The notes under the pieces are model-generated. The model saw only the letters and a program-made list of their open reading frames with translations, was not told where the DNA came from and ran no database searches. DNA of 64,000 bases from Wohlfahrtiimonas sp. G9077. Lineage in GTDB: Bacteria > Pseudomonadota > Gammaproteobacteria > Cardiobacteriales > Wohlfahrtiimonadaceae. Shown piece after piece: positions 1 through 64,000 of the stretch. The stretch's first letter is position 1. Every line of letters begins with the position of its first letter. The position numbers were made by a program, and so were the translations under genes. Location: positions 62,001 to 126,000 of the forward strand of contig NZ_NEFD01000004.1 of the NCBI RefSeq assembly GCF_002252155.1. Direction: 5' to 3'.

Positions 1-422
1 TCTGCCAGCGCACGGCATACTTCAATATTGCCTAAATGACTGCCCATGATGAGCATGCCTTCGCGGTGATTGAGAATATCGCGACTCTCTTGACTGAGCA
101 CCACATCTTTGAGTTCGATTTTGCCGCACCAACAGAGCAATTTATCCAACAATGCTTGTCCAAAACTCATAAAATGGGCAAGGGAATGGCACTTTGGCAC
201 ATTCATTTGATGGGCGTTTGCATAATGACGAAGCACTGATAAATATTCGATTGATGCACGGCGAGCTGTTTTGCCAAAGAGCCAATAGAGCATCATCACC
301 GGCCATAAAATGACGGTGAAAAAGCCGCGCCCAAGGGCGCGCTCAATCCATAATAAAATGCGAATGCCAAGCAGTGCACCTTTCATTTCAGGTTGTTCGT
401 GCCAATCATGGGACTTAGCCAT
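1..422 (-). CDS. LpxL/HtrB-type acyltransferase of the aryl-polyene cluster (3' end beyond window)
   Basis: Only the first 140 residues are present; the gene runs off the left edge. Reading from the ATG at 422, the protein opens with MAKSHDWHEQPEMKGA, has a hydrophobic stretch around residues 30-48 (FFTVILWPVMMLYWLF), and near residue 127 carries SHLGNIE, which fits the HX4(D/E) catalytic motif of lipid A-type (LpxL/HtrB) acyltransferases. Its first 8 bases overlap the end of the upstream glycosyltransferase, so the two are probably translationally coupled. In APE clusters I recall a single glycosyltransferase-acyltransferase protein (ApeJ-like) at this position; here the two activities are separate ORFs. 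The role in acylating or anchoring the polyene lipid head is inferred from the cluster. Confidence 0.8.
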   Translation of the reverse strand, partial: MAKSHDWHEQPEMKGALLGIRILLWIERALGRGFFTVILWPVMMLYWLFGKTARRASIEYLSVLRHYANAHQMNVPKCHSLAHFMSFGQALLDKLLCWCGKIELKDVVLSQESRDILNHREGMLIMGSHLGNIEVCRALA

Positions 423-1155
423 GGAATTTTCTCCGAATCAAACAGGGCAAGCGTTTGAGCATGCCAAAGACTAAACGGGTGTGCATCCATGAGATCAGAA
501 CATTGTCTTTCAACATGCGAAAGTGCGAGATGCCATGTTCAGGATAGATCACGCGCGTTTGAATGAAAATCATGGGCACATGTTGCCAATACAGGCGCAC
601 TAAAATCTCAGTGTCAAAATCCATGTGCACCCCAATTTGTGAGGTTTCGATCACATACAGTGTCATGCCCACAGGATAGATGCGAAAACCGCACATGCTA
701 TCTTTGATGTCAAATGACAGCGTTTCCACCCAAACCCAAAAATGAGTAATGTAACGGGCATATAAGCGGCCTTTTGGAATGGAATCATCATAGATGGGTT
801 GCCCTGAGATCACAGCAGCAGGCTCTGCTTGGGAACGGGCGAGAAATTTTGGCACATCAGACAATTGATGCTGACCATCGCTGTCAATTTGAATGGCATG
901 GGTAAATCCCAATTGATCGGCAACCTCAAGCCCTGTGATCATCGCTTGCCCTTTGCCTTGATTATGTGTGTGATGATGTAAATGAATGCCATATTCATCT
1001 GCAATGGCTTGGAGGCGCGCTGTGTTTTCAGCATCTGAACCATCATTCACCACAATGATGGGGAGATTAAATGCGATTAAATCTGGCATCAATGGCAATA
1101 ATGCGGATGCGTGGTTATAACAGGGAATCACAAAACAAGATTGATGCGTGCTCAT
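415..1155 (-). CDS. Family 2 glycosyltransferase of the aryl-polyene cluster
   Basis: A 246-aa protein with a GT-A fold start (SCFVIPCYNHASAL), the nucleotide-binding segment VVNDGSD and the metal-binding DxD-type motif QIDSDGQHQ near residue 95. This is the dolichol-phosphate-mannose-synthase-like branch of GT2. It sits 3 bases downstream of the dehydratase and overlaps the acyltransferase by 8 bases, so it is inside the APE operon. It probably adds a sugar to the lipid part of the polyene; the sugar cannot be told from sequence. The ATG at 1155 follows an AAAGGA ribosome site that lies in the end of the preceding gene. Confidence 0.85.
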   Translation of the reverse strand: MSTHQSCFVIPCYNHASALLPLMPDLIAFNLPIIVVNDGSDAENTARLQAIADEYGIHLHHHTHNQGKGQAMITGLEVADQLGFTHAIQIDSDGQHQLSDVPKFLARSQAEPAAVISGQPIYDDSIPKGRLYARYITHFWVWVETLSFDIKDSMCGFRIYPVGMTLYVIETSQIGVHMDFDTEILVRLYWQHVPMIFIQTRVIYPEHGISHFRMLKDNVLISWMHTRLVFGMLKRLPCLIRRKFHG

Positions 1156-1158
1156 GGT

Positions 1159-1509
1159 TCATCCTTTGGGTTTGAGGCGAATTTTACCTTTGCTCTTGGT
1201 GGCATCGGCTTTAAATTCGAAAGTCAACAAGGCATCTGATGCCAAATCAATGGTGAGCGTAATCACATCATTCGGTATGATGGGCTGCTGAAATTTCACC
1301 TGTTGAATGCCATTGAATTGCAAATCATCGCGAATGAATTGGGCAAAGTAGTGCATCACCCAATCAATTTGGGCAACGCCCGCCAGTAATGGGAAGGTGT
1401 CAAAATGCCCTTGAAACCAAAATAGATCGGGTTCAATGGTGATTTGTAAAGTGACGTGTGTGCTCGAATGTTCTTGGCACACAACGGTATCGGCGAATTT
1501 TTTAATCAT
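1159..1509 (-). CDS. Hotdog-fold 3-hydroxyacyl-ACP dehydratase (ApeI/FabZ-like)
   Basis: A 116-aa single hotdog domain. The segment FWFQGHFDTFPLLAGVAQID contains the GHF and PLLAGVAQ elements of FabA/FabZ-type and APE dehydratases; the His of GHF is the expected catalytic residue. It would remove water from the 3-hydroxyacyl-ACP in each polyene elongation round. I chose the ATG at 1509 rather than the TTG at 1512 because AAGGAG is 7 bases upstream of the ATG. The gene overlaps the end of the ligase gene by 8 bases. Some members of this group are annotated as thioesterases, but the cluster context favours a dehydratase. Confidence 0.85.
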   Translation of the reverse strand: MIKKFADTVVCQEHSSTHVTLQITIEPDLFWFQGHFDTFPLLAGVAQIDWVMHYFAQFIRDDLQFNGIQQVKFQQPIIPNDVITLTIDLASDALLTFEFKADATKSKGKIRLKPKG

Positions 1510-2815
1510 CAAAGAGCTCCTTTAAATCATAGTGGCTCACTTTACCTTGTGCATTGACGGGCGCTTTGTCAATCAATCGCCAACGTTTTGGTAAGGCAAT
1601 CGGCTCAATATAAGCTTTGAGATGTGTGGTCAAATCGTGAATGACGCGTTGTGGATCATCGGGTTGCACCATCACCAACACGGCGCCCAAAATGGTACGC
1701 TGCTTGTGTGTTAAGGGCAATAGATGTGCTTGGCAATTGGGCAGATGCGCTTCAATTCGGGTTTCGATTTCCGTGAGGGAAATGCGCTTTTCCTCGATTT
1801 TGACAATGCGGTCGGTACGCCCAAGAAGCTCAAAACCATTGGAATGCATGGCAATGCGGTCATTGAGGGAAAAATCAGGCTCATCCATTAATGGTGAGTG
1901 AAGGCGCAATGTTTGATCTGCATTTTGCATGATCTGAATCCCGTCAAATGGCTGAAAAAGCGCATCGCAAATGGGCATTCGATGGGCGATCACGCAGGTT
2001 TCACTGCTGCCATAAATTTCAATGGGTGCACATTTTAATAACGCTTGGCAATCCTGGGCCGCCGATTTTGGTAAAGGGCCGCCGGCGGAGAAAATGTGTG
2101 TCATCTCAAGCGGGCTCACTAAGGTAGGATCTAAGCGCTTTAAAAATGCAGGGCTTGTGATGAAGGCGTAACGCCCATTGTGTGGCAATCCTGTCAGCGC
2201 TTCTTGATAAGTGATGGCGTGCATATGGACACAACCTTCATTGATCAAAGGCCAAAGGATGTTAAAGGTCAAGCCATATTGATGCAGCGGTGAGACCGTG
2301 GCAATCACATGAGTGCCTTTCATTATAGGCCATGTTTGATGCAGCAAAGCGCTCTCTTTGGCAAGCAGAGCCACGCGTTTTTTGATGCATTTGGCGATGC
2401 CGCTTGAGCCTGAGGTGAAAAAATGTACCCATTGATCATCGATGGGCGCTGAAAAATCGAGCGAGCAATCTTGCGTTGTGATTTGATTGAGATCCACACA
2501 AGGTGCATCTAAAGTCATGGGTAGGTCAGTGACGATAGCGTCGTAATGTTCGCGTTGTTCAGCCAATAATTTTTCACGGGTGTGCCCAAGAATGACGGGT
2601 GTTTTGCCAGCATACAATAGGGCAAAAAAGCATGCGGTGACCTCAAAACAATTGAGCGTGGCGATCACAAACCGCTGCTCAGGCATTGCACGCAAGTGTT
2701 GACTAAGGGTGGCGATGCGTGCTTTCAGATCACCGAATGAAAGCGTGCGCGCGCCATCGATGTAACGGATGGCTGCGGGATCGTGCTGTAAAAAGAGATT
2801 TTGATAATGCATCAT
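1502..2815 (-). CDS. AMP-forming acyl/aryl ligase (ApeH-like) of the aryl-polyene cluster
   Basis: An adenylate-forming enzyme of about 437 residues. The phosphate-binding loop reads FFTSGSSGIAKCIKKR, the A5-type motif is EIYGSSETC, and the hinge/A8 segment is LLGRTDRIVKIEEKRISL; a C-terminal lysine segment (APVNAQGKVSHYDLKE) carries the expected catalytic Lys. In APE pathways this enzyme activates 4-hydroxybenzoate-type starters for loading on an acyl carrier protein. The reading frame is open to 2848, but the ATG at 2815 overlaps the TGA of the upstream membrane-protein gene as ATGA, the coupling arrangement seen elsewhere in this operon, so I prefer it. Confidence 0.88.
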   Translation of the reverse strand: MMHYQNLFLQHDPAAIRYIDGARTLSFGDLKARIATLSQHLRAMPEQRFVIATLNCFEVTACFFALLYAGKTPVILGHTREKLLAEQREHYDAIVTDLPMTLDAPCVDLNQITTQDCSLDFSAPIDDQWVHFFTSGSSGIAKCIKKRVALLAKESALLHQTWPIMKGTHVIATVSPLHQYGLTFNILWPLINEGCVHMHAITYQEALTGLPHNGRYAFITSPAFLKRLDPTLVSPLEMTHIFSAGGPLPKSAAQDCQALLKCAPIEIYGSSETCVIAHRMPICDALFQPFDGIQIMQNADQTLRLHSPLMDEPDFSLNDRIAMHSNGFELLGRTDRIVKIEEKRISLTEIETRIEAHLPNCQAHLLPLTHKQRTILGAVLVMVQPDDPQRVIHDLTTHLKAYIEPIALPKRWRLIDKAPVNAQGKVSHYDLKELFDD

Positions 2816-3369
2816 GTTTTTGCCATGCATCGCTGACGCATACACCATTCGCCTAGGAATAAAACGCCCATTAAGCCATAGCTGATGAGCCCGTTATAAA
2901 GGGTCCAAATGGCAAAATTCATCTGTGTGGTGAGATATGCTAGAGCACCATTGAGAATGAAAAAGCCCATCCATACTTTTGTCACGGTGCGCGTATAAAT
3001 AATGCCTGCTTGTGGCAAATCTGGCGTTTGTAGCCGTGCAAGCCGCTCAATGATGGGCGGTGGCACATATAAAGAGCGCGTAAAAACTACAAGCATCACG
3101 CCATTGACCATCACAGGATAATAGAGCATCACATGCAAGGAGCGAAACACGAGCGCACACAGGCACAATACCAATGCAATCACCAAAATGAGGCGCATCA
3201 CCGATTTAAGCTCAGAGTGCTGTTGACTTAAAGTGAAATAGCGCACAGCAAAAATGAGCGCCATCACGCTCACCATGATTGGCAGCGGGATGTTGGCCAC
3301 GCCAAAAAATATGATGAGCGGGTACAGGGCGATCATGACAATGCTCAAGGGTGTGAGCAAAGCTGTCAA
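2812..3369 (-). CDS. COG4648-type integral membrane protein of the aryl-polyene cluster
   Basis: A multi-pass membrane protein of about 185 residues with roughly five or six hydrophobic segments (for example IVMIALYPLIIFFGVANI, LILVIALVLCLCALVF and VWMGFFILNGALAYL). It resembles the uncharacterised membrane proteins found between the acyl carrier proteins and the ligase of APE clusters (ApeG position). The frame is open back to 3462 inside the carrier-protein gene, but a TTG at 3369, 11 bases after the carrier-protein stop and preceded by GAGG, looks like the true start; an ATG at 3408 is the alternative. No catalytic motif is visible. Confidence 0.75.
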   Translation of the reverse strand: MTALLTPLSIVMIALYPLIIFFGVANIPLPIMVSVMALIFAVRYFTLSQQHSELKSVMRLILVIALVLCLCALVFRSLHVMLYYPVMVNGVMLVVFTRSLYVPPPIIERLARLQTPDLPQAGIIYTRTVTKVWMGFFILNGALAYLTTQMNFAIWTLYNGLISYGLMGVLFLGEWCMRQRCMAKT

Positions 3370-3379
3370 TGTGTGGCCT

Positions 3380-3625
3380 CTAGTCTTTGAGGATGTTTTC
3401 AATGACATCCACCACATCATTGACAGTGCGCACTTGTTTAAAGACGCTGGGCTCAATGTCACGTTTCAGTACTTTGCGCAGTTGCACCACTAAATCCACC
3501 GCATCGATGCTGTCTAAATCAAGTTCTGTATATAAATTAGAATCTAAACGGATATCTTCAGGTGGAATTTCAAACAATTCTGAAATGATGCTGACGATTT
3601 GGGCATAGATTTGATCGCGGGTCAT
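3380..3625 (-). CDS. Acyl carrier protein 2 of the aryl-polyene cluster
   Basis: An 81-aa acyl carrier protein. The helix-II signature ELDLDSIDAVDLV holds the serine (DSID) that takes the 4'-phosphopantetheine arm. The start is the ATG at 3625, preceded by AAGGAA; the open frame to 3721 would add a hydrophobic stretch not typical of carrier proteins and overlaps the other carrier gene. It lies 1 base after the first carrier-protein gene. Having two consecutive carriers is characteristic of APE clusters (ApeE and ApeF). No phosphopantetheinyl transferase gene is in the window. Confidence 0.92.
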   Translation of the reverse strand: MTRDQIYAQIVSIISELFEIPPEDIRLDSNLYTELDLDSIDAVDLVVQLRKVLKRDIEPSVFKQVRTVNDVVDVIENILKD

Positions 3626-3626
3626 G

Positions 3627-3887
3627 CTAGGGTTCCTTGTGATGAGAAGCAATGTAATCGGCAAGTGTTGCAACAGAAGCAAAGTAAGCTTTGTTATCTT
3701 CTGTATTGCTCGATAACACAATGTTGAAATGATTTTTAATGGCTAAACCAAGTTCTAAGGCATCGATGGAATCTAAACCTAAGCCTTCGTTAAAAAGTGG
3801 GGCATTTGTGTCGATGTCATCAATGGTCATGCCCTCTAAATTCAGAGAGTCGATGATCAGTTGTTTAATTTGGTCATGAAGGCTCAT
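3627..3887 (-). CDS. Acyl carrier protein 1 of the aryl-polyene cluster
   Basis: An 86-aa acyl carrier protein with the phosphopantetheine site GLGLDSIDALELGL. It starts with an ATG at 3887 that overlaps the end of the upstream acyltransferase by 4 bases (ATGA type). It is distinct in sequence from the second carrier immediately downstream, so the pair is unlikely to be a recent duplication; in the described APE systems the two carriers have separate roles in starter loading and elongation. Confidence 0.92.
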   Translation of the reverse strand: MSLHDQIKQLIIDSLNLEGMTIDDIDTNAPLFNEGLGLDSIDALELGLAIKNHFNIVLSSNTEDNKAYFASVATLADYIASHHKEP

Positions 3888-4672
3888 GTGTTGTCCTTTT
3901 GTGATTGTTGTAGGTTGTGTTGCAATTTTTGGGTTAAATCATCTGTCAATTGACGCGATTGATAGCTTAAACGATGTTTTGAATTTAAATACGTACAAAT
4001 ATTTATCTTCTCTTGTACTTTAATGATGAAGGTGGGTTGCATGGGTGGCACTTGATACCATTTGAGCTCTTTTGTGAGCATCGGTTGGTCAAGGTCAATG
4101 CTCACTAAACGAATGTCTTTTTGAGTGCGAAGGGCAATGTTTGCCGCCCCGCGTTGTAAACGAAGGGGTTCGCCTGCGGTGGTGCGCGTGCCTTCTGGAA
4201 AAATCAGCAATTTATCTTGTGGGCTGAGTTTTTCCTCACACAATGCAATGAAGCCTTCGGTGTCATCATTAGGAATGTAATCGACAGCGCCAATGACGCC
4301 CTTCATAAAGATGTTCTCTAACAGTTTTTTCTTCACAATGCAGCTACAGTGATCAATGCGGGAGGCTAAAAAGACATAATCTAAAATGCTTGGATGATTG
4401 GCCACCACAATCACATTTTGATCTTCGTTGAGCATCTCAAAGCCTTCAAAGCGGTATTGAAACACGCGAAAGGTTTTTAACCACCATAAAAAGGCACGAA
4501 ATGTGCGCCCAATAGCTTTTTGTGCAAAGCATTTGCGGCGCTCTTGATCACGTTCGATCAGATGATACAGCGGGAAAATGATCATCGATAGGATCAATCC
4601 GCCAATGCCAAAGAGGGCAAAGGCTGCACCTGTCATGGTGATGCGCCAAATGCGATTGAGTTGGTGGTACAT
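3884..4672 (-). CDS. 1-acyl-glycerol-phosphate (PlsC-type) acyltransferase of the aryl-polyene cluster
   Basis: A lysophospholipid acyltransferase-family protein of 262 residues. It has an N-terminal membrane segment (TGAAFALFGIGGLILSMIIF), the NHxxxxD motif as ANHPSILDYV, and the second block LLIFPEGTRTT. The start is the ATG at 4672, which shares a base with the TAA of the upstream gene (TAATG). In APE clusters (ApeD-like) it is thought to help build the membrane-anchoring lipid; the acyl acceptor is not predictable here. Confidence 0.87.
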   Translation of the reverse strand: MYHQLNRIWRITMTGAAFALFGIGGLILSMIIFPLYHLIERDQERRKCFAQKAIGRTFRAFLWWLKTFRVFQYRFEGFEMLNEDQNVIVVANHPSILDYVFLASRIDHCSCIVKKKLLENIFMKGVIGAVDYIPNDDTEGFIALCEEKLSPQDKLLIFPEGTRTTAGEPLRLQRGAANIALRTQKDIRLVSIDLDQPMLTKELKWYQVPPMQPTFIIKVQEKINICTYLNSKHRLSYQSRQLTDDLTQKLQHNLQQSQKDNT

Positions 4673-5358
4673 TATGCTTGGCTCTGAATGTGGCAGGTGA
4701 GTTTTTGCCCACGCAAGGTGATGTTGGTTGGATCGGCTTGCCAATCTCGCCAAAACATCAGCGGCAAAGGTTCAGTGAGCGTTTGTTGTTCACTGTGTGT
4801 GCAGTTGATGGCGTATGATGAGCCTTTGCTGAACACCATGGCAACAGCATAAGCAGGCGTTAAGGTTGCACCATAGGTTTCATAAAAACTGGGTACTTCG
4901 CCATCAAAAGCAATCAAGGCAATGCGATGATGTCCGCTGTGTTGTAAGGCCATCACTTCATAGAGTGCATGAATGAAGCCATCTTTACCGCCCGCGATCG
5001 AGGTCACTTCAATCGGTGATTGTGTCAAAATGGTGGCCAATCCTGCAGCTGTGTTGTGCACACTCATGGAGAAATCAGTAGGAGAAACACCTTCACCTTG
5101 TGCAATGTGTTTGATCACATTAAAGCTGCGTTCAAGTTCACCATGTTCACTTAAAAAAATGGCGGCATCCACTTTGGTGCTTTTTAAGGTTCTGATAAAA
5201 ACCTCACATGCTAATTTAGCCGCAAGACTCATACGTCGCGCTTGCATCATCGGAATGCTTGGCGTTTTAGGGTAGTCAAATGGGGCAGTAGGCGCGCCAT
5301 CGACAGGCTCATTTGCCGTCAATCCTTCGATGTGAGAAATGTCAGTGTGAAATTGCAT
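4672..5358 (-). CDS. Beta-ketoacyl-synthase-like chain-length factor (ApeC-like)
   Basis: A 228-aa protein matching only the N-terminal ketosynthase region of the thiolase fold. Where an active ketosynthase has its nucleophilic cysteine, this protein has FSMSVHNTAAGLAT near residues 96-109, so the catalytic Cys is absent. That agrees with a chain-length-factor role, partnering a true ketosynthase (ApeO-like) that is not in this window. It is the first gene of the leftward APE operon; the promoter should lie in the 103-base gap to the divergent methyltransferase. The short length is usual for this group. Confidence 0.82.
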   Translation of the reverse strand: MQFHTDISHIEGLTANEPVDGAPTAPFDYPKTPSIPMMQARRMSLAAKLACEVFIRTLKSTKVDAAIFLSEHGELERSFNVIKHIAQGEGVSPTDFSMSVHNTAAGLATILTQSPIEVTSIAGGKDGFIHALYEVMALQHSGHHRIALIAFDGEVPSFYETYGATLTPAYAVAMVFSKGSSYAINCTHSEQQTLTEPLPLMFWRDWQADPTNITLRGQKLTCHIQSQA

Positions 5359-5390
5359 GTGCTTAATTTATCAGAGAAATCGAGTGCGGT

Positions 5391-5422
5391 ATTATACAAA
5401 ATAATTATTTAATTGCTAGAAT
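5391..5422. promoter_or_regulatory. Divergent promoter region, APE operon and methyltransferase
   Basis: In the AT-rich gap a leftward -10 TATAAT is read on the minus strand (5396-5391), ahead of the APE operon. For the rightward gene there is an extended -10, TGC followed by TAGAAT at 5417-5422. The -35 elements are weak in both directions, which may mean an activator is needed. Prediction by eye only. Confidence 0.4.
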
Positions 5423-5461
5423 GCATTTTTTCAATGATTGATCCGAGCGAAGGGGCAAATT

Positions 5462-6526
5462 GTGCCATCAGATTTTTATAATAAAGACTCATTAAATGCA
5501 TTAGAAGCCATTACATTAGCACAGCGCATTACCTTTGCGCCCATGATTTTCCAAGCGGCGGTTTGTTTGCGTGATTTTGGCATTTTAGCCCATTTAGATG
5601 CAGCAAAAAAAAATGGGTTAACCTTGCGTGAGATCGTCGATCAAGGATCATTGAGTGAATATTCTGTCAGTGTTTTGCTCGACATGGGGTTGAGCTGTTC
5701 AATCGTTTATCAGCAAGATGCCCGTTTTTATTTAGCCAAAACTGGACATTTTTTACTGCACGATGAGATGACGCGCATCAACATGGATTTCACGCGAGAC
5801 ATCTGTTATGACGGCTTATCCCATTTAAAAGCATCTTTAATCAGCAATACCCCACAAGGCTTAAAATCGCTCGGTAACTTTGAGCATTTTTATCGCCATT
5901 TAAAAGATCTGACACCCACGCAGCAAAAGAGCTGGTTCGAGTATGATCATTTTTACTCAGATGGTGCCTTTGATGCCGCCCTTAATGTGGTGCTCGCTGA
6001 ATCACCTGCCCACATTTATGACATTGGTGGTAATACAGGGAAATTTTCCATGGCGTGTTGTCAAAAGAGTGCAGATGTACACATGACGATTCTAGATTTA
6101 CCCGAGCAAGTGGGGCTTGCCACTGAAAACATTGTGGCAGCGGGTTTATCTGATCGCATTGACACACATTCATTGAACATTCTCACCGCGAAGGATTTGC
6201 CAAATGCTGCAGATCTCTATTGGATGAGTCAGTTTTTAGATTGCTTCAGTGGCGAGGAGATTGTTCGCATTTTATCCCTCATCAAAGCAACGAAAGCACC
6301 CACGGCAAAAGTGTGTATTTTGGAGATTTTTTGGGATCAACAGCGCTTTGAAGCCGCGGCCTTTAGCTTAAATGCATCCTCTTTATACTTTACGGCAATC
6401 GCCAATGGCAACAGTCGCTTTTATGATTCTGAAGTATTTAAATCTTATATTGAGGCAGCAGGGCTGAGCATTGTTAAAGAGGTCAATGGCATTGGCCCGT
6501 ATCACACATTATTGATGTGTGAGTGA
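5462..6526 (+). CDS. SAM-dependent methyltransferase, divergent to the aryl-polyene operon
   Basis: A protein of about 354 residues in the O-methyltransferase family 2 layout: an N-terminal helical dimerisation region (LAQRITFAPMIFQAAVCL) followed by a Rossmann domain with the SAM-binding motif IYDIGGNTGKFS and the acidic end-of-strand motif MTILDLPEQV. I prefer the GTG at 5462 because AAGGGG is 6 bases upstream; a TTG at 5438 is an alternative. A methyltransferase at the head of the cluster is typical of APE loci, where the aryl head is methylated; that role is inferred from position. It ends directly against the convergent HAD gene, with no gap. Confidence 0.8.
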   Translation: MPSDFYNKDSLNALEAITLAQRITFAPMIFQAAVCLRDFGILAHLDAAKKNGLTLREIVDQGSLSEYSVSVLLDMGLSCSIVYQQDARFYLAKTGHFLLHDEMTRINMDFTRDICYDGLSHLKASLISNTPQGLKSLGNFEHFYRHLKDLTPTQQKSWFEYDHFYSDGAFDAALNVVLAESPAHIYDIGGNTGKFSMACCQKSADVHMTILDLPEQVGLATENIVAAGLSDRIDTHSLNILTAKDLPNAADLYWMSQFLDCFSGEEIVRILSLIKATKAPTAKVCILEIFWDQQRFEAAAFSLNASSLYFTAIANGNSRFYDSEVFKSYIEAAGLSIVKEVNGIGPYHTLLMCE

Positions 6527-7240
6527 TCAGCAATACTCTAAAATAGTTTGTGCCACATGCGTACTGTCAATTGTGCGCGTGGCACAGGCAGCGGCTTTAG
6601 GATGTGTGCCCACACAAATGCTTTCGCAGGCATGTTCAAAGAGGCTAATGTCATTGGCATCATTCCCAAAGGCAATGAATTCATCAATGCCGAGGGCTTG
6701 CACGCCACGATATTTCGTAATGCCAGCGGGGCTGATGTCAATCAACGCTTCATTGTGATAAATGTGCGCTTCAACGGGCAATGTCGCGATGGCTTGTAAA
6801 ATCTCAGGGTGATCAGTCATCATCACAAGCTTAATGATGCTGGGCAATGAGCGATAGGTTGTGTGATTGCGGGCAAGTTTGAGTTCATCAACTTTGCCAA
6901 AAATATGGTGATCATGAGCACCTGTGTAGGCATAATCCCATTCGCTGTCGGCTAAATAATCAATGGGATAATGGTCTAAAAGCTGTGCAAGTGGTGAGAA
7001 ATCTTCAAAGCAAGTAGCGGTTGTGACATTACCTGTTTTAACCAATGCACCATTGCCGCCCACTAAATTTAGCTCGCGCATCCATGTTGGAATCACAGGA
7101 TAAATGTCTCGAATCGGCCGAGCAGATGCGATGGTTAATGTATGCGTTTCATTGAGGGCTTTGAGGGCAGCGTCAATCTCACTTGATAATGGCATGCCCT
7201 TAAAGCAGAGCGTGCCATCTAAATCAAAAACAAACTGCAT
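6527..7240 (-). CDS. HAD-superfamily (Cof-type) phosphatase
   Basis: A 237-aa HAD hydrolase with the nucleophile motif VFDLDGTLC at the N-terminus, motif II TIASARP near residue 37, and the C-terminal metal motif FGNDANDISLFEHA. The cap position, between motifs II and III, places it in the Cof/IIB class, which act on sugar phosphates and similar small phosphate esters; the substrate cannot be assigned. Its ATG shares one base with the stop of the 68-aa gene upstream, so they are co-translated. Confidence 0.85.
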   Translation of the reverse strand: MQFVFDLDGTLCFKGMPLSSEIDAALKALNETHTLTIASARPIRDIYPVIPTWMRELNLVGGNGALVKTGNVTTATCFEDFSPLAQLLDHYPIDYLADSEWDYAYTGAHDHHIFGKVDELKLARNHTTYRSLPSIIKLVMMTDHPEILQAIATLPVEAHIYHNEALIDISPAGITKYRGVQALGIDEFIAFGNDANDISLFEHACESICVGTHPKAAACATRTIDSTHVAQTILEYC

Positions 7241-7446
7241 TATTTTTCAAGCAATTGATAGTGAAGCGTTGCTGTATCACTTTTGCGATAGAAGATAAAA
7301 GGGGTTTGATACGATTTTAAAAATGCGGTGCGCTCAGCTTCTGTGTCAAACCAGCGCTCTGCGGTAAAATCGGCGCCGAGTAAGTGTTCGGCATTCAATG
7401 GATTGTTTTCTGGCAGCGTCATGCGAACGCCATATTTTTGACTCAT
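7240..7446 (-). CDS. Small uncharacterised protein (68 aa)
   Basis: I do not recognise this protein. It is 68 residues, mixed charged and aromatic, with no signal peptide, membrane segment or cysteine. It starts at an ATG preceded by a good AGAGGAG site 6 bases upstream and ends with a one-base overlap into the HAD gene, which argues that it is real and expressed. It lies 24 bases downstream of moaA on the same strand, so the three may form an operon. Confidence 0.65.
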   Translation of the reverse strand: MSQKYGVRMTLPENNPLNAEHLLGADFTAERWFDTEAERTAFLKSYQTPFIFYRKSDTATLHYQLLEK

Positions 7447-7470
7447 ACAAAACTCCTCTTTAATGATGGA

Positions 7471-8448
7471 TTAACCGCCCGTCATGGACATGAAACGTGC
7501 GATTTTGCCTTTATCTTCGACAAACTCATGCTTTTCTGGTTTCAGATCAATGGCTTTGCGAATCGCATGCTTAATCGATTCATCGGTGCAATCAGGCGAG
7601 CGCACCAAATCACGCAATGCATATTGTTCATTTTGCCCAAGACACATATATAAGGTGCCATCGACAGAGAGACGCACGCGGTTACACGTTTCACAAAAGT
7701 GCTGTGAGATCGGTGTGATTAAGCCCAAGGTGAATTTGCCATCTTTAGATTGCCAATAACGAGCAGGGCCACCGCCACGCACTTGCATGGATTCAACGAG
7801 ATCATATTTATGATAAATCTCTTTGAGAAAATCAGAAAGATTTTTACCCTGTGTATTGCGTCCGGTATCGCCCATGGGCATCACTTCGATCATGCGTAAA
7901 ATGAAACCATGTTCGATGCAAAATGCGATCATCGGCTCAATCTGATTATCATTGAGATTGAGCATTGGCACCATATTGATTTTGATCTGTTTAAAGCCTG
8001 CATTTTTTGCGGCCATGATGCCATTGTAGACTTTATTAAAGCAGTTGAGTCCTGTGATCTCTTTGATCACCGATGTGGTTAAACCATCTAGGCTGATGTT
8101 TAAGCGATCAAGGCCTGCCTCTTTTAAAGCCACGGCATGTTTTTCTAATTGGGTGGCGTTGGTGGTCATCGAGAGATCTTCAACGCCATCAATGGCTTTA
8201 ATGGAAGCCACAAGTTTAGGGAGATCTTTACGCAATAAAGGCTCGCCGCCCGTTAAGCGAAAGCGCTTGACCCCAAGCTCTGTAAAGTTACGAATGATGC
8301 GCGTCAGCTCATCAAAGGTCAACCAGTTTTGCGGTACCTCAAAGTCGCGAAATCCCTCAGGAATACAGTAAGTGCAACGTAAATCGCACTTATCGGTGAC
8401 GGAAACTCGCACATAATCGATTGTACGGCCAAACTGATCAACTAACAT
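7471..8448 (-). CDS. moaA: GTP 3',8-cyclase MoaA (molybdenum cofactor biosynthesis)
   Basis: A 325-aa radical-SAM enzyme. The N-terminal cluster motif is TDKCDLRCTYC (CxxxCxxC), the glycine-rich SAM segment is RLTGGEPLLRKD, and the C-terminal second cluster is suggested by FCETCNRVRLSVDGTLYMCLG. The protein ends in GG, as MoaA does, where the C-terminal tail is required for activity. It converts GTP to the 3',8-cyclo precursor of pyranopterin. No moaC, moaD, moaE or moeA is adjacent, so the rest of the pathway must be elsewhere. Confidence 0.95.
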   Translation of the reverse strand: MLVDQFGRTIDYVRVSVTDKCDLRCTYCIPEGFRDFEVPQNWLTFDELTRIIRNFTELGVKRFRLTGGEPLLRKDLPKLVASIKAIDGVEDLSMTTNATQLEKHAVALKEAGLDRLNISLDGLTTSVIKEITGLNCFNKVYNGIMAAKNAGFKQIKINMVPMLNLNDNQIEPMIAFCIEHGFILRMIEVMPMGDTGRNTQGKNLSDFLKEIYHKYDLVESMQVRGGGPARYWQSKDGKFTLGLITPISQHFCETCNRVRLSVDGTLYMCLGQNEQYALRDLVRSPDCTDESIKHAIRKAIDLKPEKHEFVEDKGKIARFMSMTGG

Positions 8449-8465
8449 AACTTACCTCACACAAC

Positions 8466-9338
8466 TTATAAGTGGAGTGACTTAATGCATTCAGAAAGTA
8501 ACTCTAACTTCTTGAGCTGAGTATACTCTTTTCTATACACCAAACCAATTTTTCTTTTTGGTACAGGGGCTTTGAAAGGGATACAAGCAATGAGCTCTTG
8601 AACGTGGTCATTGATCAATGCATACTTTGGTAAAACTGAGATGCCTTGGCCAGATGCCACAATGTTGCGGATGGTTTCTAGTGAATAATGGTGCGCATTG
8701 TTTGAGCTGATCTCAGGGCATTGTTCCACCACTTGATCACGGAAACAGTGACCAATATTAAGCAATAATGGATCATATTCATGAATCACCGCAGCATCAA
8801 TGGAAGACTCGCCAGAGAGCGGATGGTGTTTTGGTGTGATGACATAGAACTCTTCATCATACAATTCATCCACCGCCAATGAAGGCTCATAAATGGGTAA
8901 CGCCACAATGGCTGCATCGATTTCACCGCTTTTAAGCATCGGAATGATGTTGTCCGTTGTGTTTTCAAAGATATTGAGCGTCAATTCCGGCGCCGCTTCT
9001 TTTAATACAGGGATCACGCGTGGCAGCAAATATGGGGCGATCGTAAAGATAATGCCAAGCTTCAACTCACCTTGGGCAGAGTTAATGGAAACGCGTAACT
9101 CTTTGAGTTGTTGCACAATGGCAAAAATCTGTTTAACCTTAGGTAAGGCCTCTAAACCTTCGGGCGTTAAGAACACTTCGCTGGCAGAACGCTCAAAAAG
9201 CGTCACACCCAATGAATATTCTAAGTTTTTGATGCCAATCGAGAGGGCAGGTTGTGAGATAAAACATTTCTGAGCCGCGCGACCAAAGTGTTTCTCTTCG
9301 GCCACTGCTAGGAAATACCTAAGTTCGTTCAATTTCAT
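8466..9338 (-). CDS. oxyR: LysR-family peroxide sensor OxyR
   Basis: A 290-aa LysR regulator: an N-terminal winged helix-turn-helix (LNELRYFLAVAEEKHFGRAA) and an effector domain. The two redox cysteines of OxyR are visible as Cys198 and Cys207 in IGHCFRDQVVEQC, matching the E. coli Cys199/Cys208 spacing, which makes OxyR a much better call than CynR or CysB-like regulators. Peroxide oxidises these to a disulfide that activates transcription. It is divergent from sucA across a 364-base gap and lies 17 bases upstream of moaA on the same strand. Confidence 0.93.
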   Translation of the reverse strand: MKLNELRYFLAVAEEKHFGRAAQKCFISQPALSIGIKNLEYSLGVTLFERSASEVFLTPEGLEALPKVKQIFAIVQQLKELRVSINSAQGELKLGIIFTIAPYLLPRVIPVLKEAAPELTLNIFENTTDNIIPMLKSGEIDAAIVALPIYEPSLAVDELYDEEFYVITPKHHPLSGESSIDAAVIHEYDPLLLNIGHCFRDQVVEQCPEISSNNAHHYSLETIRNIVASGQGISVLPKYALINDHVQELIACIPFKAPVPKRKIGLVYRKEYTQLKKLELLSECIKSLHL

Positions 9339-9702
9339 CAGTCAGACTCCTATAAAGTAAACCACTCAAAGTTGCATTGTTATAATCATTTCATTATTTT
9401 ATCAATGATAACACCATTGCGCATAAAAAAGTTAGGTTACAGGCTTATCTTCTCGAGATCAATCTTTCAAAGTTTTGATCATAATGACTCAATTTTTCAC
9501 TTCCTTGGCACATTTAAATTATTCATTAAAAATGGCTAAAAAGTTAGGGGGTGATGAAAATATACGTTTTTCATGATTTAAAAAATTTATAATGACTCAA
9601 AAAATGATAGGGGGGTGCATTTTTTAAGAAAAAGATTGGACTATTACTCAAAAGACGATAAAATTTACGCAGCCTTCAAGCTCTAAACCAAAGAGGATAA
9701 AG
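9339..9702. other. AT-rich intergenic region between oxyR and sucA
   Basis: This 364-base gap holds no convincing ORF. It contains a 12-base direct repeat ATAATGACTCAA at 9481-9492 and 9589-9600, two G-runs in AT-rich surroundings (about 9547-9551 and 9611-9615), and the sucA promoter described separately. The length and repeats suggest a regulated promoter region. Confidence 0.5.
9636..9664 (+). promoter_or_regulatory. sucA promoter (predicted sigma-70)
   Basis: TTGGAC at 9636-9641 and TAAAAT at 9659-9664 are separated by exactly 17 bases, giving a start around 9671, about 30 bases before the sucA ATG. Matches 4 of 6 and 5 of 6 consensus bases. Confidence 0.55.
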
Positions 9703-12537
9703 ATGAAACAAATTGATAGATTTAAACAGTGGTCAGCATTGTATGGCTCGAATGCGATCTATGTAGAAGAAATGTATGAATCCTATTTATCTGACCCACA
9801 TTCTGTATCAGAAGAGTGGGCCGCATTTTTTAAGGACTTCAAAAACGACGAAACCATCAACGTATCTCACGCGGCTGTTAAAGAATCCTTTAAAGAATTG
9901 GCAAGAATTAAAAACCAATCGGCTGCCCAATACACCATTGACCCTGTTGCTTCTGAAAAACAAGCGGCTGTGTTGCGTTTAATTGAAGCGTATCGCATGC
10001 GTGGTCACCAAGCGGCTGAATTGTGTCCTGTGCACATTCGTGATCGCCAAATCATTCCTGAATTGTCACCAGAATATCACGGCTTAAGCAGCCAAGATTT
10101 TGAATCTGAGTTCAACACAGGCACATTGACCAACGTTGCACAGATGAAGTTAAAAGACATCATCAAAATTTTAAACAGAACCTATACGCAATCGATCGGT
10201 GCAGAATACATGCACATCACAAAAACCGAAGAGCGCACATGGATTCAAAATCAGCTAGAAAGCGTTAATAATAATATTAAGTTCTCTAAAGAACAAAAAA
10301 TCGAAACTTTAAAAGAGTTGATCTCCGCAGAAGGTTTAGAGCGTTATTTACACACACGTTATGTGGGCCAAAAACGTTTCTCACTTGAAGGTAGTGACGC
10401 CTTAATTCCACTCATGCATGAGTTGATTGATGAATCAAGTGAAGAGGGTGCAGAAGAAGTCATCATTGGTATGGCGCACCGTGGTCGTTTGAACATGCTT
10501 GTGAACATCTTAGGTAAAGCACCGAAAGATTTATTTGATGAGTTTGAAGGTAAACGCACCGTTGAACGCGGCGCCGGTGACGTAAAATATCACATGGGTT
10601 TCTCTTCAAGCATCCAAACAAAACATGGCGATTTACACTTAGCGTTGATGTTTAACCCATCGCATTTAGAAATCGTTGATCCTGTGACTGAAGGCTCTGT
10701 GCGTGCTCGTTTAGAACGCCGTGCAGAAAACTTATCCCCATTACCATTTAGCAAAGTATTGCCTGTGTTGATTCACGGGGATGCGGCATTTGCAGGCCAA
10801 GGCGTTGTGATGGAAACGTTACAATTGTCAGAAGTACGTGGTTATCGTTGTGGCGGTACTGTTCACATCATCGTTAATAACCAAATCGGCTTTACCACAT
10901 CTAACCCATTAGACGTGCGTTCATCTGCCTACAGCTCTGACGTTGCTAAATTGATCCAAGCCCCAATTTTCCACGTCAATGGTGATGATCCAGAAGCGGT
11001 GAAATTCATTGCAGAATTGGCCATCAATTATCGTCAAAAATTCAATAAAGACGTCGTGATTGACTTAGTATCATATCGTCGTTTAGGTCACAACGAAGCG
11101 GATGAACCAAGCGCAACTCAACCAATGATGTACAAGAAAATCAAAGCGCACCAAACACCAGCTGCCGTATATGCTGAGCGCTTGATTGCTGAAGGCACCA
11201 TCACACAAGCTGAATACAAAGCGATGACCAAAGCATATCGTGATCGTTTAGAAGAAGGTAAATCAGTGGGTTATCCAACGATTCCTGCCATCAACGATAC
11301 ATACACGAAAAAATGGGCAAAATTCTTAAAAGATTCCCCTAAATTTGGTACACCTGAACAAGTGGTGCCAAAAACAGCCGTACCAGCGTCTGAAATCAAA
11401 GCATTGGCTGAAGAGATGAGCGTATTGCCACAAGGCTTTACATTGCATCCACGTGTTCAAAAAATCTATGAAGACCGCATCAAAATGGCAGCGGGCGCTG
11501 CACCGATTGATTGGGGATTTGCAGAAAACATGGCATACGCGACTTTATTAAAAGAAGGTCATGGCGTACGCATTTCAGGTCAAGACTCAGGTCGTGGTAC
11601 ATTCTTCCATCGTCATGCGGTGTTCCACAACCAAGTGGATGGTTCAAGTTACGTGCCATTACAACACGTGAGCAATGGTGCGCGCTTTACCGTGATTGAC
11701 TCCATTTTATCTGAAGCAGCTGTGATGGGCTTTGAATATGGTTATGCCGCCACTGAACCAGACTCACTTGTGATCTGGGAAGGTCAATTTGGTGACTTTG
11801 CCAACGGCGCGCAAGTGGTGATCGATCAGTTCGTGTCTGCCGGTGAAACCAAATGGATGCGTTTATGCGGCTTAACATTGTTATTGCCACATGGTTATGA
11901 AGGTCAAGGTCCTGAGCACTCCTCAGCGCGTCCTGAACGCTTCTTGCAAATGTGTGCGGAAAACAATATGTCTGTTGTTGTGCCAACAACGCCTGCGCAA
12001 ACATTCCACTTATTCCGTCGTCAAGTGTTGCAAGAGTATCGCAAACCATTGATCTGCTTCTCTCCAAAGAGCTTGTTGCGTCATAAATTGGCGGTGAACA
12101 CCTTAGAAGATTTAACTGATGGTGCATTCCAACCAATGATTCCTGAGAGTAAAGAGCTTGAGAATAAAAAAGTGGATACACTCGTGATTTCTGTGGGTAA
12201 AATCTACTATGATTTATTCGAAATGCGCGAAGAGAAAGCATTGAACAACTTTGCATTGGTGCGTTTAGAAGAGATCTATCCATTCCCAGCAGCACAATTG
12301 GCAGAGATTGTGGCCACTTATCCAAACTTGAAAGAAATCGTGTTTGTTCAAGATGAGCCAAGAAACCAAGGTTATGCCTTCTTTGTTCGTGACTATTTGG
12401 ATGTTCATGCATCGAAGAAAGTTTCCATTCGTTACGTAACAAGAGAAGCGAGTGCATCACCTGCTGTGGGTTATAACAGCGTGCATGTAGAACAGCAGCA
12501 ACAATTGTTACAACAAACTTTTAATATGAGTTTATAA
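9703..12537 (+). CDS. sucA: 2-oxoglutarate dehydrogenase E1 component
   Basis: A 944-aa thiamine-diphosphate enzyme, the usual SucA length. The N-terminal subunit-binding segment ([19 protein letters not shown]) is typical of Suc[12 protein letters not shown] lies in the dehydrogenase domain, [16 protein letters not shown] in the ThDP-binding region, and the transketolase-type domain has [20 protein letters not shown]. It decarboxylates 2-oxoglutarate in the TCA cycle and passes the succinyl group to SucB's lipoyl arm. It is first in sucA-sucB-lpdA. Confidence 0.98.
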
Positions 12538-12568
12538 AATACCACCAAAGATTTTTAAGGAGAATCTC

Positions 12569-13774
12569 ATGAGTATCGAAATTAAAGTTCCTGTGTTACC
12601 TGAGTCGGTTGCTGATGCGCTCTTAGCCGTTTGGCATGTTAAAGAAGGCGACTTTGTAGAAGAAGGCGACAACTTAGTTGATTTAGAAACAGATAAAGTG
12701 ATGCTTGAAGTGCCAGCCACTGTGAGCGGTACCATTCAATCCATCAAAATCGCTGAAGGCACAAACGTGACGGCAGGCGAAGTCTTAGCCGTATTGGTAG
12801 AAGGCGCAGCTGCACCGAAAGCTGAAGCTGCACCTGCAGAAGCCCCTAAAGCTGAGGCTGAATCTGCTCACAAATTATCACCTGCTGTGAAAGTATTGGT
12901 GGAAGAGAATAAATTAGACATCTCTGTGATTCCTGCAACGGGTAAAGATGGTCGCCATACGAAAGAAGACATTTTGAACTTCTTAGAAAAAGGCGCAGCC
13001 GCACCAAAAGCAGCCGCACCTGCAGCGCCAAAAGCGGCTGCACCTGCAGCACCTTTAAACGTTGTGAGCGGTAACCGCACAGAGCAACGCGTACCGATGA
13101 CACGTTTACGTGCAACCATCGCAGAGCGTTTATTAGAAGCGAAAAACAGCACAGCCATGCTCACAACATTCAATGAAGTGAACATGAAAAATGTGATCGA
13201 ATTGCGTAAAAAATACAAAGACGAATTCGAAAAACGTCATGGCATTAAATTAGGCTTCATGTCTTTCTTTGTGAAAGCAGCTGTTGAAGCATTGAAAAAA
13301 TATCCTGCAGTGAATGCATCGATCGATGGCAATGACATGATCTATCATGGTTACTTTGACATTGGTGTTGCGGTTTCTTCACCACGCGGTTTAGTGGTGC
13401 CTGTGATCCGTGATGCAGACCAAAAATCTTTGGCAGAAATTGAAAAAACCATCATGGATTTTGCAATTCGCGCGAAAGAAGGCAAATTAGGTTTAGAAGA
13501 CATGACAGGCGGTACATTCACTGTGACAAACGGCGGTGTATTCGGTTCGATGTTATCAACGCCAATCATCAACCCACCACAAAGCGGTATTTTGGGCATG
13601 CACAAAACGTACGATCGCCCAATTGCGGAAAATGGCCAAGTTGTGATCGCGCCAATGATGTACTTAGCGCACTCTTATGATCACCGCATCATCGATGGTA
13701 AAGAAGCTGTGGGCTTCTTAGTGGCCATTAAAGATGCGATCGAAGATCCAACTCGTTTATTGTTAGACATCTAA
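12569..13774 (+). CDS. sucB: Dihydrolipoamide succinyltransferase (E2)
   Basis: A 401-aa E2 protein. One N-terminal lipoyl domain carries the modified lysine in [13 protein letters not shown] (near residue 42); an Ala/Pro-rich linker, a peripheral-subunit-binding domain ([14 protein letters not shown]) and a second Ala/Pro linker follow; the catalytic acyltransferase domain ends with the HxxxDG motif in [13 protein letters not shown]. The linker repeats ([13 protein letters not shown]) are low-complexity, as expected. It starts 31 bases after sucA behind AAGGAG. Confidence 0.97.
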
Positions 13775-13846
13775 TCAATCATTGACGCAATAGAATCGGA
13801 TTAGGGCAGTGCTTTAATCCGCTTCTTCTTGATAAGGAAAATCATC

Positions 13847-15274
13847 ATGACAAAAAAATATGACGTCATCGTCATTGGCGGCGGTCCTGCAGGTTATGTC
13901 GCAGCGATTCGTGCAGCACAATTGGGTTTGAAAACAGCATGTGTGGAAAAATGGTTGTCACCAGAAGGTGATCCTGTCTTAGGCGGTACATGCTTGAACG
14001 TGGGTTGTATTCCTTCTAAAGCATTGTTGGAATCTTCGCATCATTTTGCATATGCCAAAGATGGCTTTAGCGCACACGGCATCAAAATGGGCGGCGTTGG
14101 CATTGACGTTGAACAAATGATCGCACGTAAAGATGGCATTGTGAAACAATTGACAGGCGGCATCGCACAATTATTCAAAGCGAACAAAATTGACTGGTTG
14201 CAAGGCGAAGGTACATTATTCCCTGAGCGCACCGTTAAAGTGAAAGATCACATGGGTGAAGTGTCTGAATATCAAGCGGATAACATCATTTTAGCGGCCG
14301 GTTCAACACCGATTGATATTGGTGCAGCACCGATTGATGGTAAACGTGTGATCGATTCAGCAGGTGCTTTAGCCTTGACTGAAGTGCCAAAACGTTTAGG
14401 CGTGATTGGCGGCGGCGTGATCGGTTTAGAGATGGCGAGCGTTTGGTCTCGTTTAGGCTCTGAAGTTGTGATTTTTGAAGCGATGGACAGTTTCTTAGCC
14501 GGTGCAGATGCTGGCATTGCGCGTGATGCCCTTCGTTCATTCACAAAACAAGGCTTAGATGTGCGTTTAGGTGCGCGCGTATTGTCCACAGTTACATCTA
14601 AAAAAGATGTGAAAGTGACATACTCAAACACTGAAGGCGAACATGCTGAAACCTTTGATTACTTATTGGTAGCCGTTGGCCGTACGCCATACACCACAAA
14701 CTTGGTGGATCCAAGTGTTGATTTGGTGATGGATGGTCCGCGCGTACATGTGGATGGCAACTGTGCCACAAACATTCCTGGTGTTTGGGCAATCGGTGAC
14801 TTGGTGCGCGGCCCAATGCTTGCGCATAAAGGTTCTGAAGAAGGTGTGGCAGTGGCTGAGCGCATTGCTGGTAAATATTCATTTGTGGACTATGATTTAG
14901 TGCCATTTGTGATCTACACAGCGCCAGAAATTGCTTGGGTGGGTAAAACTGAACAAGCTTGTAAACAAGAAGGTTTAGACATTAAAGTGGGCAGCTTCCC
15001 ATTTGCAGCATCAGGCCGCGCCCGCGCGATGGATGCCGCTGAAGGTCAAGTGAAAATCATTGCCGATGCTAAATCAGACAAAATCTTGGGCGTACACATC
15101 TTTGGGCCAAATGCTTCTGAATTGATTCATGAAGCGGTGGTGGGCATGAGCTTTGATGCATCTGCAGAAGACATTGCACGCATCATGCATGCACACCCAA
15201 CATTGGCAGAATCTGTGAAAGAAGCAGCGTTAGCGGTGCATAAAGAAGCGATTCACGCTGTCAATAAAAAATAA
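13847..15274 (+). CDS. lpdA: Dihydrolipoamide dehydrogenase (E3)
   Basis: A 475-aa flavoprotein disulfide reductase. It has the FAD dinucleotide fold VIGGGPAGYVAAIRAAQLG, the redox disulfide GGTCLNVGCIPSKALL, a second NAD-binding fold (GVIGGGVIGLEMASVW) and the C-terminal HAHPTLAESVKEA with the catalytic His-Glu pair. It reoxidises the lipoyl arm of SucB. I use the ATG at 13847, with AAGGAAA upstream, rather than the TTG at 13829. This lpd is dedicated to the suc operon; any pyruvate dehydrogenase copy is outside the window. Confidence 0.96.
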   Translation: MTKKYDVIVIGGGPAGYVAAIRAAQLGLKTACVEKWLSPEGDPVLGGTCLNVGCIPSKALLESSHHFAYAKDGFSAHGIKMGGVGIDVEQMIARKDGIVKQLTGGIAQLFKANKIDWLQGEGTLFPERTVKVKDHMGEVSEYQADNIILAAGSTPIDIGAAPIDGKRVIDSAGALALTEVPKRLGVIGGGVIGLEMASVWSRLGSEVVIFEAMDSFLAGADAGIARDALRSFTKQGLDVRLGARVLSTVTSKKDVKVTYSNTEGEHAETFDYLLVAVGRTPYTTNLVDPSVDLVMDGPRVHVDGNCATNIPGVWAIGDLVRGPMLAHKGSEEGVAVAERIAGKYSFVDYDLVPFVIYTAPEIAWVGKTEQACKQEGLDIKVGSFPFAASGRARAMDAAEGQVKIIADAKSDKILGVHIFGPNASELIHEAVVGMSFDASAEDIARIMHAHPTLAESVKEAALAVHKEAIHAVNKK

Positions 15275-15292
15275 TCATTGTTTCTCGCAATG

Positions 15293-15323
15293 AAAAAAGC
15301 TTGTGGTGACACAAGCTTTTTTT
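15293..15323. terminator. Bidirectional intrinsic terminator between lpdA and the MATE gene
   Basis: GCTTGTG (15299-15305) pairs with CACAAGC (15310-15316) around a GTGA loop, flanked by six A on the left and seven T on the right, so it can stop transcription from both convergent genes. Confidence 0.9.
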
Positions 15324-15332
15324 ATGGGTGAT

Positions 15333-16664
15333 TTATATGATGTGTCGGTAACGAATGTATGCCCAATATACGACAGGAATGGCCAGTAAAAATGAGCTCA
15401 GCGGCATGCTGATCCATACGCCATCGAGCCCAAAGTATTTGGGCACAATGAGTAAAAATGGCACTTGAATGAGTAGATTACCGATGGAGATCACCAAGGC
15501 TTTTGAGCCTTCGCCAATGGCTTGGAAAAAGACAGTGACCATCACAAATACACCTTCTAAAAAGAGCAGGGCTAAATGAATGTTGATGGCATGAATGGTG
15601 ACCTTAGAGAGCTCTTTGTCACTCGTAAAGAGCAGCGTGAAAAAGCCTGGGAAGATTTGCAGTAAGAGGGTCAATCCAATGCCATATGTCATGCCCACAA
15701 TCACCATCATGCGGATGATGGCGCGCGTGGATAAAAAATTTTCACGGCCATACAAACGGCTGATGATGGGCTGTACGCCATTGGCGATCCCTTCCATGCC
15801 AAGATAATAAATGGTGACGATGTAACCGGTAATGGTGTAAGCAGAAACCGCGATGGTGCCGCCATATTTCACCAGCATCATGTGATGGAGCATCATGATA
15901 AAGCCCACATAAATGTACATGAAAAAGGTGGAAGCACCGTTGATGACGATCTCTTTAAGTAATTTCGGGCGCGGTTTAAAGTGGCGCCATTGAAGATTTT
16001 CACCGCTTTGATACAAAATGTAATAGAGCCCTAAAAACATGGCGCAGGATTCGCCAATGATGCTTGCTAGCGCTGCCCCAAAGATCGACCATTCCCACAC
16101 CACAATCATAAAATATGAACAAATGATGTTAATGGTGACGCCAATGGCCATATATAACGTGGCACGGTAAGGATTGCCCATATTGCGCACCAAAAATGGC
16201 AAGGCAAGGCTACCAATCACTAAGGGCGAGCTCACTGCAAAGACGCGGATGAAATCCACCGCCATGAGGGCAGCGGTTTGGAAGGTTTTGCTCACTTGAT
16301 ATTGCGGATCACCAAGCATATAGACCAAGCTTGGCGCAGCAACGTATAAAATAATGCCAAAAATGAGGCCGGGAATGAGGATTAATGGGATGGATTGACC
16401 AATGATGGCTCTGGCGGTTTCATCATCTTCAGCGCCTTTAGCAATCGAATAAAGGCTGCCGGTACCGACGCCCACTAAGAGCCCGAAACCCAGTAAAACA
16501 GTGATGTAGGACCAGCCAATATTGACGCCAGCTAAGCCCTCAGGACCGATGAAATGGCCAATGAAAAAGCCATCGATTAATTGATAAGTGCCGCTGATGA
16601 GCATGGCACCTAACGTTGGAATCACGTAGCTTATGAATAATAAGCGCAGTGTTTTTTGACTCAC
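15333..16664 (-). CDS. MATE-family efflux transporter
   Basis: A 443-aa protein with about 12 predicted membrane segments in the two-lobed MATE arrangement, including the N-terminal segment PTLGAMLISGTYQLIDGFFI and a mid-protein TITGYIVTIYYLGMEGIANG. MATE proteins export cationic drugs or metabolites by Na+ or H+ antiport. It starts with GTG at 16664, with GAGG 5 bases upstream. It is monocistronic, and there is no neighbouring regulator that would suggest a substrate. Confidence 0.85.
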   Translation of the reverse strand: MSQKTLRLLFISYVIPTLGAMLISGTYQLIDGFFIGHFIGPEGLAGVNIGWSYITVLLGFGLLVGVGTGSLYSIAKGAEDDETARAIIGQSIPLILIPGLIFGIILYVAAPSLVYMLGDPQYQVSKTFQTAALMAVDFIRVFAVSSPLVIGSLALPFLVRNMGNPYRATLYMAIGVTINIICSYFMIVVWEWSIFGAALASIIGESCAMFLGLYYILYQSGENLQWRHFKPRPKLLKEIVINGASTFFMYIYVGFIMMLHHMMLVKYGGTIAVSAYTITGYIVTIYYLGMEGIANGVQPIISRLYGRENFLSTRAIIRMMVIVGMTYGIGLTLLLQIFPGFFTLLFTSDKELSKVTIHAINIHLALLFLEGVFVMVTVFFQAIGEGSKALVISIGNLLIQVPFLLIVPKYFGLDGVWISMPLSSFLLAIPVVYWAYIRYRHII

Positions 16665-16834
16665 AAAGACCTCGGAGTTAGGGAGATGGTCAGATTATAG
16701 TCCACTTTTCAGGGCAGCGGCACAGGGGCTTGAATTATTTTTTATGAAGCTAAAAAGCGCAGTTGTCTCGATGCATGCAATTGAGATTTGATATCATCTG
16801 GCAAATGTGATAGAGTTTTTTGCGTTGAACATTT

Positions 16835-16951
16835 ATCTTTGGGGCAAGGTGAGAAGGCAACTTCAATTCCTGACCGGCGGTGACAGTCCGCGAGCGCAAG
16901 CTGACTTGGTGCAATTCCAAGACCGACAGTAAAGTCTGGATGGTAAAAGAT
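16835..16951 (+). ncRNA. FMN riboswitch (RFN element)
   Basis: The region carries the conserved FMN-aptamer blocks in order: GGGGCAAGGTGAGAAGGCAA, AATTCCTGACCGGCGGT, GTCCGCGAGC, GGTGCAATTCC, AGACCGACAGT and AAAGTCTGGATGG. The closing P1 stem is ATCTTT (16835-16840) with AAAGAT (16946-16951). It precedes ribD, the classical RFN target. The downstream hairpin over the ribD ribosome site indicates control of translation start. Confidence 0.95.
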
Positions 16952-16998
16952 GAATGGGATAGAGACGGCGTGCCATCCGGCGGGTCGTGGCTGTCTGT

Positions 16999-17032
16999 TA
17001 TGCCCCGAAAATAAATGAATAAAGAGGGCATA
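16999..17032 (+). promoter_or_regulatory. Ribosome-site-sequestering hairpin of the FMN riboswitch
   Basis: ATGCCC at 17000-17005 is complementary to GGGCAT at 17026-17031, with an extra T-A pair at 16999/17032. The right arm covers the 3' half of the AGAGGG Shine-Dalgarno (17024-17028) and touches the first base of the ribD ATG (17032). No T-run follows, so this looks like a translational OFF-switch, not a terminator. Confidence 0.65.
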
Positions 17033-18138
17033 TGAACAAGCTAACGGAATCAGATTTAAGGTTTTTAGAGCGCGCCATTGCATTGGCAACCGTGCCGGTT
17101 GGTGCTGTGTCACCGAACCCTTATGTGGGCGCAGTCATCGTCAAAGCAGGCAAAATCATTGGTGAAGGTTTTCATGCCAAAGCAGGCACTGCACATGCAG
17201 AAGTTGTGGCGATTGCAAATGCAACAGAATCCACACAAGGTGCTACCATTTATGTGTCATTAGAGCCATGTTGCCATCATGGTAAAACAGGGCCATGCAC
17301 CGAAGCCATTTTAAAGGCAGGCATTACGCGTGTTGTGTATGCCACAGAAGATCCGAATCCAAATGTTGCCGGGCGTGGCAAAGCATTTTTACAAGCCCAT
17401 GGCATTGAAGTCATCTGTGCAGATGATTCCACCGCCCGCGCCATCAATCGCATCTTTTTTCATAATCAATTGACGCAATCGACTTTTGTGACATTAAAAG
17501 CAGGCTTAAGTTTAGATGGCAAAATTGCCTCTAAAACCGGTGATTCACAATGGATTACGTGCCAAGCTGCGCGCAAAAAAGCCCATGAGCTCAGAGCCCT
17601 GCACGATGCCATTTTGATTGGCAAACGCACGTTACTCAATGATGATCCTGCTTTAACCGTGCGTTTAGAGGGTGATTATCGTAACCCTGTGCGCATTGTG
17701 TTATTGAGAAATTTTGATGGTATCGCACATGCTAATTACCAAATCTTTGAGACAACTGCAGCAAAAACGCTAATCATTCACCCAAATACAGCTCTGATGG
17801 ATGATGCTCTTAAAGCTGATTTAACAGCAAAAGGCGTGATGATTCATGCATTGCCTGCGATTGATCCGGCAACATTACTGACTCACCTTTATGGTCAGGG
17901 CATCATGAGTGTGCTCTTAGAAGGTGGCAGCAGCATTTATAACGCCTTTTTATCCGCCGGCAAAGTGGATGAATTGGCGCTTTTTTATGGCCCACGTTTG
18001 ATTGGTGATGATGCGCCCAGTTTATGGGATCACAGCGGCATTGAAAGACTCAGTGATGCCCCGATTCTAAACATCGCACACACAGAATGCTTAGGGCAAT
18101 CGATTTATGTACAAGCAACCTTTAAGGAGGTTGAATAA
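17032..18138 (+). CDS. ribD: Bifunctional riboflavin deaminase/reductase RibD
   Basis: A 368-aa two-domain enzyme. The N-terminal deaminase domain has the zinc ligands in TAHAEVVAI and LEPCCHHGKTGPC; the C-terminal reductase domain (from about residue 145, FVTLKAGLSLDGKIA) has the NADPH-binding SVLLEGGSSIYNAF. It catalyses the deamination and side-chain reduction steps of riboflavin synthesis. First gene of ribD-ribE-ribBA-ribH under the FMN riboswitch; its stop overlaps the ribE start (TAATG). Confidence 0.97.
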   Translation: MNKLTESDLRFLERAIALATVPVGAVSPNPYVGAVIVKAGKIIGEGFHAKAGTAHAEVVAIANATESTQGATIYVSLEPCCHHGKTGPCTEAILKAGITRVVYATEDPNPNVAGRGKAFLQAHGIEVICADDSTARAINRIFFHNQLTQSTFVTLKAGLSLDGKIASKTGDSQWITCQAARKKAHELRALHDAILIGKRTLLNDDPALTVRLEGDYRNPVRIVLLRNFDGIAHANYQIFETTAAKTLIIHPNTALMDDALKADLTAKGVMIHALPAIDPATLLTHLYGQGIMSVLLEGGSSIYNAFLSAGKVDELALFYGPRLIGDDAPSLWDHSGIERLSDAPILNIAHTECLGQSIYVQATFKEVE

Positions 18139-18761
18139 TGTTTACAGGCATTATTGAGGAAGTGGGAACACTTCAAAGCAAACAGCAGCGCGGCGACGTG
18201 ATCACCATTAAGGTGGGTTGCCGCGCCATTTTAGCGGATGTGAAAATTGGCGACAGCATCGCGAGCAACGGCGTGTGTTTGACGGTGACAAAGTTCGATG
18301 CACAAAGCTTTGAAGCGGATTTAACGCCCGAAAGTCTAAAGCGCAGCACTTTTGCCACATTGCCAATGGGCAGCCCGATTAATTTAGAGCGTGCTTTATT
18401 GGCAAACAGCCGTTTAGATGGTCATTTGGTCTCTGGCCATGTGGACACCATCACGCAATTGACACGTTTACAAAAGTTGCAAAACAGTTATGTATTGAGT
18501 TTTCGATTGGACAAAGCGCACCAAAAAATGGTGGTGGAAAAGGGTTCAATTGCCATCAATGGCATCAGTTTGACGGTCACAGATGTAACGATGAATGGTT
18601 TTAGCGTGAGTGTCATTCCGCACACGTTTGAGATTACCAATTTACACAGCCTAAAAGAGGGCAGCCGCGTCAATATCGAATTTGATCAGCTTGGCAAATA
18701 CATTTTAAAAGAGCAGGCTTCGACCTTAACTTACGACAAATTAGCACAATGGGGATATTAA
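18138..18761 (+). CDS. ribE: Riboflavin synthase alpha chain
   Basis: A 207-aa protein made of two tandem lumazine-binding repeats, the first opening with MFTGIIEEVG and containing SNGVCLTV, the second with LVSGHVDTI and INGISLTVTDV. It dismutates two 6,7-dimethyl-8-ribityllumazine molecules to riboflavin. The family's usual length is about 200-215. Translation is coupled to ribD by TAATG and preceded by AAGGAGG. Confidence 0.96.
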   Translation: MFTGIIEEVGTLQSKQQRGDVITIKVGCRAILADVKIGDSIASNGVCLTVTKFDAQSFEADLTPESLKRSTFATLPMGSPINLERALLANSRLDGHLVSGHVDTITQLTRLQKLQNSYVLSFRLDKAHQKMVVEKGSIAINGISLTVTDVTMNGFSVSVIPHTFEITNLHSLKEGSRVNIEFDQLGKYILKEQASTLTYDKLAQWGY

Positions 18762-18762
18762 G

Positions 18763-19968
18763 ATGAATGCAATGATTCAACGCATGGAAGCAGCATTGGC
18801 CGCCCTTAAACGTGGTGAAATCATCATCGTGATGGATGATGAATCCCGCGAAAATGAAGGCGATATGATCATGGCCGCTGAGTTTTGTGATGATCAGGAC
18901 ATGAACACCATGATTCGTAAAGCCGGCGGTTTAGTGTGCGCACCGATCTCAACTGAGATTGCCAAACGTTTAGATTTAGCGCCGATGGTGGTGAAAAATG
19001 AAGATGAATATCAAACGGCATTTACGGTGACGGTGGATTTTGTCTCAACTCATACGGGCATTTCAGCGGCTGAACGTGCGTTAACGTGCCGAAAGCTTGC
19101 GGCACAAGATACACAGTCAGCTGACTTTAAACGCCCGGGGCACATTTTCCCATTGATCGCTAAAGATGGCGGCGTTTTGGTTCGTCGTGGGCACACAGAA
19201 GCGTCTGTGGATTTGATGAAGCTTGCCGGCTTAACAGAAGCCGCCGTGATTTGTGAAATTTTAAACGAAGATGGCACCATGGCGCGTCACGATGATTTAT
19301 TAAAAGTGAGCGCGGCTGAAAATATGCCATTTATCACCATCGAAGACATTGTCAATTATCGTCATCATTTAGCGAATCAAGCGACCAGCATTGAGCCCTT
19401 AAGTCATGCGCATTTACCAACGGCTTATGGCAACTTTGAGATTTATACTTTCCCGAACAGTGAAGGCGAAGAGCCGCATGTGGTGCTTCGCAATGCTCAA
19501 TATGATGCCAATGCGCCATTAACGATGCGCATTCACTCTGAATGTTTAACAGGGGACATTTTTCACTCGGTTAAATGTGATTGCCAAGCGCAACTTGATT
19601 TTGGCCTTAAAACCATCGCCAATGATCCTAATGGCATGATGATCTATTTGCGTCAAGAAGGGCGCGGCATTGGGCTTGCTGAAAAGATTCGTGCATATGC
19701 ACTGCAAGATCAAGGGCAAAATACCATTGTGGCCAATGTGTCATTGGGTCATCCGGTGGATGCTCGTGACTTTACGGTGGCTGCGCAAATTTTGAAATAT
19801 TTTGATCAAAAACGTGTGCGCATCATCACCAATAATCCCGAAAAAGTCGCCGCCCTTAAAGCCAATGGCATTGAAGTGATCGAGCGCGTGGCAACCCCAC
19901 GATTTGTGACAAAAGAGAACCAAGATTATTTAACCACCAAAGCGACCGAAATGGGTCACTATCTATAA
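18763..19968 (+). CDS. ribBA: Bifunctional DHBP synthase / GTP cyclohydrolase II
   Basis: A 401-aa fusion. The N-terminal DHBP-synthase half has the acidic metal loop DDESRENEGDMI and the HTEASVDLMKLAG block. The C-terminal cyclohydrolase half retains all three zinc cysteines in C-x10-C-x-C spacing (SECLTGDIFHSVKCDCQ) plus the LRQEGRGIGL motif, so unlike many proteobacterial RibBA-like proteins with a degenerate second half this one should be fully bifunctional. It supplies both precursors of riboflavin. Confidence 0.95.
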   Translation: MNAMIQRMEAALAALKRGEIIIVMDDESRENEGDMIMAAEFCDDQDMNTMIRKAGGLVCAPISTEIAKRLDLAPMVVKNEDEYQTAFTVTVDFVSTHTGISAAERALTCRKLAAQDTQSADFKRPGHIFPLIAKDGGVLVRRGHTEASVDLMKLAGLTEAAVICEILNEDGTMARHDDLLKVSAAENMPFITIEDIVNYRHHLANQATSIEPLSHAHLPTAYGNFEIYTFPNSEGEEPHVVLRNAQYDANAPLTMRIHSECLTGDIFHSVKCDCQAQLDFGLKTIANDPNGMMIYLRQEGRGIGLAEKIRAYALQDQGQNTIVANVSLGHPVDARDFTVAAQILKYFDQKRVRIITNNPEKVAALKANGIEVIERVATPRFVTKENQDYLTTKATEMGHYL

Positions 19969-19986
19969 GTTTTTAGGAGACATATT

Positions 19987-20454
19987 ATGCAAATTATCGA
20001 AGGCAATTTATCCATTTCTAACAAAAAAATCGCCATTGTGGCCGGTCGTTTCAACAGCTTAATCACCAAGCAATTGATCGATGGCGCTGTGGATGCACTC
20101 AAACGCCACGGTTTGAATGAAGAGAACATTCAATTGGCTTGGGTGCCAGGTGCATTTGAAATTCCATTGATTGCACAACAATTTGCCAAAAAAGCAGATG
20201 TGGATGCCGTGATCTGCTTAGGTGCCGTGATTCGCGGTTCAACACCACACTTTGATTTTGTGGCCAATGAAGTGTCAAAAGGCATTGCGAGCGTGAGTTT
20301 AGAAAATGCCAAACCGATTGCATTTGGCGTCTTAACCACAGACAGCATCGAGCAAGCGCTTGAGCGTGCCGGTACAAAAGCAGGCAATAAAGGTGCAGAT
20401 GCTGCCATTACTGTGATTGAAATGTTAAACTTAATGGCTGCGATTGATGGCTAA
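19987..20454 (+). CDS. ribH: 6,7-dimethyl-8-ribityllumazine synthase
   Basis: A 155-aa protein with the lumazine synthase motifs [27 protein letters not shown] and [19 protein letters not shown]; the last holds the histidine thought to act in catalysis. It condenses the RibD-derived pyrimidine with DHBP and typically forms pentamers or icosahedral shells. Starts with ATG behind TTTTAGGAGACAT, 18 bases after ribBA; last clear riboflavin gene of the operon. Confidence 0.97.
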
Positions 20455-20484
20455 TTGATTTTAACAAAGGTAAGGGAAGGGCAA

Positions 20485-21114
20485 ATGACAGGTAAACAGG
20501 ATCCATTACAAGCATTTGTCCTTTTTTGTGCGCGTAATTTACGGGGTTGGTTGGTGAGCTCATTGATCATCTGTTTGATGGTGATTGTGGTGGGCAATGT
20601 GTGGATTCAGTCTGAGATTAAGCATCTGCACGCGGAAGACAATGCGGACACGCTATTGGTGCTGGGCTATAAAGTTGAAGGCGAGCCGCTTGCGCCGACC
20701 AATGCACTGGCCAATCGCTTAGAGATGGCGCGCCAATATTGGCTGGAATCACCCGATACACGCATTGTGGTTTCTGGCGGGCAAACACAAGGCCTTACTA
20801 AAAGTGAAGCACAAGTGATGCGCGATTATTTGGTGGCGCACGGCATTCCAAGTGATGTGATTGTGATGGAAGAGATATCCAGGCGCACCGCTCATCAATT
20901 TGTCAATTCTATGCAGTTAATGGATTTGGGCAATGTGGTGGTTGTGACCAATGATTTTCATTTGCCCCGCTCTTTAATGCTCGCTGAACGTTCGGGGTTG
21001 AAAAGTGTTTCAGGTTTAGCCGCGCCCACGCCGACAGATTCGCGTTCCATTTTCACCGCCTACATTCGTGAGCCTTTTGCACTGTTGAATTCATGGCTGT
21101 TTGATCATCCCTAA
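20485..21114 (+). CDS. YdcF/SanA-like DUF218 membrane-anchored protein
   Basis: A 209-aa protein with one N-terminal membrane segment (LVSSLIICLMVIVVGNVWI) followed by a DUF218 domain, with VLGYKVEGEPL, RIVVSGGQTQGLTKSEAQVM and TNDFHLPRSLMLAER. E. coli relatives (SanA, ElyC, YdcF) are linked to envelope integrity, but the reaction is not established. The open frame starts at a TTG directly after ribH, but the ATG at 20485 has AAGGGA upstream. It probably shares the rib transcript by read-through. Confidence 0.75.
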   Translation: MTGKQDPLQAFVLFCARNLRGWLVSSLIICLMVIVVGNVWIQSEIKHLHAEDNADTLLVLGYKVEGEPLAPTNALANRLEMARQYWLESPDTRIVVSGGQTQGLTKSEAQVMRDYLVAHGIPSDVIVMEEISRRTAHQFVNSMQLMDLGNVVVVTNDFHLPRSLMLAERSGLKSVSGLAAPTPTDSRSIFTAYIREPFALLNSWLFDHP

Positions 21115-21116
21115 TC

Positions 21117-21305
21117 ATGCCCATTTTCTTGATTTTAATGATTTTTGTCTTAATGCTGATGGCCTCGCCATATCTTGCACTTTTTTATTGGTTAGCGCCG
21201 AGCACCACCGCCGGCATTGTGGGCACATTTGCATTAGCCAGCGGTGCATTGCTGTGTATCATGATCGGCATTGGCATCATCATGCATCATCGCAACAATC
21301 GTTAG
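21117..21305 (+). CDS. Small two-helix membrane protein (62 aa)
   Basis: Begins with an ATG 3 bases after the preceding stop. Nearly the whole protein is hydrophobic: PIFLILMIFVLMLMASPYLA and a second segment GIVGTFALASGALLCIMIGI, ending HHRNNR. I do not recognise a family. No strong Shine-Dalgarno is visible, so coupling to the upstream gene would be needed. It could be a chance ORF, but the end fits exactly before the convergent yceI. Confidence 0.4.
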   Translation: MPIFLILMIFVLMLMASPYLALFYWLAPSTTAGIVGTFALASGALLCIMIGIGIIMHHRNNR

Positions 21306-21306
21306 A

Positions 21307-21870
21307 TCACTCTTTGACAGCTTCTGCCTGAATCGCAATGTTCACAGTTTTACTCATGCCTTTGTCCACAAAAAAGTCCATGCCCCATTGTGTGCGATCA
21401 ATCTCTGCGCTGAAGTCACCGCCACACACTTGTGTTTGCCAAATCGGGCTGTGATAACAATTAAAGCGTTCCACCGTTAACGTTACAGGATGCGTCTGTC
21501 CAAGGAGCGTTAGATCACCGGTGATGTGTGTTGGTTGATGGTTTTGCCATTGCCATTGTGTGGAGGTAAAACGCATCTCAGGATATTTGGCCGCATCAAA
21601 AAGATCACTGTTTTTAAGGTGCTGATCAAAAGCATCGGAGCCACTTTTTAGATTTTTGATGGGAATGATCACGGTAACGCTGCCCACTTCATGGTCAGGA
21701 TCATACGTCACATGTCCCGTTAAACCATAAAAGCCACCATGATTGGTGGAGGTTTGAAAGTGATCAATGTAAAAACGTGCATTGGTGTGTTCAGGCTCTA
21801 ATTGATAGTGTGTTGCCAAGCTTGGCGTGAGGCATAAAAGCGCGCCGAGGGTGAATAATGTTTTGGTCAT
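21307..21870 (-). CDS. YceI-family periplasmic lipid-binding protein
   Basis: A 187-aa YceI/lipocalin-like protein. A signal peptide (TKTLFTLGALLCLTPSLA) precedes the mature part; the family core YQLEPEHTNARFYIDHF, GHVTYDPDHEVGSV and ITGDLTLLGQTHPVTLTVER is present. YceI proteins bind isoprenoid or fatty-acid-like ligands in the periplasm; the ligand here is unknown. I favour the ATG at 21870 (AGGAA placed 6 bases upstream) over the ATG at 21876. It is divergent from the pirin gene. Confidence 0.87.
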   Translation of the reverse strand: MTKTLFTLGALLCLTPSLATHYQLEPEHTNARFYIDHFQTSTNHGGFYGLTGHVTYDPDHEVGSVTVIIPIKNLKSGSDAFDQHLKNSDLFDAAKYPEMRFTSTQWQWQNHQPTHITGDLTLLGQTHPVTLTVERFNCYHSPIWQTQVCGGDFSAEIDRTQWGMDFFVDKGMSKTVNIAIQAEAVKE

Positions 21871-21907
21871 GTCCATTCCTTTGGTTTAGAAAAGCTTATT
21901 CCGATAA

Positions 21908-21934
21908 TAGAATAATGTATATGATATTGTTCTA
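21908..21934. promoter_or_regulatory. Imperfect palindrome between yceI and pirin (candidate operator)
   Basis: TAGAATAAT (21908-21916) and ATTGTTCTA (21926-21934) form an inverted repeat with one mismatch in nine and a nine-base centre, inside the 106-base divergent intergenic region. The size and symmetry suit a dimeric regulator; which one is unknown. Confidence 0.4.
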
Positions 21935-21976
21935 AAAATGAACAAAACAAACCGTTGTCATTTTTAGGAGCACACT

Positions 21977-22840
21977 ATGAAATCATTACTTCAAGTTCAT
22001 CATGCCCCAGATCCTCATTGGGTGGGCGATGGCTTTTATGTCCGTTCACTCTTTAATTATCGCAATCATGGGCGTTTTTTGAATCCATTTTTACTGCTTG
22101 ACCGCGGTGAGCCCACCTATTTTGAGCCAGCAAACGTGCCGCGTGGCGTTGGGGAGCATCCTCATCGTGGCTTTGAAACGGTGACCATTGTGTATGAAGG
22201 AGAAGTGGCGCACCGTGATTCTAGCGGCAATGGCGGAGTGATTGGCAAAGGCGATGTGCAGTGGATGACGGCCGCAGCCGGCATTTTGCATCAAGAGTAT
22301 CATTCACAAGCCTTTACACAGAGCGGTGGGATTTTTGATGTGGTGCAATTGTGGGTGAATTTACCAGCGAAGGATAAAATGAGTGCACCGGGCTATCAAT
22401 TGTTGACCGAAGAGAATCTTCCGGTGATTCAGCTTGATCAATATGGCAGTTATGTGCGTATTATCGCCGGTGACTATTTGGGCACAAAGGGCGCTGCTCG
22501 CACTTTTACGCCTGTGGATGTGTGGGACATTCACTTAAGTGCTGAAAGTGATGTGACGATTGCGGCGCATCAAGATCGTTATGTGGGTTTAGTGGTGATC
22601 AAAGGACGTGTACAACTGAATCATGATGTGGTGCTCGAACCTTCTGACTTAGCATTATTAGACCAAAAGGGTGATTCATTTATTTTATCGAGTGATGCCG
22701 ACGCCACTGTGTTGTATTTAAGCGGCGAGCCCATTGATGAGCCGATTGTAGGACATGGGCCTTTTGTGATGAACACGCACGAAGAAATCATACAAGCATC
22801 GTTAGATTACACTCATGGGCGATTTGGTAAAATCGACTAA
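21977..22840 (+). CDS. Pirin family protein
   Basis: A 287-aa bicupin. The N-terminal cupin has the pirin metal-binding histidines in VGEHPHRGFETVTIVYEGEV and GILHQEYHS, with the WMTAAAGILHQE block typical of the family. Bacterial pirins include quercetin-2,3-dioxygenases and redox-linked modulators; activity cannot be assigned. ATG preceded by TTTTTAGGAG. The gene ends shortly before the promoter of the M-box leader. Confidence 0.92.
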   Translation: MKSLLQVHHAPDPHWVGDGFYVRSLFNYRNHGRFLNPFLLLDRGEPTYFEPANVPRGVGEHPHRGFETVTIVYEGEVAHRDSSGNGGVIGKGDVQWMTAAAGILHQEYHSQAFTQSGGIFDVVQLWVNLPAKDKMSAPGYQLLTEENLPVIQLDQYGSYVRIIAGDYLGTKGAARTFTPVDVWDIHLSAESDVTIAAHQDRYVGLVVIKGRVQLNHDVVLEPSDLALLDQKGDSFILSSDADATVLYLSGEPIDEPIVGHGPFVMNTHEEIIQASLDYTHGRFGKID

Positions 22841-22866
22841 ATTAAAAGAATTTATCGACTTTTAGG

Positions 22867-22894
22867 TTGCTAAAAGATTTATTCTGCTTATAAT
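22867..22894 (+). promoter_or_regulatory. Promoter of the M-box leader
   Basis: TTGCTA at 22867-22872 and a perfect TATAAT at 22889-22894, 16 bases apart, give a start near 22901, a few bases before the aptamer's closing stem. Confidence 0.65.
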
Positions 22895-22907
22895 GCACAC
22901 AAATTGC

Positions 22908-23080
22908 AAATCTAACCTCGTTAGGTGAGGCTCCTGTACGGAGACATGCTACTGCCCAGAAACGTCCAAAGACGCCAACGGGTTTGAACAGAAACCATCG
23001 AATTAAGGTGGTTTATAACGTAGCTAGCAGTGAAGCATGCTTCACGTCTTATGCCGTACAGTGCTAAAACTCAACGATTT
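22908..23080 (+). ncRNA. M-box (ykoK) magnesium riboswitch aptamer
   Basis: The leader carries the M-box conserved blocks in order: TTAGGTGAGGCTCC, GGAGACATGCTACTGCCCA, AACGTCCAAAGACGCCAACG, AAACCATCG with its AAGGTGGTTT partner, and GTCTTATGCCGTACAGTGCTA. The closing stem is AAATC (22908-22912) with GATTT (23076-23080). M-boxes fold on binding several Mg2+ ions and then favour termination. It precedes an intrinsic terminator and three CorA-family genes, which matches the sensed ion. Confidence 0.95.
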
Positions 23081-23149
23081 GGGGGGAGAGAGCACCGTAT
23101 GCGCCTTTGCGTGTATGGTTGCCCGCGTTACGGTTTTTTAAGATCGCAT

Positions 23150-23179
23150 GCGCCTCTATTCGTTAGAGGCGCTTTTTTT
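23150..23179 (+). terminator. Intrinsic terminator of the M-box riboswitch
   Basis: GCGCCTCTA (23150-23158) pairs with TAGAGGCGC (23164-23172) across a five-base loop, followed by seven T. It lies between the aptamer and the first corA ATG at 23216, the expected place for the Mg2+-induced OFF switch. Confidence 0.9.
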
Positions 23180-23215
23180 ATGCGAAATTTTTTGACTGTT
23201 TTTCGGGAGGCACCC

Positions 23216-24112
23216 ATGATTAAAACATTGAACCGTGCTCAACATGTCTGGATCCAACTCACAGCGCCAACGCCACAAGAGCTCGAGCGCATCAGCCATG
23301 ATTTTTTCATCCCTTTTTCCATGCTCAACTTACATCAAAATGGCGCAAAAAGCCGCATGATTGAGCGCCATGCAGAGCTTTTTGCCTTTATGCTGCAGTT
23401 ACCGATCCGCAGCCGATTTGGAGAAGTGATGCCATTTACCTTACAAAATGTTTCTGTGATTGTGATGGGGCATGTGGTGATCACCATCAGCGAGCACGAG
23501 CATCCCATTTTAACAACGCTCGAGCAATCCTTTACAGAGCTGACGGATGGCAACGCCACCCATTTATTGTTGCATTTATTTGAACACACCATTGGCCGCT
23601 ATTTATTGGCCATCGATGAGATCAATCGTACGATCGCTACTGTAGAAGCGCAGATTGAAAACGCCATCAGCAATCAGCACATTTTTGATCTGCTCAATCA
23701 CAATAAAAGCTATGGCGCATTCATTCGTGCATTGAAACACAATGGCCGCGTGTTTAAGGATTTGGCTGCCAAGCGTTTATTGCTCAGTGACTATAAAACC
23801 GATGCGATGCTGCAAGATGTGGTGCTGGCCAATTTGCAAACACAAAAAAAGGTGGAAATTTATCATGCGAACCTTCGAAACTTGATGGATGCTTACTCTG
23901 CGGCGATTGAGAATAACTTAAGTTTAGCGGTGCAGTATTTAACAATTTTTGTGACGATTGCCGCGATTCCGATGGCCATCGCGGGCATTTATGGCATGAA
24001 TACGCCGTTGCCATTTCAAGATGAACCCTATGCCCTTGTTGTGTTAGGGGCCATTGCCGCCGCGTTAGCTGGCGCTGTGATGATGTTTTTCAAAGCCCGC
24101 CGTTATTTGTAG
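23216..24112 (+). CDS. CorA-family magnesium transporter, paralogue 1
   Basis: A 298-aa CorA/MIT-family protein: a cytosolic alpha/beta domain, long helices (NLMDAYSAAIENNLSLAVQ) and two C-terminal membrane segments, the first closing with the selectivity signature YGMN at about residue 260 and followed by TPLPF. The C-terminus ends in basic residues (KARRYL). An open frame upstream to 23030 crosses the riboswitch and is not coding; the ATG at 23216 has GGGAGG 7 bases upstream. It imports Mg2+ (or Co2+/Ni2+). First of three tandem paralogues. Confidence 0.9.
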   Translation: MIKTLNRAQHVWIQLTAPTPQELERISHDFFIPFSMLNLHQNGAKSRMIERHAELFAFMLQLPIRSRFGEVMPFTLQNVSVIVMGHVVITISEHEHPILTTLEQSFTELTDGNATHLLLHLFEHTIGRYLLAIDEINRTIATVEAQIENAISNQHIFDLLNHNKSYGAFIRALKHNGRVFKDLAAKRLLLSDYKTDAMLQDVVLANLQTQKKVEIYHANLRNLMDAYSAAIENNLSLAVQYLTIFVTIAAIPMAIAGIYGMNTPLPFQDEPYALVVLGAIAAALAGAVMMFFKARRYL

Positions 24113-24120
24113 GAGAGATT

Positions 24121-25071
24121 ATGTTATCCATTTATCAAACCCATGCAGATGGGCAGTTATTGCCAAGTGAAACCTTAGCGCACAATAGCGTCATTCACTT
24201 GGTCAATCCAACAGAAGAAGAGATCAATGTGTTGGTCAATGAACTTCATTTGCCATTAGATTTTTTTCATAGCGTGCTTGATCGTCATGAGCGCCCACGC
24301 ATTGAGCGGGATGACCATGGCACTTTGATCATTTTAAATGTACCTGTAACGGCTGCGAACGCTGAGGATTTAACGGCGCCGCCTTATCATACGGTGCCCC
24401 TTGGCATCATTCATGGGCGAGATCATCTCATCATTGTGAGCCGCGAGCCATTAACCGTGGTGGATGAAGTGTTGACGAGGCAATATGGCGATTTTTATAG
24501 CCACATGAAAACGCGCATTTCATTGTTATTGTTTAAGGCAGTGTCTGAATCGTATGAAGATCATTTGGCATTGATCAATGCACAAGTGAGTCAGTTGCAA
24601 AAGAAACTCAGAGCCTCGTATAAAAATACCGAGTTGTTTGCCCTGATGAATCTCAATAAAAGTTTGGTGTTTTTCTCAACGGCGTTGAGTGCAATGACCA
24701 TTTTGTATCAGCGCCTGACCCTCGGCGATACATTGAAAATTCATGAGGATGAAAAGCAGCGTTTAGAGTCAATTTTGGTGGATTTAGAGCAATCGGCCGA
24801 GGTGATAGAAATGCGCCGCGAGAGTTTAAGTAACTTGATGGATGCATATGCCACCATCATTCACAATAACTTAAACGCTGTTTTAAAAATGCTGACGACG
24901 CTTGCGATCGTGATGATCATTCCCACCATGATCGGCAGCATTTTTTCCATGAACGTGGCATTGCCAGGGGAAGAAGATCCTGTATCTACCGTCATGATTG
25001 CCATCGGCATGGTATTGATCAGTGTGATGCTGCTCATTGTCTTTTATCGAAAAAAATATTTACGTATGTAA
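24121..25071 (+). CDS. CorA-family transporter, paralogue 2 with SMN in place of GMN
   Basis: A 316-aa CorA-family protein with the same layout as its neighbours (NLMDAYATIIHNNLNAVLKM, then two membrane segments). At the end of the first membrane helix it reads IFSMN at about residues 274-278, so the first residue of the GMN selectivity filter is Ser (TCC codon at 24946). In CorA the GMN signature is nearly invariant and changes usually impair Mg2+ transport. It starts 8 bases after paralogue 1 behind AGGAGAG. It may be a modified channel, a subunit of a mixed pentamer, or a regulatory paralogue. Confidence 0.85.
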   Translation: MLSIYQTHADGQLLPSETLAHNSVIHLVNPTEEEINVLVNELHLPLDFFHSVLDRHERPRIERDDHGTLIILNVPVTAANAEDLTAPPYHTVPLGIIHGRDHLIIVSREPLTVVDEVLTRQYGDFYSHMKTRISLLLFKAVSESYEDHLALINAQVSQLQKKLRASYKNTELFALMNLNKSLVFFSTALSAMTILYQRLTLGDTLKIHEDEKQRLESILVDLEQSAEVIEMRRESLSNLMDAYATIIHNNLNAVLKMLTTLAIVMIIPTMIGSIFSMNVALPGEEDPVSTVMIAIGMVLISVMLLIVFYRKKYLRM

Positions 25072-25080
25072 GGGGAGATC

Positions 25081-25944
25081 ATGACATTTATGAACCATTT
25101 TTCCTTGGTGGCGCCGACCATCGCAGAGCAACACGAGATGACAGAACGTTTTAATTTACCAGCATATTTTATGCATGAAGCCACAGACATCAATGCACGT
25201 CCTAAGCTTGAGCAAGAGGGCGGACATCAATTGCTCGTGATTCACCTGCCTTATGTGGATCAACAGGTGACGGACAGCTCAATGGATGTGAAATATCGCA
25301 CGCTGCCTTTTAGTATGATTCTTACGGGGGATACGTTAATCACTGTGTGCAGTGAAAAGACGGCTTTGAGCTTTGATCATCGCACTCATACCGCCAATAT
25401 TTTGGGTATTTTGCATCAAACAGCAGTGGATTACATTCAATTGACGCAGCAGATTGAGTCGGAGATCACAGCGGCGGAAGATGAATTGTCGCGCTCTTAT
25501 CGCAATCCTGAGTTGTATCGCTTGTTGTATCTCAATGAGAGTTTGCTCTGCATGGCAACGGCGCTCAAGCAGATGCGCCACATGATGCGTAAATTGGAAA
25601 AAGGGCAACTTTTATTGATGCATAAGCAAGATCAAGACATTTTTATGGATACATTGGTGGAATTAGATCAAGCGTATGCCATTACAGAGATCAGTCAGTT
25701 GAATGCGAATAACGTGATGGATGCATATGGCAACATCATTCAAAATAATGTGAGCCACGTGGTGAAATTGTTAACGGCTGTGACGATTGTGCTCTCAATT
25801 CCCACTTTAATTGCCAGCATTTATGGCATGAATGTGCCGTTGCCATTTCAAACGGCAGACAATGCTTTTTATGTATTGATTCTCGTGATGATGGTGGCAA
25901 GTTTGGGCGTTGCGGGATTATTCTGGCGTAAACATTACTTCTAA
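25081..25944 (+). CDS. CorA-family magnesium transporter, paralogue 3
   Basis: A 287-aa CorA-family protein. It keeps the canonical signature IYGMN (Gly at about residue 249) followed by VPLPF, and NVMDAYGNIIQNNVSHVVKL in the long helix. N-terminal sequence is clearly different from the other two, so the trio is not a recent duplication. It starts 9 bases after paralogue 2 behind GGGGAG, ending the presumed M-box transcript. Confidence 0.88.
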   Translation: MTFMNHFSLVAPTIAEQHEMTERFNLPAYFMHEATDINARPKLEQEGGHQLLVIHLPYVDQQVTDSSMDVKYRTLPFSMILTGDTLITVCSEKTALSFDHRTHTANILGILHQTAVDYIQLTQQIESEITAAEDELSRSYRNPELYRLLYLNESLLCMATALKQMRHMMRKLEKGQLLLMHKQDQDIFMDTLVELDQAYAITEISQLNANNVMDAYGNIIQNNVSHVVKLLTAVTIVLSIPTLIASIYGMNVPLPFQTADNAFYVLILVMMVASLGVAGLFWRKHYF

Positions 25945-25963
25945 GGCGTTGATCCGCTATAAT
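25935..25963 (+). promoter_or_regulatory. Possible promoter for the secreted protein
   Basis: A perfect TATAAT at 25958-25963, 17 bases after a poor -35 (TTACTT), lies just past the third corA stop. It would give the next gene a start independent of the riboswitch. Confidence 0.35.
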
Positions 25964-26001
25964 GAAAGCATCCGCATTGATGTGATTGTTAGGAGAAATG
26001 T

Positions 26002-26604
26002 ATGAAAAAATTATTATGCCTAAGCAGTTTAATGTTGGCGTTGTCTGTTGCCCATGCCCAAGAGAGCTCATTGACAGAGGATTTGTCGAAACTCACCGAT
26101 GATGTTTCTAAATCTGTGAAAAAAGGTTGGGACAGGTCAAAAGATGCCATCAGTGATTTTTCAGATGATGCAAAAGTGCAGTTAGATAAAGCAGGTGAAT
26201 CCATCAAGAGCAGTTTTGATGATTTTAAAAACAGCTATGCGGTGACAGATGCCGCCACATTACAAAAATATTTGGTGGTGGAAATCCCATCCGTTTCCCT
26301 TGAAGATGGACAATTGACGGTGACGGTCATCTTAAAAAATAACCAAGATAAACCGGTGAAATTTAAAGATGTAAAAAATAAAGTGGATGTGATTGTGTTA
26401 GATCAAGACAGCATTGCCTACTTTGCCACAGAAGCTTCATTTAAACACAATCAAAAAATCATTGTGCCGGCAAAAGCGGCTGTGAAAGTGACGTGGCAAT
26501 TTGACAATGTCACATCAACGCCGGTGATGCTGCGTTTGATGAATGCAGATTATCCTTTGCCCAAAATCAGCAGCGGTTTTTCCTTAAAAAGCTTAGGCTT
26601 ATAA
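26002..26604 (+). CDS. Secreted protein of unknown function
   Basis: I do not recognise a family. The 200-aa protein has a clear signal peptide (KKLLCLSSLMLALSVAHA, cleavage before Gln20) without a lipobox cysteine. A charged, probably helical region rich in Asp/Lys/Ser follows (residues 20-80), then a beta-rich domain (VVEIPSVSLEDGQLTVTVIL to the end) that resembles immunoglobulin-like periplasmic folds such as YcfL/DUF1425, a weak impression only. It follows the corA trio by 57 bases behind AGGAG and may have its own promoter. A terminator-like hairpin follows. Confidence 0.7.
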   Translation: MKKLLCLSSLMLALSVAHAQESSLTEDLSKLTDDVSKSVKKGWDRSKDAISDFSDDAKVQLDKAGESIKSSFDDFKNSYAVTDAATLQKYLVVEIPSVSLEDGQLTVTVILKNNQDKPVKFKDVKNKVDVIVLDQDSIAYFATEASFKHNQKIIVPAKAAVKVTWQFDNVTSTPVMLRLMNADYPLPKISSGFSLKSLGL

Positions 26605-26612
26605 ATCAATCG

Positions 26613-26641
26613 AATCCCCAAGCATGCTTGGGGATTGTTTT
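26613..26641 (+). terminator. Intrinsic terminator after the secreted protein
   Basis: A perfect 24-base palindrome (AATCCCCAAGC and its complement around the centre ATGC-like bases, 26613-26636) is followed by GTTTT. It ends just before the FNT gene's start region. Confidence 0.75.
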
Positions 26642-26653
26642 ATGGGGGTTCGT

Positions 26654-27493
26654 ATGAAAACACAATTGCCAAAAGAGGTTGAAGAACAGTTAGCTGCCAT
26701 CGAAAAAGATGGTGAATTATTGCCATCAGAAGCAGCAGTGCTACATGAAACAGTGCGTTATGAAGGGATTCGCGTTTTAGAGCGCGATGGTTATGCTTTG
26801 CTGCTCTCGGCATTGGCGGCAGGTTTTGCGATGGGGGCGGGTTTCATTGCCAAATCTGTGATTGCCATGCACATTGATGATCCTAATGTCAGCTTTTTAC
26901 TCAGTGGTTTTGGGTACACATTGGGTTATGTGATCATCATTTTATCGAACCAAATGCTCTTTACGGAAAATACGCTGACCGCAGTGTTGCCATTTATGAG
27001 TCATCCCTCAAAGCGCACGCTGTATCGGATCATGCGTTTGTGGGTGATTGTTTTGTGTGGCAATTTGTTGGGCGTTGTGGCGTTTACCCTTTCTTTGATT
27101 TATCTGCCCGATTTTTCTGTGGATGTGCGCGCGCATTTGCCGGCGCTGGGTCATCACATCATGGAAAACAGCCCGTATCAAATGCTGGTTAAAGGTGTCT
27201 TTGCCGGTTGGCTGATGGCGGCTTTGGTGTGGATGCTGCCAAATCTTGGTGACAATAAAATCTGGGGGATCATTTTCATCACCTACATCATCGCCCTTGG
27301 TGAGTTCACACACATCATTGCGGGCTCAAGTGAAGTGTTATATTTAGTGTTTACAGGGCACGAGCATTGGAGCCACTATTTTTATCCCTTTGCCATTCCC
27401 ACATTGATTGGCAATATTTTTGGGGGAACGATTCTGTTTGGGTTGATCTGTCATGGGGAGATCAGAAGCGACATGCCCAACAATCGTTTTTAA
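26654..27493 (+). CDS. Formate/nitrite transporter (FNT) family protein, YfdC-like
   Basis: A 279-aa membrane protein with about six to seven helices in the FocA/NirC fold: LLLSALAAGFAMGAGFIAKS, a conserved SNQMLFTENTLTAVLPF segment (the FNT family's central LFTEN-type motif), and TLIGNIFGGTILFGLI. The N-terminal cytosolic extension of about 45 charged residues makes it closer to YfdC than to FocA. FNT members conduct formate, nitrite or HS-. I chose the ATG at 26654, with a G-rich site upstream, over ATG 26642. Confidence 0.85.
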   Translation: MKTQLPKEVEEQLAAIEKDGELLPSEAAVLHETVRYEGIRVLERDGYALLLSALAAGFAMGAGFIAKSVIAMHIDDPNVSFLLSGFGYTLGYVIIILSNQMLFTENTLTAVLPFMSHPSKRTLYRIMRLWVIVLCGNLLGVVAFTLSLIYLPDFSVDVRAHLPALGHHIMENSPYQMLVKGVFAGWLMAALVWMLPNLGDNKIWGIIFITYIIALGEFTHIIAGSSEVLYLVFTGHEHWSHYFYPFAIPTLIGNIFGGTILFGLICHGEIRSDMPNNRF

Positions 27494-27500
27494 TGATGTC

Positions 27501-27529
27501 AAAAAACCTCGGTTCCCCGAGGTTTTTTT
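27501..27529. terminator. Bidirectional terminator between the FNT gene and the siderophore importer
   Basis: CCTCGG (27507-27512), loop TTCC, CCGAGG (27517-27522), flanked by six A and seven T. Confidence 0.9.
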
Positions 27530-27547
27530 AGATGAATGAACAGTGGA

Positions 27548-28552
27548 TTATTGTTCTAATGCTTTGCTCGCATCTTCAATCATCACTTTGGTGGATTTTA
27601 ATCCGCCGCCAGATAAATACCAAACGTTTGGATCTAAATAGATGATTTTGCCATTTTTGAAGGCTTTGGTGTTTTTCACCAAATCATTTTCAACTGTTTG
27701 TTTAGCCGTTGTGCCGCCTGCATTGATCACTGCTGTGCGATCCACCACAAAGATGTAATCAGGATCTAAATTCATCACATATTCAAAGGAAACACTTTGA
27801 CCGTGACGGGACACTTCAATGGTTTCATCGGCAGGTTTAAAGCCCAACACATCGTGAATGAAGCCAAAGCGAGAACCTGGGCCATATGCGCTGATTTTGC
27901 CATCGTTTGCTAAAATGATGAGGGCTTTTTCTGGCATGTTTTCAGTTTTTGCTTTCACTTTTGCGATCGCGTCATTGAGTTCAGCCAATTGTGCTTTTGC
28001 TTCTGCTTCTTTACCGAAGAGTTTGCCCAAGGTTGTGGCATTTTCTGTCAAAGAAGGCATGTAATTTTGATCATCAATGTTGTAATTGATGGTGGGCGCG
28101 ATCTCTGCAAATTGCTCATAAAGCGGCGCTTGACGAATGGCAATGATCATAAAATCAGGTTTTGCAGCGTGAATGGCTTCAAAATCTGGCTCTTTTAAGG
28201 CGCCAAAATCTAAATATTTAGGATCTTTATATTCGCTTAAGTAAGCTGGAATGTTGGCTTTTGGAATGCCCAACACATTGACGCCAAGGGCTTCTAATGT
28301 ATCTAATGAACCAAAGTCAAACACCACAGTGCGCTGAGGATTCATGGGCACAACGGTTTCACCCGATAGATGTTTAATGGTCATGGTTTTAGCCGCTTCA
28401 GGGGCTTTGTCAACAGATGCAGCAGGCGCTGTGGTTGTGGTTTCTGTTTGAGTTTCGACCACCACTGTTTCTGTTTTAGGTTGTTCATTGCCACAAGCGG
28501 CAAGCATTAAGGCAAACGCGGAAGCTAACGCAGCTTTTTTATATGACTTCAT
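27548..28552 (-). CDS. Siderophore ABC transporter, substrate-binding lipoprotein (FatB/CeuE/YclQ-like)
   Basis: A 334-aa periplasmic binding protein anchored as a lipoprotein: the lipobox is LMLAACGN with the lipidated Cys20. A Thr/Ala-rich linker leads to a two-lobed FecCD-type binding domain (PQRTVVFDFGSLDTLEALGV; NVWYLSGGG near the end). The NVWYLSGGGL end is typical of the catecholate/petrobactin-type binders FatB, CeuE and YclQ. It is the last gene of a leftward operon permease-permease-ATPase-binding protein. No outer-membrane receptor is adjacent. Confidence 0.88.
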   Translation of the reverse strand: MKSYKKAALASAFALMLAACGNEQPKTETVVVETQTETTTTAPAASVDKAPEAAKTMTIKHLSGETVVPMNPQRTVVFDFGSLDTLEALGVNVLGIPKANIPAYLSEYKDPKYLDFGALKEPDFEAIHAAKPDFMIIAIRQAPLYEQFAEIAPTINYNIDDQNYMPSLTENATTLGKLFGKEAEAKAQLAELNDAIAKVKAKTENMPEKALIILANDGKISAYGPGSRFGFIHDVLGFKPADETIEVSRHGQSVSFEYVMNLDPDYIFVVDRTAVINAGGTTAKQTVENDLVKNTKAFKNGKIIYLDPNVWYLSGGGLKSTKVMIEDASKALEQ

Positions 28553-28576
28553 TCATAACTCCTTACAAAGCTAGTT

Positions 28577-29335
28577 TTAAGTAAAATAGACGCAAATGCG
28601 TTGATCGTTGATTAACTGTATCGGAATTTCCATGTCATAAATGTCTTTAAGTACATGGGAATCGATGATTCTCCCTGTTTCTCCCTCATGCACGAGTGCG
28701 CCGTTTTTGAGGGCTATAATGTGATCGGAATAACACGATGCAAAGTTGATGTCATGAATGACCACCACAATCGTTTTATTCTTCTCGCGCACTAATTTTT
28801 GTAGCACCTGCATGATCTCCACAGAGTGCTTCATGTCTAAGTTGTTTAAGGGCTCATCTAAAAAGATGATGTCCGTATTTTGTGCCACCACCATCGCAAT
28901 GAAAGCGCATTGGCGTTGACCGCCGCTGAGCTCTGCAATGTGTTTATCCTGTAAATGGGCAAGCCCCATGTATTCAATGGCTTGATCAATATAATGCTGA
29001 TCCTCTGCCGTTAAGCGCCCTTTGCTATAGGGAAAACGCCCAAAGGCCACCAATTCACGCACCGTAATGCGAAGATTAATGTGGTTTGCTTGCTTTAAAA
29101 TGGAAATTTTTTGTGCCAATTGATCAGGCTGCCATGTGTGGATTTCGCGGCCATCGATGTAGATTTCACCTTGATCCGGCTTAAATAAGCGGCTCATCAT
29201 GCCAAGCAATGTACTTTTACCGGCACCATTTGGGCCGATGAGGGAGGTGACTTTGCCTTCAGGAATCGTGATGGAGACATTGTCCACCACTTTGCGTTGC
29301 CCAAAGGATTTAGAAACATTATTGACCACTACCAT
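28577..29335 (-). CDS. Siderophore ABC transporter, ATP-binding protein
   Basis: A 252-aa ABC ATPase of the FecE/FepC type: Walker A GPNGAGKSTLL, signature ELSGGQRQCAFIAM, Walker B DIIFLDEPLNNLD, and the H-loop VVVIHDIN. It energises uptake through the two FecCD-type permeases. Its start overlaps the upstream permease by 7 bases. The substrate is inferred to be a catecholate-type siderophore from the binding protein. Confidence 0.93.
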   Translation of the reverse strand: MVVVNNVSKSFGQRKVVDNVSITIPEGKVTSLIGPNGAGKSTLLGMMSRLFKPDQGEIYIDGREIHTWQPDQLAQKISILKQANHINLRITVRELVAFGRFPYSKGRLTAEDQHYIDQAIEYMGLAHLQDKHIAELSGGQRQCAFIAMVVAQNTDIIFLDEPLNNLDMKHSVEIMQVLQKLVREKNKTIVVVIHDINFASCYSDHIIALKNGALVHEGETGRIIDSHVLKDIYDMEIPIQLINDQRICVYFT

Positions 29336-30276
29336 TTTTGATTCTCCCGCAGTAATAAATACATGAAGTAAAGGCCGCCGATGAAGTTGATGATCACACT
29401 TAAAGTGGTGGAGAAGGTGAAAAAGCGTTCCACCAAAAGCTGGCCAAAGGCTAGGGCACAGATGCTCACAAGCACTGAACCGATCAAGAGGACTGAGTGT
29501 TTATAGGTTTTAAAAATCTCATAGGTGAGGTTTGCCACCAATAATCCCAAAAATGTGATGGGACCAATGAGTGCGGTGGAAACCGCCGTGAGGATTGCCA
29601 CCACAATTAAGCTAGTACGCACAACTTTTGCATAATCAATGCCAAGATTCACGGCTTGATCGCGCCCAAGGCTCAATACATCAAGGTATTTAATGATGGG
29701 GAAATAACCTGCCATCACCACGCCAATGATGCCCACAGACCACCACAACAATTTGACTTGAACGTTGTTAAAGCTTGCAAACATCTTGTCTTGCACGATT
29801 AAAAATTCATTGGGGTCAATCAGCACCTGCATGAAGGTGGATAAGCTTTGGAACAGCGCACCTAAAATGATGCCCACCAATAATAAAAAGTAGACGGATT
29901 TACCGTTTTTCAGCATCACTCTAAAGAGTAAAACAGCAAAGCCCACTAAAATGGCAATGGAGATGAAAAAGAGCCATTGATTGCCAAGGAGCGTGTAGTT
30001 TTTACTGCCCAGTAAAAAGATGAGCAGGGTTTGCACCAAAAGATAGAGCCAATCGAGCCCAATGATGCTTGGGGTCAGAATTCGATTGTGGGTCACCGTT
30101 TGGAAAATCACAGTGGAGATGGCAATCGCACTACCGGCAACCACCATTGCCGCGATTTTAAAACCGCGTTTAGGCAGTGAATAGCTCCAGTTAGCACCGA
30201 GCTTATAAAAAAGGAAGAGCAGAATGCTCAGCAGCGTCAGACCGAGCAGAATGAATATTTTGGTGCGATGACTCAT
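29329..30276 (-). CDS. Siderophore ABC transporter, permease 2 (FecCD family)
   Basis: A 315-aa FecCD-family permease with about nine helices. The cytoplasmic coupling region SLGRDQAVNLGIDYAKVV and GPITFLGLLVANLTYEIF matches the BtuC/FecD family. It resembles FatC/CeuC/YclO-type subunits. The ATG overlaps the end of the first permease by 4 bases (ATGA). Confidence 0.9.
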   Translation of the reverse strand: MSHRTKIFILLGLTLLSILLFLFYKLGANWSYSLPKRGFKIAAMVVAGSAIAISTVIFQTVTHNRILTPSIIGLDWLYLLVQTLLIFLLGSKNYTLLGNQWLFFISIAILVGFAVLLFRVMLKNGKSVYFLLLVGIILGALFQSLSTFMQVLIDPNEFLIVQDKMFASFNNVQVKLLWWSVGIIGVVMAGYFPIIKYLDVLSLGRDQAVNLGIDYAKVVRTSLIVVAILTAVSTALIGPITFLGLLVANLTYEIFKTYKHSVLLIGSVLVSICALAFGQLLVERFFTFSTTLSVIINFIGGLYFMYLLLRENQKW

Positions 30277-31229
30277 GTGTTTGCAGCCTTTTTAAAGAGT
30301 AACCAGACAAATAGGGTGCTGCCCAAAATACCAATGGTGACGCTGATGGGAATCTCGTATGGATGAATGATGATGCGCCCAACAATGTCACACACAAGCA
30401 CAATGATGGCGCCCACAAGCGCTGTGTAGGGCAGCGTGATGCGCACATTGTCACCTTTATAGAGCGACACAATGTTTGGCACAATGAGCCCAATAAAGGG
30501 AATCATGCCCACGGTGAGAATCACGCAGGCAGTGATCATCGCCACAATCGCCAATCCAATGTTCACCACTTGATGGTATTTGAGCCCCAAATTTTTGGCA
30601 AAATCTTCCCCTAAGCCGGCAATGGCAAATTGATTGGCATAGAGATACGCCACAATCATTAAGGGAATGGAAACATACATGAGTTCATAACGCCCACTCA
30701 TCACCATGGAAAAATCGCCAAGCAGCCATGAGGAGATGTTTTGAATGAGGTCATATTTATAGGCGATGAAAGTTGAGATTGAGCTGATGATCCCGCCAAA
30801 CATTAAGCCGACCAATGGGACAAACACCGCATCCTTATAGCGGATGTGGTTTAAAATTTTCATGAAAATAAAGGTGCCCGCTAAGGAAAAGGCAAAGGCG
30901 AGGAGCATTTTGACAATCGGGCTTGAGCTGGCAAAGAGCAAAAGGGCGACCAAAATCCCCAATTTTGCCGATTCTAACGTGCCTGCAGTGGTTGGGGAGA
31001 CAAAGGCATTTTGACTCAGCTTTTGCATGATCAAACCTGCAATGCTTAGACTTGCCCCCGCGATTAAAATGGTCACCAAGCGCGGCACGCGGCTCACAAA
31101 AATGGTCTGCAATTGAATCTCTGTGAGGTTCAGTGTGAGAACATCACGCACAGAGATGTTCAAGACGCCCACAAACAGTGAGATCACAGAGAGGATGATT
31201 AAAATGAGAAAAAGATGGCGTTTTCTCAT
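30273..31229 (-). CDS. Siderophore ABC transporter, permease 1 (FecCD family)
   Basis: A 319-aa FecCD-family permease with the conserved LARRSRLVTILIAGASLSIAGL-type region (here VPRLVTILIAGASLSIAGLI), the coupling segment GLGEDFAKNLGLKYHQVV and GMIPFIGLIVPNIV. Resembles FatD/CeuB/YclN-type subunits. The open frame continues 50 codons upstream across the Fur-like box and is unlikely to be coding there; I use the ATG at 31229. First gene of the importer operon. Confidence 0.88.
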   Translation of the reverse strand: MRKRHLFLILIILSVISLFVGVLNISVRDVLTLNLTEIQLQTIFVSRVPRLVTILIAGASLSIAGLIMQKLSQNAFVSPTTAGTLESAKLGILVALLLFASSSPIVKMLLAFAFSLAGTFIFMKILNHIRYKDAVFVPLVGLMFGGIISSISTFIAYKYDLIQNISSWLLGDFSMVMSGRYELMYVSIPLMIVAYLYANQFAIAGLGEDFAKNLGLKYHQVVNIGLAIVAMITACVILTVGMIPFIGLIVPNIVSLYKGDNVRITLPYTALVGAIIVLVCDIVGRIIIHPYEIPISVTIGILGSTLFVWLLFKKAANT

Positions 31230-31269
31230 GGTTAGTAATAGCCCTTCATAAATGCAATTAATGCTCGAA

Positions 31270-31288
31270 TGATAATGATTGTATTTTA
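31270..31288 (-). promoter_or_regulatory. Fur-box-like site upstream of the siderophore importer
   Basis: TGATAATGATTGTAT (31270-31284) matches the Fur 7-1-7 repeat TGATAAT-N-ATTATCA in 12 of 14 scored bases and lies about 45 bases before the first permease ATG, in the promoter gap. Iron-dependent repression is the expected effect. Confidence 0.6.
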
Positions 31289-31474
31289 CATGATATTTAA
31301 CCTTTTCATAGTAAGGGCAGGAAAAATGGTGGGATTGCATGTATAATGTTTGTTCAATTTTTTGTGCAGATTTCGTCAATTAATTGAATTGATTGGCATT
31401 ATAAGGATTTTAAATCTGCGCACTGTTTAGGCAACTGATGTAGAATGTTCGCCACTTTTATGAAAGATTAATCT

Positions 31475-32329
31475 ATGGAAAATAAAGAGACATTCGCGCC
31501 GTGGGCCATTGGCGTGTTTTTATTGGCAGTGCTGACGGTGCAATCTGGCGCTGTGTTGGCAAAAAAATTATTTGAATCTGTGGGGCCAGAAGGCGCAACC
31601 TCCATGCGTTTAGGCTTTGCAGCTTTGATGCTCTTGGTGGTGTTTCGTCCGTGGCGCATTAATTTTAAAAAGGGCAATTTAAAACAATTTTTAGTGTATG
31701 GCGTGGCGTTGGGTGCCATGAACTTCTTTTTCTATCGTGCCTTAAAAGAGATTCCGATTGGGATTGCTGTGGCCATTGAATTTGTGGGGCCATTGTCTGT
31801 GGCGCTGATTTACTCGCGCCGCCCGATAGATTTTATCTGGATTTTATTGGCGGTCATTGGTTTATTATTGCTCCTACCGATTGGTCAAGAGGTGCACAAT
31901 GTAAACTTTAAAGGTGTGATTTACGCACTCATTGCCGGTTTTTGGTGGGCGGTTTACATCATTTATGGTCGTAAAGTGGGCAAAGCATATGGCATTCCCA
32001 TTGTCTCTGCCGGCATGATTGTGGGGGCGCTTATTTTTGCACCCATTGGCATCATCACAGAAGGGGTAACCTTACTCAATCCCACTATTTTGGGGTTAGG
32101 ATTATTGGTGGCACTGTTATCATCAGCCATTCCCTTTGCATTAGAACTCATCGCGATGACGCACATTCCTGCCAAAACCTACGGAACGCTCAGCAGCATG
32201 GAGCCAGCTGTGGGCGCAATCTTTGGCATTGTCTTTTTAAGTGAGTATTTGTTGCCCATTCAATGGGTGGCGCTCAGTGCCATCATTTGTGCATCGATTG
32301 GGGCAACATTGACGGCGCGCGGAAAATAG
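31475..32329 (+). CDS. EamA-family exporter, RhtA-like
   Basis: A 284-aa protein with ten predicted helices in two EamA halves. GPEGATSMRLGFAALMLL, FFFYRALKEIPIGIAVAIEF and IAMTHIPAKTYGTLSSMEPA match the RhtA (threonine/homoserine exporter) subgroup. The substrate is inferred from that resemblance. Start ATG at 31475 with a weak GAAAGA upstream. Monocistronic. Confidence 0.83.
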   Translation: MENKETFAPWAIGVFLLAVLTVQSGAVLAKKLFESVGPEGATSMRLGFAALMLLVVFRPWRINFKKGNLKQFLVYGVALGAMNFFFYRALKEIPIGIAVAIEFVGPLSVALIYSRRPIDFIWILLAVIGLLLLLPIGQEVHNVNFKGVIYALIAGFWWAVYIIYGRKVGKAYGIPIVSAGMIVGALIFAPIGIITEGVTLLNPTILGLGLLVALLSSAIPFALELIAMTHIPAKTYGTLSSMEPAVGAIFGIVFLSEYLLPIQWVALSAIICASIGATLTARGK

Positions 32330-32349
32330 TGGATATCGCTTGACCAAAG

Positions 32350-32387
32350 GGTAGTGCAACGCTAACATATCTATGTGTTCCACTACC
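32350..32387 (+). repeat. Inverted repeat / long hairpin upstream of the SMR pair
   Basis: GGTAGTG (32350-32356) and CACTACC (32381-32387) enclose a second pairing, AACATA with TGTGTT. It is 20 bases after the rhtA-like stop, and it is followed by AAAATTTTT. It may be a terminator for that gene or a leader or operator element for the SMR genes 140 bases downstream; it does not match the guanidine riboswitch classes I know. Confidence 0.45.
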
Positions 32388-32529
32388 AAAATTTTTATGC
32401 CTGTCATATATCATATAGATAACACCTCACATTTCTTAACATCTCACTTTCTACTGCTACTTTATTAGCGTCTCTATCTACTCAGCGTTGTCAATTTTTT
32501 AATTACACATTTTAGATAGAGGAATTCTT

Positions 32530-32877
32530 ATGAACAATAAAGCTTGGTTTTATGTCGGGCTCACCAGCATTTTTGAGCTGATTTGGCTTTATGGATTTAA
32601 TCGTGCAGAAGCACCATGGCAATGGGCACTGGTTGTGCTATTTATTTTCATGGACTTAAACTTTTTAGCCAAAGCGTGTCAATATTTAGCCGCCGGCACT
32701 GTTTATGCTGTGTTTGCTGCAGTCGGCACCATCGGCACTATTTTAATGGACACTTTCTTATTAGAACAAACCATCTCAAGTGCGATGATGGTGTGTATGG
32801 CACTCATTTTACTTGGCGTGCTTGGCCTGAATTTATCGGATCCTTCGGCAGACGAAGAGGAGGAAAATCATGGCTAA
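32530..32877 (+). CDS. SMR-family transporter subunit 1 (Gdx/YkkC-like)
   Basis: A 115-aa four-helix small multidrug resistance protein. The essential membrane-embedded glutamate is Glu16 in TSIFELIWLYGF; the ExxW arrangement is like guanidinium-exporting Gdx/SugE members. Unusual is an acidic C-terminal tail (DPSADEEEENHG). It overlaps the second SMR gene by 8 bases, the arrangement of heterodimeric pairs such as YkkCD or EbrAB. ATG behind GAGGAATTCTT. Confidence 0.85.
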   Translation: MNNKAWFYVGLTSIFELIWLYGFNRAEAPWQWALVVLFIFMDLNFLAKACQYLAAGTVYAVFAAVGTIGTILMDTFLLEQTISSAMMVCMALILLGVLGLNLSDPSADEEEENHG

Positions 32878-33205
32878 TTACGGCACTTGGATCGGTTGGG
32901 GCTTGGTGACATTGGCTGTTGCCGCAGAGATGGTGGGTATTTTTGGCTTAAGCTTATATACCCGTAAAAAGAATCTCATCAATCGATTATTGTATTTTGG
33001 TGGTTTAGCGGCATCATTTGTGGCGCTGTATTACTCGTTTCATTATCTACCGGTGAGCATTGCATACACGGTATTGACGGGGATCGGGACAGCGGCAGCC
33101 GTTGTGATCAACATTTTATTTTTTAACGAATCTAAAGACATTAAACGCATCATCAGCTTAGCGCTCATCATCGCAGGGGTTTGCGGTTTGAAATTCTTAA
33201 GTTGA
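32870..33205 (+). CDS. SMR-family transporter subunit 2 (YkkD-like)
   Basis: A 111-aa SMR protein, with Glu20 in LAVAAEMVGIFGLSLY as the essential charge, four helices and a conserved YLPVSIAYTVLTGIGTAAAV segment. It starts within the end of the first SMR gene behind GAGGAGG. With subunit 1 it probably forms an antiparallel heterodimer that exports a cationic compound, possibly guanidinium or a quaternary amine. Substrate is not settled by sequence. Confidence 0.87.
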   Translation: MANYGTWIGWGLVTLAVAAEMVGIFGLSLYTRKKNLINRLLYFGGLAASFVALYYSFHYLPVSIAYTVLTGIGTAAAVVINILFFNESKDIKRIISLALIIAGVCGLKFLS

Positions 33206-33211
33206 TCAATC

Positions 33212-33235
33212 ACCTCGGGTCACCGAGGTTTTTTT
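33212..33235 (+). terminator. Intrinsic terminator after the SMR pair
   Basis: ACCTCGG (33212-33218), loop GTCA, CCGAGGT (33223-33229), then TTTTTT. Confidence 0.9.
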
Positions 33236-33285
33236 ATGGCGTGCGTTTGTGCCATAATCAAGTTTTCACCAATGAAGGAGAGATC

Positions 33286-33606
33286 ATGGTTAAGCACATT
33301 GTGTTGGTTCGTTTTAAAAAAGAGACATCAAAAGCGGCGATTCGTGCCATTTTTGAAAAAATCCGTGCTTTAGAAGTCGTTTTGCCCACCATGCAATCAT
33401 TTGATTATGGATTATACAATGGGGCAGAAGCGCGTTATAAAGGTTTTGATTATGCATTTTATATGACATTTAACAATGCAACAGAGCGCGATGAATATTT
33501 GGTGCATCCTGAGCATGTTAAAGTGGGCACAGAGCTTCGCAGCATGTTAGATTCTGAAGGCAGTGACTCATTTTTTGCCTTTGATTATGATACGGATCTG
33601 CTCTAA
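33286..33606 (+). CDS. Dabb-domain (stress-responsive alpha/beta barrel) protein
   Basis: A 106-aa protein made of a single Dabb ferredoxin-like domain: HIVLVRFKKETSKAAIRAIF at the start and DEYLVHPEHVKVGTELRSML in the second half. Such proteins are dimeric and of mixed function; none can be assigned. The ATG at 33286 has AAGGAGAGATC upstream; the open frame upstream to 33181 crosses a terminator and is not coding. Confidence 0.83.
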   Translation: MVKHIVLVRFKKETSKAAIRAIFEKIRALEVVLPTMQSFDYGLYNGAEARYKGFDYAFYMTFNNATERDEYLVHPEHVKVGTELRSMLDSEGSDSFFAFDYDTDLL

Positions 33607-33617
33607 CTGTCAGCCAT

Positions 33618-33646
33618 AAAAAAGCCATCTTGAGGATGGCTTTTTT
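33618..33646. terminator. Bidirectional terminator between the Dabb gene and abgT
   Basis: GCCATC (33624-33629) pairs with GATGGC (33635-33640) around TTGAG, flanked by six A and six T. Confidence 0.88.
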
Positions 33647-33654
33647 AATGTGCA

Positions 33655-35063
33655 TTATCCGGCTGATGGCGAGAAGTAAATGGCAGAACCGGGGCCCACA
33701 GGAATGCCAAACACAAAGACCCAAATGCAAAAGACAATGATCCAAACCGTGAGGAAGATGACAGAATAAGGCACCATCATGGCAAGGATTGTGCCGATGC
33801 CAGCATCTTTTTTATACTTCAATGCCATCGCGACAATTAAACCAAAGTAGCTCATCATGGGCGTAATAATATTGGTGGCCGAATCCCCAATGCGGTAAGC
33901 CGCTTGAATGGTTTCAGGTGCATAACCTGCCAACATTAACATGGGGACAAAAATGGGTGCAGTCACTGCCCATTGTGCAGAGGCAGAGCTCATCATCAAA
34001 TTAATGAAGCCACAGATCAAAATAAAGCAGATAAATAGCACCATGCTGTTGATCTCAATGCTGGTTAAGAAGTTTGCGCCATGGACCACAATGATTTGCC
34101 CAAGATTCGTCCAGTTGAAAAAGGCGATGAATTGCGCTGCAAAGAAAACGATCACTAAATATAGGCCAAGGGTGCTCATTGAGCCGCTCATGGCATTGAC
34201 GATGTCGCGATCATTTTTAAAGCTTTTCACGATAAAGCCATACACGATGCCGGGAATGGCAAAGAAGAAGAAAATAAAGATCACAATTGATTGGAAAAAG
34301 GGTGAGTTTGCAATGGCGCCTGTGGTTTGATTGCGTAAGATGCCATCGCTTGGCACCACCATCCATGCTGTGATGATGGCTAAGATCACAAAAGAGATGG
34401 CAGCCCAAAATAGCCCTTTTTTCTCAATGGGCGTCACTTCGGCAGATGAGGCAATGTTGTGTTCTTCATCGCTCATTTCAGCGTGATTGTACGGCCCTAA
34501 TTGTGGTTCAACGATTTTTTCTGTCACAAACCAGCCCAAAAATGTCACCACAAAGGTGCTAAAAGCCATGAAGTACCAGTTGGCTTCTGCCCCCACAATG
34601 TATGTGGGATCAAAACAACATAGCCCAACTCACCGGCAGTGTTGGACATGACGCCAGCAAACACAACGGCAGCGGTTGTGAATTTCGGTGGTGCTTTTAA
34701 AACAATCAAGCGCATTGCTGAAGAAAATAGCCCCGCACGATCTGCAATGCCAACGCCTAGCATTGCCACCAATACAGTGCCAAGGGGTGCAAAGCTTGTG
34801 AAGTTGGTGACAACATTGGAGAGAATCTTACGAATGCCGGCGGCGTCCAATAAACTGACGGCATGAATGACGCCATCAGGCGCACGGCCTTTGGCGCCTT
34901 CAGGGCGCGGATCTGCAACACTTAAACCAAAATAATCCCCAAGGGCCGATGCCACCAAAATCATGGCTATGAGAATGGCAAAGAGCACCACAGGATGGGG
35001 CAGTGCATTGCCGAGCCACTCAAGGGTATTGAGTAGTCGATTCTTTTTAGCTTTCATTTCCAT
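33655..35063 (-). pseudogene. AbgT-family transporter gene interrupted by an internal deletion and frameshift
   Basis: Two overlapping frames together encode one AbgT/MtrF/YdaH-type transporter. The first frame (35063 to the junction) reads through MSNTAGELGYVVLIP and then continues out of frame to a stop at 34545. The second frame resumes as DPTYIVGAEANWYFMAFSTF and runs to 33655 with the conserved GWFVTEKIVEPQLG. Family members carry roughly 50-60 residues between the VVLIP and the (I)DPxY segments; here they are fused at about 34605-34614 with the loss of frame. The 1409-base span is likewise short of a typical 510-525 codon gene. The protein would lack helices around the substrate site, so it should be inactive. 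Family role: aminobenzoyl-glutamate or sulfonamide export. Confidence 0.85.
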
Positions 35064-35280
35064 AACATTTTATCCTCATTTGCTGATCATTCAATTGTGC
35101 TTTAATGGTGTTAAAAAATTGAATTTTATGGTTTTGATTATTTTATTGATACGATTTAATCAGCAACAATATCAAAGTATTTTATATTTTTGTAGTTATT
35201 ATGTAGTTTTGTGCGCTTTTTAGACAATGACAGAATGCATGTATCAGATGGCAATGTGCGCAAAATACCCCGAATTTGGA

Positions 35281-35309
35281 CAAAATAAATCCCGAACGAA
35301 TCGGGATTT
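35281..35309 (-). terminator. dnaJ terminator
   Basis: Read on the minus strand: AAATCCCGA and TCGGGATTT (arms at 35301-35309 and 35287-35295) around a five-base loop, followed by TATTTTG. It lies 25 bases after the dnaJ stop. Confidence 0.75.
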
Positions 35310-35333
35310 AAGGTCAGTGTTTAAAAAGGTTCA

Positions 35334-36500
35334 CTATTTTTTTTTAAGATTGTCCAAGAAATCTTTCACGCGGTCAATGAAGCCTTTCTCTTGTGGATTG
35401 TGTTTTTCCCCAAGGGTTTGACCAAATTGTTGGAGAATCTCTTTTTGTTCTGCCGTCAATTTAACAGGCGTTTCAATGTTCACGGTACAGAGCAAGTCAC
35501 CTTGATATTCACCGCGGATCGAACGCACGCCTTTACCACGCAAGCGGAACACGCGGCCCGTTTGTGTTTCTGCCGGAATTTTGAGATTCACGCGGCCATC
35601 GAGCGTTGGCACTTCAATTTCACCGCCTAAAGATGCTGTGACGAAGCTGATGGGCACCGTGCAATGAAGGTTTTGACCATCGCGTTTGAAGATGGGATGA
35701 GGACGCACATTGATTTGTACGTATAAATCACCATTTGGTCCGCCATTGACGCCCGCTTCACCTTTGCCTTCTAAGCGAATGTTGTTACCGCTATCCACGC
35801 CCGCTGGAATTTTAACTTCCAATGTTTGCGTTTTGTATTCAGTGCCAGAACCATTACATTTTTTACATGGATTTTTAATGATCTTACCGCGGCCATGACA
35901 CGTTGGGCAGGGCTGCTGAACAGAGAAAAATCCTTGTGACATGCGAACTTGTCCTGCGCCATGACAAGTGTCACAGGTTGTGACGCTTGTGCCAGGTTCA
36001 GCGCCTGTACCATCACAATGATCACAGGTGCTGCGAATGTTTGTTTTGACGCGGGCATTGGTGCCAAAAACCGCTTCTTCTAAAGAGATGTCCAATTGAT
36101 ATGCGACATCATCGCCACGATATGCGCGTGGACCAGAGCTGCGACGGCCGCCACCGTTGCTGCCAAAGATATCGCCAAACATATCTCCAAAGATGTCGCT
36201 AAAATCAGCGCCACCGCCTTGGCCGCCAAAACCACCAAAGCCGCCACCAAAACCACCAGCGCCGCCTTGACCATTGACAGCATCGTGACCATATTGATCA
36301 TACATGCGGCGTTTTTCTTCATTCGATAAAATTTCATAAGCGGCTTGCACTTCTTTAAATTGCTTTTCCGCTTCTTCTTCTTTACCAATATTTTTATCGG
36401 GGTGATACTTACTTGCCATGCGACGATAGGCTTTTTTGATCTCATCTTGAGAGGCCGTTTTTGCGACGCCTAACACTTCATAATAATCGCGTTGTGCCAT
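35334..36500 (-). CDS. dnaJ: Chaperone protein DnaJ
   Basis: A 388-aa type I J-protein. The J-domain has the HPD tripeptide in [10 protein letters not shown]; a Gly/Phe-rich region ([15 protein letters not shown]) follows; the zinc-binding domain has four CxxCxGxG repeats ([37 protein letters not shown]); the C-terminal substrate-binding domain is complete. It stimulates DnaK's ATPase and delivers unfolded clients. It follows dnaK by 135 bases with a hairpin between. Confidence 0.97.
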
Positions 36501-36590
36501 AATGTTTTCACTTCCTTGTGCTCAGAAACTCATCATTTTTCAATAATGAATCATTACGGAAAAATCAGGAGTTTCGCTTCTTTAAATAGC

Positions 36591-36614
36591 GCAATATCCC
36601 CGAAGGGATATTGC
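36591..36614 (-). repeat. Stem-loop in the dnaK-dnaJ gap
   Basis: GCAATATCCC (36591-36600) and GGGATATTGC (36605-36614) form a perfect 10-bp stem with a CGAA loop (TTCG on the minus strand). The T-run after it is poor, so it is likely a partial terminator or an mRNA-stability element that lowers dnaJ relative to dnaK. Confidence 0.6.
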
Positions 36615-36635
36615 TTGAGTTTAATTATGAATCAA

Positions 36636-38567
36636 TTATTTTTTGTCGTCTTTGACTTCTTCGAATTCAGCGTCAACCACATCATCTTTTGGTTTTGCGC
36701 CTGCATCTTGAGCCCCAGCTGCGCCAGCTTCACCGGCCGCTTGTTGCTGAGCGTATGCTTTTTCAGCAATTTTGCCTGCAGCTTCTGTCAACGCTTCAGT
36801 TTTCTTCTCGATCGCTTCAAGGTTGTCACCTTTCACCGCTTCTTGAAGTTCTTTGATTGCAGATTCAACCGCAGCGCGTTCGCTTGATTCAACTTGTTCG
36901 CCTAAATCTTTTAAAGATTTTTCAGACATGTGAATCATTTGTTCTGCTGTGTTGCGTGCTGCCACCAATTCTTGGAACTTCTTATCTTCTTCTGCGTGCA
37001 TTTCTGCATCTTTGATCATTTTATCAATGTCATCTTGAGATAAGCCAGAATCAGATTTAATCACGATGGATTGCTCTTTATTCGTCGCTTTGTCTTTCGC
37101 AGATACGTTGATCACGCCGTTGGCATCGATGTCAAATGTCACTTCGATTTGTGGTACGCCGCGTGGTGCAGGTGGGATGTCTGACAACTCAAATTGACCC
37201 AATGTTTTGTTTTGAGCAGCTTGAGGACGTTCACCTTGCAATACGTGGATTGTCACAGCCGGTTGGTTATCGGTTGCAGTTGAGAACACTTGGCTTGCTT
37301 TTGTTGGGATCGTCGTATTTTTATCGATGAGTTTAGTCATCACGCCGCCCATGGTTTCAATTCCTAAAGATAATGGTGTGACGTCTAACAACAACACATC
37401 TTTAACATGACCGCCTAATACACCGCCTTGAACAGCTGCACCCGAAGCCACAGCTTCATCAGGGTTCACGTCTTTACGAGGATCTTTACCAAAGAACTCT
37501 TTAACTTTCTCTTGTACTTTTGGCATGCGCGTTTGACCGCCCACCAAAATCACTTCGTCGATTTGAGAAACGGTTAAACCTGCATCTCTTAATGCCACTT
37601 TACAAGGCTCTAAAGTGCGATCGATTAAATCTTCCACTAAAGATTCTAATTTTGCACGTGTTAACTTGATGTTCAAGTGTTTAGGACCTGTGCTGTCTGC
37701 AGTGATGTATGGCAAGTTCACTTCAGTTTGTTGTGCAGAAGACAATTCGATTTTAGCTTTTTCACCGGCTTCTTTTAAGCGTTGTAATGCTAAAGGATCA
37801 TTGCGTAAATCAATGCCGCTCTCTTTTTCAAACTCTTTGACCAAGTAATCGATCACAGCTGCGTCAAAGTCTTCACCACCTAAGAATGTGTCACCATTTG
37901 TGGCAAGAACTTCAAATTGTTTTTCACCATCAACATCGGCAATTTCAATGATGGATAAGTCGAATGTACCACCACCTAAATCGTACACAGCAACTTTAGC
38001 ATCTTGTTTAGAGCCTTTGTCCATGCCGTAAGCAAGGGCAGCGGCTGTTGGTTCGTTGATGATGCGTTTAACATCTAAGCCTGCAATGCGACCAGCATCG
38101 ATGGTGGCTTGACGTTGTGAGTCATTGAAGTATGCAGGTACGGTGATCACAGCTTCTGTTACTTTTTCACCCAAGAAATCTTCTGCCGTTTGTTTCATTT
38201 TCATCAATACGCGGGCAGAAACTTCAGGTGGTGCTAATTTTTTACCGTCTAATACGCTCACCCATGCATCGCCATTGTCAGCTTTGATGATGGAGTAAGG
38301 CACCAAACCGATGTCTTTTTGAACTTCAGGGTCATTGAATTGACGACCAATTAAACGCTTGATGGCGAATAATGTATTTTTTGGATTCGTCACCGATTGG
38401 CGTTTTGCAGGTTGACCCACTAAAATTTCACCGCTTTCAGTATACGCGATGATGGAAGGTGTGGTGCGATCGCCTTCAGCGTTTTCAATCACACGAACTT
38501 TATCGCCATCCATCACAGCCACACAAGAGTTGGTGGTTCCTAAGTCAATACCAATAATTTTACTCAT
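36636..38567 (-). CDS. dnaK: Chaperone protein DnaK (Hsp70)
   Basis: A 643-aa Hsp70. It has the three family signatures [31 protein letters not shown] and [17 protein letters not shown], the linker [14 protein letters not shown], and the acidic C-terminal end [14 protein letters not shown]. The insert pattern in the nucleotide-binding domain is of the Gram-negative type. It binds exposed hydrophobic peptides in an ATP cycle with DnaJ and GrpE; grpE is not adjacent. Transcribed from a sigma-32-like promoter. Confidence 0.98.
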
Positions 38568-38626
38568 AATGATTTGCTCCTAAAAAAAGATTGCTTAAAT
38601 TCAGTTTTAATCTCTAACGGCTATAA

Positions 38627-38654
38627 AGATGGGGCGCGCTTTTAGGATTTCAAG
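38627..38654 (-). promoter_or_regulatory. Heat-shock (sigma-32) promoter of dnaKJ
   Basis: On the minus strand, CTTGAA (38654-38649) and CCCCATCT (38634-38627) are 14 bases apart, matching the sigma-32 consensus CTTGAAA-N11-16-CCCCATNT almost perfectly. Start expected near 38620, about 53 bases before the dnaK ATG. Confidence 0.85.
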
Positions 38655-38686
38655 AGAAAATATGAAAATTATTTAAATCTGTTCAA

Positions 38687-39397
38687 TTACAACGGCGGAC
38701 GGGCGCCAAACACCGCGCTGCCGACGCGAATCAACGTTGCCCCTTCTAATATGGCCCACTCTAAATCATGGCTCATGCCCATAGATAATTCTGTTGCCAA
38801 AGGCGGTAATAAGCCTTTGAGCAAGGCCTCATCCCGCAGGGATCGCAATAATTGATAACCTGCGCGCACTGCCATTTCATCATCAGCATTGAGGCCTATG
38901 GTCATTAAGCCACGAATCTTCAAAGATGGCAAATGTGCTAGGGTTTCTAAGAATTCAAAAAGATGATCAGGATCAAGACCTTGTTTGCTCGCTTCATGCG
39001 AGACATTGACCTGTACGAAAATCTCTCGCGTTGTGTCATGCTTTAGACATTCATCGTGCAGCTTTTGGGCTAAAGATGCGCGATCCACCGATTGAATGCA
39101 TTGAACATACGGGAAAATGGCTTTGACTTTATTGGTTTGTAAATGGCCGATAAAGTGCTGCTCATACGGCATGATGGCCATCGGCGCTGGGTGAATTAAC
39201 GGAAATTTATCCATTACTTCTTGGGCGCGATTTTCCCCAATTAAGCCATAACCTAAATCAATGGCCGCTTGAATGGTTTCAACGGGCTGCGTTTTAGTGG
39301 CAAGGAGCAGTTGAATCTCCTTAGGATCGCGCTGTGCTGCTTGGCAAGCTGCCTCAATGCGCGCGGTGATGGTTTTTAAATGGTTGGCTAAAGTCAT
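38687..39397 (-). CDS. yggS: YggS-family pyridoxal-phosphate homeostasis protein
   Basis: A 236-aa PLP-binding TIM-barrel protein (PLPBP family). The PLP lysine is in LLATKTQPVETI; GENRAQEV, HFIGHLQTNK and GLMTIGLNADD are conserved family blocks, and the phosphate-binding end reads LSMGMSHDLEWAI. It balances the PLP pool; no catalytic activity is known. It lies 4 bases downstream of the response-regulator gene, so it is probably co-transcribed with topA and that gene. Confidence 0.95.
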   Translation of the reverse strand: MTLANHLKTITARIEAACQAAQRDPKEIQLLLATKTQPVETIQAAIDLGYGLIGENRAQEVMDKFPLIHPAPMAIMPYEQHFIGHLQTNKVKAIFPYVQCIQSVDRASLAQKLHDECLKHDTTREIFVQVNVSHEASKQGLDPDHLFEFLETLAHLPSLKIRGLMTIGLNADDEMAVRAGYQLLRSLRDEALLKGLLPPLATELSMGMSHDLEWAILEGATLIRVGSAVFGARPPL

Positions 39398-39401
39398 GTG
39401 G

Positions 39402-40781
39402 CTATCCGATTTTTTTCGGGTCGATGTCTAAGGATTTTAATTTACGATAAAGGTTTGTGCGCTCCATGCCCACTTTTTCAGCAAGTTTGGCAATATTGCC
39501 TTCACATGATTTAAATTGCGCGAGTAAATAGGCTTTTTCAAACTGTTCACGGGCTTCACGCAATGGTAAATCCAGCGGCAATAGATCTTCAGGAATCACA
39601 TGAGTTTGGCTCTTTTTCGTGAGGATTTGATTGACCTCATCAAGGGAAACCTCCTCATTTTTACCGAGCACCAATAATTGCTGCACCACAGATTTGAGCT
39701 CTTGCACATTGCCATGCCAAGTGTGATTGCGAAGGCGATTTTGCACCGCAATTGGGAAATGACGATATTGTAAATGCTCTTCATCCACAAAATGATGAAT
39801 GTAAAAGGCAATTAAATCGGGCACATCTTCAGGATGAGCAGAGAGGGCAGGAATCTCTAACGGTAAGACATTGAGCTTGTAGTACAGCGCTTCATTGAAC
39901 TCTTTTTCATCCACTAAAACCGACAGATCATCACGAGAAATGGCGATGAAACGCACATTTTTCGGCAATAAGTTTTTACCATTGACGCGAAAGTAATCGG
40001 TGTTTGACAAAATGTCAGCCAATTTTTTTTGCGCATCTAAACTGAGCTGAGTGACGTTGTCTAAAATGACAGAGCCGCCGCTCGCTTGCTCTAAAATGCC
40101 TTGTGTGATGTGGCTACCCATCTCTTTACCAAGCAGCGTCTCTTCAATGTTTTCCTCAGACAATTGCCCTAAATTGACGGTGATTAACGGCTGCTGTGCT
40201 CTGTCTGACAACGAATGAATGTAATGGGCGAACAGATGTTTGCCTGCGCCAATGTCGCCTTCTAGGAGCACCGTGCGATTGCCAGATTCAGCAATCTGTT
40301 TTGCTTGATTGCGCAGCGCCGTCATGATGGCACTTTTGCCCACCGGTTCAAACACAGGCTGCGGGTTAAAGTTTTGTGGCTTTGCCGATGGCTGCGTGGT
40401 TTGCTCCTTTAAAGCGCGTTTGACCACCGCCACCAATTTTGCCAATGTTAAGGGCTTTTCAAGAAAATCAAATGCGCCAAGCTTTGTGGCTTCAATGGCA
40501 TGTTCAAGGGTGCCATGTCCGCTCATCATCACGACAGAAAAGGGCAAGGTTTGATAACTTTGTTTCCATGCATTGAGAAGGGAAATGCCATCAATGTCAG
40601 GCATCCAAATGTCTAGAAGCACCAAATCAGGCTTGCTTTGATCAATGGCATCGCGCGCTTCTTGACCATTACACGCGGTGCGCACGGAAAAGCCTTCATC
40701 TTCTAAAATGTCTTTAATGAGGTCATTGATGTCTTCTTCATCATCGACCACCAAAATTTGTGTATCTTTAAGATCGCTCAT
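39402..40781 (-). CDS. NtrC/NtrX-like response regulator without the GAFTGA loop
   Basis: A 459-aa protein with three parts: a receiver domain (VVDDEED, phospho-acceptor Asp57 in LVLLDIWMPD, Lys109), an AAA+ domain (Walker A GDIGAGKHLF near 175, but a degenerate Walker B reading SVILDNV at 237-243), and a Fis-type helix-turn-helix at the C-terminus (GMERTNLYRKLKSLDID). The sigma-54-contacting GAFTGA loop is replaced by LLGKEMGSHITQGILEQA. The C-terminus resembles NtrX. No histidine kinase gene is near. It starts 2 bases after the topA stop, giving a likely topA-regulator-yggS operon. Confidence 0.83.
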   Translation of the reverse strand: MSDLKDTQILVVDDEEDINDLIKDILEDEGFSVRTACNGQEARDAIDQSKPDLVLLDIWMPDIDGISLLNAWKQSYQTLPFSVVMMSGHGTLEHAIEATKLGAFDFLEKPLTLAKLVAVVKRALKEQTTQPSAKPQNFNPQPVFEPVGKSAIMTALRNQAKQIAESGNRTVLLEGDIGAGKHLFAHYIHSLSDRAQQPLITVNLGQLSEENIEETLLGKEMGSHITQGILEQASGGSVILDNVTQLSLDAQKKLADILSNTDYFRVNGKNLLPKNVRFIAISRDDLSVLVDEKEFNEALYYKLNVLPLEIPALSAHPEDVPDLIAFYIHHFVDEEHLQYRHFPIAVQNRLRNHTWHGNVQELKSVVQQLLVLGKNEEVSLDEVNQILTKKSQTHVIPEDLLPLDLPLREAREQFEKAYLLAQFKSCEGNIAKLAEKVGMERTNLYRKLKSLDIDPKKIG

Positions 40782-40783
40782 GA

Positions 40784-43267
40784 TTATTCACTCTCTTTTT
40801 TTGTCACTTTTTTCGTTGCGGTTTTCTTAGATGCAGCTTTTTTTGCCGGCGTCTTTTTGGCCGCAGTTTTTTTAGGTTTTGTGTCACCTTTTACATCATC
40901 CGCCTTTTTGGTGGACTTTTTCGCAGGTGATTTTTTGGTCGTTGCCTTTTTCGCCGTGGTTTTCTTAGTGGCGGTTTTTTTCGTGCGTTTTGCGGGTGCT
41001 TTGGCAAGCAGCGCTTGGCATTCTTCTAATGTTAATGCGGCAGGATTTTCGCAATCTTTCGGGATGCGCGCATTTTTCTCACCATCTGTGACGTAAGGTC
41101 CCCAGCGGCCATTTAAGATTTGAATGTTATGCTCTTCAAAGGCTTTGATGAATTTTGCAGCTTCTGCCGCTTTGTGGGCTGCCACAAGTTCTAGCGCGCG
41201 CGGCAATTCAATGGTGTAGGGATCATCTTCTTTTAAAGAGACAAACTTTTGACCATATTGAATGTAAGGGCCAAAGCGACCAATGTTTGCCCGCACCGCT
41301 TCACCTTCGTCCGTGGTGCCAAGGCTTCTTGGCAAGGTGAAGAGTGCAAGCGCTTCTTCTAATGTAATGGTGTTGATGCGCTGCTCTTTACGAAGGGAGG
41401 CAAATTTGGGCTTCTCTTCATCATCTTTATCGCCAATTTGGGCAAATGGACCAAAACGCCCGATGCGCACAGACACAGGTTTACCAGATTTGGGGTCAAT
41501 GCCAAGTTCACGGGCTTGGGCAACATCTGCGCGTGAGACAGATTTATCTTTGGTGACACACAGCTCATGAAACGGCGTCCAGAACTCTTTCATCACAGGA
41601 ATCCATGCCAATTGTCCATTGGCAATTTCATCAAGTTCGCCTTCCATTTTGGCGGTGAAGTCATAATCCACATATTGCGTGAAATGTTCCGTTAAAAAGC
41701 GGGACACAATGCGCCCAACATCCGTTGGGAAAAAGCGGCGCTGATCCACAGTCACGTATTCACGATTTTGCAATGTGGAGATGATGGCTGAATAGGTGGA
41801 TGGGCGGCCAATGTCATGTTCTTCTAACGCTTTAACGAGCGAGGCTTCAGAGAAGCGTGGTGGTGGCTCGGTAAAGTGTTGGGTGGCGATCACTTCATCA
41901 ATGTGAACGGCATCGCCCACATTTAAAGCAGGCAATAATTTCTCATCATCTTCCTCTTTTTTATCATCAAAACTTTCGGTGTAAACGATGATGAAGCCAG
42001 GGAATAAGATGGTGGAACCATTGGCACGAAATGTGTGCAATTTTGCTTGCCCTAGATCCACAGCCACCGTATCTAAAATGGCAGAGGACATTTGGGAAGC
42101 CACCGTGCGCTTCCAGATCAATTCATATAAACGGAATTGATCTGAGGTTAAGTATTGCTTAATGTCATCAGGATGACGGAATGCAGAGGTTGGGCGAATG
42201 GCTTCATGCGCCTCTTGTGCATTTTTGGATTTGGTTTTATAAACGCGCGGCGTTTCAGGCAGATAATCATCTCCGTAGCGTGTTTTAACCAATTTGGCAA
42301 TCTCATCTACGGCTTCTTTGGCAAGGGAAACGGAGTCGGTACGCATATATGTGATCAAACCGATGGTTTCTGTGCCAATGTTGATCCCTTCATACAGCGT
42401 TTGAGCGGTGCGCATGGTGCGGGTTGTGGCAAAGCCAAGTTTACGCGCTGCCTCTTGTTGCATGGTAGATGTGGTAAAAGGTGCTGTTGGGTTTCTGCGG
42501 CGCTGTTTTTTCTCAATGTTATAAACAGGCAGCGTTTGACCAAATGTTTGGATCAAGGCATTTTTTGCAGCCATGGCGGTTGCTTCATTCGTGAAGGAAA
42601 ATTGCTCCACTTTTTGCCCGTCAAATTCAGTCAAGCGACCTTTAAATGCAACATCATTGTGCTTTAATTGTGATTCAATGGTCCAATATTCTTCGGGTTT
42701 AAAGGCTTCAATGGCATCTTCACGCTCACAAATCATGCGAAGGGCTGGCGTTTGTACGCGTCCTGCGGACAATCCCGGGCTGATTTTTTTCCAAAGAAGC
42801 GGGGATAAATTAAAGCCCACTAAATAGTCAAGGGCGCGGCGCGCTTGCTGGGCGTTGACCATATCCATGGAGATGTCACGCGGATGCATGATGGCTTCTT
42901 CAATCGCAGATTTGGTGATTTCATGGAACACCACGCGTGCCACCGATTTATCTTTGAGGAGATTTTTCTCATCTAAATACTCTTTGATGTGCCAAGAGAT
43001 GGCTTCACCTTCGCGATCCGGATCCGTCGCTAACAATAACGCATCAGCATCTTTTAAGGCTTTGACAATTTCATTGATGTGCTTTTGATTGCGCTCGACA
43101 ATTTCATACTTCATGGCGAAATCATGATCGGGATCAACCGCACCAGTTTTAGGCACCAAATCGCGAATGTGCCCAAAAGAGGCAAGCACTTTATAGTCTT
43201 TGCCTAAGTATTTATTGATCGTTTTGGCCTTTGCGGGGGATTCCACAATAACAAGAGTTTTACTCAT
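40784..43267 (-). CDS. topA: DNA topoisomerase I
   Basis: An 827-aa type IA topoisomerase. The Toprim domain has VESPAKAKTINKYLG and the acidic TDPDREGEAIS; the catalytic tyrosine is Tyr307 in GLITYMRTDS. It relaxes negative supercoils. In place of E. coli's zinc-finger region there are repeats of the RIGRFGPFAQIG / NIGRFGPYIQYG / NGRWGPYVTDG type without CxxC pairs, and then a Lys/Ala/Thr-rich tail of about 75 residues (from APAKRTKKTATKK) that should bind DNA nonspecifically. Monocistronic start, ATG at 43267. Confidence 0.96.
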   Translation of the reverse strand: MSKTLVIVESPAKAKTINKYLGKDYKVLASFGHIRDLVPKTGAVDPDHDFAMKYEIVERNQKHINEIVKALKDADALLLATDPDREGEAISWHIKEYLDEKNLLKDKSVARVVFHEITKSAIEEAIMHPRDISMDMVNAQQARRALDYLVGFNLSPLLWKKISPGLSAGRVQTPALRMICEREDAIEAFKPEEYWTIESQLKHNDVAFKGRLTEFDGQKVEQFSFTNEATAMAAKNALIQTFGQTLPVYNIEKKQRRRNPTAPFTTSTMQQEAARKLGFATTRTMRTAQTLYEGINIGTETIGLITYMRTDSVSLAKEAVDEIAKLVKTRYGDDYLPETPRVYKTKSKNAQEAHEAIRPTSAFRHPDDIKQYLTSDQFRLYELIWKRTVASQMSSAILDTVAVDLGQAKLHTFRANGSTILFPGFIIVYTESFDDKKEEDDEKLLPALNVGDAVHIDEVIATQHFTEPPPRFSEASLVKALEEHDIGRPSTYSAIISTLQNREYVTVDQRRFFPTDVGRIVSRFLTEHFTQYVDYDFTAKMEGELDEIANGQLAWIPVMKEFWTPFHELCVTKDKSVSRADVAQARELGIDPKSGKPVSVRIGRFGPFAQIGDKDDEEKPKFASLRKEQRINTITLEEALALFTLPRSLGTTDEGEAVRANIGRFGPYIQYGQKFVSLKEDDPYTIELPRALELVAAHKAAEAAKFIKAFEEHNIQILNGRWGPYVTDGEKNARIPKDCENPAALTLEECQALLAKAPAKRTKKTATKKTTAKKATTKKSPAKKSTKKADDVKGDTKPKKTAAKKTPAKKAASKKTATKKVTKKESE

Positions 43268-43462
43268 GAATGTTAAAATTTCCTACAGTTGTCTGAATAT
43301 GTTAAAAGGTTAAAGCTTAGTAGTTATTTAGAATTTTGTCATAAAGCTTTACGAAGTTTTACTAAAAATGTGGAGATAATACACTTTCATGTACTTAATG
43401 AAAACTAAATAATAAGCTACAATGTTGGCCCTAATCTTTCAAGTCATAGGATAAAAGATCAT

Positions 43463-43606
43463 ATGCGTCGTCGCGAAGAGAAACAAAAAAGATCATTTGG
43501 ATGGTTGTACATCGTCATCATCGTTGTCTTCATTGGTTGGGTGATGATGGATGATTATGGTGCCGGTTTATTTGAAAATGAATCCATTGAGATCCCGATG
43601 CCATGA
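43463..43606 (+). CDS. Small single-pass membrane protein (47 aa)
   Basis: A short ORF, MRRREEKQKRSFGW then WLYIVIIVVFIGWVMM, then DDYGAGLFENESIEIPMP: a strongly basic N-terminus, one membrane helix and an acidic end, so an inside-in, outside-acidic orientation. Its TGA overlaps the dgkA ATG as ATGA, which supports real translation and coupling. A weak GGATAAAAG lies upstream, and a TACAAT -10 is at 43418-43423. I do not recognise a family. Confidence 0.6.
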   Translation: MRRREEKQKRSFGWLYIVIIVVFIGWVMMDDYGAGLFENESIEIPMP

Positions 43607-43971
43607 TGAATAAACCCGGAGCAACAGGGCTAACACGCATTCGTCATGCGTGCGGTTACTCCATCAAAGGTTTACGGGCGGCTTTTTTAAGTGAAGCGGC
43701 CTTTCGACAAGAAGTGTATGCATTGCCGATTGTACTCTGTTTGGCCATTTGGCTTGCAAACACGGGCATTGAGTTTGCGCTCCTCTTTGGGAGTTTTGGC
43801 TTAATTTTAGTGGCAGAGCTTGTCAATTCTGCCCTTGAAGCTGTGGTGGATCGCATTGGTCCTGAGCATCATCCGCTCTCTGGGCAGGCGAAGGATATAG
43901 GATCGGCCATTGTGATGGTGGCCATGATCTTGATGGCTGTGACATGGGTTGCAGTATTGGTATTTCGCTAA
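43603..43971 (+). CDS. dgkA: Diacylglycerol kinase
   Basis: A 122-aa membrane enzyme with three helices. SEAAFRQEVYALPIVL and the active-site segment ELVNSALEAVVDRIG are the family's conserved blocks, with Glu residues for Mg-ATP binding. It phosphorylates diacylglycerol released by membrane-derived glucan synthesis or LPS modification. It overlaps the 47-aa ORF upstream and lies 24 bases before tsaD. Confidence 0.95.
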   Translation: MMNKPGATGLTRIRHACGYSIKGLRAAFLSEAAFRQEVYALPIVLCLAIWLANTGIEFALLFGSFGLILVAELVNSALEAVVDRIGPEHHPLSGQAKDIGSAIVMVAMILMAVTWVAVLVFR

Positions 43972-43995
43972 TTGAATCAGAAATAGAAGGTAAAA

Positions 43996-45024
43996 GTGTT
44001 AGTACTTGGAATTGAAAGTTCGTGCGATGAAACGGGCGTTGCGCTGTATGACAGCGAAAACGGTTTGGTGGCACATCAAATTTATTCACAAATTGCGTTG
44101 CATGCGCTCTATGGTGGCGTGGTGCCGGAATTGGCATCGCGGGATCACATTCGTAAGTTGCCTTTGTTGGTGAATGCAGCCCTTGAAGAGGCTGGGAAAG
44201 ATTATAAAGACATCGATGGCATTGCCTTTACAGAAGGCCCAGGTCTCATTGGTGCATTGATGGTGGGTGCATTGTATGCCCAAGGTTTGGGATATGCACT
44301 CAATAAGCCGCTCGTGGGCATCAATCACATGGAAGCCCATTTGCAAGCGGTGCATTTAGAAGAGGATAAGCCGGCGTATCCATTTTTAACGTTATTGGTC
44401 TCTGGCGGTCATTCGCAATTGGTGTTGGTGGAAGCGTTTGGCGAGTATCAAATTTTGGGCGATACGCTCGATGATGCTGTGGGTGAAGCGTTTGATAAAA
44501 CGGCAAAACTCATGGATTTACCTTATCCCGGCGGCGCTAAATTGGCCAAATTGGCAGAAGCAGGTGATGAGAAAGCCTATGCATTCCCGCGCCCAATGTT
44601 AGACAGCGGCGATTTGCGTTTCAGTTTTAGCGGCCTTAAAACCAAAGTGGCGATGACCATTAAAGATGCCACCGAAGCTGATTACCCGAACATCGCGGCG
44701 AGTTTTCAGCGCGCAGTCATTGATACATTGACGGCAAAAGCGAAAAAAGCCGTATTGCAAACGGGTGTACAATCCATTGTGATTGCAGGCGGCGTGGCTG
44801 CCAATCAGTTATTGCGTCAAGAGTTGGCGCGTGTGATGGATCCACTTGGCGTGCGCGTTTTTTATCCGCGTCCACTCTTTTGTACGGACAATGGTGCCAT
44901 GGTGGCCTACGTGGGTCATGAGCGCTTGGTGCGCAATCAAGGCGCAGTGAATTATGAGGTTAAACTCAAAGCACGTTGGCCATTGTCTGACTTATCCGAA
45001 AAGGCAGAAAAACACGATGCATAG
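43996..45024 (+). CDS. tsaD: tRNA N6-threonylcarbamoyltransferase TsaD
   Basis: A 342-aa ASKHA-fold protein starting with GTG (AGAAGG upstream). LGIESSCDETGVALYD and the metal-binding motif GINHMEAHL (HMEAH) are diagnostic, as are VSGGHSQLVLVE and AGGVAANQLLR. With TsaB, TsaC and TsaE it makes t6A37 on tRNAs that read ANN codons. Its last 8 bases overlap the start of the dGTPase gene. Confidence 0.97.
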   Translation: MLVLGIESSCDETGVALYDSENGLVAHQIYSQIALHALYGGVVPELASRDHIRKLPLLVNAALEEAGKDYKDIDGIAFTEGPGLIGALMVGALYAQGLGYALNKPLVGINHMEAHLQAVHLEEDKPAYPFLTLLVSGGHSQLVLVEAFGEYQILGDTLDDAVGEAFDKTAKLMDLPYPGGAKLAKLAEAGDEKAYAFPRPMLDSGDLRFSFSGLKTKVAMTIKDATEADYPNIAASFQRAVIDTLTAKAKKAVLQTGVQSIVIAGGVAANQLLRQELARVMDPLGVRVFYPRPLFCTDNGAMVAYVGHERLVRNQGAVNYEVKLKARWPLSDLSEKAEKHDA

Positions 45025-46387
45025 TATGAATTGGCAACATCTATTAACGACCGATCGTTTAGGCGTTGCCCGTTCGCAAGAGAGTGCGCCGTCATATCGT
45101 TCAGCGTTTCAAAAAGATTATGATCGCTTGATTTTCTCGGCGGCGTTTCGGCGCTTGCAAGACAAAACGCAAGTGTTCCCTTTGGCGCAAACCGATTATG
45201 TGCGCACACGTTTAACCCACAGTTTAGAAGTGAGCAGTGTTGCGCGCAGCATTGGCACTTTGGTGGGGCAGCATTTGGCGGACAATGATCGCTTAGGTGA
45301 TCTGTCGGCAAGCGATGTGGGCACCATATTATCTGCCGCAGCGCTTGCTCATGACATCGGCAATCCGCCATTTGGGCATGCGGGAGAAGATGGGATTGGG
45401 CAATTTTTTGCTGACTCAGCAATCGGCATGCGCGCATTGGCCGAGATGAATGAAGCTCAGCAACATGATCTGCTCTATTTTGAGGGCAATGCGCAAGCTT
45501 TTCGCTTATTGACAAAATTACAAAATGTGAACAATGATGGGGGCATGCAGCTGTCGCTCGCCACATTGGCAAGCTTCATTAAATATCCCTGTGGCAGCTT
45601 AGAGCGCAAAACCCTTGATCACATAGCACTGAAGAAATTCAACTATTTTCAAGCAGAAAAGGATCTTTTTAGTGGCATTATGTCCCGCTTAGACATCTTG
45701 CCACTCTTATATAATAAGAGTGGGGAAGCGATTGCATGGGCGCGTCATCCGTTGGTTTATTTATTAGAAGCGGCCGATGATTTATGTTATTCGCTTGTGG
45801 ACATTGAAGATGCGTACCGTTTATCCCTCATGAGCAGCGGGGAAGTGATCAGTTTTTATGAATCGATCATTGCGCCATATGGCGGCTTTCCCAATAAGGT
45901 TCAGCGCATCACGCGCGATAAGGATAAAATCGAGTATCTTCGTGCCTTTGCGATGGGATTGCTGATTGATGAAGTGGTCAAAGCGTTCATTGAGCATGAA
46001 GCGGCGATTTTAACTGGGCAATTGACGGTGGATTTATTAAGTCTCATTCCATCGGCAAATGTGCTTGCAAACATTAAAACCTATGCCTATGATCACATTT
46101 ATGTCTCCCAACCTGTGTTAGAAGTGGGCATTGCAGGCCATGAAATCATTGAAGGCTTATTAAAGGCCTTTGTCGGCGCAGTCAACCAAGAATATTATGC
46201 GCGTTCCACTTCCAAATCGCGTATGTTGATGAGTTTCTTGCCCGACCAGTTTTTAGGGCCAAATCGCAAGCTCGATGACGATCCATATTTACGGATTTTA
46301 AAAATCACCGATTTCATTTCAGGAATGACTGATCGCTATGCAGTCCACGTTTATCAAATGATTACAGGGGTGCATTTAACTACCTAA
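45017..46387 (+). CDS. dgt: Deoxyguanosinetriphosphate triphosphohydrolase-like protein
   Basis: A protein of about 456 residues with an HD domain: RLTHSLEVSSVARSIG supplies the first His, and LAHDIGNPPFGHAGE the HD pair. The N-terminal FSAAFRRLQDKTQVFPL segment is the dGTPase family mark. It hydrolyses dNTPs (dGTP or others) to nucleoside and triphosphate. The frame is open to 44954 inside tsaD; I use the ATG at 45017, which overlaps the tsaD stop region, with ATG 45026 as alternative. Symbol is by family. Confidence 0.88.
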   Translation: MHSMNWQHLLTTDRLGVARSQESAPSYRSAFQKDYDRLIFSAAFRRLQDKTQVFPLAQTDYVRTRLTHSLEVSSVARSIGTLVGQHLADNDRLGDLSASDVGTILSAAALAHDIGNPPFGHAGEDGIGQFFADSAIGMRALAEMNEAQQHDLLYFEGNAQAFRLLTKLQNVNNDGGMQLSLATLASFIKYPCGSLERKTLDHIALKKFNYFQAEKDLFSGIMSRLDILPLLYNKSGEAIAWARHPLVYLLEAADDLCYSLVDIEDAYRLSLMSSGEVISFYESIIAPYGGFPNKVQRITRDKDKIEYLRAFAMGLLIDEVVKAFIEHEAAILTGQLTVDLLSLIPSANVLANIKTYAYDHIYVSQPVLEVGIAGHEIIEGLLKAFVGAVNQEYYARSTSKSRMLMSFLPDQFLGPNRKLDDDPYLRILKITDFISGMTDRYAVHVYQMITGVHLTT

Positions 46388-46433
46388 AAAAAAATAATTC
46401 AGGTAGAATAGGGCGGTCTACAGCAGTAGTCTA

Positions 46434-46447
46434 TTGATTTTTGTCAA
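46434..46447 (+). promoter_or_regulatory. FNR/ANR-type box upstream of ccoN
   Basis: TTGAT-TTTT-GTCAA matches the FNR consensus TTGAT-N4-ATCAA at 9 of 10 bases. Its centre (46440.5) is about 41 bases before the start expected from the -10 TAAAAT at 46469-46474, the class II activator position. It fits oxygen-limited induction of the cbb3 oxidase. Confidence 0.75.
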
Positions 46448-46468
46448 TGTTATTAACGCTGTATGACG

Positions 46469-46474
46469 TAAAAT
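46469..46474 (+). promoter_or_regulatory. -10 element of the ccoNOQP promoter
   Basis: TAAAAT, with no good -35, which is expected when FNR occupies the -41 region. Expected start about 46481, leaving a leader of about 69 bases. Confidence 0.55.
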
Positions 46475-46549
46475 ATGGCGCATTGCTATATCTTTGCAGT
46501 GTGTATAGTTAGTTAATACGTGACTTTTTATTTTATTTTCGGGGGAAGT

Positions 46550-48010
46550 ATGGGAGAAACCGTAGATATTAGGGATACCCAATACAACTATGGTGTGATT
46601 CGTAAATTTGCGATCATGACATTAGTCTGGGGGGCAATCGGCATGCTCGCGGGCGTTTGGGCTGCTTTAGAGTTGGCTTGGCCTGTGTTGAACTTTGACC
46701 AAGCGTGGTTGAGTTTTGGTCGTTTGCGTCCTGTGCATACCAACATGGTGATTTTTGGTATGGGTGGTTCCGCTTTGATTGGTACCTCTTTCTATGTTGT
46801 ACAACGTACATGTCAGGTGCGTTTAGCATACGGTAAACTTGCAGAATTCGTATTCTGGGGTTGGACTGTAGGCGTATTTTTAATCATGATCAGCTACCCA
46901 TTAGGCTTTACACAAGGTAAAGAGTATGCTGAATTCGAATGGCCAATTGACTGGGCTGTTGCCATTGTTTGGGTGTGTTATTTCTGGGTATTCTTCAATA
47001 CTTTATTGCGCCGTAAACAAGAGCACATCTATGTTGCGAACTGGTTCTACTTAGCGTTCATTTTAGCCACCGCTTTATTGCACATCTTCAACAACATCGC
47101 CATTCCAGTATTTGATGGTTTTACCATTAAATCATATAACGTATTCGCCGGTGTTCAAGATGCTATGGTTCAATGGTGGTATGGTCACAACGCTGTAGGT
47201 TTCTTCTTGACAGTTGCGTTCTTAGGTATGATGTACTACTTCGTACCAAAAGAGGTGAACCGTCCAGTTTATTCTTATCGTTTATCCATCATCCACTTCT
47301 GGGCATTGTCATTCCTTTATATGTGGGCCGGTGCGCACCACTTACACTGGACGTCATTACCTGACTGGGTGTCTTCATTGGCAGCAACATTCTCCATCAT
47401 CTTATTGTTACCTTCTTGGGGCGGTATGATCAACGGTATCATGACATTGTCTGGTGCTTGGGATCAGGTTCGTACAAACCCAATCGTACGTTTCTTCATC
47501 GTTGCATTATCATTCTACGGTATGAGTACGTTTGAAGGTCCATTGATGAGCTTGAAATCTGTTAACGCATTGTCTCACTACACTGACTGGACTGTGGGTC
47601 ACGTTCACTCAGGTGCATTGGGTTGGGTTGCAATGATCACGTTTGGTTCTTTATACCACATGATTCCACGCGTATTTGGCGGCAGATTGTACAGCGAAAA
47701 ATTGGTGTTTGCGCACTTCTGGTTGGCAACAATCGGTATCGTATTGTACGTGGCAGCTTTATGGGTTGCAGGTATCGGCCAAGGTATGATGTTACGTGGT
47801 TTCGATCCTAACTACGGTACATTGACATACAAATTTATCGAAACTGTTCAATTCATGCATGTACCTTACATCTTGCGTGCATTAGGTGGTTCTATGTTCT
47901 TATTAGGTGCTGTCATCATGATCTATAACTTCTATATGACAATCAAACAAGGCACTAGAGCGCAAGCAGATAAACACGCAGCGATTCCTGCGGCTGTTGC
48001 TCATGCTTAA
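46550..48010 (+). CDS. ccoN: Cytochrome c oxidase cbb3-type, subunit I
   Basis: A 486-aa heme-copper oxidase subunit with about twelve helices. Heme and copper histidines are visible in [39 protein letters not shown] and [17 protein letters not shown]; the last region includes the cbb3-type cross-linked Tyr area. It reduces O2 to water with high affinity and pumps protons. I start at the ATG at 46550 with GGGGGAAGT just upstream. First of ccoN-ccoO-ccoQ-ccoP. Confidence 0.97.
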
Positions 48011-48028
48011 TAGAGGGAGAGATAAATT

Positions 48029-48835
48029 ATGATTAGACATGAACAAATTGAAAAGAACTCCGGTTTATTGTTGGTGTTGACGCTCGTCATCATCAGCATC
48101 GGTGGTTTGATTGAAATTGTGCCTTTGTTCTTCATCAATGACACCATTGAAGTTGTGAAAAAAGAAGTGACAGAGCGCACAGTCGATCCAAATACAGGTA
48201 AGCGCGTACGTGTCAAACGTGAAGTGGATGCCATTCGTCCATACACGCCGCTTGAAATGTTAGGTCGCAACATCTATGTGAGAGAAGGTTGTTATACTTG
48301 TCACTCACAACAGATCCGCCCAATGCAAGATGAATACTTGCGTTACGGTTACTACTCATTAGCAGCTGAATCTCAGTTTGACCATCCATTCCAATGGGGT
48401 TCTAAACGTACAGGTCCAGACTTAGCGCGTGTTGGTGGTAAATTCAGTAACCGTTGGCATGTTGAGCACTTGACAGATCCAAGAAGCGTTGAACCAAAAT
48501 CCATCATGCCAAGCTATCCTTGGTTGAGCAAAAACAAACTTTACTATAAAGATGTTGAAGCTCACATGAAAGCCTTACGCATCACAGGTGTGCCTTACTC
48601 TAAAACAGAGGAAGAGTACAATGCGAACGTAGAGCGTTTTGGTGAAAGCGTTGCAAAACTTCTTGTGATTGACAATGCAACTGCAAACTTGGAAGACCAA
48701 GCGAAAACAGGCATGTTCGACACATCAAGTGACTATATCTCAGAAATGGATGCCTTGGTCGCATATTTACAAGTATTGGGTACGATGTATCAGTTTAAAG
48801 ATGATGATGGTATCGAATACAGTAAATTCCGTTAA
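48029..48835 (+). CDS. ccoO: Cytochrome c oxidase cbb3-type, subunit II
   Basis: A 268-aa membrane-anchored c-type cytochrome: N-terminal helix ([19 protein letters not shown]) and one heme-binding motif [16 protein letters not shown] Met ligand is expected in the SIMPSYPWL segment. Part of the electron path from CcoP to CcoN. Slightly longer than some relatives owing to an insert around residues 190-215. ATG behind GAGGGAGAG, 18 bases after ccoN. Confidence 0.96.
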
Positions 48836-48861
48836 TTATTAAGCGTTGGAGACATAAATAA

Positions 48862-49128
48862 ATGATTGAGTTTTTTTCATGGTTCACGGATATGAGCAAC
48901 AGTAAAACCGTTGCGGCGGTGATCTTTTTCACCGTATTTGTTGGAATAATTATTTATGTCTTCACTAATAAAGACCGCAAGGCTCGCTATGATGGCTATC
49001 GTATGATTCCTCTATTAGATGATGAGGATTTAGGCCAAGTCAATTCAGCCCGTGCTGGAGAGAAAGGGACGCAAACTGATGCGTCTCATAGCGGACAAAA
49101 TCATGTAAGTAATGATCATAAAGCTTGA
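48862..49128 (+). CDS. ccoQ: cbb3 oxidase subunit CcoQ (FixQ)
   Basis: An 88-aa protein with one membrane helix (TVAAVIFFTVFVGIIIYVF) followed by a basic region and a longer hydrophilic C-terminus (to HVSNDHKA). Position between ccoO and ccoP and the short single-helix form identify CcoQ, which stabilises CcoP in the complex. The C-terminal extension of about 30 residues is longer than in typical CcoQ (about 50-60 residues). Confidence 0.82.
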   Translation: MIEFFSWFTDMSNSKTVAAVIFFTVFVGIIIYVFTNKDRKARYDGYRMIPLLDDEDLGQVNSARAGEKGTQTDASHSGQNHVSNDHKA

Positions 49129-49155
49129 TGATTACTTTATTTTGAGGATTGATTT

Positions 49156-50097
49156 ATGAGTGAAAATATCAATAAAAAACAAGAAGTAGAAACCACGGGG
49201 CACGTATGGGATGAGAACCTTCAAGAGTTCAACAACCCATTGCCGAGATGGTGGTTATTAGCCTTTTATGGCACAGTCATTTTTGCCTTGATTTACTGGG
49301 TATTATATCCAACTTGGCCGTTACCAAACAGCTGGACAAAAGGGATTAAAACTGTAGAAGTTAAGGTTGATGGTAAAGAAGAGAAGTTACATTGGAACAC
49401 CCGTACATTGTTAGCAGAACAATTACAATCTTCAACAGAAGCTAAAAACCGTGCAGAATACTACGGTAAATTGGCAGCGCTTGGTAAAATTGATGACATC
49501 GAAGCGACTGAAAATGAAGGTTTAAAAGAGTTCGCATTGCAAACTGGTGCAGTATTGTTCGGTGATAACTGTGCAACGTGTCATGGCGCAGGTGGTGAAG
49601 GTAAATTTGGTATTTATCCAAACTTAACGGATGATGCTTGGTTGTGGGGCGGTCATTACTCTCAAATCGAGCAAACCATCACTTTAGGTCGTACAGGTAA
49701 CATGACGCCAGCTAAATTGACAGGTTTATCTGAAGATGAAATCAATGATGTTGCAAAATACGCATTGACATTGTCTGGTAACTACACTGCGGATGAAGCC
49801 ACTGAGCGCGGTAAAGCGATCTTTGAAGGTAAAGGTACTTGCTTTACGTGTCATGGTGCGGATGGTAAAGGTTTGCCAACCATGGGTTCTGCCAACTTAA
49901 CCGATCAAATCTGGGAATTGGTGCCTGTATTTGAAGCAAAAAATGATGACGAAAAAGTGGCCATGATGGCACACCGCATCACCATTGGTGTAACACCACA
50001 AGATGATCGTGTGATGCCAACTTGGAAAGAACGTTTAACGAAAGAACAAATCAGAGCGCTTGCGATCTATGTTCATGAATTAGGCGGCGGCCAATAA
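49156..50097 (+). CDS. ccoP: Cytochrome c oxidase cbb3-type, subunit III (diheme)
   Basis: A 313-aa diheme cytochrome c. The N-terminal helix is WWLLAFYGTVIFALIYWVLY with the family start WDENLQEFNNPLPRWW; the heme motifs are CATCHGAGGEG (near residue 139) and CFTCHGADGKG (near residue 233). It receives electrons from soluble cytochrome c. Last gene of the ccoNOQP unit, followed by a terminator. Confidence 0.97.
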   Translation: MSENINKKQEVETTGHVWDENLQEFNNPLPRWWLLAFYGTVIFALIYWVLYPTWPLPNSWTKGIKTVEVKVDGKEEKLHWNTRTLLAEQLQSSTEAKNRAEYYGKLAALGKIDDIEATENEGLKEFALQTGAVLFGDNCATCHGAGGEGKFGIYPNLTDDAWLWGGHYSQIEQTITLGRTGNMTPAKLTGLSEDEINDVAKYALTLSGNYTADEATERGKAIFEGKGTCFTCHGADGKGLPTMGSANLTDQIWELVPVFEAKNDDEKVAMMAHRITIGVTPQDDRVMPTWKERLTKEQIRALAIYVHELGGGQ

Positions 50098-50131
50098 CTT
50101 TTTTGGCGTGTCAATAAAAATTGATTAATGT

Positions 50132-50166
50132 AAAGGACTCTTCGAAATGTTGAGTCCTTTATTTTT
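50132..50166 (+). terminator. Intrinsic terminator after ccoP
   Basis: AAAGGACTC (50132-50140) pairs with GAGTCCTTT (50152-50160) across an 11-base loop; ATTTTT follows. It separates the structural oxidase genes from the assembly genes. Confidence 0.8.
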
Positions 50167-50244
50167 ATTCACCCCGAAAGAGTAGTACAATAGCGGGTGG
50201 GAGTATAGAGAGTAATTCGTTAGATTTGTAAGAGGGAGGGCGTT

Positions 50245-51654
50245 GTGTCAGATCAACAACCAGATTCGCTTTATCAAAAGCGCATTCCAATATTTACACG
50301 AGATGTTAAAGGGACTTTTCGCCGTTTTAAATCCGCGGTTTTATACTTCGGTTTAGCGGTGTTTTATTTATTGCCTTGGTTGCCTTGGCCGCGTGCTGCA
50401 GGTGTACCCGATCAAGCCGTTTTGTTTGACATTGCTCAAAGACGATTTTACGTTTTAGGGTTAGATGTGGACATTCAAAACATCATGTGGCTTGCAGGCG
50501 TATTGATGATCTTTGCATTCTTGCTATTTTTCATCACCAATATTGCAGGGCGCGTGTTCTGTGGTTATTTCTGTTTCCAAACCATTTGGACAGACTTTTT
50601 CATGAAGATCGAAACTTGGATTCAAGGCGGTCGTAACAAGCGCAGCAAATTGTATGAAATGCCTTGGAATGGTGAAAAGCTGATCAAAGTGGGTGGAACA
50701 TGGCTGGTGTGGCTATTAGTGGCCATTTGGACAGGTTTTACTTTTACCGCTTACTGGGTACCATCTTCAGAGTTACTGAAGGAAGTGATCACAGGGGATG
50801 CGCCATTTGCCGCTTATGGTGCCATTTTATTCATCACCACAACCACATTTGTGATGGCAGGTTTTGCCCGTGAACAAGTGTGTTCTTACATGTGTCCGTA
50901 TGCCCGTTTCCAAGGCGTAATGTTTGACAAAGACACATTGGTGGTGGCCTATGATGAAAAACGTGGTGAAGGGGCTAAAGGCCGCGCAAAACCCACAAAA
51001 GAGTTGCGTGATTTAGAAACGCGTCATGAAGCGGGTCACGGGGATTGTGTAGATTGTGATCTATGTGTGCAAGTGTGCCCCGTTGGGATTGATATTCGTG
51101 ACGGTTTAAACTATAAGTGTATCACGTGTGGTTTGTGCATCGATGCATGTAACACCATGATGACCAAAACAGGCTACCCTAAAGGATTGATTCGCTATGA
51201 CTCACTCAACGGTTTAGAGGGCAAAAAAACGCACTTCTTTAAACCTCGTAACATTGGTTATGGTTTGGTGATTTTAGTGGTCATTGGCGTATTGATTTGG
51301 AGCATGGTTACGAGTGCACAGATGTCTTTCTTGCTTGAAAAAACAAGAACACCTGCCTACACCGTGATGAGTAACGGCTTGATTCAAAACCGTTATATGT
51401 TAAAACTCAACAACCTCACCATGACACCAAAAATGGTGGAAGTGAAGTTAGTGGACGCTAAAGATTTAGATTTAGTGGTCTCTGAGAACAACGAAACCAT
51501 CGCAGCGGGTGACCGTAAAAACTGGCGTGTATTGGTGCATCAAACCGTAAAAGGCGCGCCAAGCCAGCCGATTGATGTGGAAATTTTGGTCAAAGATGAA
51601 CAAGGGAAGGTGATTGAAACGCATCATCTGAACTCTAAATTTGTGACCAAGTAA
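50245..51654 (+). CDS. ccoG: Cytochrome c oxidase accessory protein CcoG (RdxA/FixG)
   Basis: A 469-aa membrane ferredoxin-like protein. Several N-terminal helices carry AGRVFCGYFCFQTIWTDFF, followed by EQVCSYMCPYARFQG and two 4Fe-4S motifs (CVDCDLCVQVCPVGI and CITCGLCIDACN). The C-terminal third is an Ig-like FixG domain. CcoG is a cupric reductase in copper delivery to the cbb3 centre. Starts with GTG behind GAGGGAGGG. Confidence 0.95.
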   Translation: MSDQQPDSLYQKRIPIFTRDVKGTFRRFKSAVLYFGLAVFYLLPWLPWPRAAGVPDQAVLFDIAQRRFYVLGLDVDIQNIMWLAGVLMIFAFLLFFITNIAGRVFCGYFCFQTIWTDFFMKIETWIQGGRNKRSKLYEMPWNGEKLIKVGGTWLVWLLVAIWTGFTFTAYWVPSSELLKEVITGDAPFAAYGAILFITTTTFVMAGFAREQVCSYMCPYARFQGVMFDKDTLVVAYDEKRGEGAKGRAKPTKELRDLETRHEAGHGDCVDCDLCVQVCPVGIDIRDGLNYKCITCGLCIDACNTMMTKTGYPKGLIRYDSLNGLEGKKTHFFKPRNIGYGLVILVVIGVLIWSMVTSAQMSFLLEKTRTPAYTVMSNGLIQNRYMLKLNNLTMTPKMVEVKLVDAKDLDLVVSENNETIAAGDRKNWRVLVHQTVKGAPSQPIDVEILVKDEQGKVIETHHLNSKFVTK

Positions 51655-51670
51655 ACCGGCAACAACCGTA

Positions 51671-51696
51671 AAAAATAGAGCGTAAGCTCTATTTTT
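51671..51696 (+). terminator. Hairpin with T-run between ccoG and the FixH-like gene
   Basis: AAAAATAGAGC, loop GTAA, GCTCTATTTTT (51671-51696). It could terminate ccoG transcripts or attenuate read-through into the downstream assembly genes. Confidence 0.7.
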
Positions 51697-51729
51697 CATG
51701 TGAGATAACTTTGAAGGAGAATAGTAGAA

Positions 51730-52551
51730 ATGAATGACGTTTTAACCGTAATGATGACCGGAATCGTCAGTGTTTTAGTGGTGACGTTACTGTTGCATCA
51801 TGTGTTGCGTTTTACACGGTTACAAGCTTCTGTGATCTCAGGGTTATTGAGCATTGCCGTATTGGTGCCTTACTTAATTATGAATTGGACGGGTGGCGAT
51901 GTGGCTGCCCTCTATTTCTCATGTAACATTTTAACGAGTTATGCTTACTATTTAGTGGGCAAAAAAACGAATGCTCTAAAAGGCAAAGATGGTAAGCGCA
52001 CCCATTGGGTACCGATTACTGTGTTTGGCTTTTTTGTGGTGCTCACCATTTTAGATGGTGCTTTTGTGTTCATGGCAGAATCAGGTTTACGTGTGCAATA
52101 TGTGGATCAAGATGGCGGCGTGAAAAGCGTCAATACGCGCTTCCCCGGTGAAGTCCCGAATGCTTATCATAAAAAAGAGGCATATTTTAATGCCCATAAA
52201 GCTAAAATGCGTGAACAAGCCGAACGTGGCTGGAAAGTGCGCTATCAATTTGAACACAATCCGCCTCGCATGAATGAAGAGAACATCATGAGCTTTTTAG
52301 TGGTGGATCGTGAAGGCGTACCGATTGAGCATGCAGAAGTGTCCATCAATTTAAAGCGCCTAGCAGAGCAAGAACTCAACCGCATTGTGCCATTTACAGA
52401 AGTGGGTCAGGGCATTTATGAAGCGCCAATGACGTTTGAACGCTTAGGGCGTTGGGACTTTGAAGTGCACATTAAAAAAGGCGACGAAGTCTATCAAGAT
52501 GTGAACGATAACCTCATTGAAGTGATTCCACCTGCTAAAAAGACGACTTAA
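51730..52551 (+). CDS. FixH-like protein with an added N-terminal membrane domain
   Basis: A 273-aa protein. Residues 1-120 hold about four hydrophobic segments (MTGIVSVLVVTLLLHHVL; VISGLLSIAVLVPYLIM; LYFSCNILTSYAYYLVG; VPITVFGFFVVLTILDGAFV); residues 150-265 form a FixH-type periplasmic domain (VSINLKRLAEQELN, GQGIYEAPMTFERLGRWDFE, VHIKKGDEVYQDV). Classical FixH/CcoH is about 150-170 residues with one helix, so this version has about 100 extra residues. It sits between ccoG and ccoI, the usual place of ccoH, and 3 bases before ccoI. Needed for cbb3 assembly, by analogy. Confidence 0.75.
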   Translation: MNDVLTVMMTGIVSVLVVTLLLHHVLRFTRLQASVISGLLSIAVLVPYLIMNWTGGDVAALYFSCNILTSYAYYLVGKKTNALKGKDGKRTHWVPITVFGFFVVLTILDGAFVFMAESGLRVQYVDQDGGVKSVNTRFPGEVPNAYHKKEAYFNAHKAKMREQAERGWKVRYQFEHNPPRMNEENIMSFLVVDREGVPIEHAEVSINLKRLAEQELNRIVPFTEVGQGIYEAPMTFERLGRWDFEVHIKKGDEVYQDVNDNLIEVIPPAKKTT

Positions 52552-52554
52552 TCT

Positions 52555-54987
52555 ATGTCCACACAATGTTTCCACTGTACGCAGCCGATTCATGGTGATG
52601 CACCTTTTTACGTCACCATCAAAGATCAACCGCAACCCATGTGTTGCTCTGGCTGCAAAGCCGTTTGTGAGATGATCCGTGACTCAGGATTATTGCATTA
52701 TTATGAATTTCGTACAGAGGCAGCATTGCGCCCAGATTCCATTGGTGATTTGGTGCCAAAGGAATTGCGTGATGAGCTGAGTTTTTACGATCATCCGGAG
52801 ATTGCCAAGCAATTTGTCTCCTCGCAAACAGAAGGGGATGAAAACTTATCTCGTTTAAGCCTCATTATTGACAACATTGTATGTGCTGCGTGCGTGTGGC
52901 TCATTGAACATCAAATTAAACAATTGCCGGGTGTGCGTAAGTTTGACATCAATTACTCAACGCACCGTGCGTATTTAGAATTCAATCCCGATCAAGTCCA
53001 GCTCTCAAAGATCCTTTTGGCCATCTACAATCTTGGCTATGAAGCGACGCCTTATGATGAGCAAACGCAACAAAAAAAACTCAAAGCAGAACGTCAAACC
53101 CTCTTTTTAGAGTTTGGTGTTGCCGCCATTTTCTCCATGCAGGTGATGATGTTCTCGTTTGGCCTTTACTTTGGTCATTATGATGGCATCAGCGATGGCT
53201 CGCGCCTCATTTTGCGTTGGGCAAGCTTCATTATGGCGATCCCGTGCGTGACATATTCAAGTTGGACATTTTATAAATCTGCCTATTATGATTTGAAAAA
53301 TAAGCGGCTGACCATGAATGTGAACATCTCGCTGGCCATTATTTTAGGGACGCTTGCGAGCATTTGGAACACTGTATTTAATGTCGGTGAGATCTATTTT
53401 GAGTCAGTGACCATGTTTGGCTTTTTATTGTTGGGCGCTCGCTTAATTGAGATGAATGCTCGCCATAAAGCCCTCATGATGACGGATCACGTTTTAAAAT
53501 TAAAGCCGCACATTGCCGAGCGCATGCTCAGTAATGGGCAAAGTGAATTGATTGCTGTGAATCAAATCAACATTGGCGATGTATTGCGCGTCAAACCTGG
53601 TGAATCAATCCCAACTGATGGCATTTTATTGCAAGAAACTGCATGGGTGGATGAATCGTTGCTCACAGGTGAAAGTTTACCTGTTGAGAAACAACGCCAT
53701 GATGAAGTGATTGGTGGCGCCATCAACCAAGAGCAATCCCTTTTGATGAAGGTGACAAAAGTCGGAGGTGATACGGTTTTCTCCCAAATGACTTTGATGA
53801 TCGAGCGCGCCATGAGTGAGAAGCCAAAGTTTGTGAAACTTGCGGATCTTGTCTCCACATGGTTTGTGCTCATTTTGATTGCCGCCTGTATTGGCACATA
53901 TGTGGCGTGGCTCTTTGTGGATGATGCGCGCGCTTTTGAAGTGATGCTTTCAGTATTGGTGGTCTCTTGCCCATGTGCATTGGCGCTGGCCACACCTTCA
54001 GCCATCAGTACGGGCAATCAAGTGATGATTGAAAAGGGATTGATTGGCACGCGCTCTGGCACCATTGAAGCGTTATCCCAAGTGACGGACATTGTGTTTG
54101 ATAAAACAGGCACCCTCACAGAAGGCAATTTGACCTTGGTGAAAACGCAGTTACTCACCGATCGTTTTTCAGAAGATCAATTGATGCTGATTGCCCGCTC
54201 ATTAGAGGCCAGTTCAAATCACCCCATTGCCTCTGCCTTTAAAAAAGGGCATCGTGATGATGTGTTATTGACGGTGACAGATGTGGATAACATCGTGGGC
54301 AAAGGATTAGAAGGTTACATTGATGGCGTCAACTATCGCATTGGGCGTGTTGATTGGTTCAAGGCAAGCCGTGATTATGATTTAGATGATGGTATTTGGA
54401 TTGCGCTTGGCAGCAATGATGAACTTTTGGCGCTTTATTGCTTAAAAGATGAGTTAAAATCTGACAGCATCGCTGTGATTGAATCCTTAAAAGCGGCAGG
54501 TTATACGCTGCACATTTTAAGTGGCGATCGCACTGAAACAGTGCAGCACATGAATCAACGTTTAGGGATTGATCATGCCCTTGGGGATCAAACGCCAGAG
54601 GATAAATTGGCTTACGTCACCGCATTACAGCAATCGGGTAAGATTGTGGCGATGCTTGGCGATGGCATCAATGATGCACCTGTTTTAGCCCAAGCCGATG
54701 TGTCAATTGCCATTGGGCAAGGGGCGCTTTTAACTCAAGCGACGGCCGATATGATCTTGATGCACTCCACAGAATTGACGCCGCTTTTAGAGGGCATAAA
54801 AGTTGCAAAACGCACTCATAAAATAATTATTCAAAATCTCGCGTGGGCTTTACTATATAATATTCTGCTATTACCTGCTGCGATGATGGGCTTTATTCTG
54901 CCTTGGATGGCAGCACTTGGGATGAGCTTAAGTTCACTGCTCGTCATCGGCAACACATTAAGAATCAGAGAAGGAGACAAAGAGTGA
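52555..54987 (+). CDS. ccoI: Copper-transporting P-type ATPase for cbb3 assembly (CcoI/FixI)
   Basis: An 810-aa P1B-type ATPase. The Cys-rich N-terminus (CFHCTQPIHG, CCSGCKAVC) is characteristic of CcoI; a heavy-metal-associated domain follows with CAAC (IDNIVCAACVWLIEH). Then the TGE motif (LTGESLPVEK), the transport site SCPCALALATPSA, the phosphorylation loop DKTGTLTEG, an HP motif (SSNHPIASAF) and MLGDGINDAPVLAQAD. It moves Cu+ for the binuclear centre of CcoN. Its TGA overlaps ccoS (GTGA). Confidence 0.95.
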   Translation: MSTQCFHCTQPIHGDAPFYVTIKDQPQPMCCSGCKAVCEMIRDSGLLHYYEFRTEAALRPDSIGDLVPKELRDELSFYDHPEIAKQFVSSQTEGDENLSRLSLIIDNIVCAACVWLIEHQIKQLPGVRKFDINYSTHRAYLEFNPDQVQLSKILLAIYNLGYEATPYDEQTQQKKLKAERQTLFLEFGVAAIFSMQVMMFSFGLYFGHYDGISDGSRLILRWASFIMAIPCVTYSSWTFYKSAYYDLKNKRLTMNVNISLAIILGTLASIWNTVFNVGEIYFESVTMFGFLLLGARLIEMNARHKALMMTDHVLKLKPHIAERMLSNGQSELIAVNQINIGDVLRVKPGESIPTDGILLQETAWVDESLLTGESLPVEKQRHDEVIGGAINQEQSLLMKVTKVGGDTVFSQMTLMIERAMSEKPKFVKLADLVSTWFVLILIAACIGTYVAWLFVDDARAFEVMLSVLVVSCPCALALATPSAISTGNQVMIEKGLIGTRSGTIEALSQVTDIVFDKTGTLTEGNLTLVKTQLLTDRFSEDQLMLIARSLEASSNHPIASAFKKGHRDDVLLTVTDVDNIVGKGLEGYIDGVNYRIGRVDWFKASRDYDLDDGIWIALGSNDELLALYCLKDELKSDSIAVIESLKAAGYTLHILSGDRTETVQHMNQRLGIDHALGDQTPEDKLAYVTALQQSGKIVAMLGDGINDAPVLAQADVSIAIGQGALLTQATADMILMHSTELTPLLEGIKVAKRTHKIIIQNLAWALLYNILLLPAAMMGFILPWMAALGMSLSSLLVIGNTLRIREGDKE

Positions 54988-55190
54988 AAATTCTGTACTT
55001 TCTTCTGCCGCTATCATTCTTGTTATTGGTGGCCGTAGCGATTGGATTTATTTGGGCGGTGCGCTCTAAACAGTTTGATGATTTAGAAGGGCCGGCCCAT
55101 CGCATTTTATTTGATGAAGATGATGATTATTATCGAATAGGTGTGGACAAAGAAGAGAAGACTTTAGAAGAGAAGGATGAAAAGAAATGA
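54984..55190 (+). CDS. ccoS: cbb3 oxidase maturation protein CcoS
   Basis: A 68-aa single-helix protein: KILYFLLPLSFLLLVAVAIG then FIWAVRSKQFDDLEGPAHRI, the CcoS/FixS hallmark. It starts with GTG at 54984, overlapping the ccoI stop, with AAGGAG 5 bases upstream. A highly charged C-terminal tail (DKEEKTLEEKDEKK) is longer than usual. It is needed for heme or copper insertion into CcoN. Followed by gatC with an ATGA overlap. Confidence 0.93.
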   Translation: MKILYFLLPLSFLLLVAVAIGFIWAVRSKQFDDLEGPAHRILFDEDDDYYRIGVDKEEKTLEEKDEKK

Positions 55191-55477
55191 GTCAATTGAA
55201 AGCCTCTGATATCAAGAGAATTGCGACGTTGGCACAGATTGCCGTCAGTGACGATGAATTGCCGATGTTAGAAGAGAAGTTACAAAATACATTAGCGATC
55301 CTCAATCAGTTGCAAAGTGTGGATACCACGAATATCGAACCGATGAGTGACCCATTTGATCGTACACAACCTTTTAGAGAAGATGTGGTGACGGAAACGA
55401 ATCACCGTGATGAGTATCAAGTAGTGGCGCCAGCCGTTGAAAAAGGCTTGTATCTCGTTCCAAAAGTGATCGAATAA
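55187..55477 (+). CDS. gatC: Asp-tRNA(Asn)/Glu-tRNA(Gln) amidotransferase subunit C
   Basis: A 96-aa protein with the family pattern DIKRIATLAQIAVSDDELPM, a central helix LNQLQSVDTTNIEPM and the end YLVPKVIE. GatC stabilises the GatA-GatB complex. Its start overlaps the ccoS stop, so this translation operon appears to be joined to the cbb3 assembly transcript. ATG 55187. Confidence 0.94.
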   Translation: MSQLKASDIKRIATLAQIAVSDDELPMLEEKLQNTLAILNQLQSVDTTNIEPMSDPFDRTQPFREDVVTETNHRDEYQVVAPAVEKGLYLVPKVIE

Positions 55478-55508
55478 CCCATTTATCCATCGAAAGAATT
55501 TAGGCATT

Positions 55509-56954
55509 ATGAAAAACTATAGCATTAAAGCATTACGCGAAGCGCTAGATACCAAAGAGGTGTCAAGCGTTGAGGTGTTAGAGCACTTCAAAACAGAGAT
55601 CGAAACCCATGATCAAAAGATCAACAGCTTCATCACTAAAACGTATGATCATGCCTTAGCCCAAGCGCAAAAGGCCGATGAAGCGATCGCTAAAGGCGAG
55701 CAAAAGATGCTCACAGGCATTCCGATTGCTCATAAAGATCTCTTTTGCACCAAAGGCATTAAAACAACGGCAGCCTCTAAAATGTTGGAGAACTTTGTGT
55801 CCCCGTACGATGCCACTGTGGTTGAAAAGTTAGATCAAGCGGGTGTCATGGTGCTTGGTAAAGTGAACATGGATGAATTTGCCATGGGCGGCAGTAACCG
55901 CACCAGTCACTTTGGCACTGTGCATAACCCATGGAACTGTGATCATGTGGCAGGTGGATCGTCAGGTGGTTCGGCGGCAGCTGTGAGCGCAGGCTTTGTA
56001 TTGGCTGCAACGGCATCGGATACCGGTGGTTCAACGCGTCAGCCAGCGAGCTTTTGTAACTTAACAGGCATTAAAGCCACCTATGGCCGCATTTCGCGCT
56101 GGGGCATGATTCCATTTGCTTGTTCATTTGATCAAGCGGGCGTGATTGCAAAAACGGCAGAAGATTGTGCTTATATGTTTGAAGCGATGGCGGGGCACGA
56201 TGCGAAAGATTCCACCTCCCATCATGTGGCTGTGCCAAAATATTCAGATTTACTCAATCAATCGATTGAAGGTTTACGCATCGGGATTCCTAAAGAATTT
56301 TTATCTAAAGATTTAGATCCTAAAATTGCCGCCGTGATTGAAAATGCATTAAAACAGTATGAAGCGATGGGTGCAACATTGGTTGAAGTCACATTGCCAA
56401 ATACCGATGTGGTGGTGCCTGTCTATTACACCATTGCACCTGCAGAAGCATCCAGTAACTTAGCCTGTTTTGATGGCGTGCGTTATGGTCACCGCTGTGA
56501 GAATCCACAAGATCTACAAGATTTATATATGCGTAGCCGCGCCGAAGGTTTTGGCGAAGAGGTGAAAAAACGCATCTTTATGGGAACGTATGCATTGAGT
56601 GCAAGCGCCTATGATGCCTATTATGTGAAAGCACAAAAAGTGCGTCGTCTTGTGGCAAATGACTATAACTCTGTGTTGAGTCAAGTGGATGTGATTATGG
56701 GGCCAACCTCGCCGGATCTGCCTTTTAGACAAGACAGCAAAGGCGGCACCAATGAATATCTAAGCGATATCTTTACGGTGGGCGCGAACTTAGCCGGTTT
56801 GCCTGCAATGTCCATTCCTGCGGGATTTGTTGAAGGATTGCCGGTGGGTTTACAGATCATTGGCCGCGCATTTGACGAAGGAAAAATCTTAAATGTGGCA
56901 CATGCTTATCAAAAAGAGACGGATTGGCACACAAAATTGCCAACTTTGGATTAA
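55509..56954 (+). CDS. gatA: Asp-tRNA(Asn)/Glu-tRNA(Gln) amidotransferase subunit A
   Basis: A 481-aa amidase-signature protein. The Ser-cisSer-Lys triad is in IAHKDLFC (Lys), [12 protein letters not shown] and [16 protein letters not shown]. It hydrolyses glutamine to supply ammonia to GatB. Its end is 29 bases before the gatB start. Presence of gatCAB means at least Gln-tRNA or Asn-tRNA is made indirectly. Confidence 0.97.
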
Positions 56955-56983
56955 TTGAGCCACGCAGAATAAAGGAATTGACC

Positions 56984-58411
56984 ATGACTTGGGAAGTTGT
57001 CATTGGATTAGAAGTACATACACAGCTTACAACGCAAACGAAGTTGTTTTCAGGTTCAAGCATTCAATATGGTGCTGAGCCCAATACACAAGCAAGCCTC
57101 TACGATTTAGCGATGCCGGGCACATTGCCTGTGTTTAACCGTGCAGTGTTAGATAAGGCCATTTTATTGGGTTTGGCCATCAATGCGCAGATTGCACCGA
57201 AAACAGTGTTTGAGCGTAAAAACTATTTTTACCCTGATTTGCCAACCGGTTATCAAATCAGCCAATTGGCTTTGCCGATTGTGCAAAATGGTTACTTGAT
57301 GGTAACAGCCGATGATGGCAGTGAGAAAAAGATTCGCATCAACCGCGCACACATGGAATGTGATGCCGGTAAATCCCTGCATGATGAAGTGTATGGCATG
57401 ACGGGCATTGACTTAAACCGTGCCGGTACGCCATTACTTGAGATCGTGACGGAGCCGGACATCAATTCAGCAAAAGAGGCGATTCAATATTTGCGTCAAT
57501 TGCATCAATTGGTGACATGGCTTGGCATTTGTGATGGCAATATGCAAGAAGGCTCTTTCCGCTGCGATGCCAACGTTTCTGTCCATAAACCGGGCACGCC
57601 ATTTGGTACGCGCGCAGAGATCAAAAACATCAACTCTTTCCGTTTCATTGAAGATGCCATCAATCATGAAGTGGCACGCCAAATCGAGATCATCGAAGCG
57701 GGCGGTGAAGTGGTGCAAGAGACGCGTTTGTATGATCCGGATAAAAATGAAACACGCTCCATGCGTACGAAAGAAGAAGCGAACGATTATCGCTATTTCC
57801 CTGATCCGAACTTATTGCCGATTGTGGTCACCGAAGAGATGATCGAAAAAGTGCGTGAAACATTGCCAGAGTTGCCTGAAGCATTACAAGCACGTTTGAT
57901 CAGTGATTATGGTTTATCTGAATATGATGCATCTGTTTTGATCCAATCGCGCGCAATGTGCGATTACTTTGGCCAAATGGTGGCCAAAGGCACAGAGCCT
58001 AAAATGACGGCGAACTGGTTATTGGGTGAAGTTTCAGCAACATTAAATCAGCAAGGCACAAGCATTGACAACTTTGCCATTTCCGCAGAACGTTTGGCCG
58101 GTTTATTGATGCGCATTGCAGATAAAACCATCTCAAATTCCATTGCGAAAAAAGTGTTTGAATTGATGCTGCAATCCGAACAAACCGCTGATGAAGTCAT
58201 TGATGCTCAAGGCCTCAAACAAGTGACAGACACCGGTGCAATTGAAGGTTGGGTCAATGAAGTGATTGAGAAAAACCCTAAACAAGTGGAACAATACAAG
58301 GGCGGACAAACCAAGCTCCTTGGTTTCTTTGTGGGGCAGGTGATGAAGCTCAGTAAGGGCAAAGCAGATCCTGCTGCAATCAACGCATTGATGGCAGAAA
58401 AATTACAGTAA
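56984..58411 (+). CDS. gatB: Asp-tRNA(Asn)/Glu-tRNA(Gln) amidotransferase subunit B
   Basis: A protein of 475 residues with the GatB start [13 protein letters not shown], the central [18 protein letters not shown] and [20 protein letters not shown] blocks, and a C-terminal YqeY-like tail domain. It phosphorylates and amidates the mischarged tRNA. I start at the ATG at 56984 with AAAGGAA upstream; the frame upstream overlaps gatA. Followed by a strong terminator. Confidence 0.97.
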
Positions 58412-58417
58412 ACAATT

Positions 58418-58444
58418 AAACCTAGTCATTGACTAGGTTTTTTT
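58418..58444. terminator. Bidirectional terminator between gatB and the hemerythrin gene
   Basis: AAACCTAGTC (58418-58427), loop ATT, GACTAGGTTT (58431-58440), then TTTT. The stop codon of the hemerythrin gene (58433-58435) lies inside the right arm. Confidence 0.9.
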
Positions 58445-58981
58445 ATAGAGGATTTCGTACAAAGGATAAAGGGCACTCTCTTCAAGTTCAATGCGCCGTT
58501 CAACGTAGCGCAGCATCAATGCGAATTCTTTACAAAAATGTGAACCATTGATGGCATCATGTGGCATGTCGCAATATTGATGAATGAAATTTCTGAGGTT
58601 GATGCTCAATTGATTAAGGTCACGGCGAATGTATTGCACCATCTCAATTTCTTGGCTGTCATCCTCTAAAGCATCTTCAAGTAATTGAAACAAAATATGA
58701 TTTTCTTTATCCACGTGTCGATTTAAAAGATGTGAGAGGGACTGCATGGCCGCTTGAGTTTTTTCCCATTCTTGCTCAGAGGCTAAGTGTTCGATAATAA
58801 AACAGGTTTTGAGGATCTCTTTGTGCTCTTTAGTCAAATTTTCGATCAGATCTGGGTTATAATCATCAAAAATGGGAAGATGCTTTGTCGATGTTTGATC
58901 TGCTGAAAAAGCACGATCAGTGAGCATTGCAGGGGAAAGCTTCTCATGAGGAATGGTTTTGGTGATGAATTGTTTGAACAT
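58433..58981 (-). CDS. Hemerythrin-domain protein
   Basis: A 182-aa four-helix protein. Candidate diiron ligands are spread as in hemerythrins: the HKEI of LTKEHKEILK, HLLNRHVDKENHILF, FIHQYCDMPHD and LEESALYPLY. It likely binds a non-heme diiron or O2/NO-sensing site and resembles Ric/YtfE-like or plain hemerythrin HHE proteins, but the N-terminal YtfE cysteine domain is absent. It is convergent with gatB. ATG 58981. Confidence 0.82.
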   Translation of the reverse strand: MFKQFITKTIPHEKLSPAMLTDRAFSADQTSTKHLPIFDDYNPDLIENLTKEHKEILKTCFIIEHLASEQEWEKTQAAMQSLSHLLNRHVDKENHILFQLLEDALEDDSQEIEMVQYIRRDLNQLSINLRNFIHQYCDMPHDAINGSHFCKEFALMLRYVERRIELEESALYPLYEILYKKT

Positions 58982-59112
58982 GGCTATTTTAGGATCATTT
59001 TAAATATCAAGCGGGCAATTGAATCATTAAACGTATATTGTAAAGACAAATGTATTGTAAAGTAAATAAATATTAACGTGTAACTATTTTTTTAAGGTGC
59101 GTCATCATATAA

Positions 59113-61344
<2,232 letters not shown>

Positions 61345-61377
61345 TTTATAAAAATTTAAGGTAGAATGTCTGCCGCC

Positions 61378-61412
61378 GCCACTATGCTATGAAAATGGCG
61401 TAGTGGCTTTTT
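61378..61412 (+). terminator. Terminator after icd
   Basis: GCCACTATGC (61378-61387) pairs with GCGTAGTGGC (61398-61407) with one G-T pair, and TTTTT follows. It lies between icd and gltS. Confidence 0.8.
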
Positions 61413-61430
61413 ATTTATTGGAGGTACATT

Positions 61431-62690
61431 TTGGAAGCTGCGAAAACTATAACAGAAATCCCAGTGGATATTTATAACACGTTGCTTTGTGCAAGCTTAG
61501 TGTTGTTATTGGGGAGTTTTTTAACGAAGCGTTTAGCGATCTTCAATCGTTTAACCCTTCCATCGCCTGTTGTAGGTGGTTTGTTAGCCGCACTGGCGTT
61601 GTTTGCCTTGAGAAGTTTTCAGGGCATTCAGATCAACTTTGACCAAAGTTTGAAAGATCCTTTAATGCTCATGTTCTTTGCGAGCATCGGTTTGAATGCA
61701 AACATCAAGCAATTGATGGCGGGCGGCAAAATGATCGCGATCTTCTTAATTGGCGTAGTGGGTTTATTGATCATCCAAAATGCTGTAGGCGTTGGCTTGG
61801 CAACAGCATTGGATCAAAATCCATTATTGGGCTTATTGGCAGGCTCGATCACTTTATCCGGTGGTCATGGTACGGGCGCTGCTTGGGGTGCAACCTTTGC
61901 TGAAAAATATGGCTTTACCTCCGCCACTGAAATTGCGATGGCTTGTGCAACCTTCGGTTTGGTATTAGGTGGTTTGATTGGTGGCCCGATTGCGCGTTTC
62001 CTTATCAACCGCAAACCTGATCAAGTGGAAATTGATCCAACAGCAAGCGCAGATAGCTTAACCGCATTTGATCGCCCAACGATTCGCCGTGCGATCACAG
62101 CCTCTTCGATGTTAGAAACCATTGCAATGCTGGCCATCTGTTTGAGCGTTGGGACTGCGATTGCAGGTTACCTTAAAGGCACAGCTGTTGAGTTGCCAAC
62201 CTTTGTGTGCGTATTGTTCGTGGGCGTGATCATCAGCAACGTTGTGAACTTTGTGCCAAGCTATCAAATCTTTGAACGCGCGGTTTCCATTGCAGGTAAC
62301 GTTTGTTTATCCCTCTTCTTAGCCATGGCATTGATGAGCTTGAAATTATGGGATTTGGCAACGTTGGCGGTGCCAATGTTGGTGATCCTGACAGTTCAAA
62401 CCATCGTCATGGCAATGTACGCCATCTTTGTGACATATCGCTTAATGGGGCGTGACTATACTGCGGCAGTATTGTCTGCTGGTCACTGTGGCTTTGGTAT
62501 GGGTGCCACACCAACTGCGATTGCAAACATGCAAGTAGTGACAGAAAAATATGGCCCTGCACCGGTTGCCTTCATCGTGGTGCCAATGGTGGGCGCATTC
62601 TTCATTGATCTTGTGAACGTGATTGTGATTCAAGGCTTCTTGAAATTGCCAATGTTCACCAGTATGTTGACGGCGGTGCCAACACCATAA
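61431..62690 (+). CDS. gltS: Sodium/glutamate symporter GltS
   Basis: A 419-aa transporter with about ten to eleven helices. The family's inverted repeats with GSITLSGGHGTGAAWG and AGHCGFGMGATPTAIANM hairpins are clear. It imports glutamate with Na+. It starts with TTG at 61431, preceded by TTGGAGG at a 7-base spacing; no closer ATG exists. Gene is between two terminators. Confidence 0.95.
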   Translation: MEAAKTITEIPVDIYNTLLCASLVLLLGSFLTKRLAIFNRLTLPSPVVGGLLAALALFALRSFQGIQINFDQSLKDPLMLMFFASIGLNANIKQLMAGGKMIAIFLIGVVGLLIIQNAVGVGLATALDQNPLLGLLAGSITLSGGHGTGAAWGATFAEKYGFTSATEIAMACATFGLVLGGLIGGPIARFLINRKPDQVEIDPTASADSLTAFDRPTIRRAITASSMLETIAMLAICLSVGTAIAGYLKGTAVELPTFVCVLFVGVIISNVVNFVPSYQIFERAVSIAGNVCLSLFLAMALMSLKLWDLATLAVPMLVILTVQTIVMAMYAIFVTYRLMGRDYTAAVLSAGHCGFGMGATPTAIANMQVVTEKYGPAPVAFIVVPMVGAFFIDLVNVIVIQGFLKLPMFTSMLTAVPTP

Positions 62691-62712
62691 TGCAGTCAAT
62701 TCCTTGACGCTG

Positions 62713-62744
62713 AGCCATTGAAGGGAACTTCAATGGCTTTTTTT
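62713..62744 (+). terminator. Terminator after gltS
   Basis: AGCCATTGAAG (62713-62723), loop GGAA, CTTCAATGGCT (62728-62738), and a run of seven T to 62744. Confidence 0.9.
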
Positions 62745-62752
62745 ATGGAGAT

Positions 62753-62761
62753 TGCTATACT
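62753..62761 (+). promoter_or_regulatory. Extended -10 promoter of the que operon
   Basis: TGC-TATACT (62753-62761, extended -10 then TATACT at 62756-62761) gives a start about 62768, just upstream of the preQ1 aptamer. Confidence 0.55.
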
Positions 62762-62779
62762 ATGCAAACGCTAATGAGC

Positions 62780-62817
62780 AGAGGTTCTAGCGCAACCCTC
62801 TATAAAAAACTAAGGAG
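62780..62817 (+). ncRNA. PreQ1-I riboswitch
   Basis: AGAGGTTCTAGC, then GCAACCCTCT, then ATAAAAAACTAAGG matches the short class I preQ1 aptamer: AGAGG pairs with CCTCT, and the A-rich tail ends with CTAA, which makes the H-type pseudoknot with the loop. The AAGGAG ribosome site (62812-62817) overlaps the pseudoknot end, so preQ1 binding should block queC translation. Confidence 0.95.
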
Positions 62818-62823
62818 ATCATT

Positions 62824-63486
62824 GTGAATAAAGATCGTGCGATCGTCGTTTTTAGTGGCGGTCAGGACAGTACAACCTGTCTATTTTGGGCACAAAAACA
62901 ATTCAAAGAAGTCATTGCCTTGACTTTCGATTACGGACAAAGACACAGCAACGAGGTTCAGCATGCCAAAGCCATTGCCGACAAGCTTGGCGTGGAATGG
63001 TTATCCATTGAGCTGGATCTGTTTCAAAAACTCACCAAAAATGCCTTAACATCGCCAGATGTTGCCATTGAAATGGCTGAAGGTGAATTGCCTTCAACAT
63101 TCGTGCCTGGTCGTAATCATCTATTTTTCTCCATTGCAGCGATGGTGGCTTATCAAAGAGATGCGAAACACATTGTGGTGGGCGTCAGTGAAACGGATTT
63201 CAGTGGCTATCCGGATTGTCGGGATCAATTTGTCAAATCCCTCAATGTCACGCTAGATTTAGCGATGGAAGCCCCCTTTGAGATTCATACGCCATTAATG
63301 TGGCGCGATAAAGCGGCTGTTTGGGCGTTATCAGATGAATTGGGCGCCTTTGAATTTGTCAGAGATCATACGCTCACTTGTTATGAAGGGATTCCGGCTG
63401 CAGGTTGCGGCAAATGTCCTGCCTGTATTTTGCGTCAAAATGGGTTAGAAACCTATTTGGCCGACAAAGCAAACAAGGAGGCGTGA
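62824..63486 (+). CDS. queC: 7-cyano-7-deazaguanine synthase
   Basis: A 220-aa PP-loop ATPase: [16 protein letters not shown] at the N-terminus and the zinc-binding tail [13 protein letters not shown]. It converts carboxy-deazaguanine to preQ0 in queuosine synthesis. Starts with GTG at 62824 behind AAGGAG. TGATG overlap with queD; first gene of the preQ1-regulated operon. Confidence 0.97.
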
Positions 63487-63911
63487 TGCTACAGCAATTT
63501 TATCCAACTGTGACGCATGTCTTTCGTTATGAGCTCAATAAAGACATGCATTTTGCCGCCGCCCATTTCATTCCCAATGATTCTGCCGGTGTTTGCCAAC
63601 GCGTACATGGGCATACGTATTTTGCCAATGTCACGATTGCAGGGGATCAATTGGATGCGTGCGGATTTTTGGTGAATTTCCAAACCCTCAAGCATTTGGT
63701 GCATGGTGAATATGATCACACTTTATTGAATGATCATGCGGATTTTAACGGTGCGCCGCCATCCACAGAAATTGTGGCAGAGCGCATTTGGCGCCGCATT
63801 CAGGATCATTTGAATCAGCTAGACAATCAGCCGCGCTGCGTGCAGGTTTTGGTGCGTGAAACGCCCACAAGTTATGTGCGTTATTTGCCCCGTGCGGAGG
63901 ATTTCGTATGA
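63486..63911 (+). CDS. queD: 6-carboxytetrahydropterin synthase QueD
   Basis: A 141-aa PTPS-family protein. HFAAAHFIPN and CQRVHGHTYFANV supply the zinc histidines and the catalytic Cys of QueD; LVNFQTLKHLV and DHTLLNDH are further family blocks. It turns dihydroneopterin triphosphate into carboxy-tetrahydropterin. The ATG at 63486 shares a base with the queC stop and has AAGGAGG upstream. A longer N-terminus (about 20 residues) than E. coli QueD. Confidence 0.95.
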   Translation: MLQQFYPTVTHVFRYELNKDMHFAAAHFIPNDSAGVCQRVHGHTYFANVTIAGDQLDACGFLVNFQTLKHLVHGEYDHTLLNDHADFNGAPPSTEIVAERIWRRIQDHLNQLDNQPRCVQVLVRETPTSYVRYLPRAEDFV

Positions 63912-64000
63912 ATTTTCCTGTGTTGGAAATCTTTGGCCCCACGGTGCAAGGCGAAGGGATGGTCATTGGGCGCAAAACTTGTTTCATTCGTTTAGCAGCG
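63908..64000 (+). CDS. queE: 7-carboxy-7-deazaguanine synthase QueE (5' part only)
   Basis: The 31 visible residues, MNFPVLEIFGPTVQGEG then MVIGRKTCFIRLAA, match the start of QueE, before its radical-SAM CxxxCxxC motif would appear. The ATG overlaps the queD stop (ATGA). It converts carboxy-tetrahydropterin to carboxy-deazaguanine. Cut by the window edge. Confidence 0.9.
   Translation, partial: MNFPVLEIFGPTVQGEGMVIGRKTCFIRLAA

Follow-up and report, generated by a model that had tools for sequence, protein, structure and literature searches.

An M-box riboswitch ahead of three consecutive, divergent corA genes in Wohlfahrtiimonas and distant bacteria, with a middle protein that lacks the filter glycine

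Textbooks present bacterial CorA as a homopentameric Mg2+ channel with a GMN filter that is essentially invariant. Yeast has CorA-type pairs, Mrs2/Lpe10 and Alr1/Alr2; in the latter one member modulates the other, and both members of either pair keep GMN. That Lpe10 modulates Mrs2 is stated in the title of a reference listed in PMC9276622. The 2-TM-GxN family is accepted to include hetero-pentamers (PMC6972854), and Mrs2 is impaired when its GMN is changed to AAA (PMC11919701). M-boxes of the known type act as OFF-switches (PMC4072509, PMC12810186). In the open-access literature, we found no paper on corA triads, bacterial CorA heteropentamers or a Wohlfahrtiimonas M-box.

The window analyzed here is a stretch of 64,000 nucleotides from Wohlfahrtiimonas sp. 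G9077 (genome size 2.1 Mb), in which the following features were located:

22867-22894, + strand: probable sigma-70 promoter, TTGCTA-16-TATAAT (10/12 consensus matches; the scan alone not above shuffles)
22910-23090, + strand: M-box (Mg2+) riboswitch aptamer (RF00380, 130.4 bits, E 5e-29)
23073-23087, + strand: putative antiterminator half, the aptamer 3' strand, able to base-pair with the 5' arm and loop of the terminator (cognate versus swapped pairings, permutation p 0.0008)
23150-23179, + strand: intrinsic terminator (stem 23150-23172, 9 pairs, then a T tract; relatives have equivalents)
23150-23163, + strand: terminator 5' arm and loop, the second putative antiterminator half (from folding)
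23216-24112, + strand: CorA-A, 298 aa, GMN filter at 23993-24001 (PF01544, E 4e-40)
24121-25071, + strand: CorA-B, 316 aa, SMN instead of GMN at 24946-24954 (PF01544, E 1e-47; predicted CorA fold)
25081-25944, + strand: CorA-C, 287 aa, GMN filter at 25825-25833 (PF01544, E 1e-39)

The first-pass annotation of this DNA had proposed that one complete M-box, with its own promoter and an intrinsic terminator, controls three CorA-type genes. The aptamer is indeed complete, the RF00380 match (cut-off 44 bits) covering positions 1-169 of the 169-position model, and a genome-wide search returned it as the sole RF00380 match, with no second M-box in the host genome. The terminator was likewise recovered as a 9-pair stem followed by a T tract. 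The promoter stands in part: the motif is close to consensus and TATAAT directly 5' of the aptamer is seen again in several relatives' leaders, but the scan by itself does no better than shuffles.

Folding of the full window leader gives a formed terminator, and the leader folds better than all of 200 shuffles (z -3.6). When the leader is cut before the terminator 3' arm, 23073-23087 folds onto the terminator 5' arm and loop instead. This competing pairing is also possible in relatives' leaders, with compensating letters (AACGA/TCGTT in the window, AATGA/TCATT in Ignatzschineria), and equivalent leaders with a terminator and a competing pairing occur in other family members, Acinetobacter, Neisseriaceae, Alcaligenaceae and Bacillota. 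Across 16 leaders, of which related ones are not independent, cognate aptamer/terminator pairing has -11.6 kcal/mol versus -10.0 kcal/mol for swapped pairing (p 0.0008); per single leader, the antiterminator energy is mostly not beyond shuffles (p 0.01-0.42). In I. ureiclastica the terminator lies more than 200 nt downstream, with none within 200 nt. A further weak hairpin with a T run (23103-23140, -7.7 kcal/mol), confined to W. chitiniclastica, sits between the aptamer and the main terminator and may be a second stop or nothing.

The assignment of the window leader as an M-box OFF-switch of the known kind is well supported, its Mg2+-dependence resting on homology. At high cytoplasmic Mg2+, the aptamer would compact and keep its own 3' strand, the terminator at 23150-23179 would form and the corA genes would be off. 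At low Mg2+, the 5' arm and loop of the terminator would instead be paired with the aptamer 3' strand, and a single transcript of corA-A, corA-B and corA-C would be made. We infer the direction of this switch from known M-boxes. Elsewhere in the window are an FMN riboswitch (16831-16955, 99.9 bits) and a PreQ1 riboswitch (62775-62819, 43.3 bits).

All three genes match PF01544 over their full length (138, 163 and 137 bits for CorA-A, CorA-B and CorA-C; cut-off 27), and they are separated by 8 nt (A-B) and 9 nt (B-C), just as had been described. The absence of an internal promoter, also claimed earlier, agrees with a promoter scan, which is weak evidence, in which no + strand site scores within 23221-25944; one weak 9/12 site at 23192-23220 falls between the terminator and gene 1. 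The gene after the triad starts at 26002, 57 nt past CorA-C and behind a fresh TATAAT, so that the operon probably ends at CorA-C.

None of the three proteins reaches the cut-off of TIGR00383, the CorA Mg2+/Co2+ equivalog (90, 118 and 85 bits versus 200.75). For ZntB (NF007092), CorA-B scores 39.6 of the 292 bits needed, and no match was reported for CorA-A or CorA-C. CorA-A and CorA-C carry the GxN signature, as GMN, at the end of TM1, and CorA-B is without it. The trio would be classed as a divergent CorA type and not as classical CorA, with CorA-B homologous to CorA and, as judged from its sequence, outside the strict 2-TM-GxN signature. One further CorA in the genome (C1:533665-534615) is of the classical GMN..MPEL type and has no M-box.

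The window paralogues are 23-32% identical overall, with 20-28% in the N-terminal part versus 31-44% from MDAY onward. The motif MDAYxxxxxNN, previously pointed out as shared, is common to the trio but not special to it, for close versions (MDAFxxxxxNN) are present in single-copy Bacillota relatives. The N-terminal domains, reported to differ, are divergent but remain versions of one CorA domain, CorA-C being merely shortened in the window's species group. CorA-C of the window and of W. chitiniclastica lacks about 28 residues at the N-terminus and about 10 internal ones that W. populi and all other aligned relatives have, so that constraint on the C domain may be lower in the W. chitiniclastica lineage. 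The CorA-B proteins of the window and of Wohlfahrtiimonas chitiniclastica DSM 18708 share 97% identity, which places the host in or very near that species.

In 26 loci, M-box, CorA-A, CorA-B and CorA-C follow one another in this order to the extent that the contigs allow, with the M-box in 25 of them and the 26th cut by a contig end. This comparison of gene order in related genomes, together with the leader, upholds the claim of one M-box for three corA genes, and it rules out chance co-location. The hosts are Wohlfahrtiimonas, Ignatzschineria, Acinetobacter, Neisseriaceae, Alcaligenaceae and several Bacillota. Among 18 genomes of the window's family, 13 have the triad (in G004 the contig ends after B) and five have none of its genes; inheritance of the triad in the family is all-or-none. 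A profile scan with CorA-B, using one genome per species, gave 18 loci, including two Neisseriaceae MAGs, Alcaligenaceae 429, Paenalcaligenes, three Acinetobacter, Lysinibacillus alkalisoli and a Brevibacillus MAG, and the cassette is present in further Bacillota (G430, G447, G449 and G454). No lone A or C gene was among the strong hits of this search, which starts from CorA-B and samples lone A or C genes less well.

The distribution of the cassette is rare and patchy. M-boxes are confined to the window's family among 57 relatives, and none passes the cut-off in about 368 other Gammaproteobacteria; the triad is found only in the window's genome among 369 Gammaproteobacteria, and 400 sampled Bacilli gave only Lysinibacillus and three sister triads. 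Of the proteobacterial genomes beyond the family, five were searched whole, and each has a single M-box, 5' of the triad. Plasmid carriage of the cassette was rejected: only ordinary CorA relatives (31-35%) were found. Some Ignatzschineria have intergenic gaps of up to 199 nt and one has a weak hairpin between A and B, so tight translational coupling does not appear to be universal.

Several of the loci, or genomes related to them, have other M-boxes. In Lysinibacillus alkalisoli, tandem M-boxes (L081:3549-3719 and L081:3836-3998) lie 5' of the triad; a short mgtE-like gene and an mgtC-like gene come next, and the whole may be a five-gene Mg2+ operon. Four Bacillota have a second, divergent M-box beside the triad that leads toward an mgtC-like gene (L139:6810-6983, L140:6397-6571, L141:3740-3915 and L142:6894-7068), the two M-boxes thus pointing in opposite directions. 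In Ignatzschineria and its sister genus g3, other M-boxes (L039, L040, L043, L046, L047, L049, L050, L052, L057, L058, L060 and L063) are found 5' of two short MgtE-like paralogues (about 332-348 aa); in g3 genomes M-boxes precede mgtE, and the CorA triad is absent.

In an 81-row tree, the proteins cluster by operon position and not by species: B forms one clade (98/88), C one clade (99/91) and A a near-clade, all apart from the single-copy M-box CorAs (100/100). Proteobacterial copies are nested in Bacillota copies, with Lysinibacillus as sister (B 100/99, C 100/95, A 94/91), and Acinetobacter copies fall with betaproteobacteria, not with Wohlfahrtiimonas. The grouping by position together with the nesting indicates that the triplication is older than the spread. 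This supports the old duplication and separate roles suggested before, the position-specific A, B and C groups predating the split of the host lineages. The same pattern points to cross-phylum transfer after a single origin, most likely in Bacillota, a member of which would have been the donor to Pseudomonadota. The riboswitch would have moved with its operon into groups otherwise seemingly without an M-box. Cassette GC is close to that of the host flanks, so base composition gives no sign of recent transfer and the transfers look old.

The nearest outside group (100/100) consists of Bacillota single-copy CorAs, most with an M-box directly upstream, and the ancestral state was likely an M-box with one corA. 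With such single-copy relatives nearest, the triad could be a plain tandem duplication that raises gene dosage, as tandem duplication commonly does, without dividing labor among the copies. But divergence of the copies (23-32% identical in the window) preceded the spread of the cassette, their order is fixed, they carry position-specific residues and no copy is decaying; this explanation is already disfavored, and we regard it as very improbable.

Sister CorA triads without an M-box occur in Bacilli (L145:4504-7466, L146:4339-7367 and L147:2698-5794). Their filters are GMN at the A position, AMN, AMN or TIN at the B position and SMN at the C position, leaving two of three proteins without GMN. 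Genes for crcB-like fluoride channels lie close to these triads, and in two cases so does a fluoride riboswitch (RF01734; L145:3339-3473 and L146:92-245).

The first-pass annotation noted neither that the middle protein has lost the GMN glycine nor that the cassette has spread between phyla. The filter region of CorA-B reads GSIFSMNV where the family has GMN. SMN is found in CorA-B of 13 of 13 triad-bearing members of the window's family and of the Neisseriaceae, Alcaligenaceae, Acinetobacter, Lysinibacillus and Brevibacillus relatives; of four further Bacillota, two carry SMN and two AMN. Overall, GMN is present in every CorA-A sequence examined and in no CorA-B. The residue just before the pore-helix NN (or IN) differs by position: CorA-A has E, CorA-B has H and CorA-C has Q. 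Single-copy relatives have S there, and in the sister triads the A-position gene has Q. Beyond the filter, the motif is LPxE in B and LPxQ in nearly all A and C. For the pore-lining set M291-L294-A298-M302 of TmCorA (PMC4504495), a gapless hand alignment would give V-L-V-A in A, L-L-A-I in B and V-L-T-S in C.

CorA-B is under purifying selection as strong as that on its neighbors, with pairwise dN/dS of 0.02-0.14 for each of corA-A, corA-B and corA-C, which rules out a decaying copy. Its predicted fold (pLDDT 73.6, weakest near the filter) matches TmCorA and MjCorA (PDB 4i0u, 4ev6) over the whole length (best Foldseek E 4e-14, TM about 0.7). Another reading is a role outside conduction, in which CorA-B is a CorA-like regulator, either a homo-oligomer or a dominant brake, that sets the level of transport by A and C. 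The strong selection, the filter glycine gone in every B and the yeast precedent of Lpe10 modulating Mrs2 (by the reference title in PMC9276622) would fit such a regulator, but CorA-B keeps the filter Met and Asn, the pore helix and the loop acid, as if the pore still matters, and we consider this role quite improbable.

Cassette persistence across distant bacteria suggests that the three proteins work together. Subunits of one machine would be expected to show just such a single transcript, fixed order, common fate across phyla and division into distinct sequence classes, and all-or-none inheritance combined with the altered B filter makes mixed pentamers more likely. Since hetero-pentamers are described in the family (PMC6972854) and a GMN change impairs Mrs2 (PMC11919701), a GMN-less B would be most sensible in a ring with A and C. 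In such a ring, A, B and C would be specialised CorA subunits of one pentameric channel, A and C giving normal GMN filter strands and B (SMN/AMN) serving as a modulatory subunit that alters pore entry and gating; both co-assembly and this role of B are proposed from sequence patterns.

Co-inheritance in one operon equally fits three separate, jointly needed channels. These would be homopentamers co-induced at low Mg2+ and differing in affinity or selectivity, A and C for Mg2+ and B for another ion or regime. The staged Mg2+ affinities that the first-pass annotation suggested may likewise apply. Bacterial CorA structures known so far are homopentamers (PMC4504495, PMC3629940), with all solved relatives being CorA entries; the full CorA domain is kept by all three genes, and in a third lineage C, too, is without GMN. 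However, B is met only together with A and C, a GMN-less homopentamer is expected to conduct poorly, given that GMN disruption impairs function (PMC11919701), and the three residues at one pore-helix position (E/H/Q) seem to complement each other. We judge three separate channels to be unlikely, though still to be taken seriously.

For the mixed channel itself the chances appear about evenly balanced, and its strictest form, a hetero-pentamer of three obligate subunits, one without GMN, under single M-box control and exchanged between phyla, is put forward tentatively, as something short of an even bet. We lean slightly toward the reading as a whole, i.e., an Mg2+-uptake operon, inherited and exchanged as a unit and induced at low Mg2+, whose three subunits most likely co-assemble. 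In its support, the sequence analysis itself shows the aptamer, the terminator, the competing pairing, three intact CorA genes, the B filter change, co-inheritance and purifying selection. The triad is a direct test case for hetero-oligomeric bacterial CorA, and its conservation across phyla with a middle protein lacking the filter glycine is a natural experiment on the purpose of GMN.

Compared with the Bacillota M-box (ykoK leader, RF00380), the locus is alike in its full aptamer, intrinsic terminator, 3'-strand antiterminator and downstream Mg2+ transporter gene, but it has three consecutive corA genes instead of one and lies in Pseudomonadota, where M-boxes are rare. Bacillota single-copy M-box corA genes (L148-L151, L154, L156, L157 and L160) share the CorA type and pore helix, and most of them the riboswitch; they differ in having one gene, GMN, S (versus E/H/Q) before the pore-helix NN and a separate clade (100/100). 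The Firmicutes-type CorA2 of Staphylococcus aureus (PMC6711546) is a plausible functional model for this single-copy type. TmCorA and MjCorA are homopentamers with GMN, from which CorA-B is distant (15-20% identity). The yeast CorA-family pairs Mrs2/Lpe10 and Alr1/Alr2 are also CorA-type paralogues of which one modulates the other, a functional likeness and not homology as a system, but they are eukaryotic and encoded by unlinked genes. Finally, M-box mgtE-nramp operons (PMC4072509) resemble the locus in that a single M-box serves more than one gene for Mg2+ transport; they combine two unrelated transporter families, whereas the window has three members of one family.
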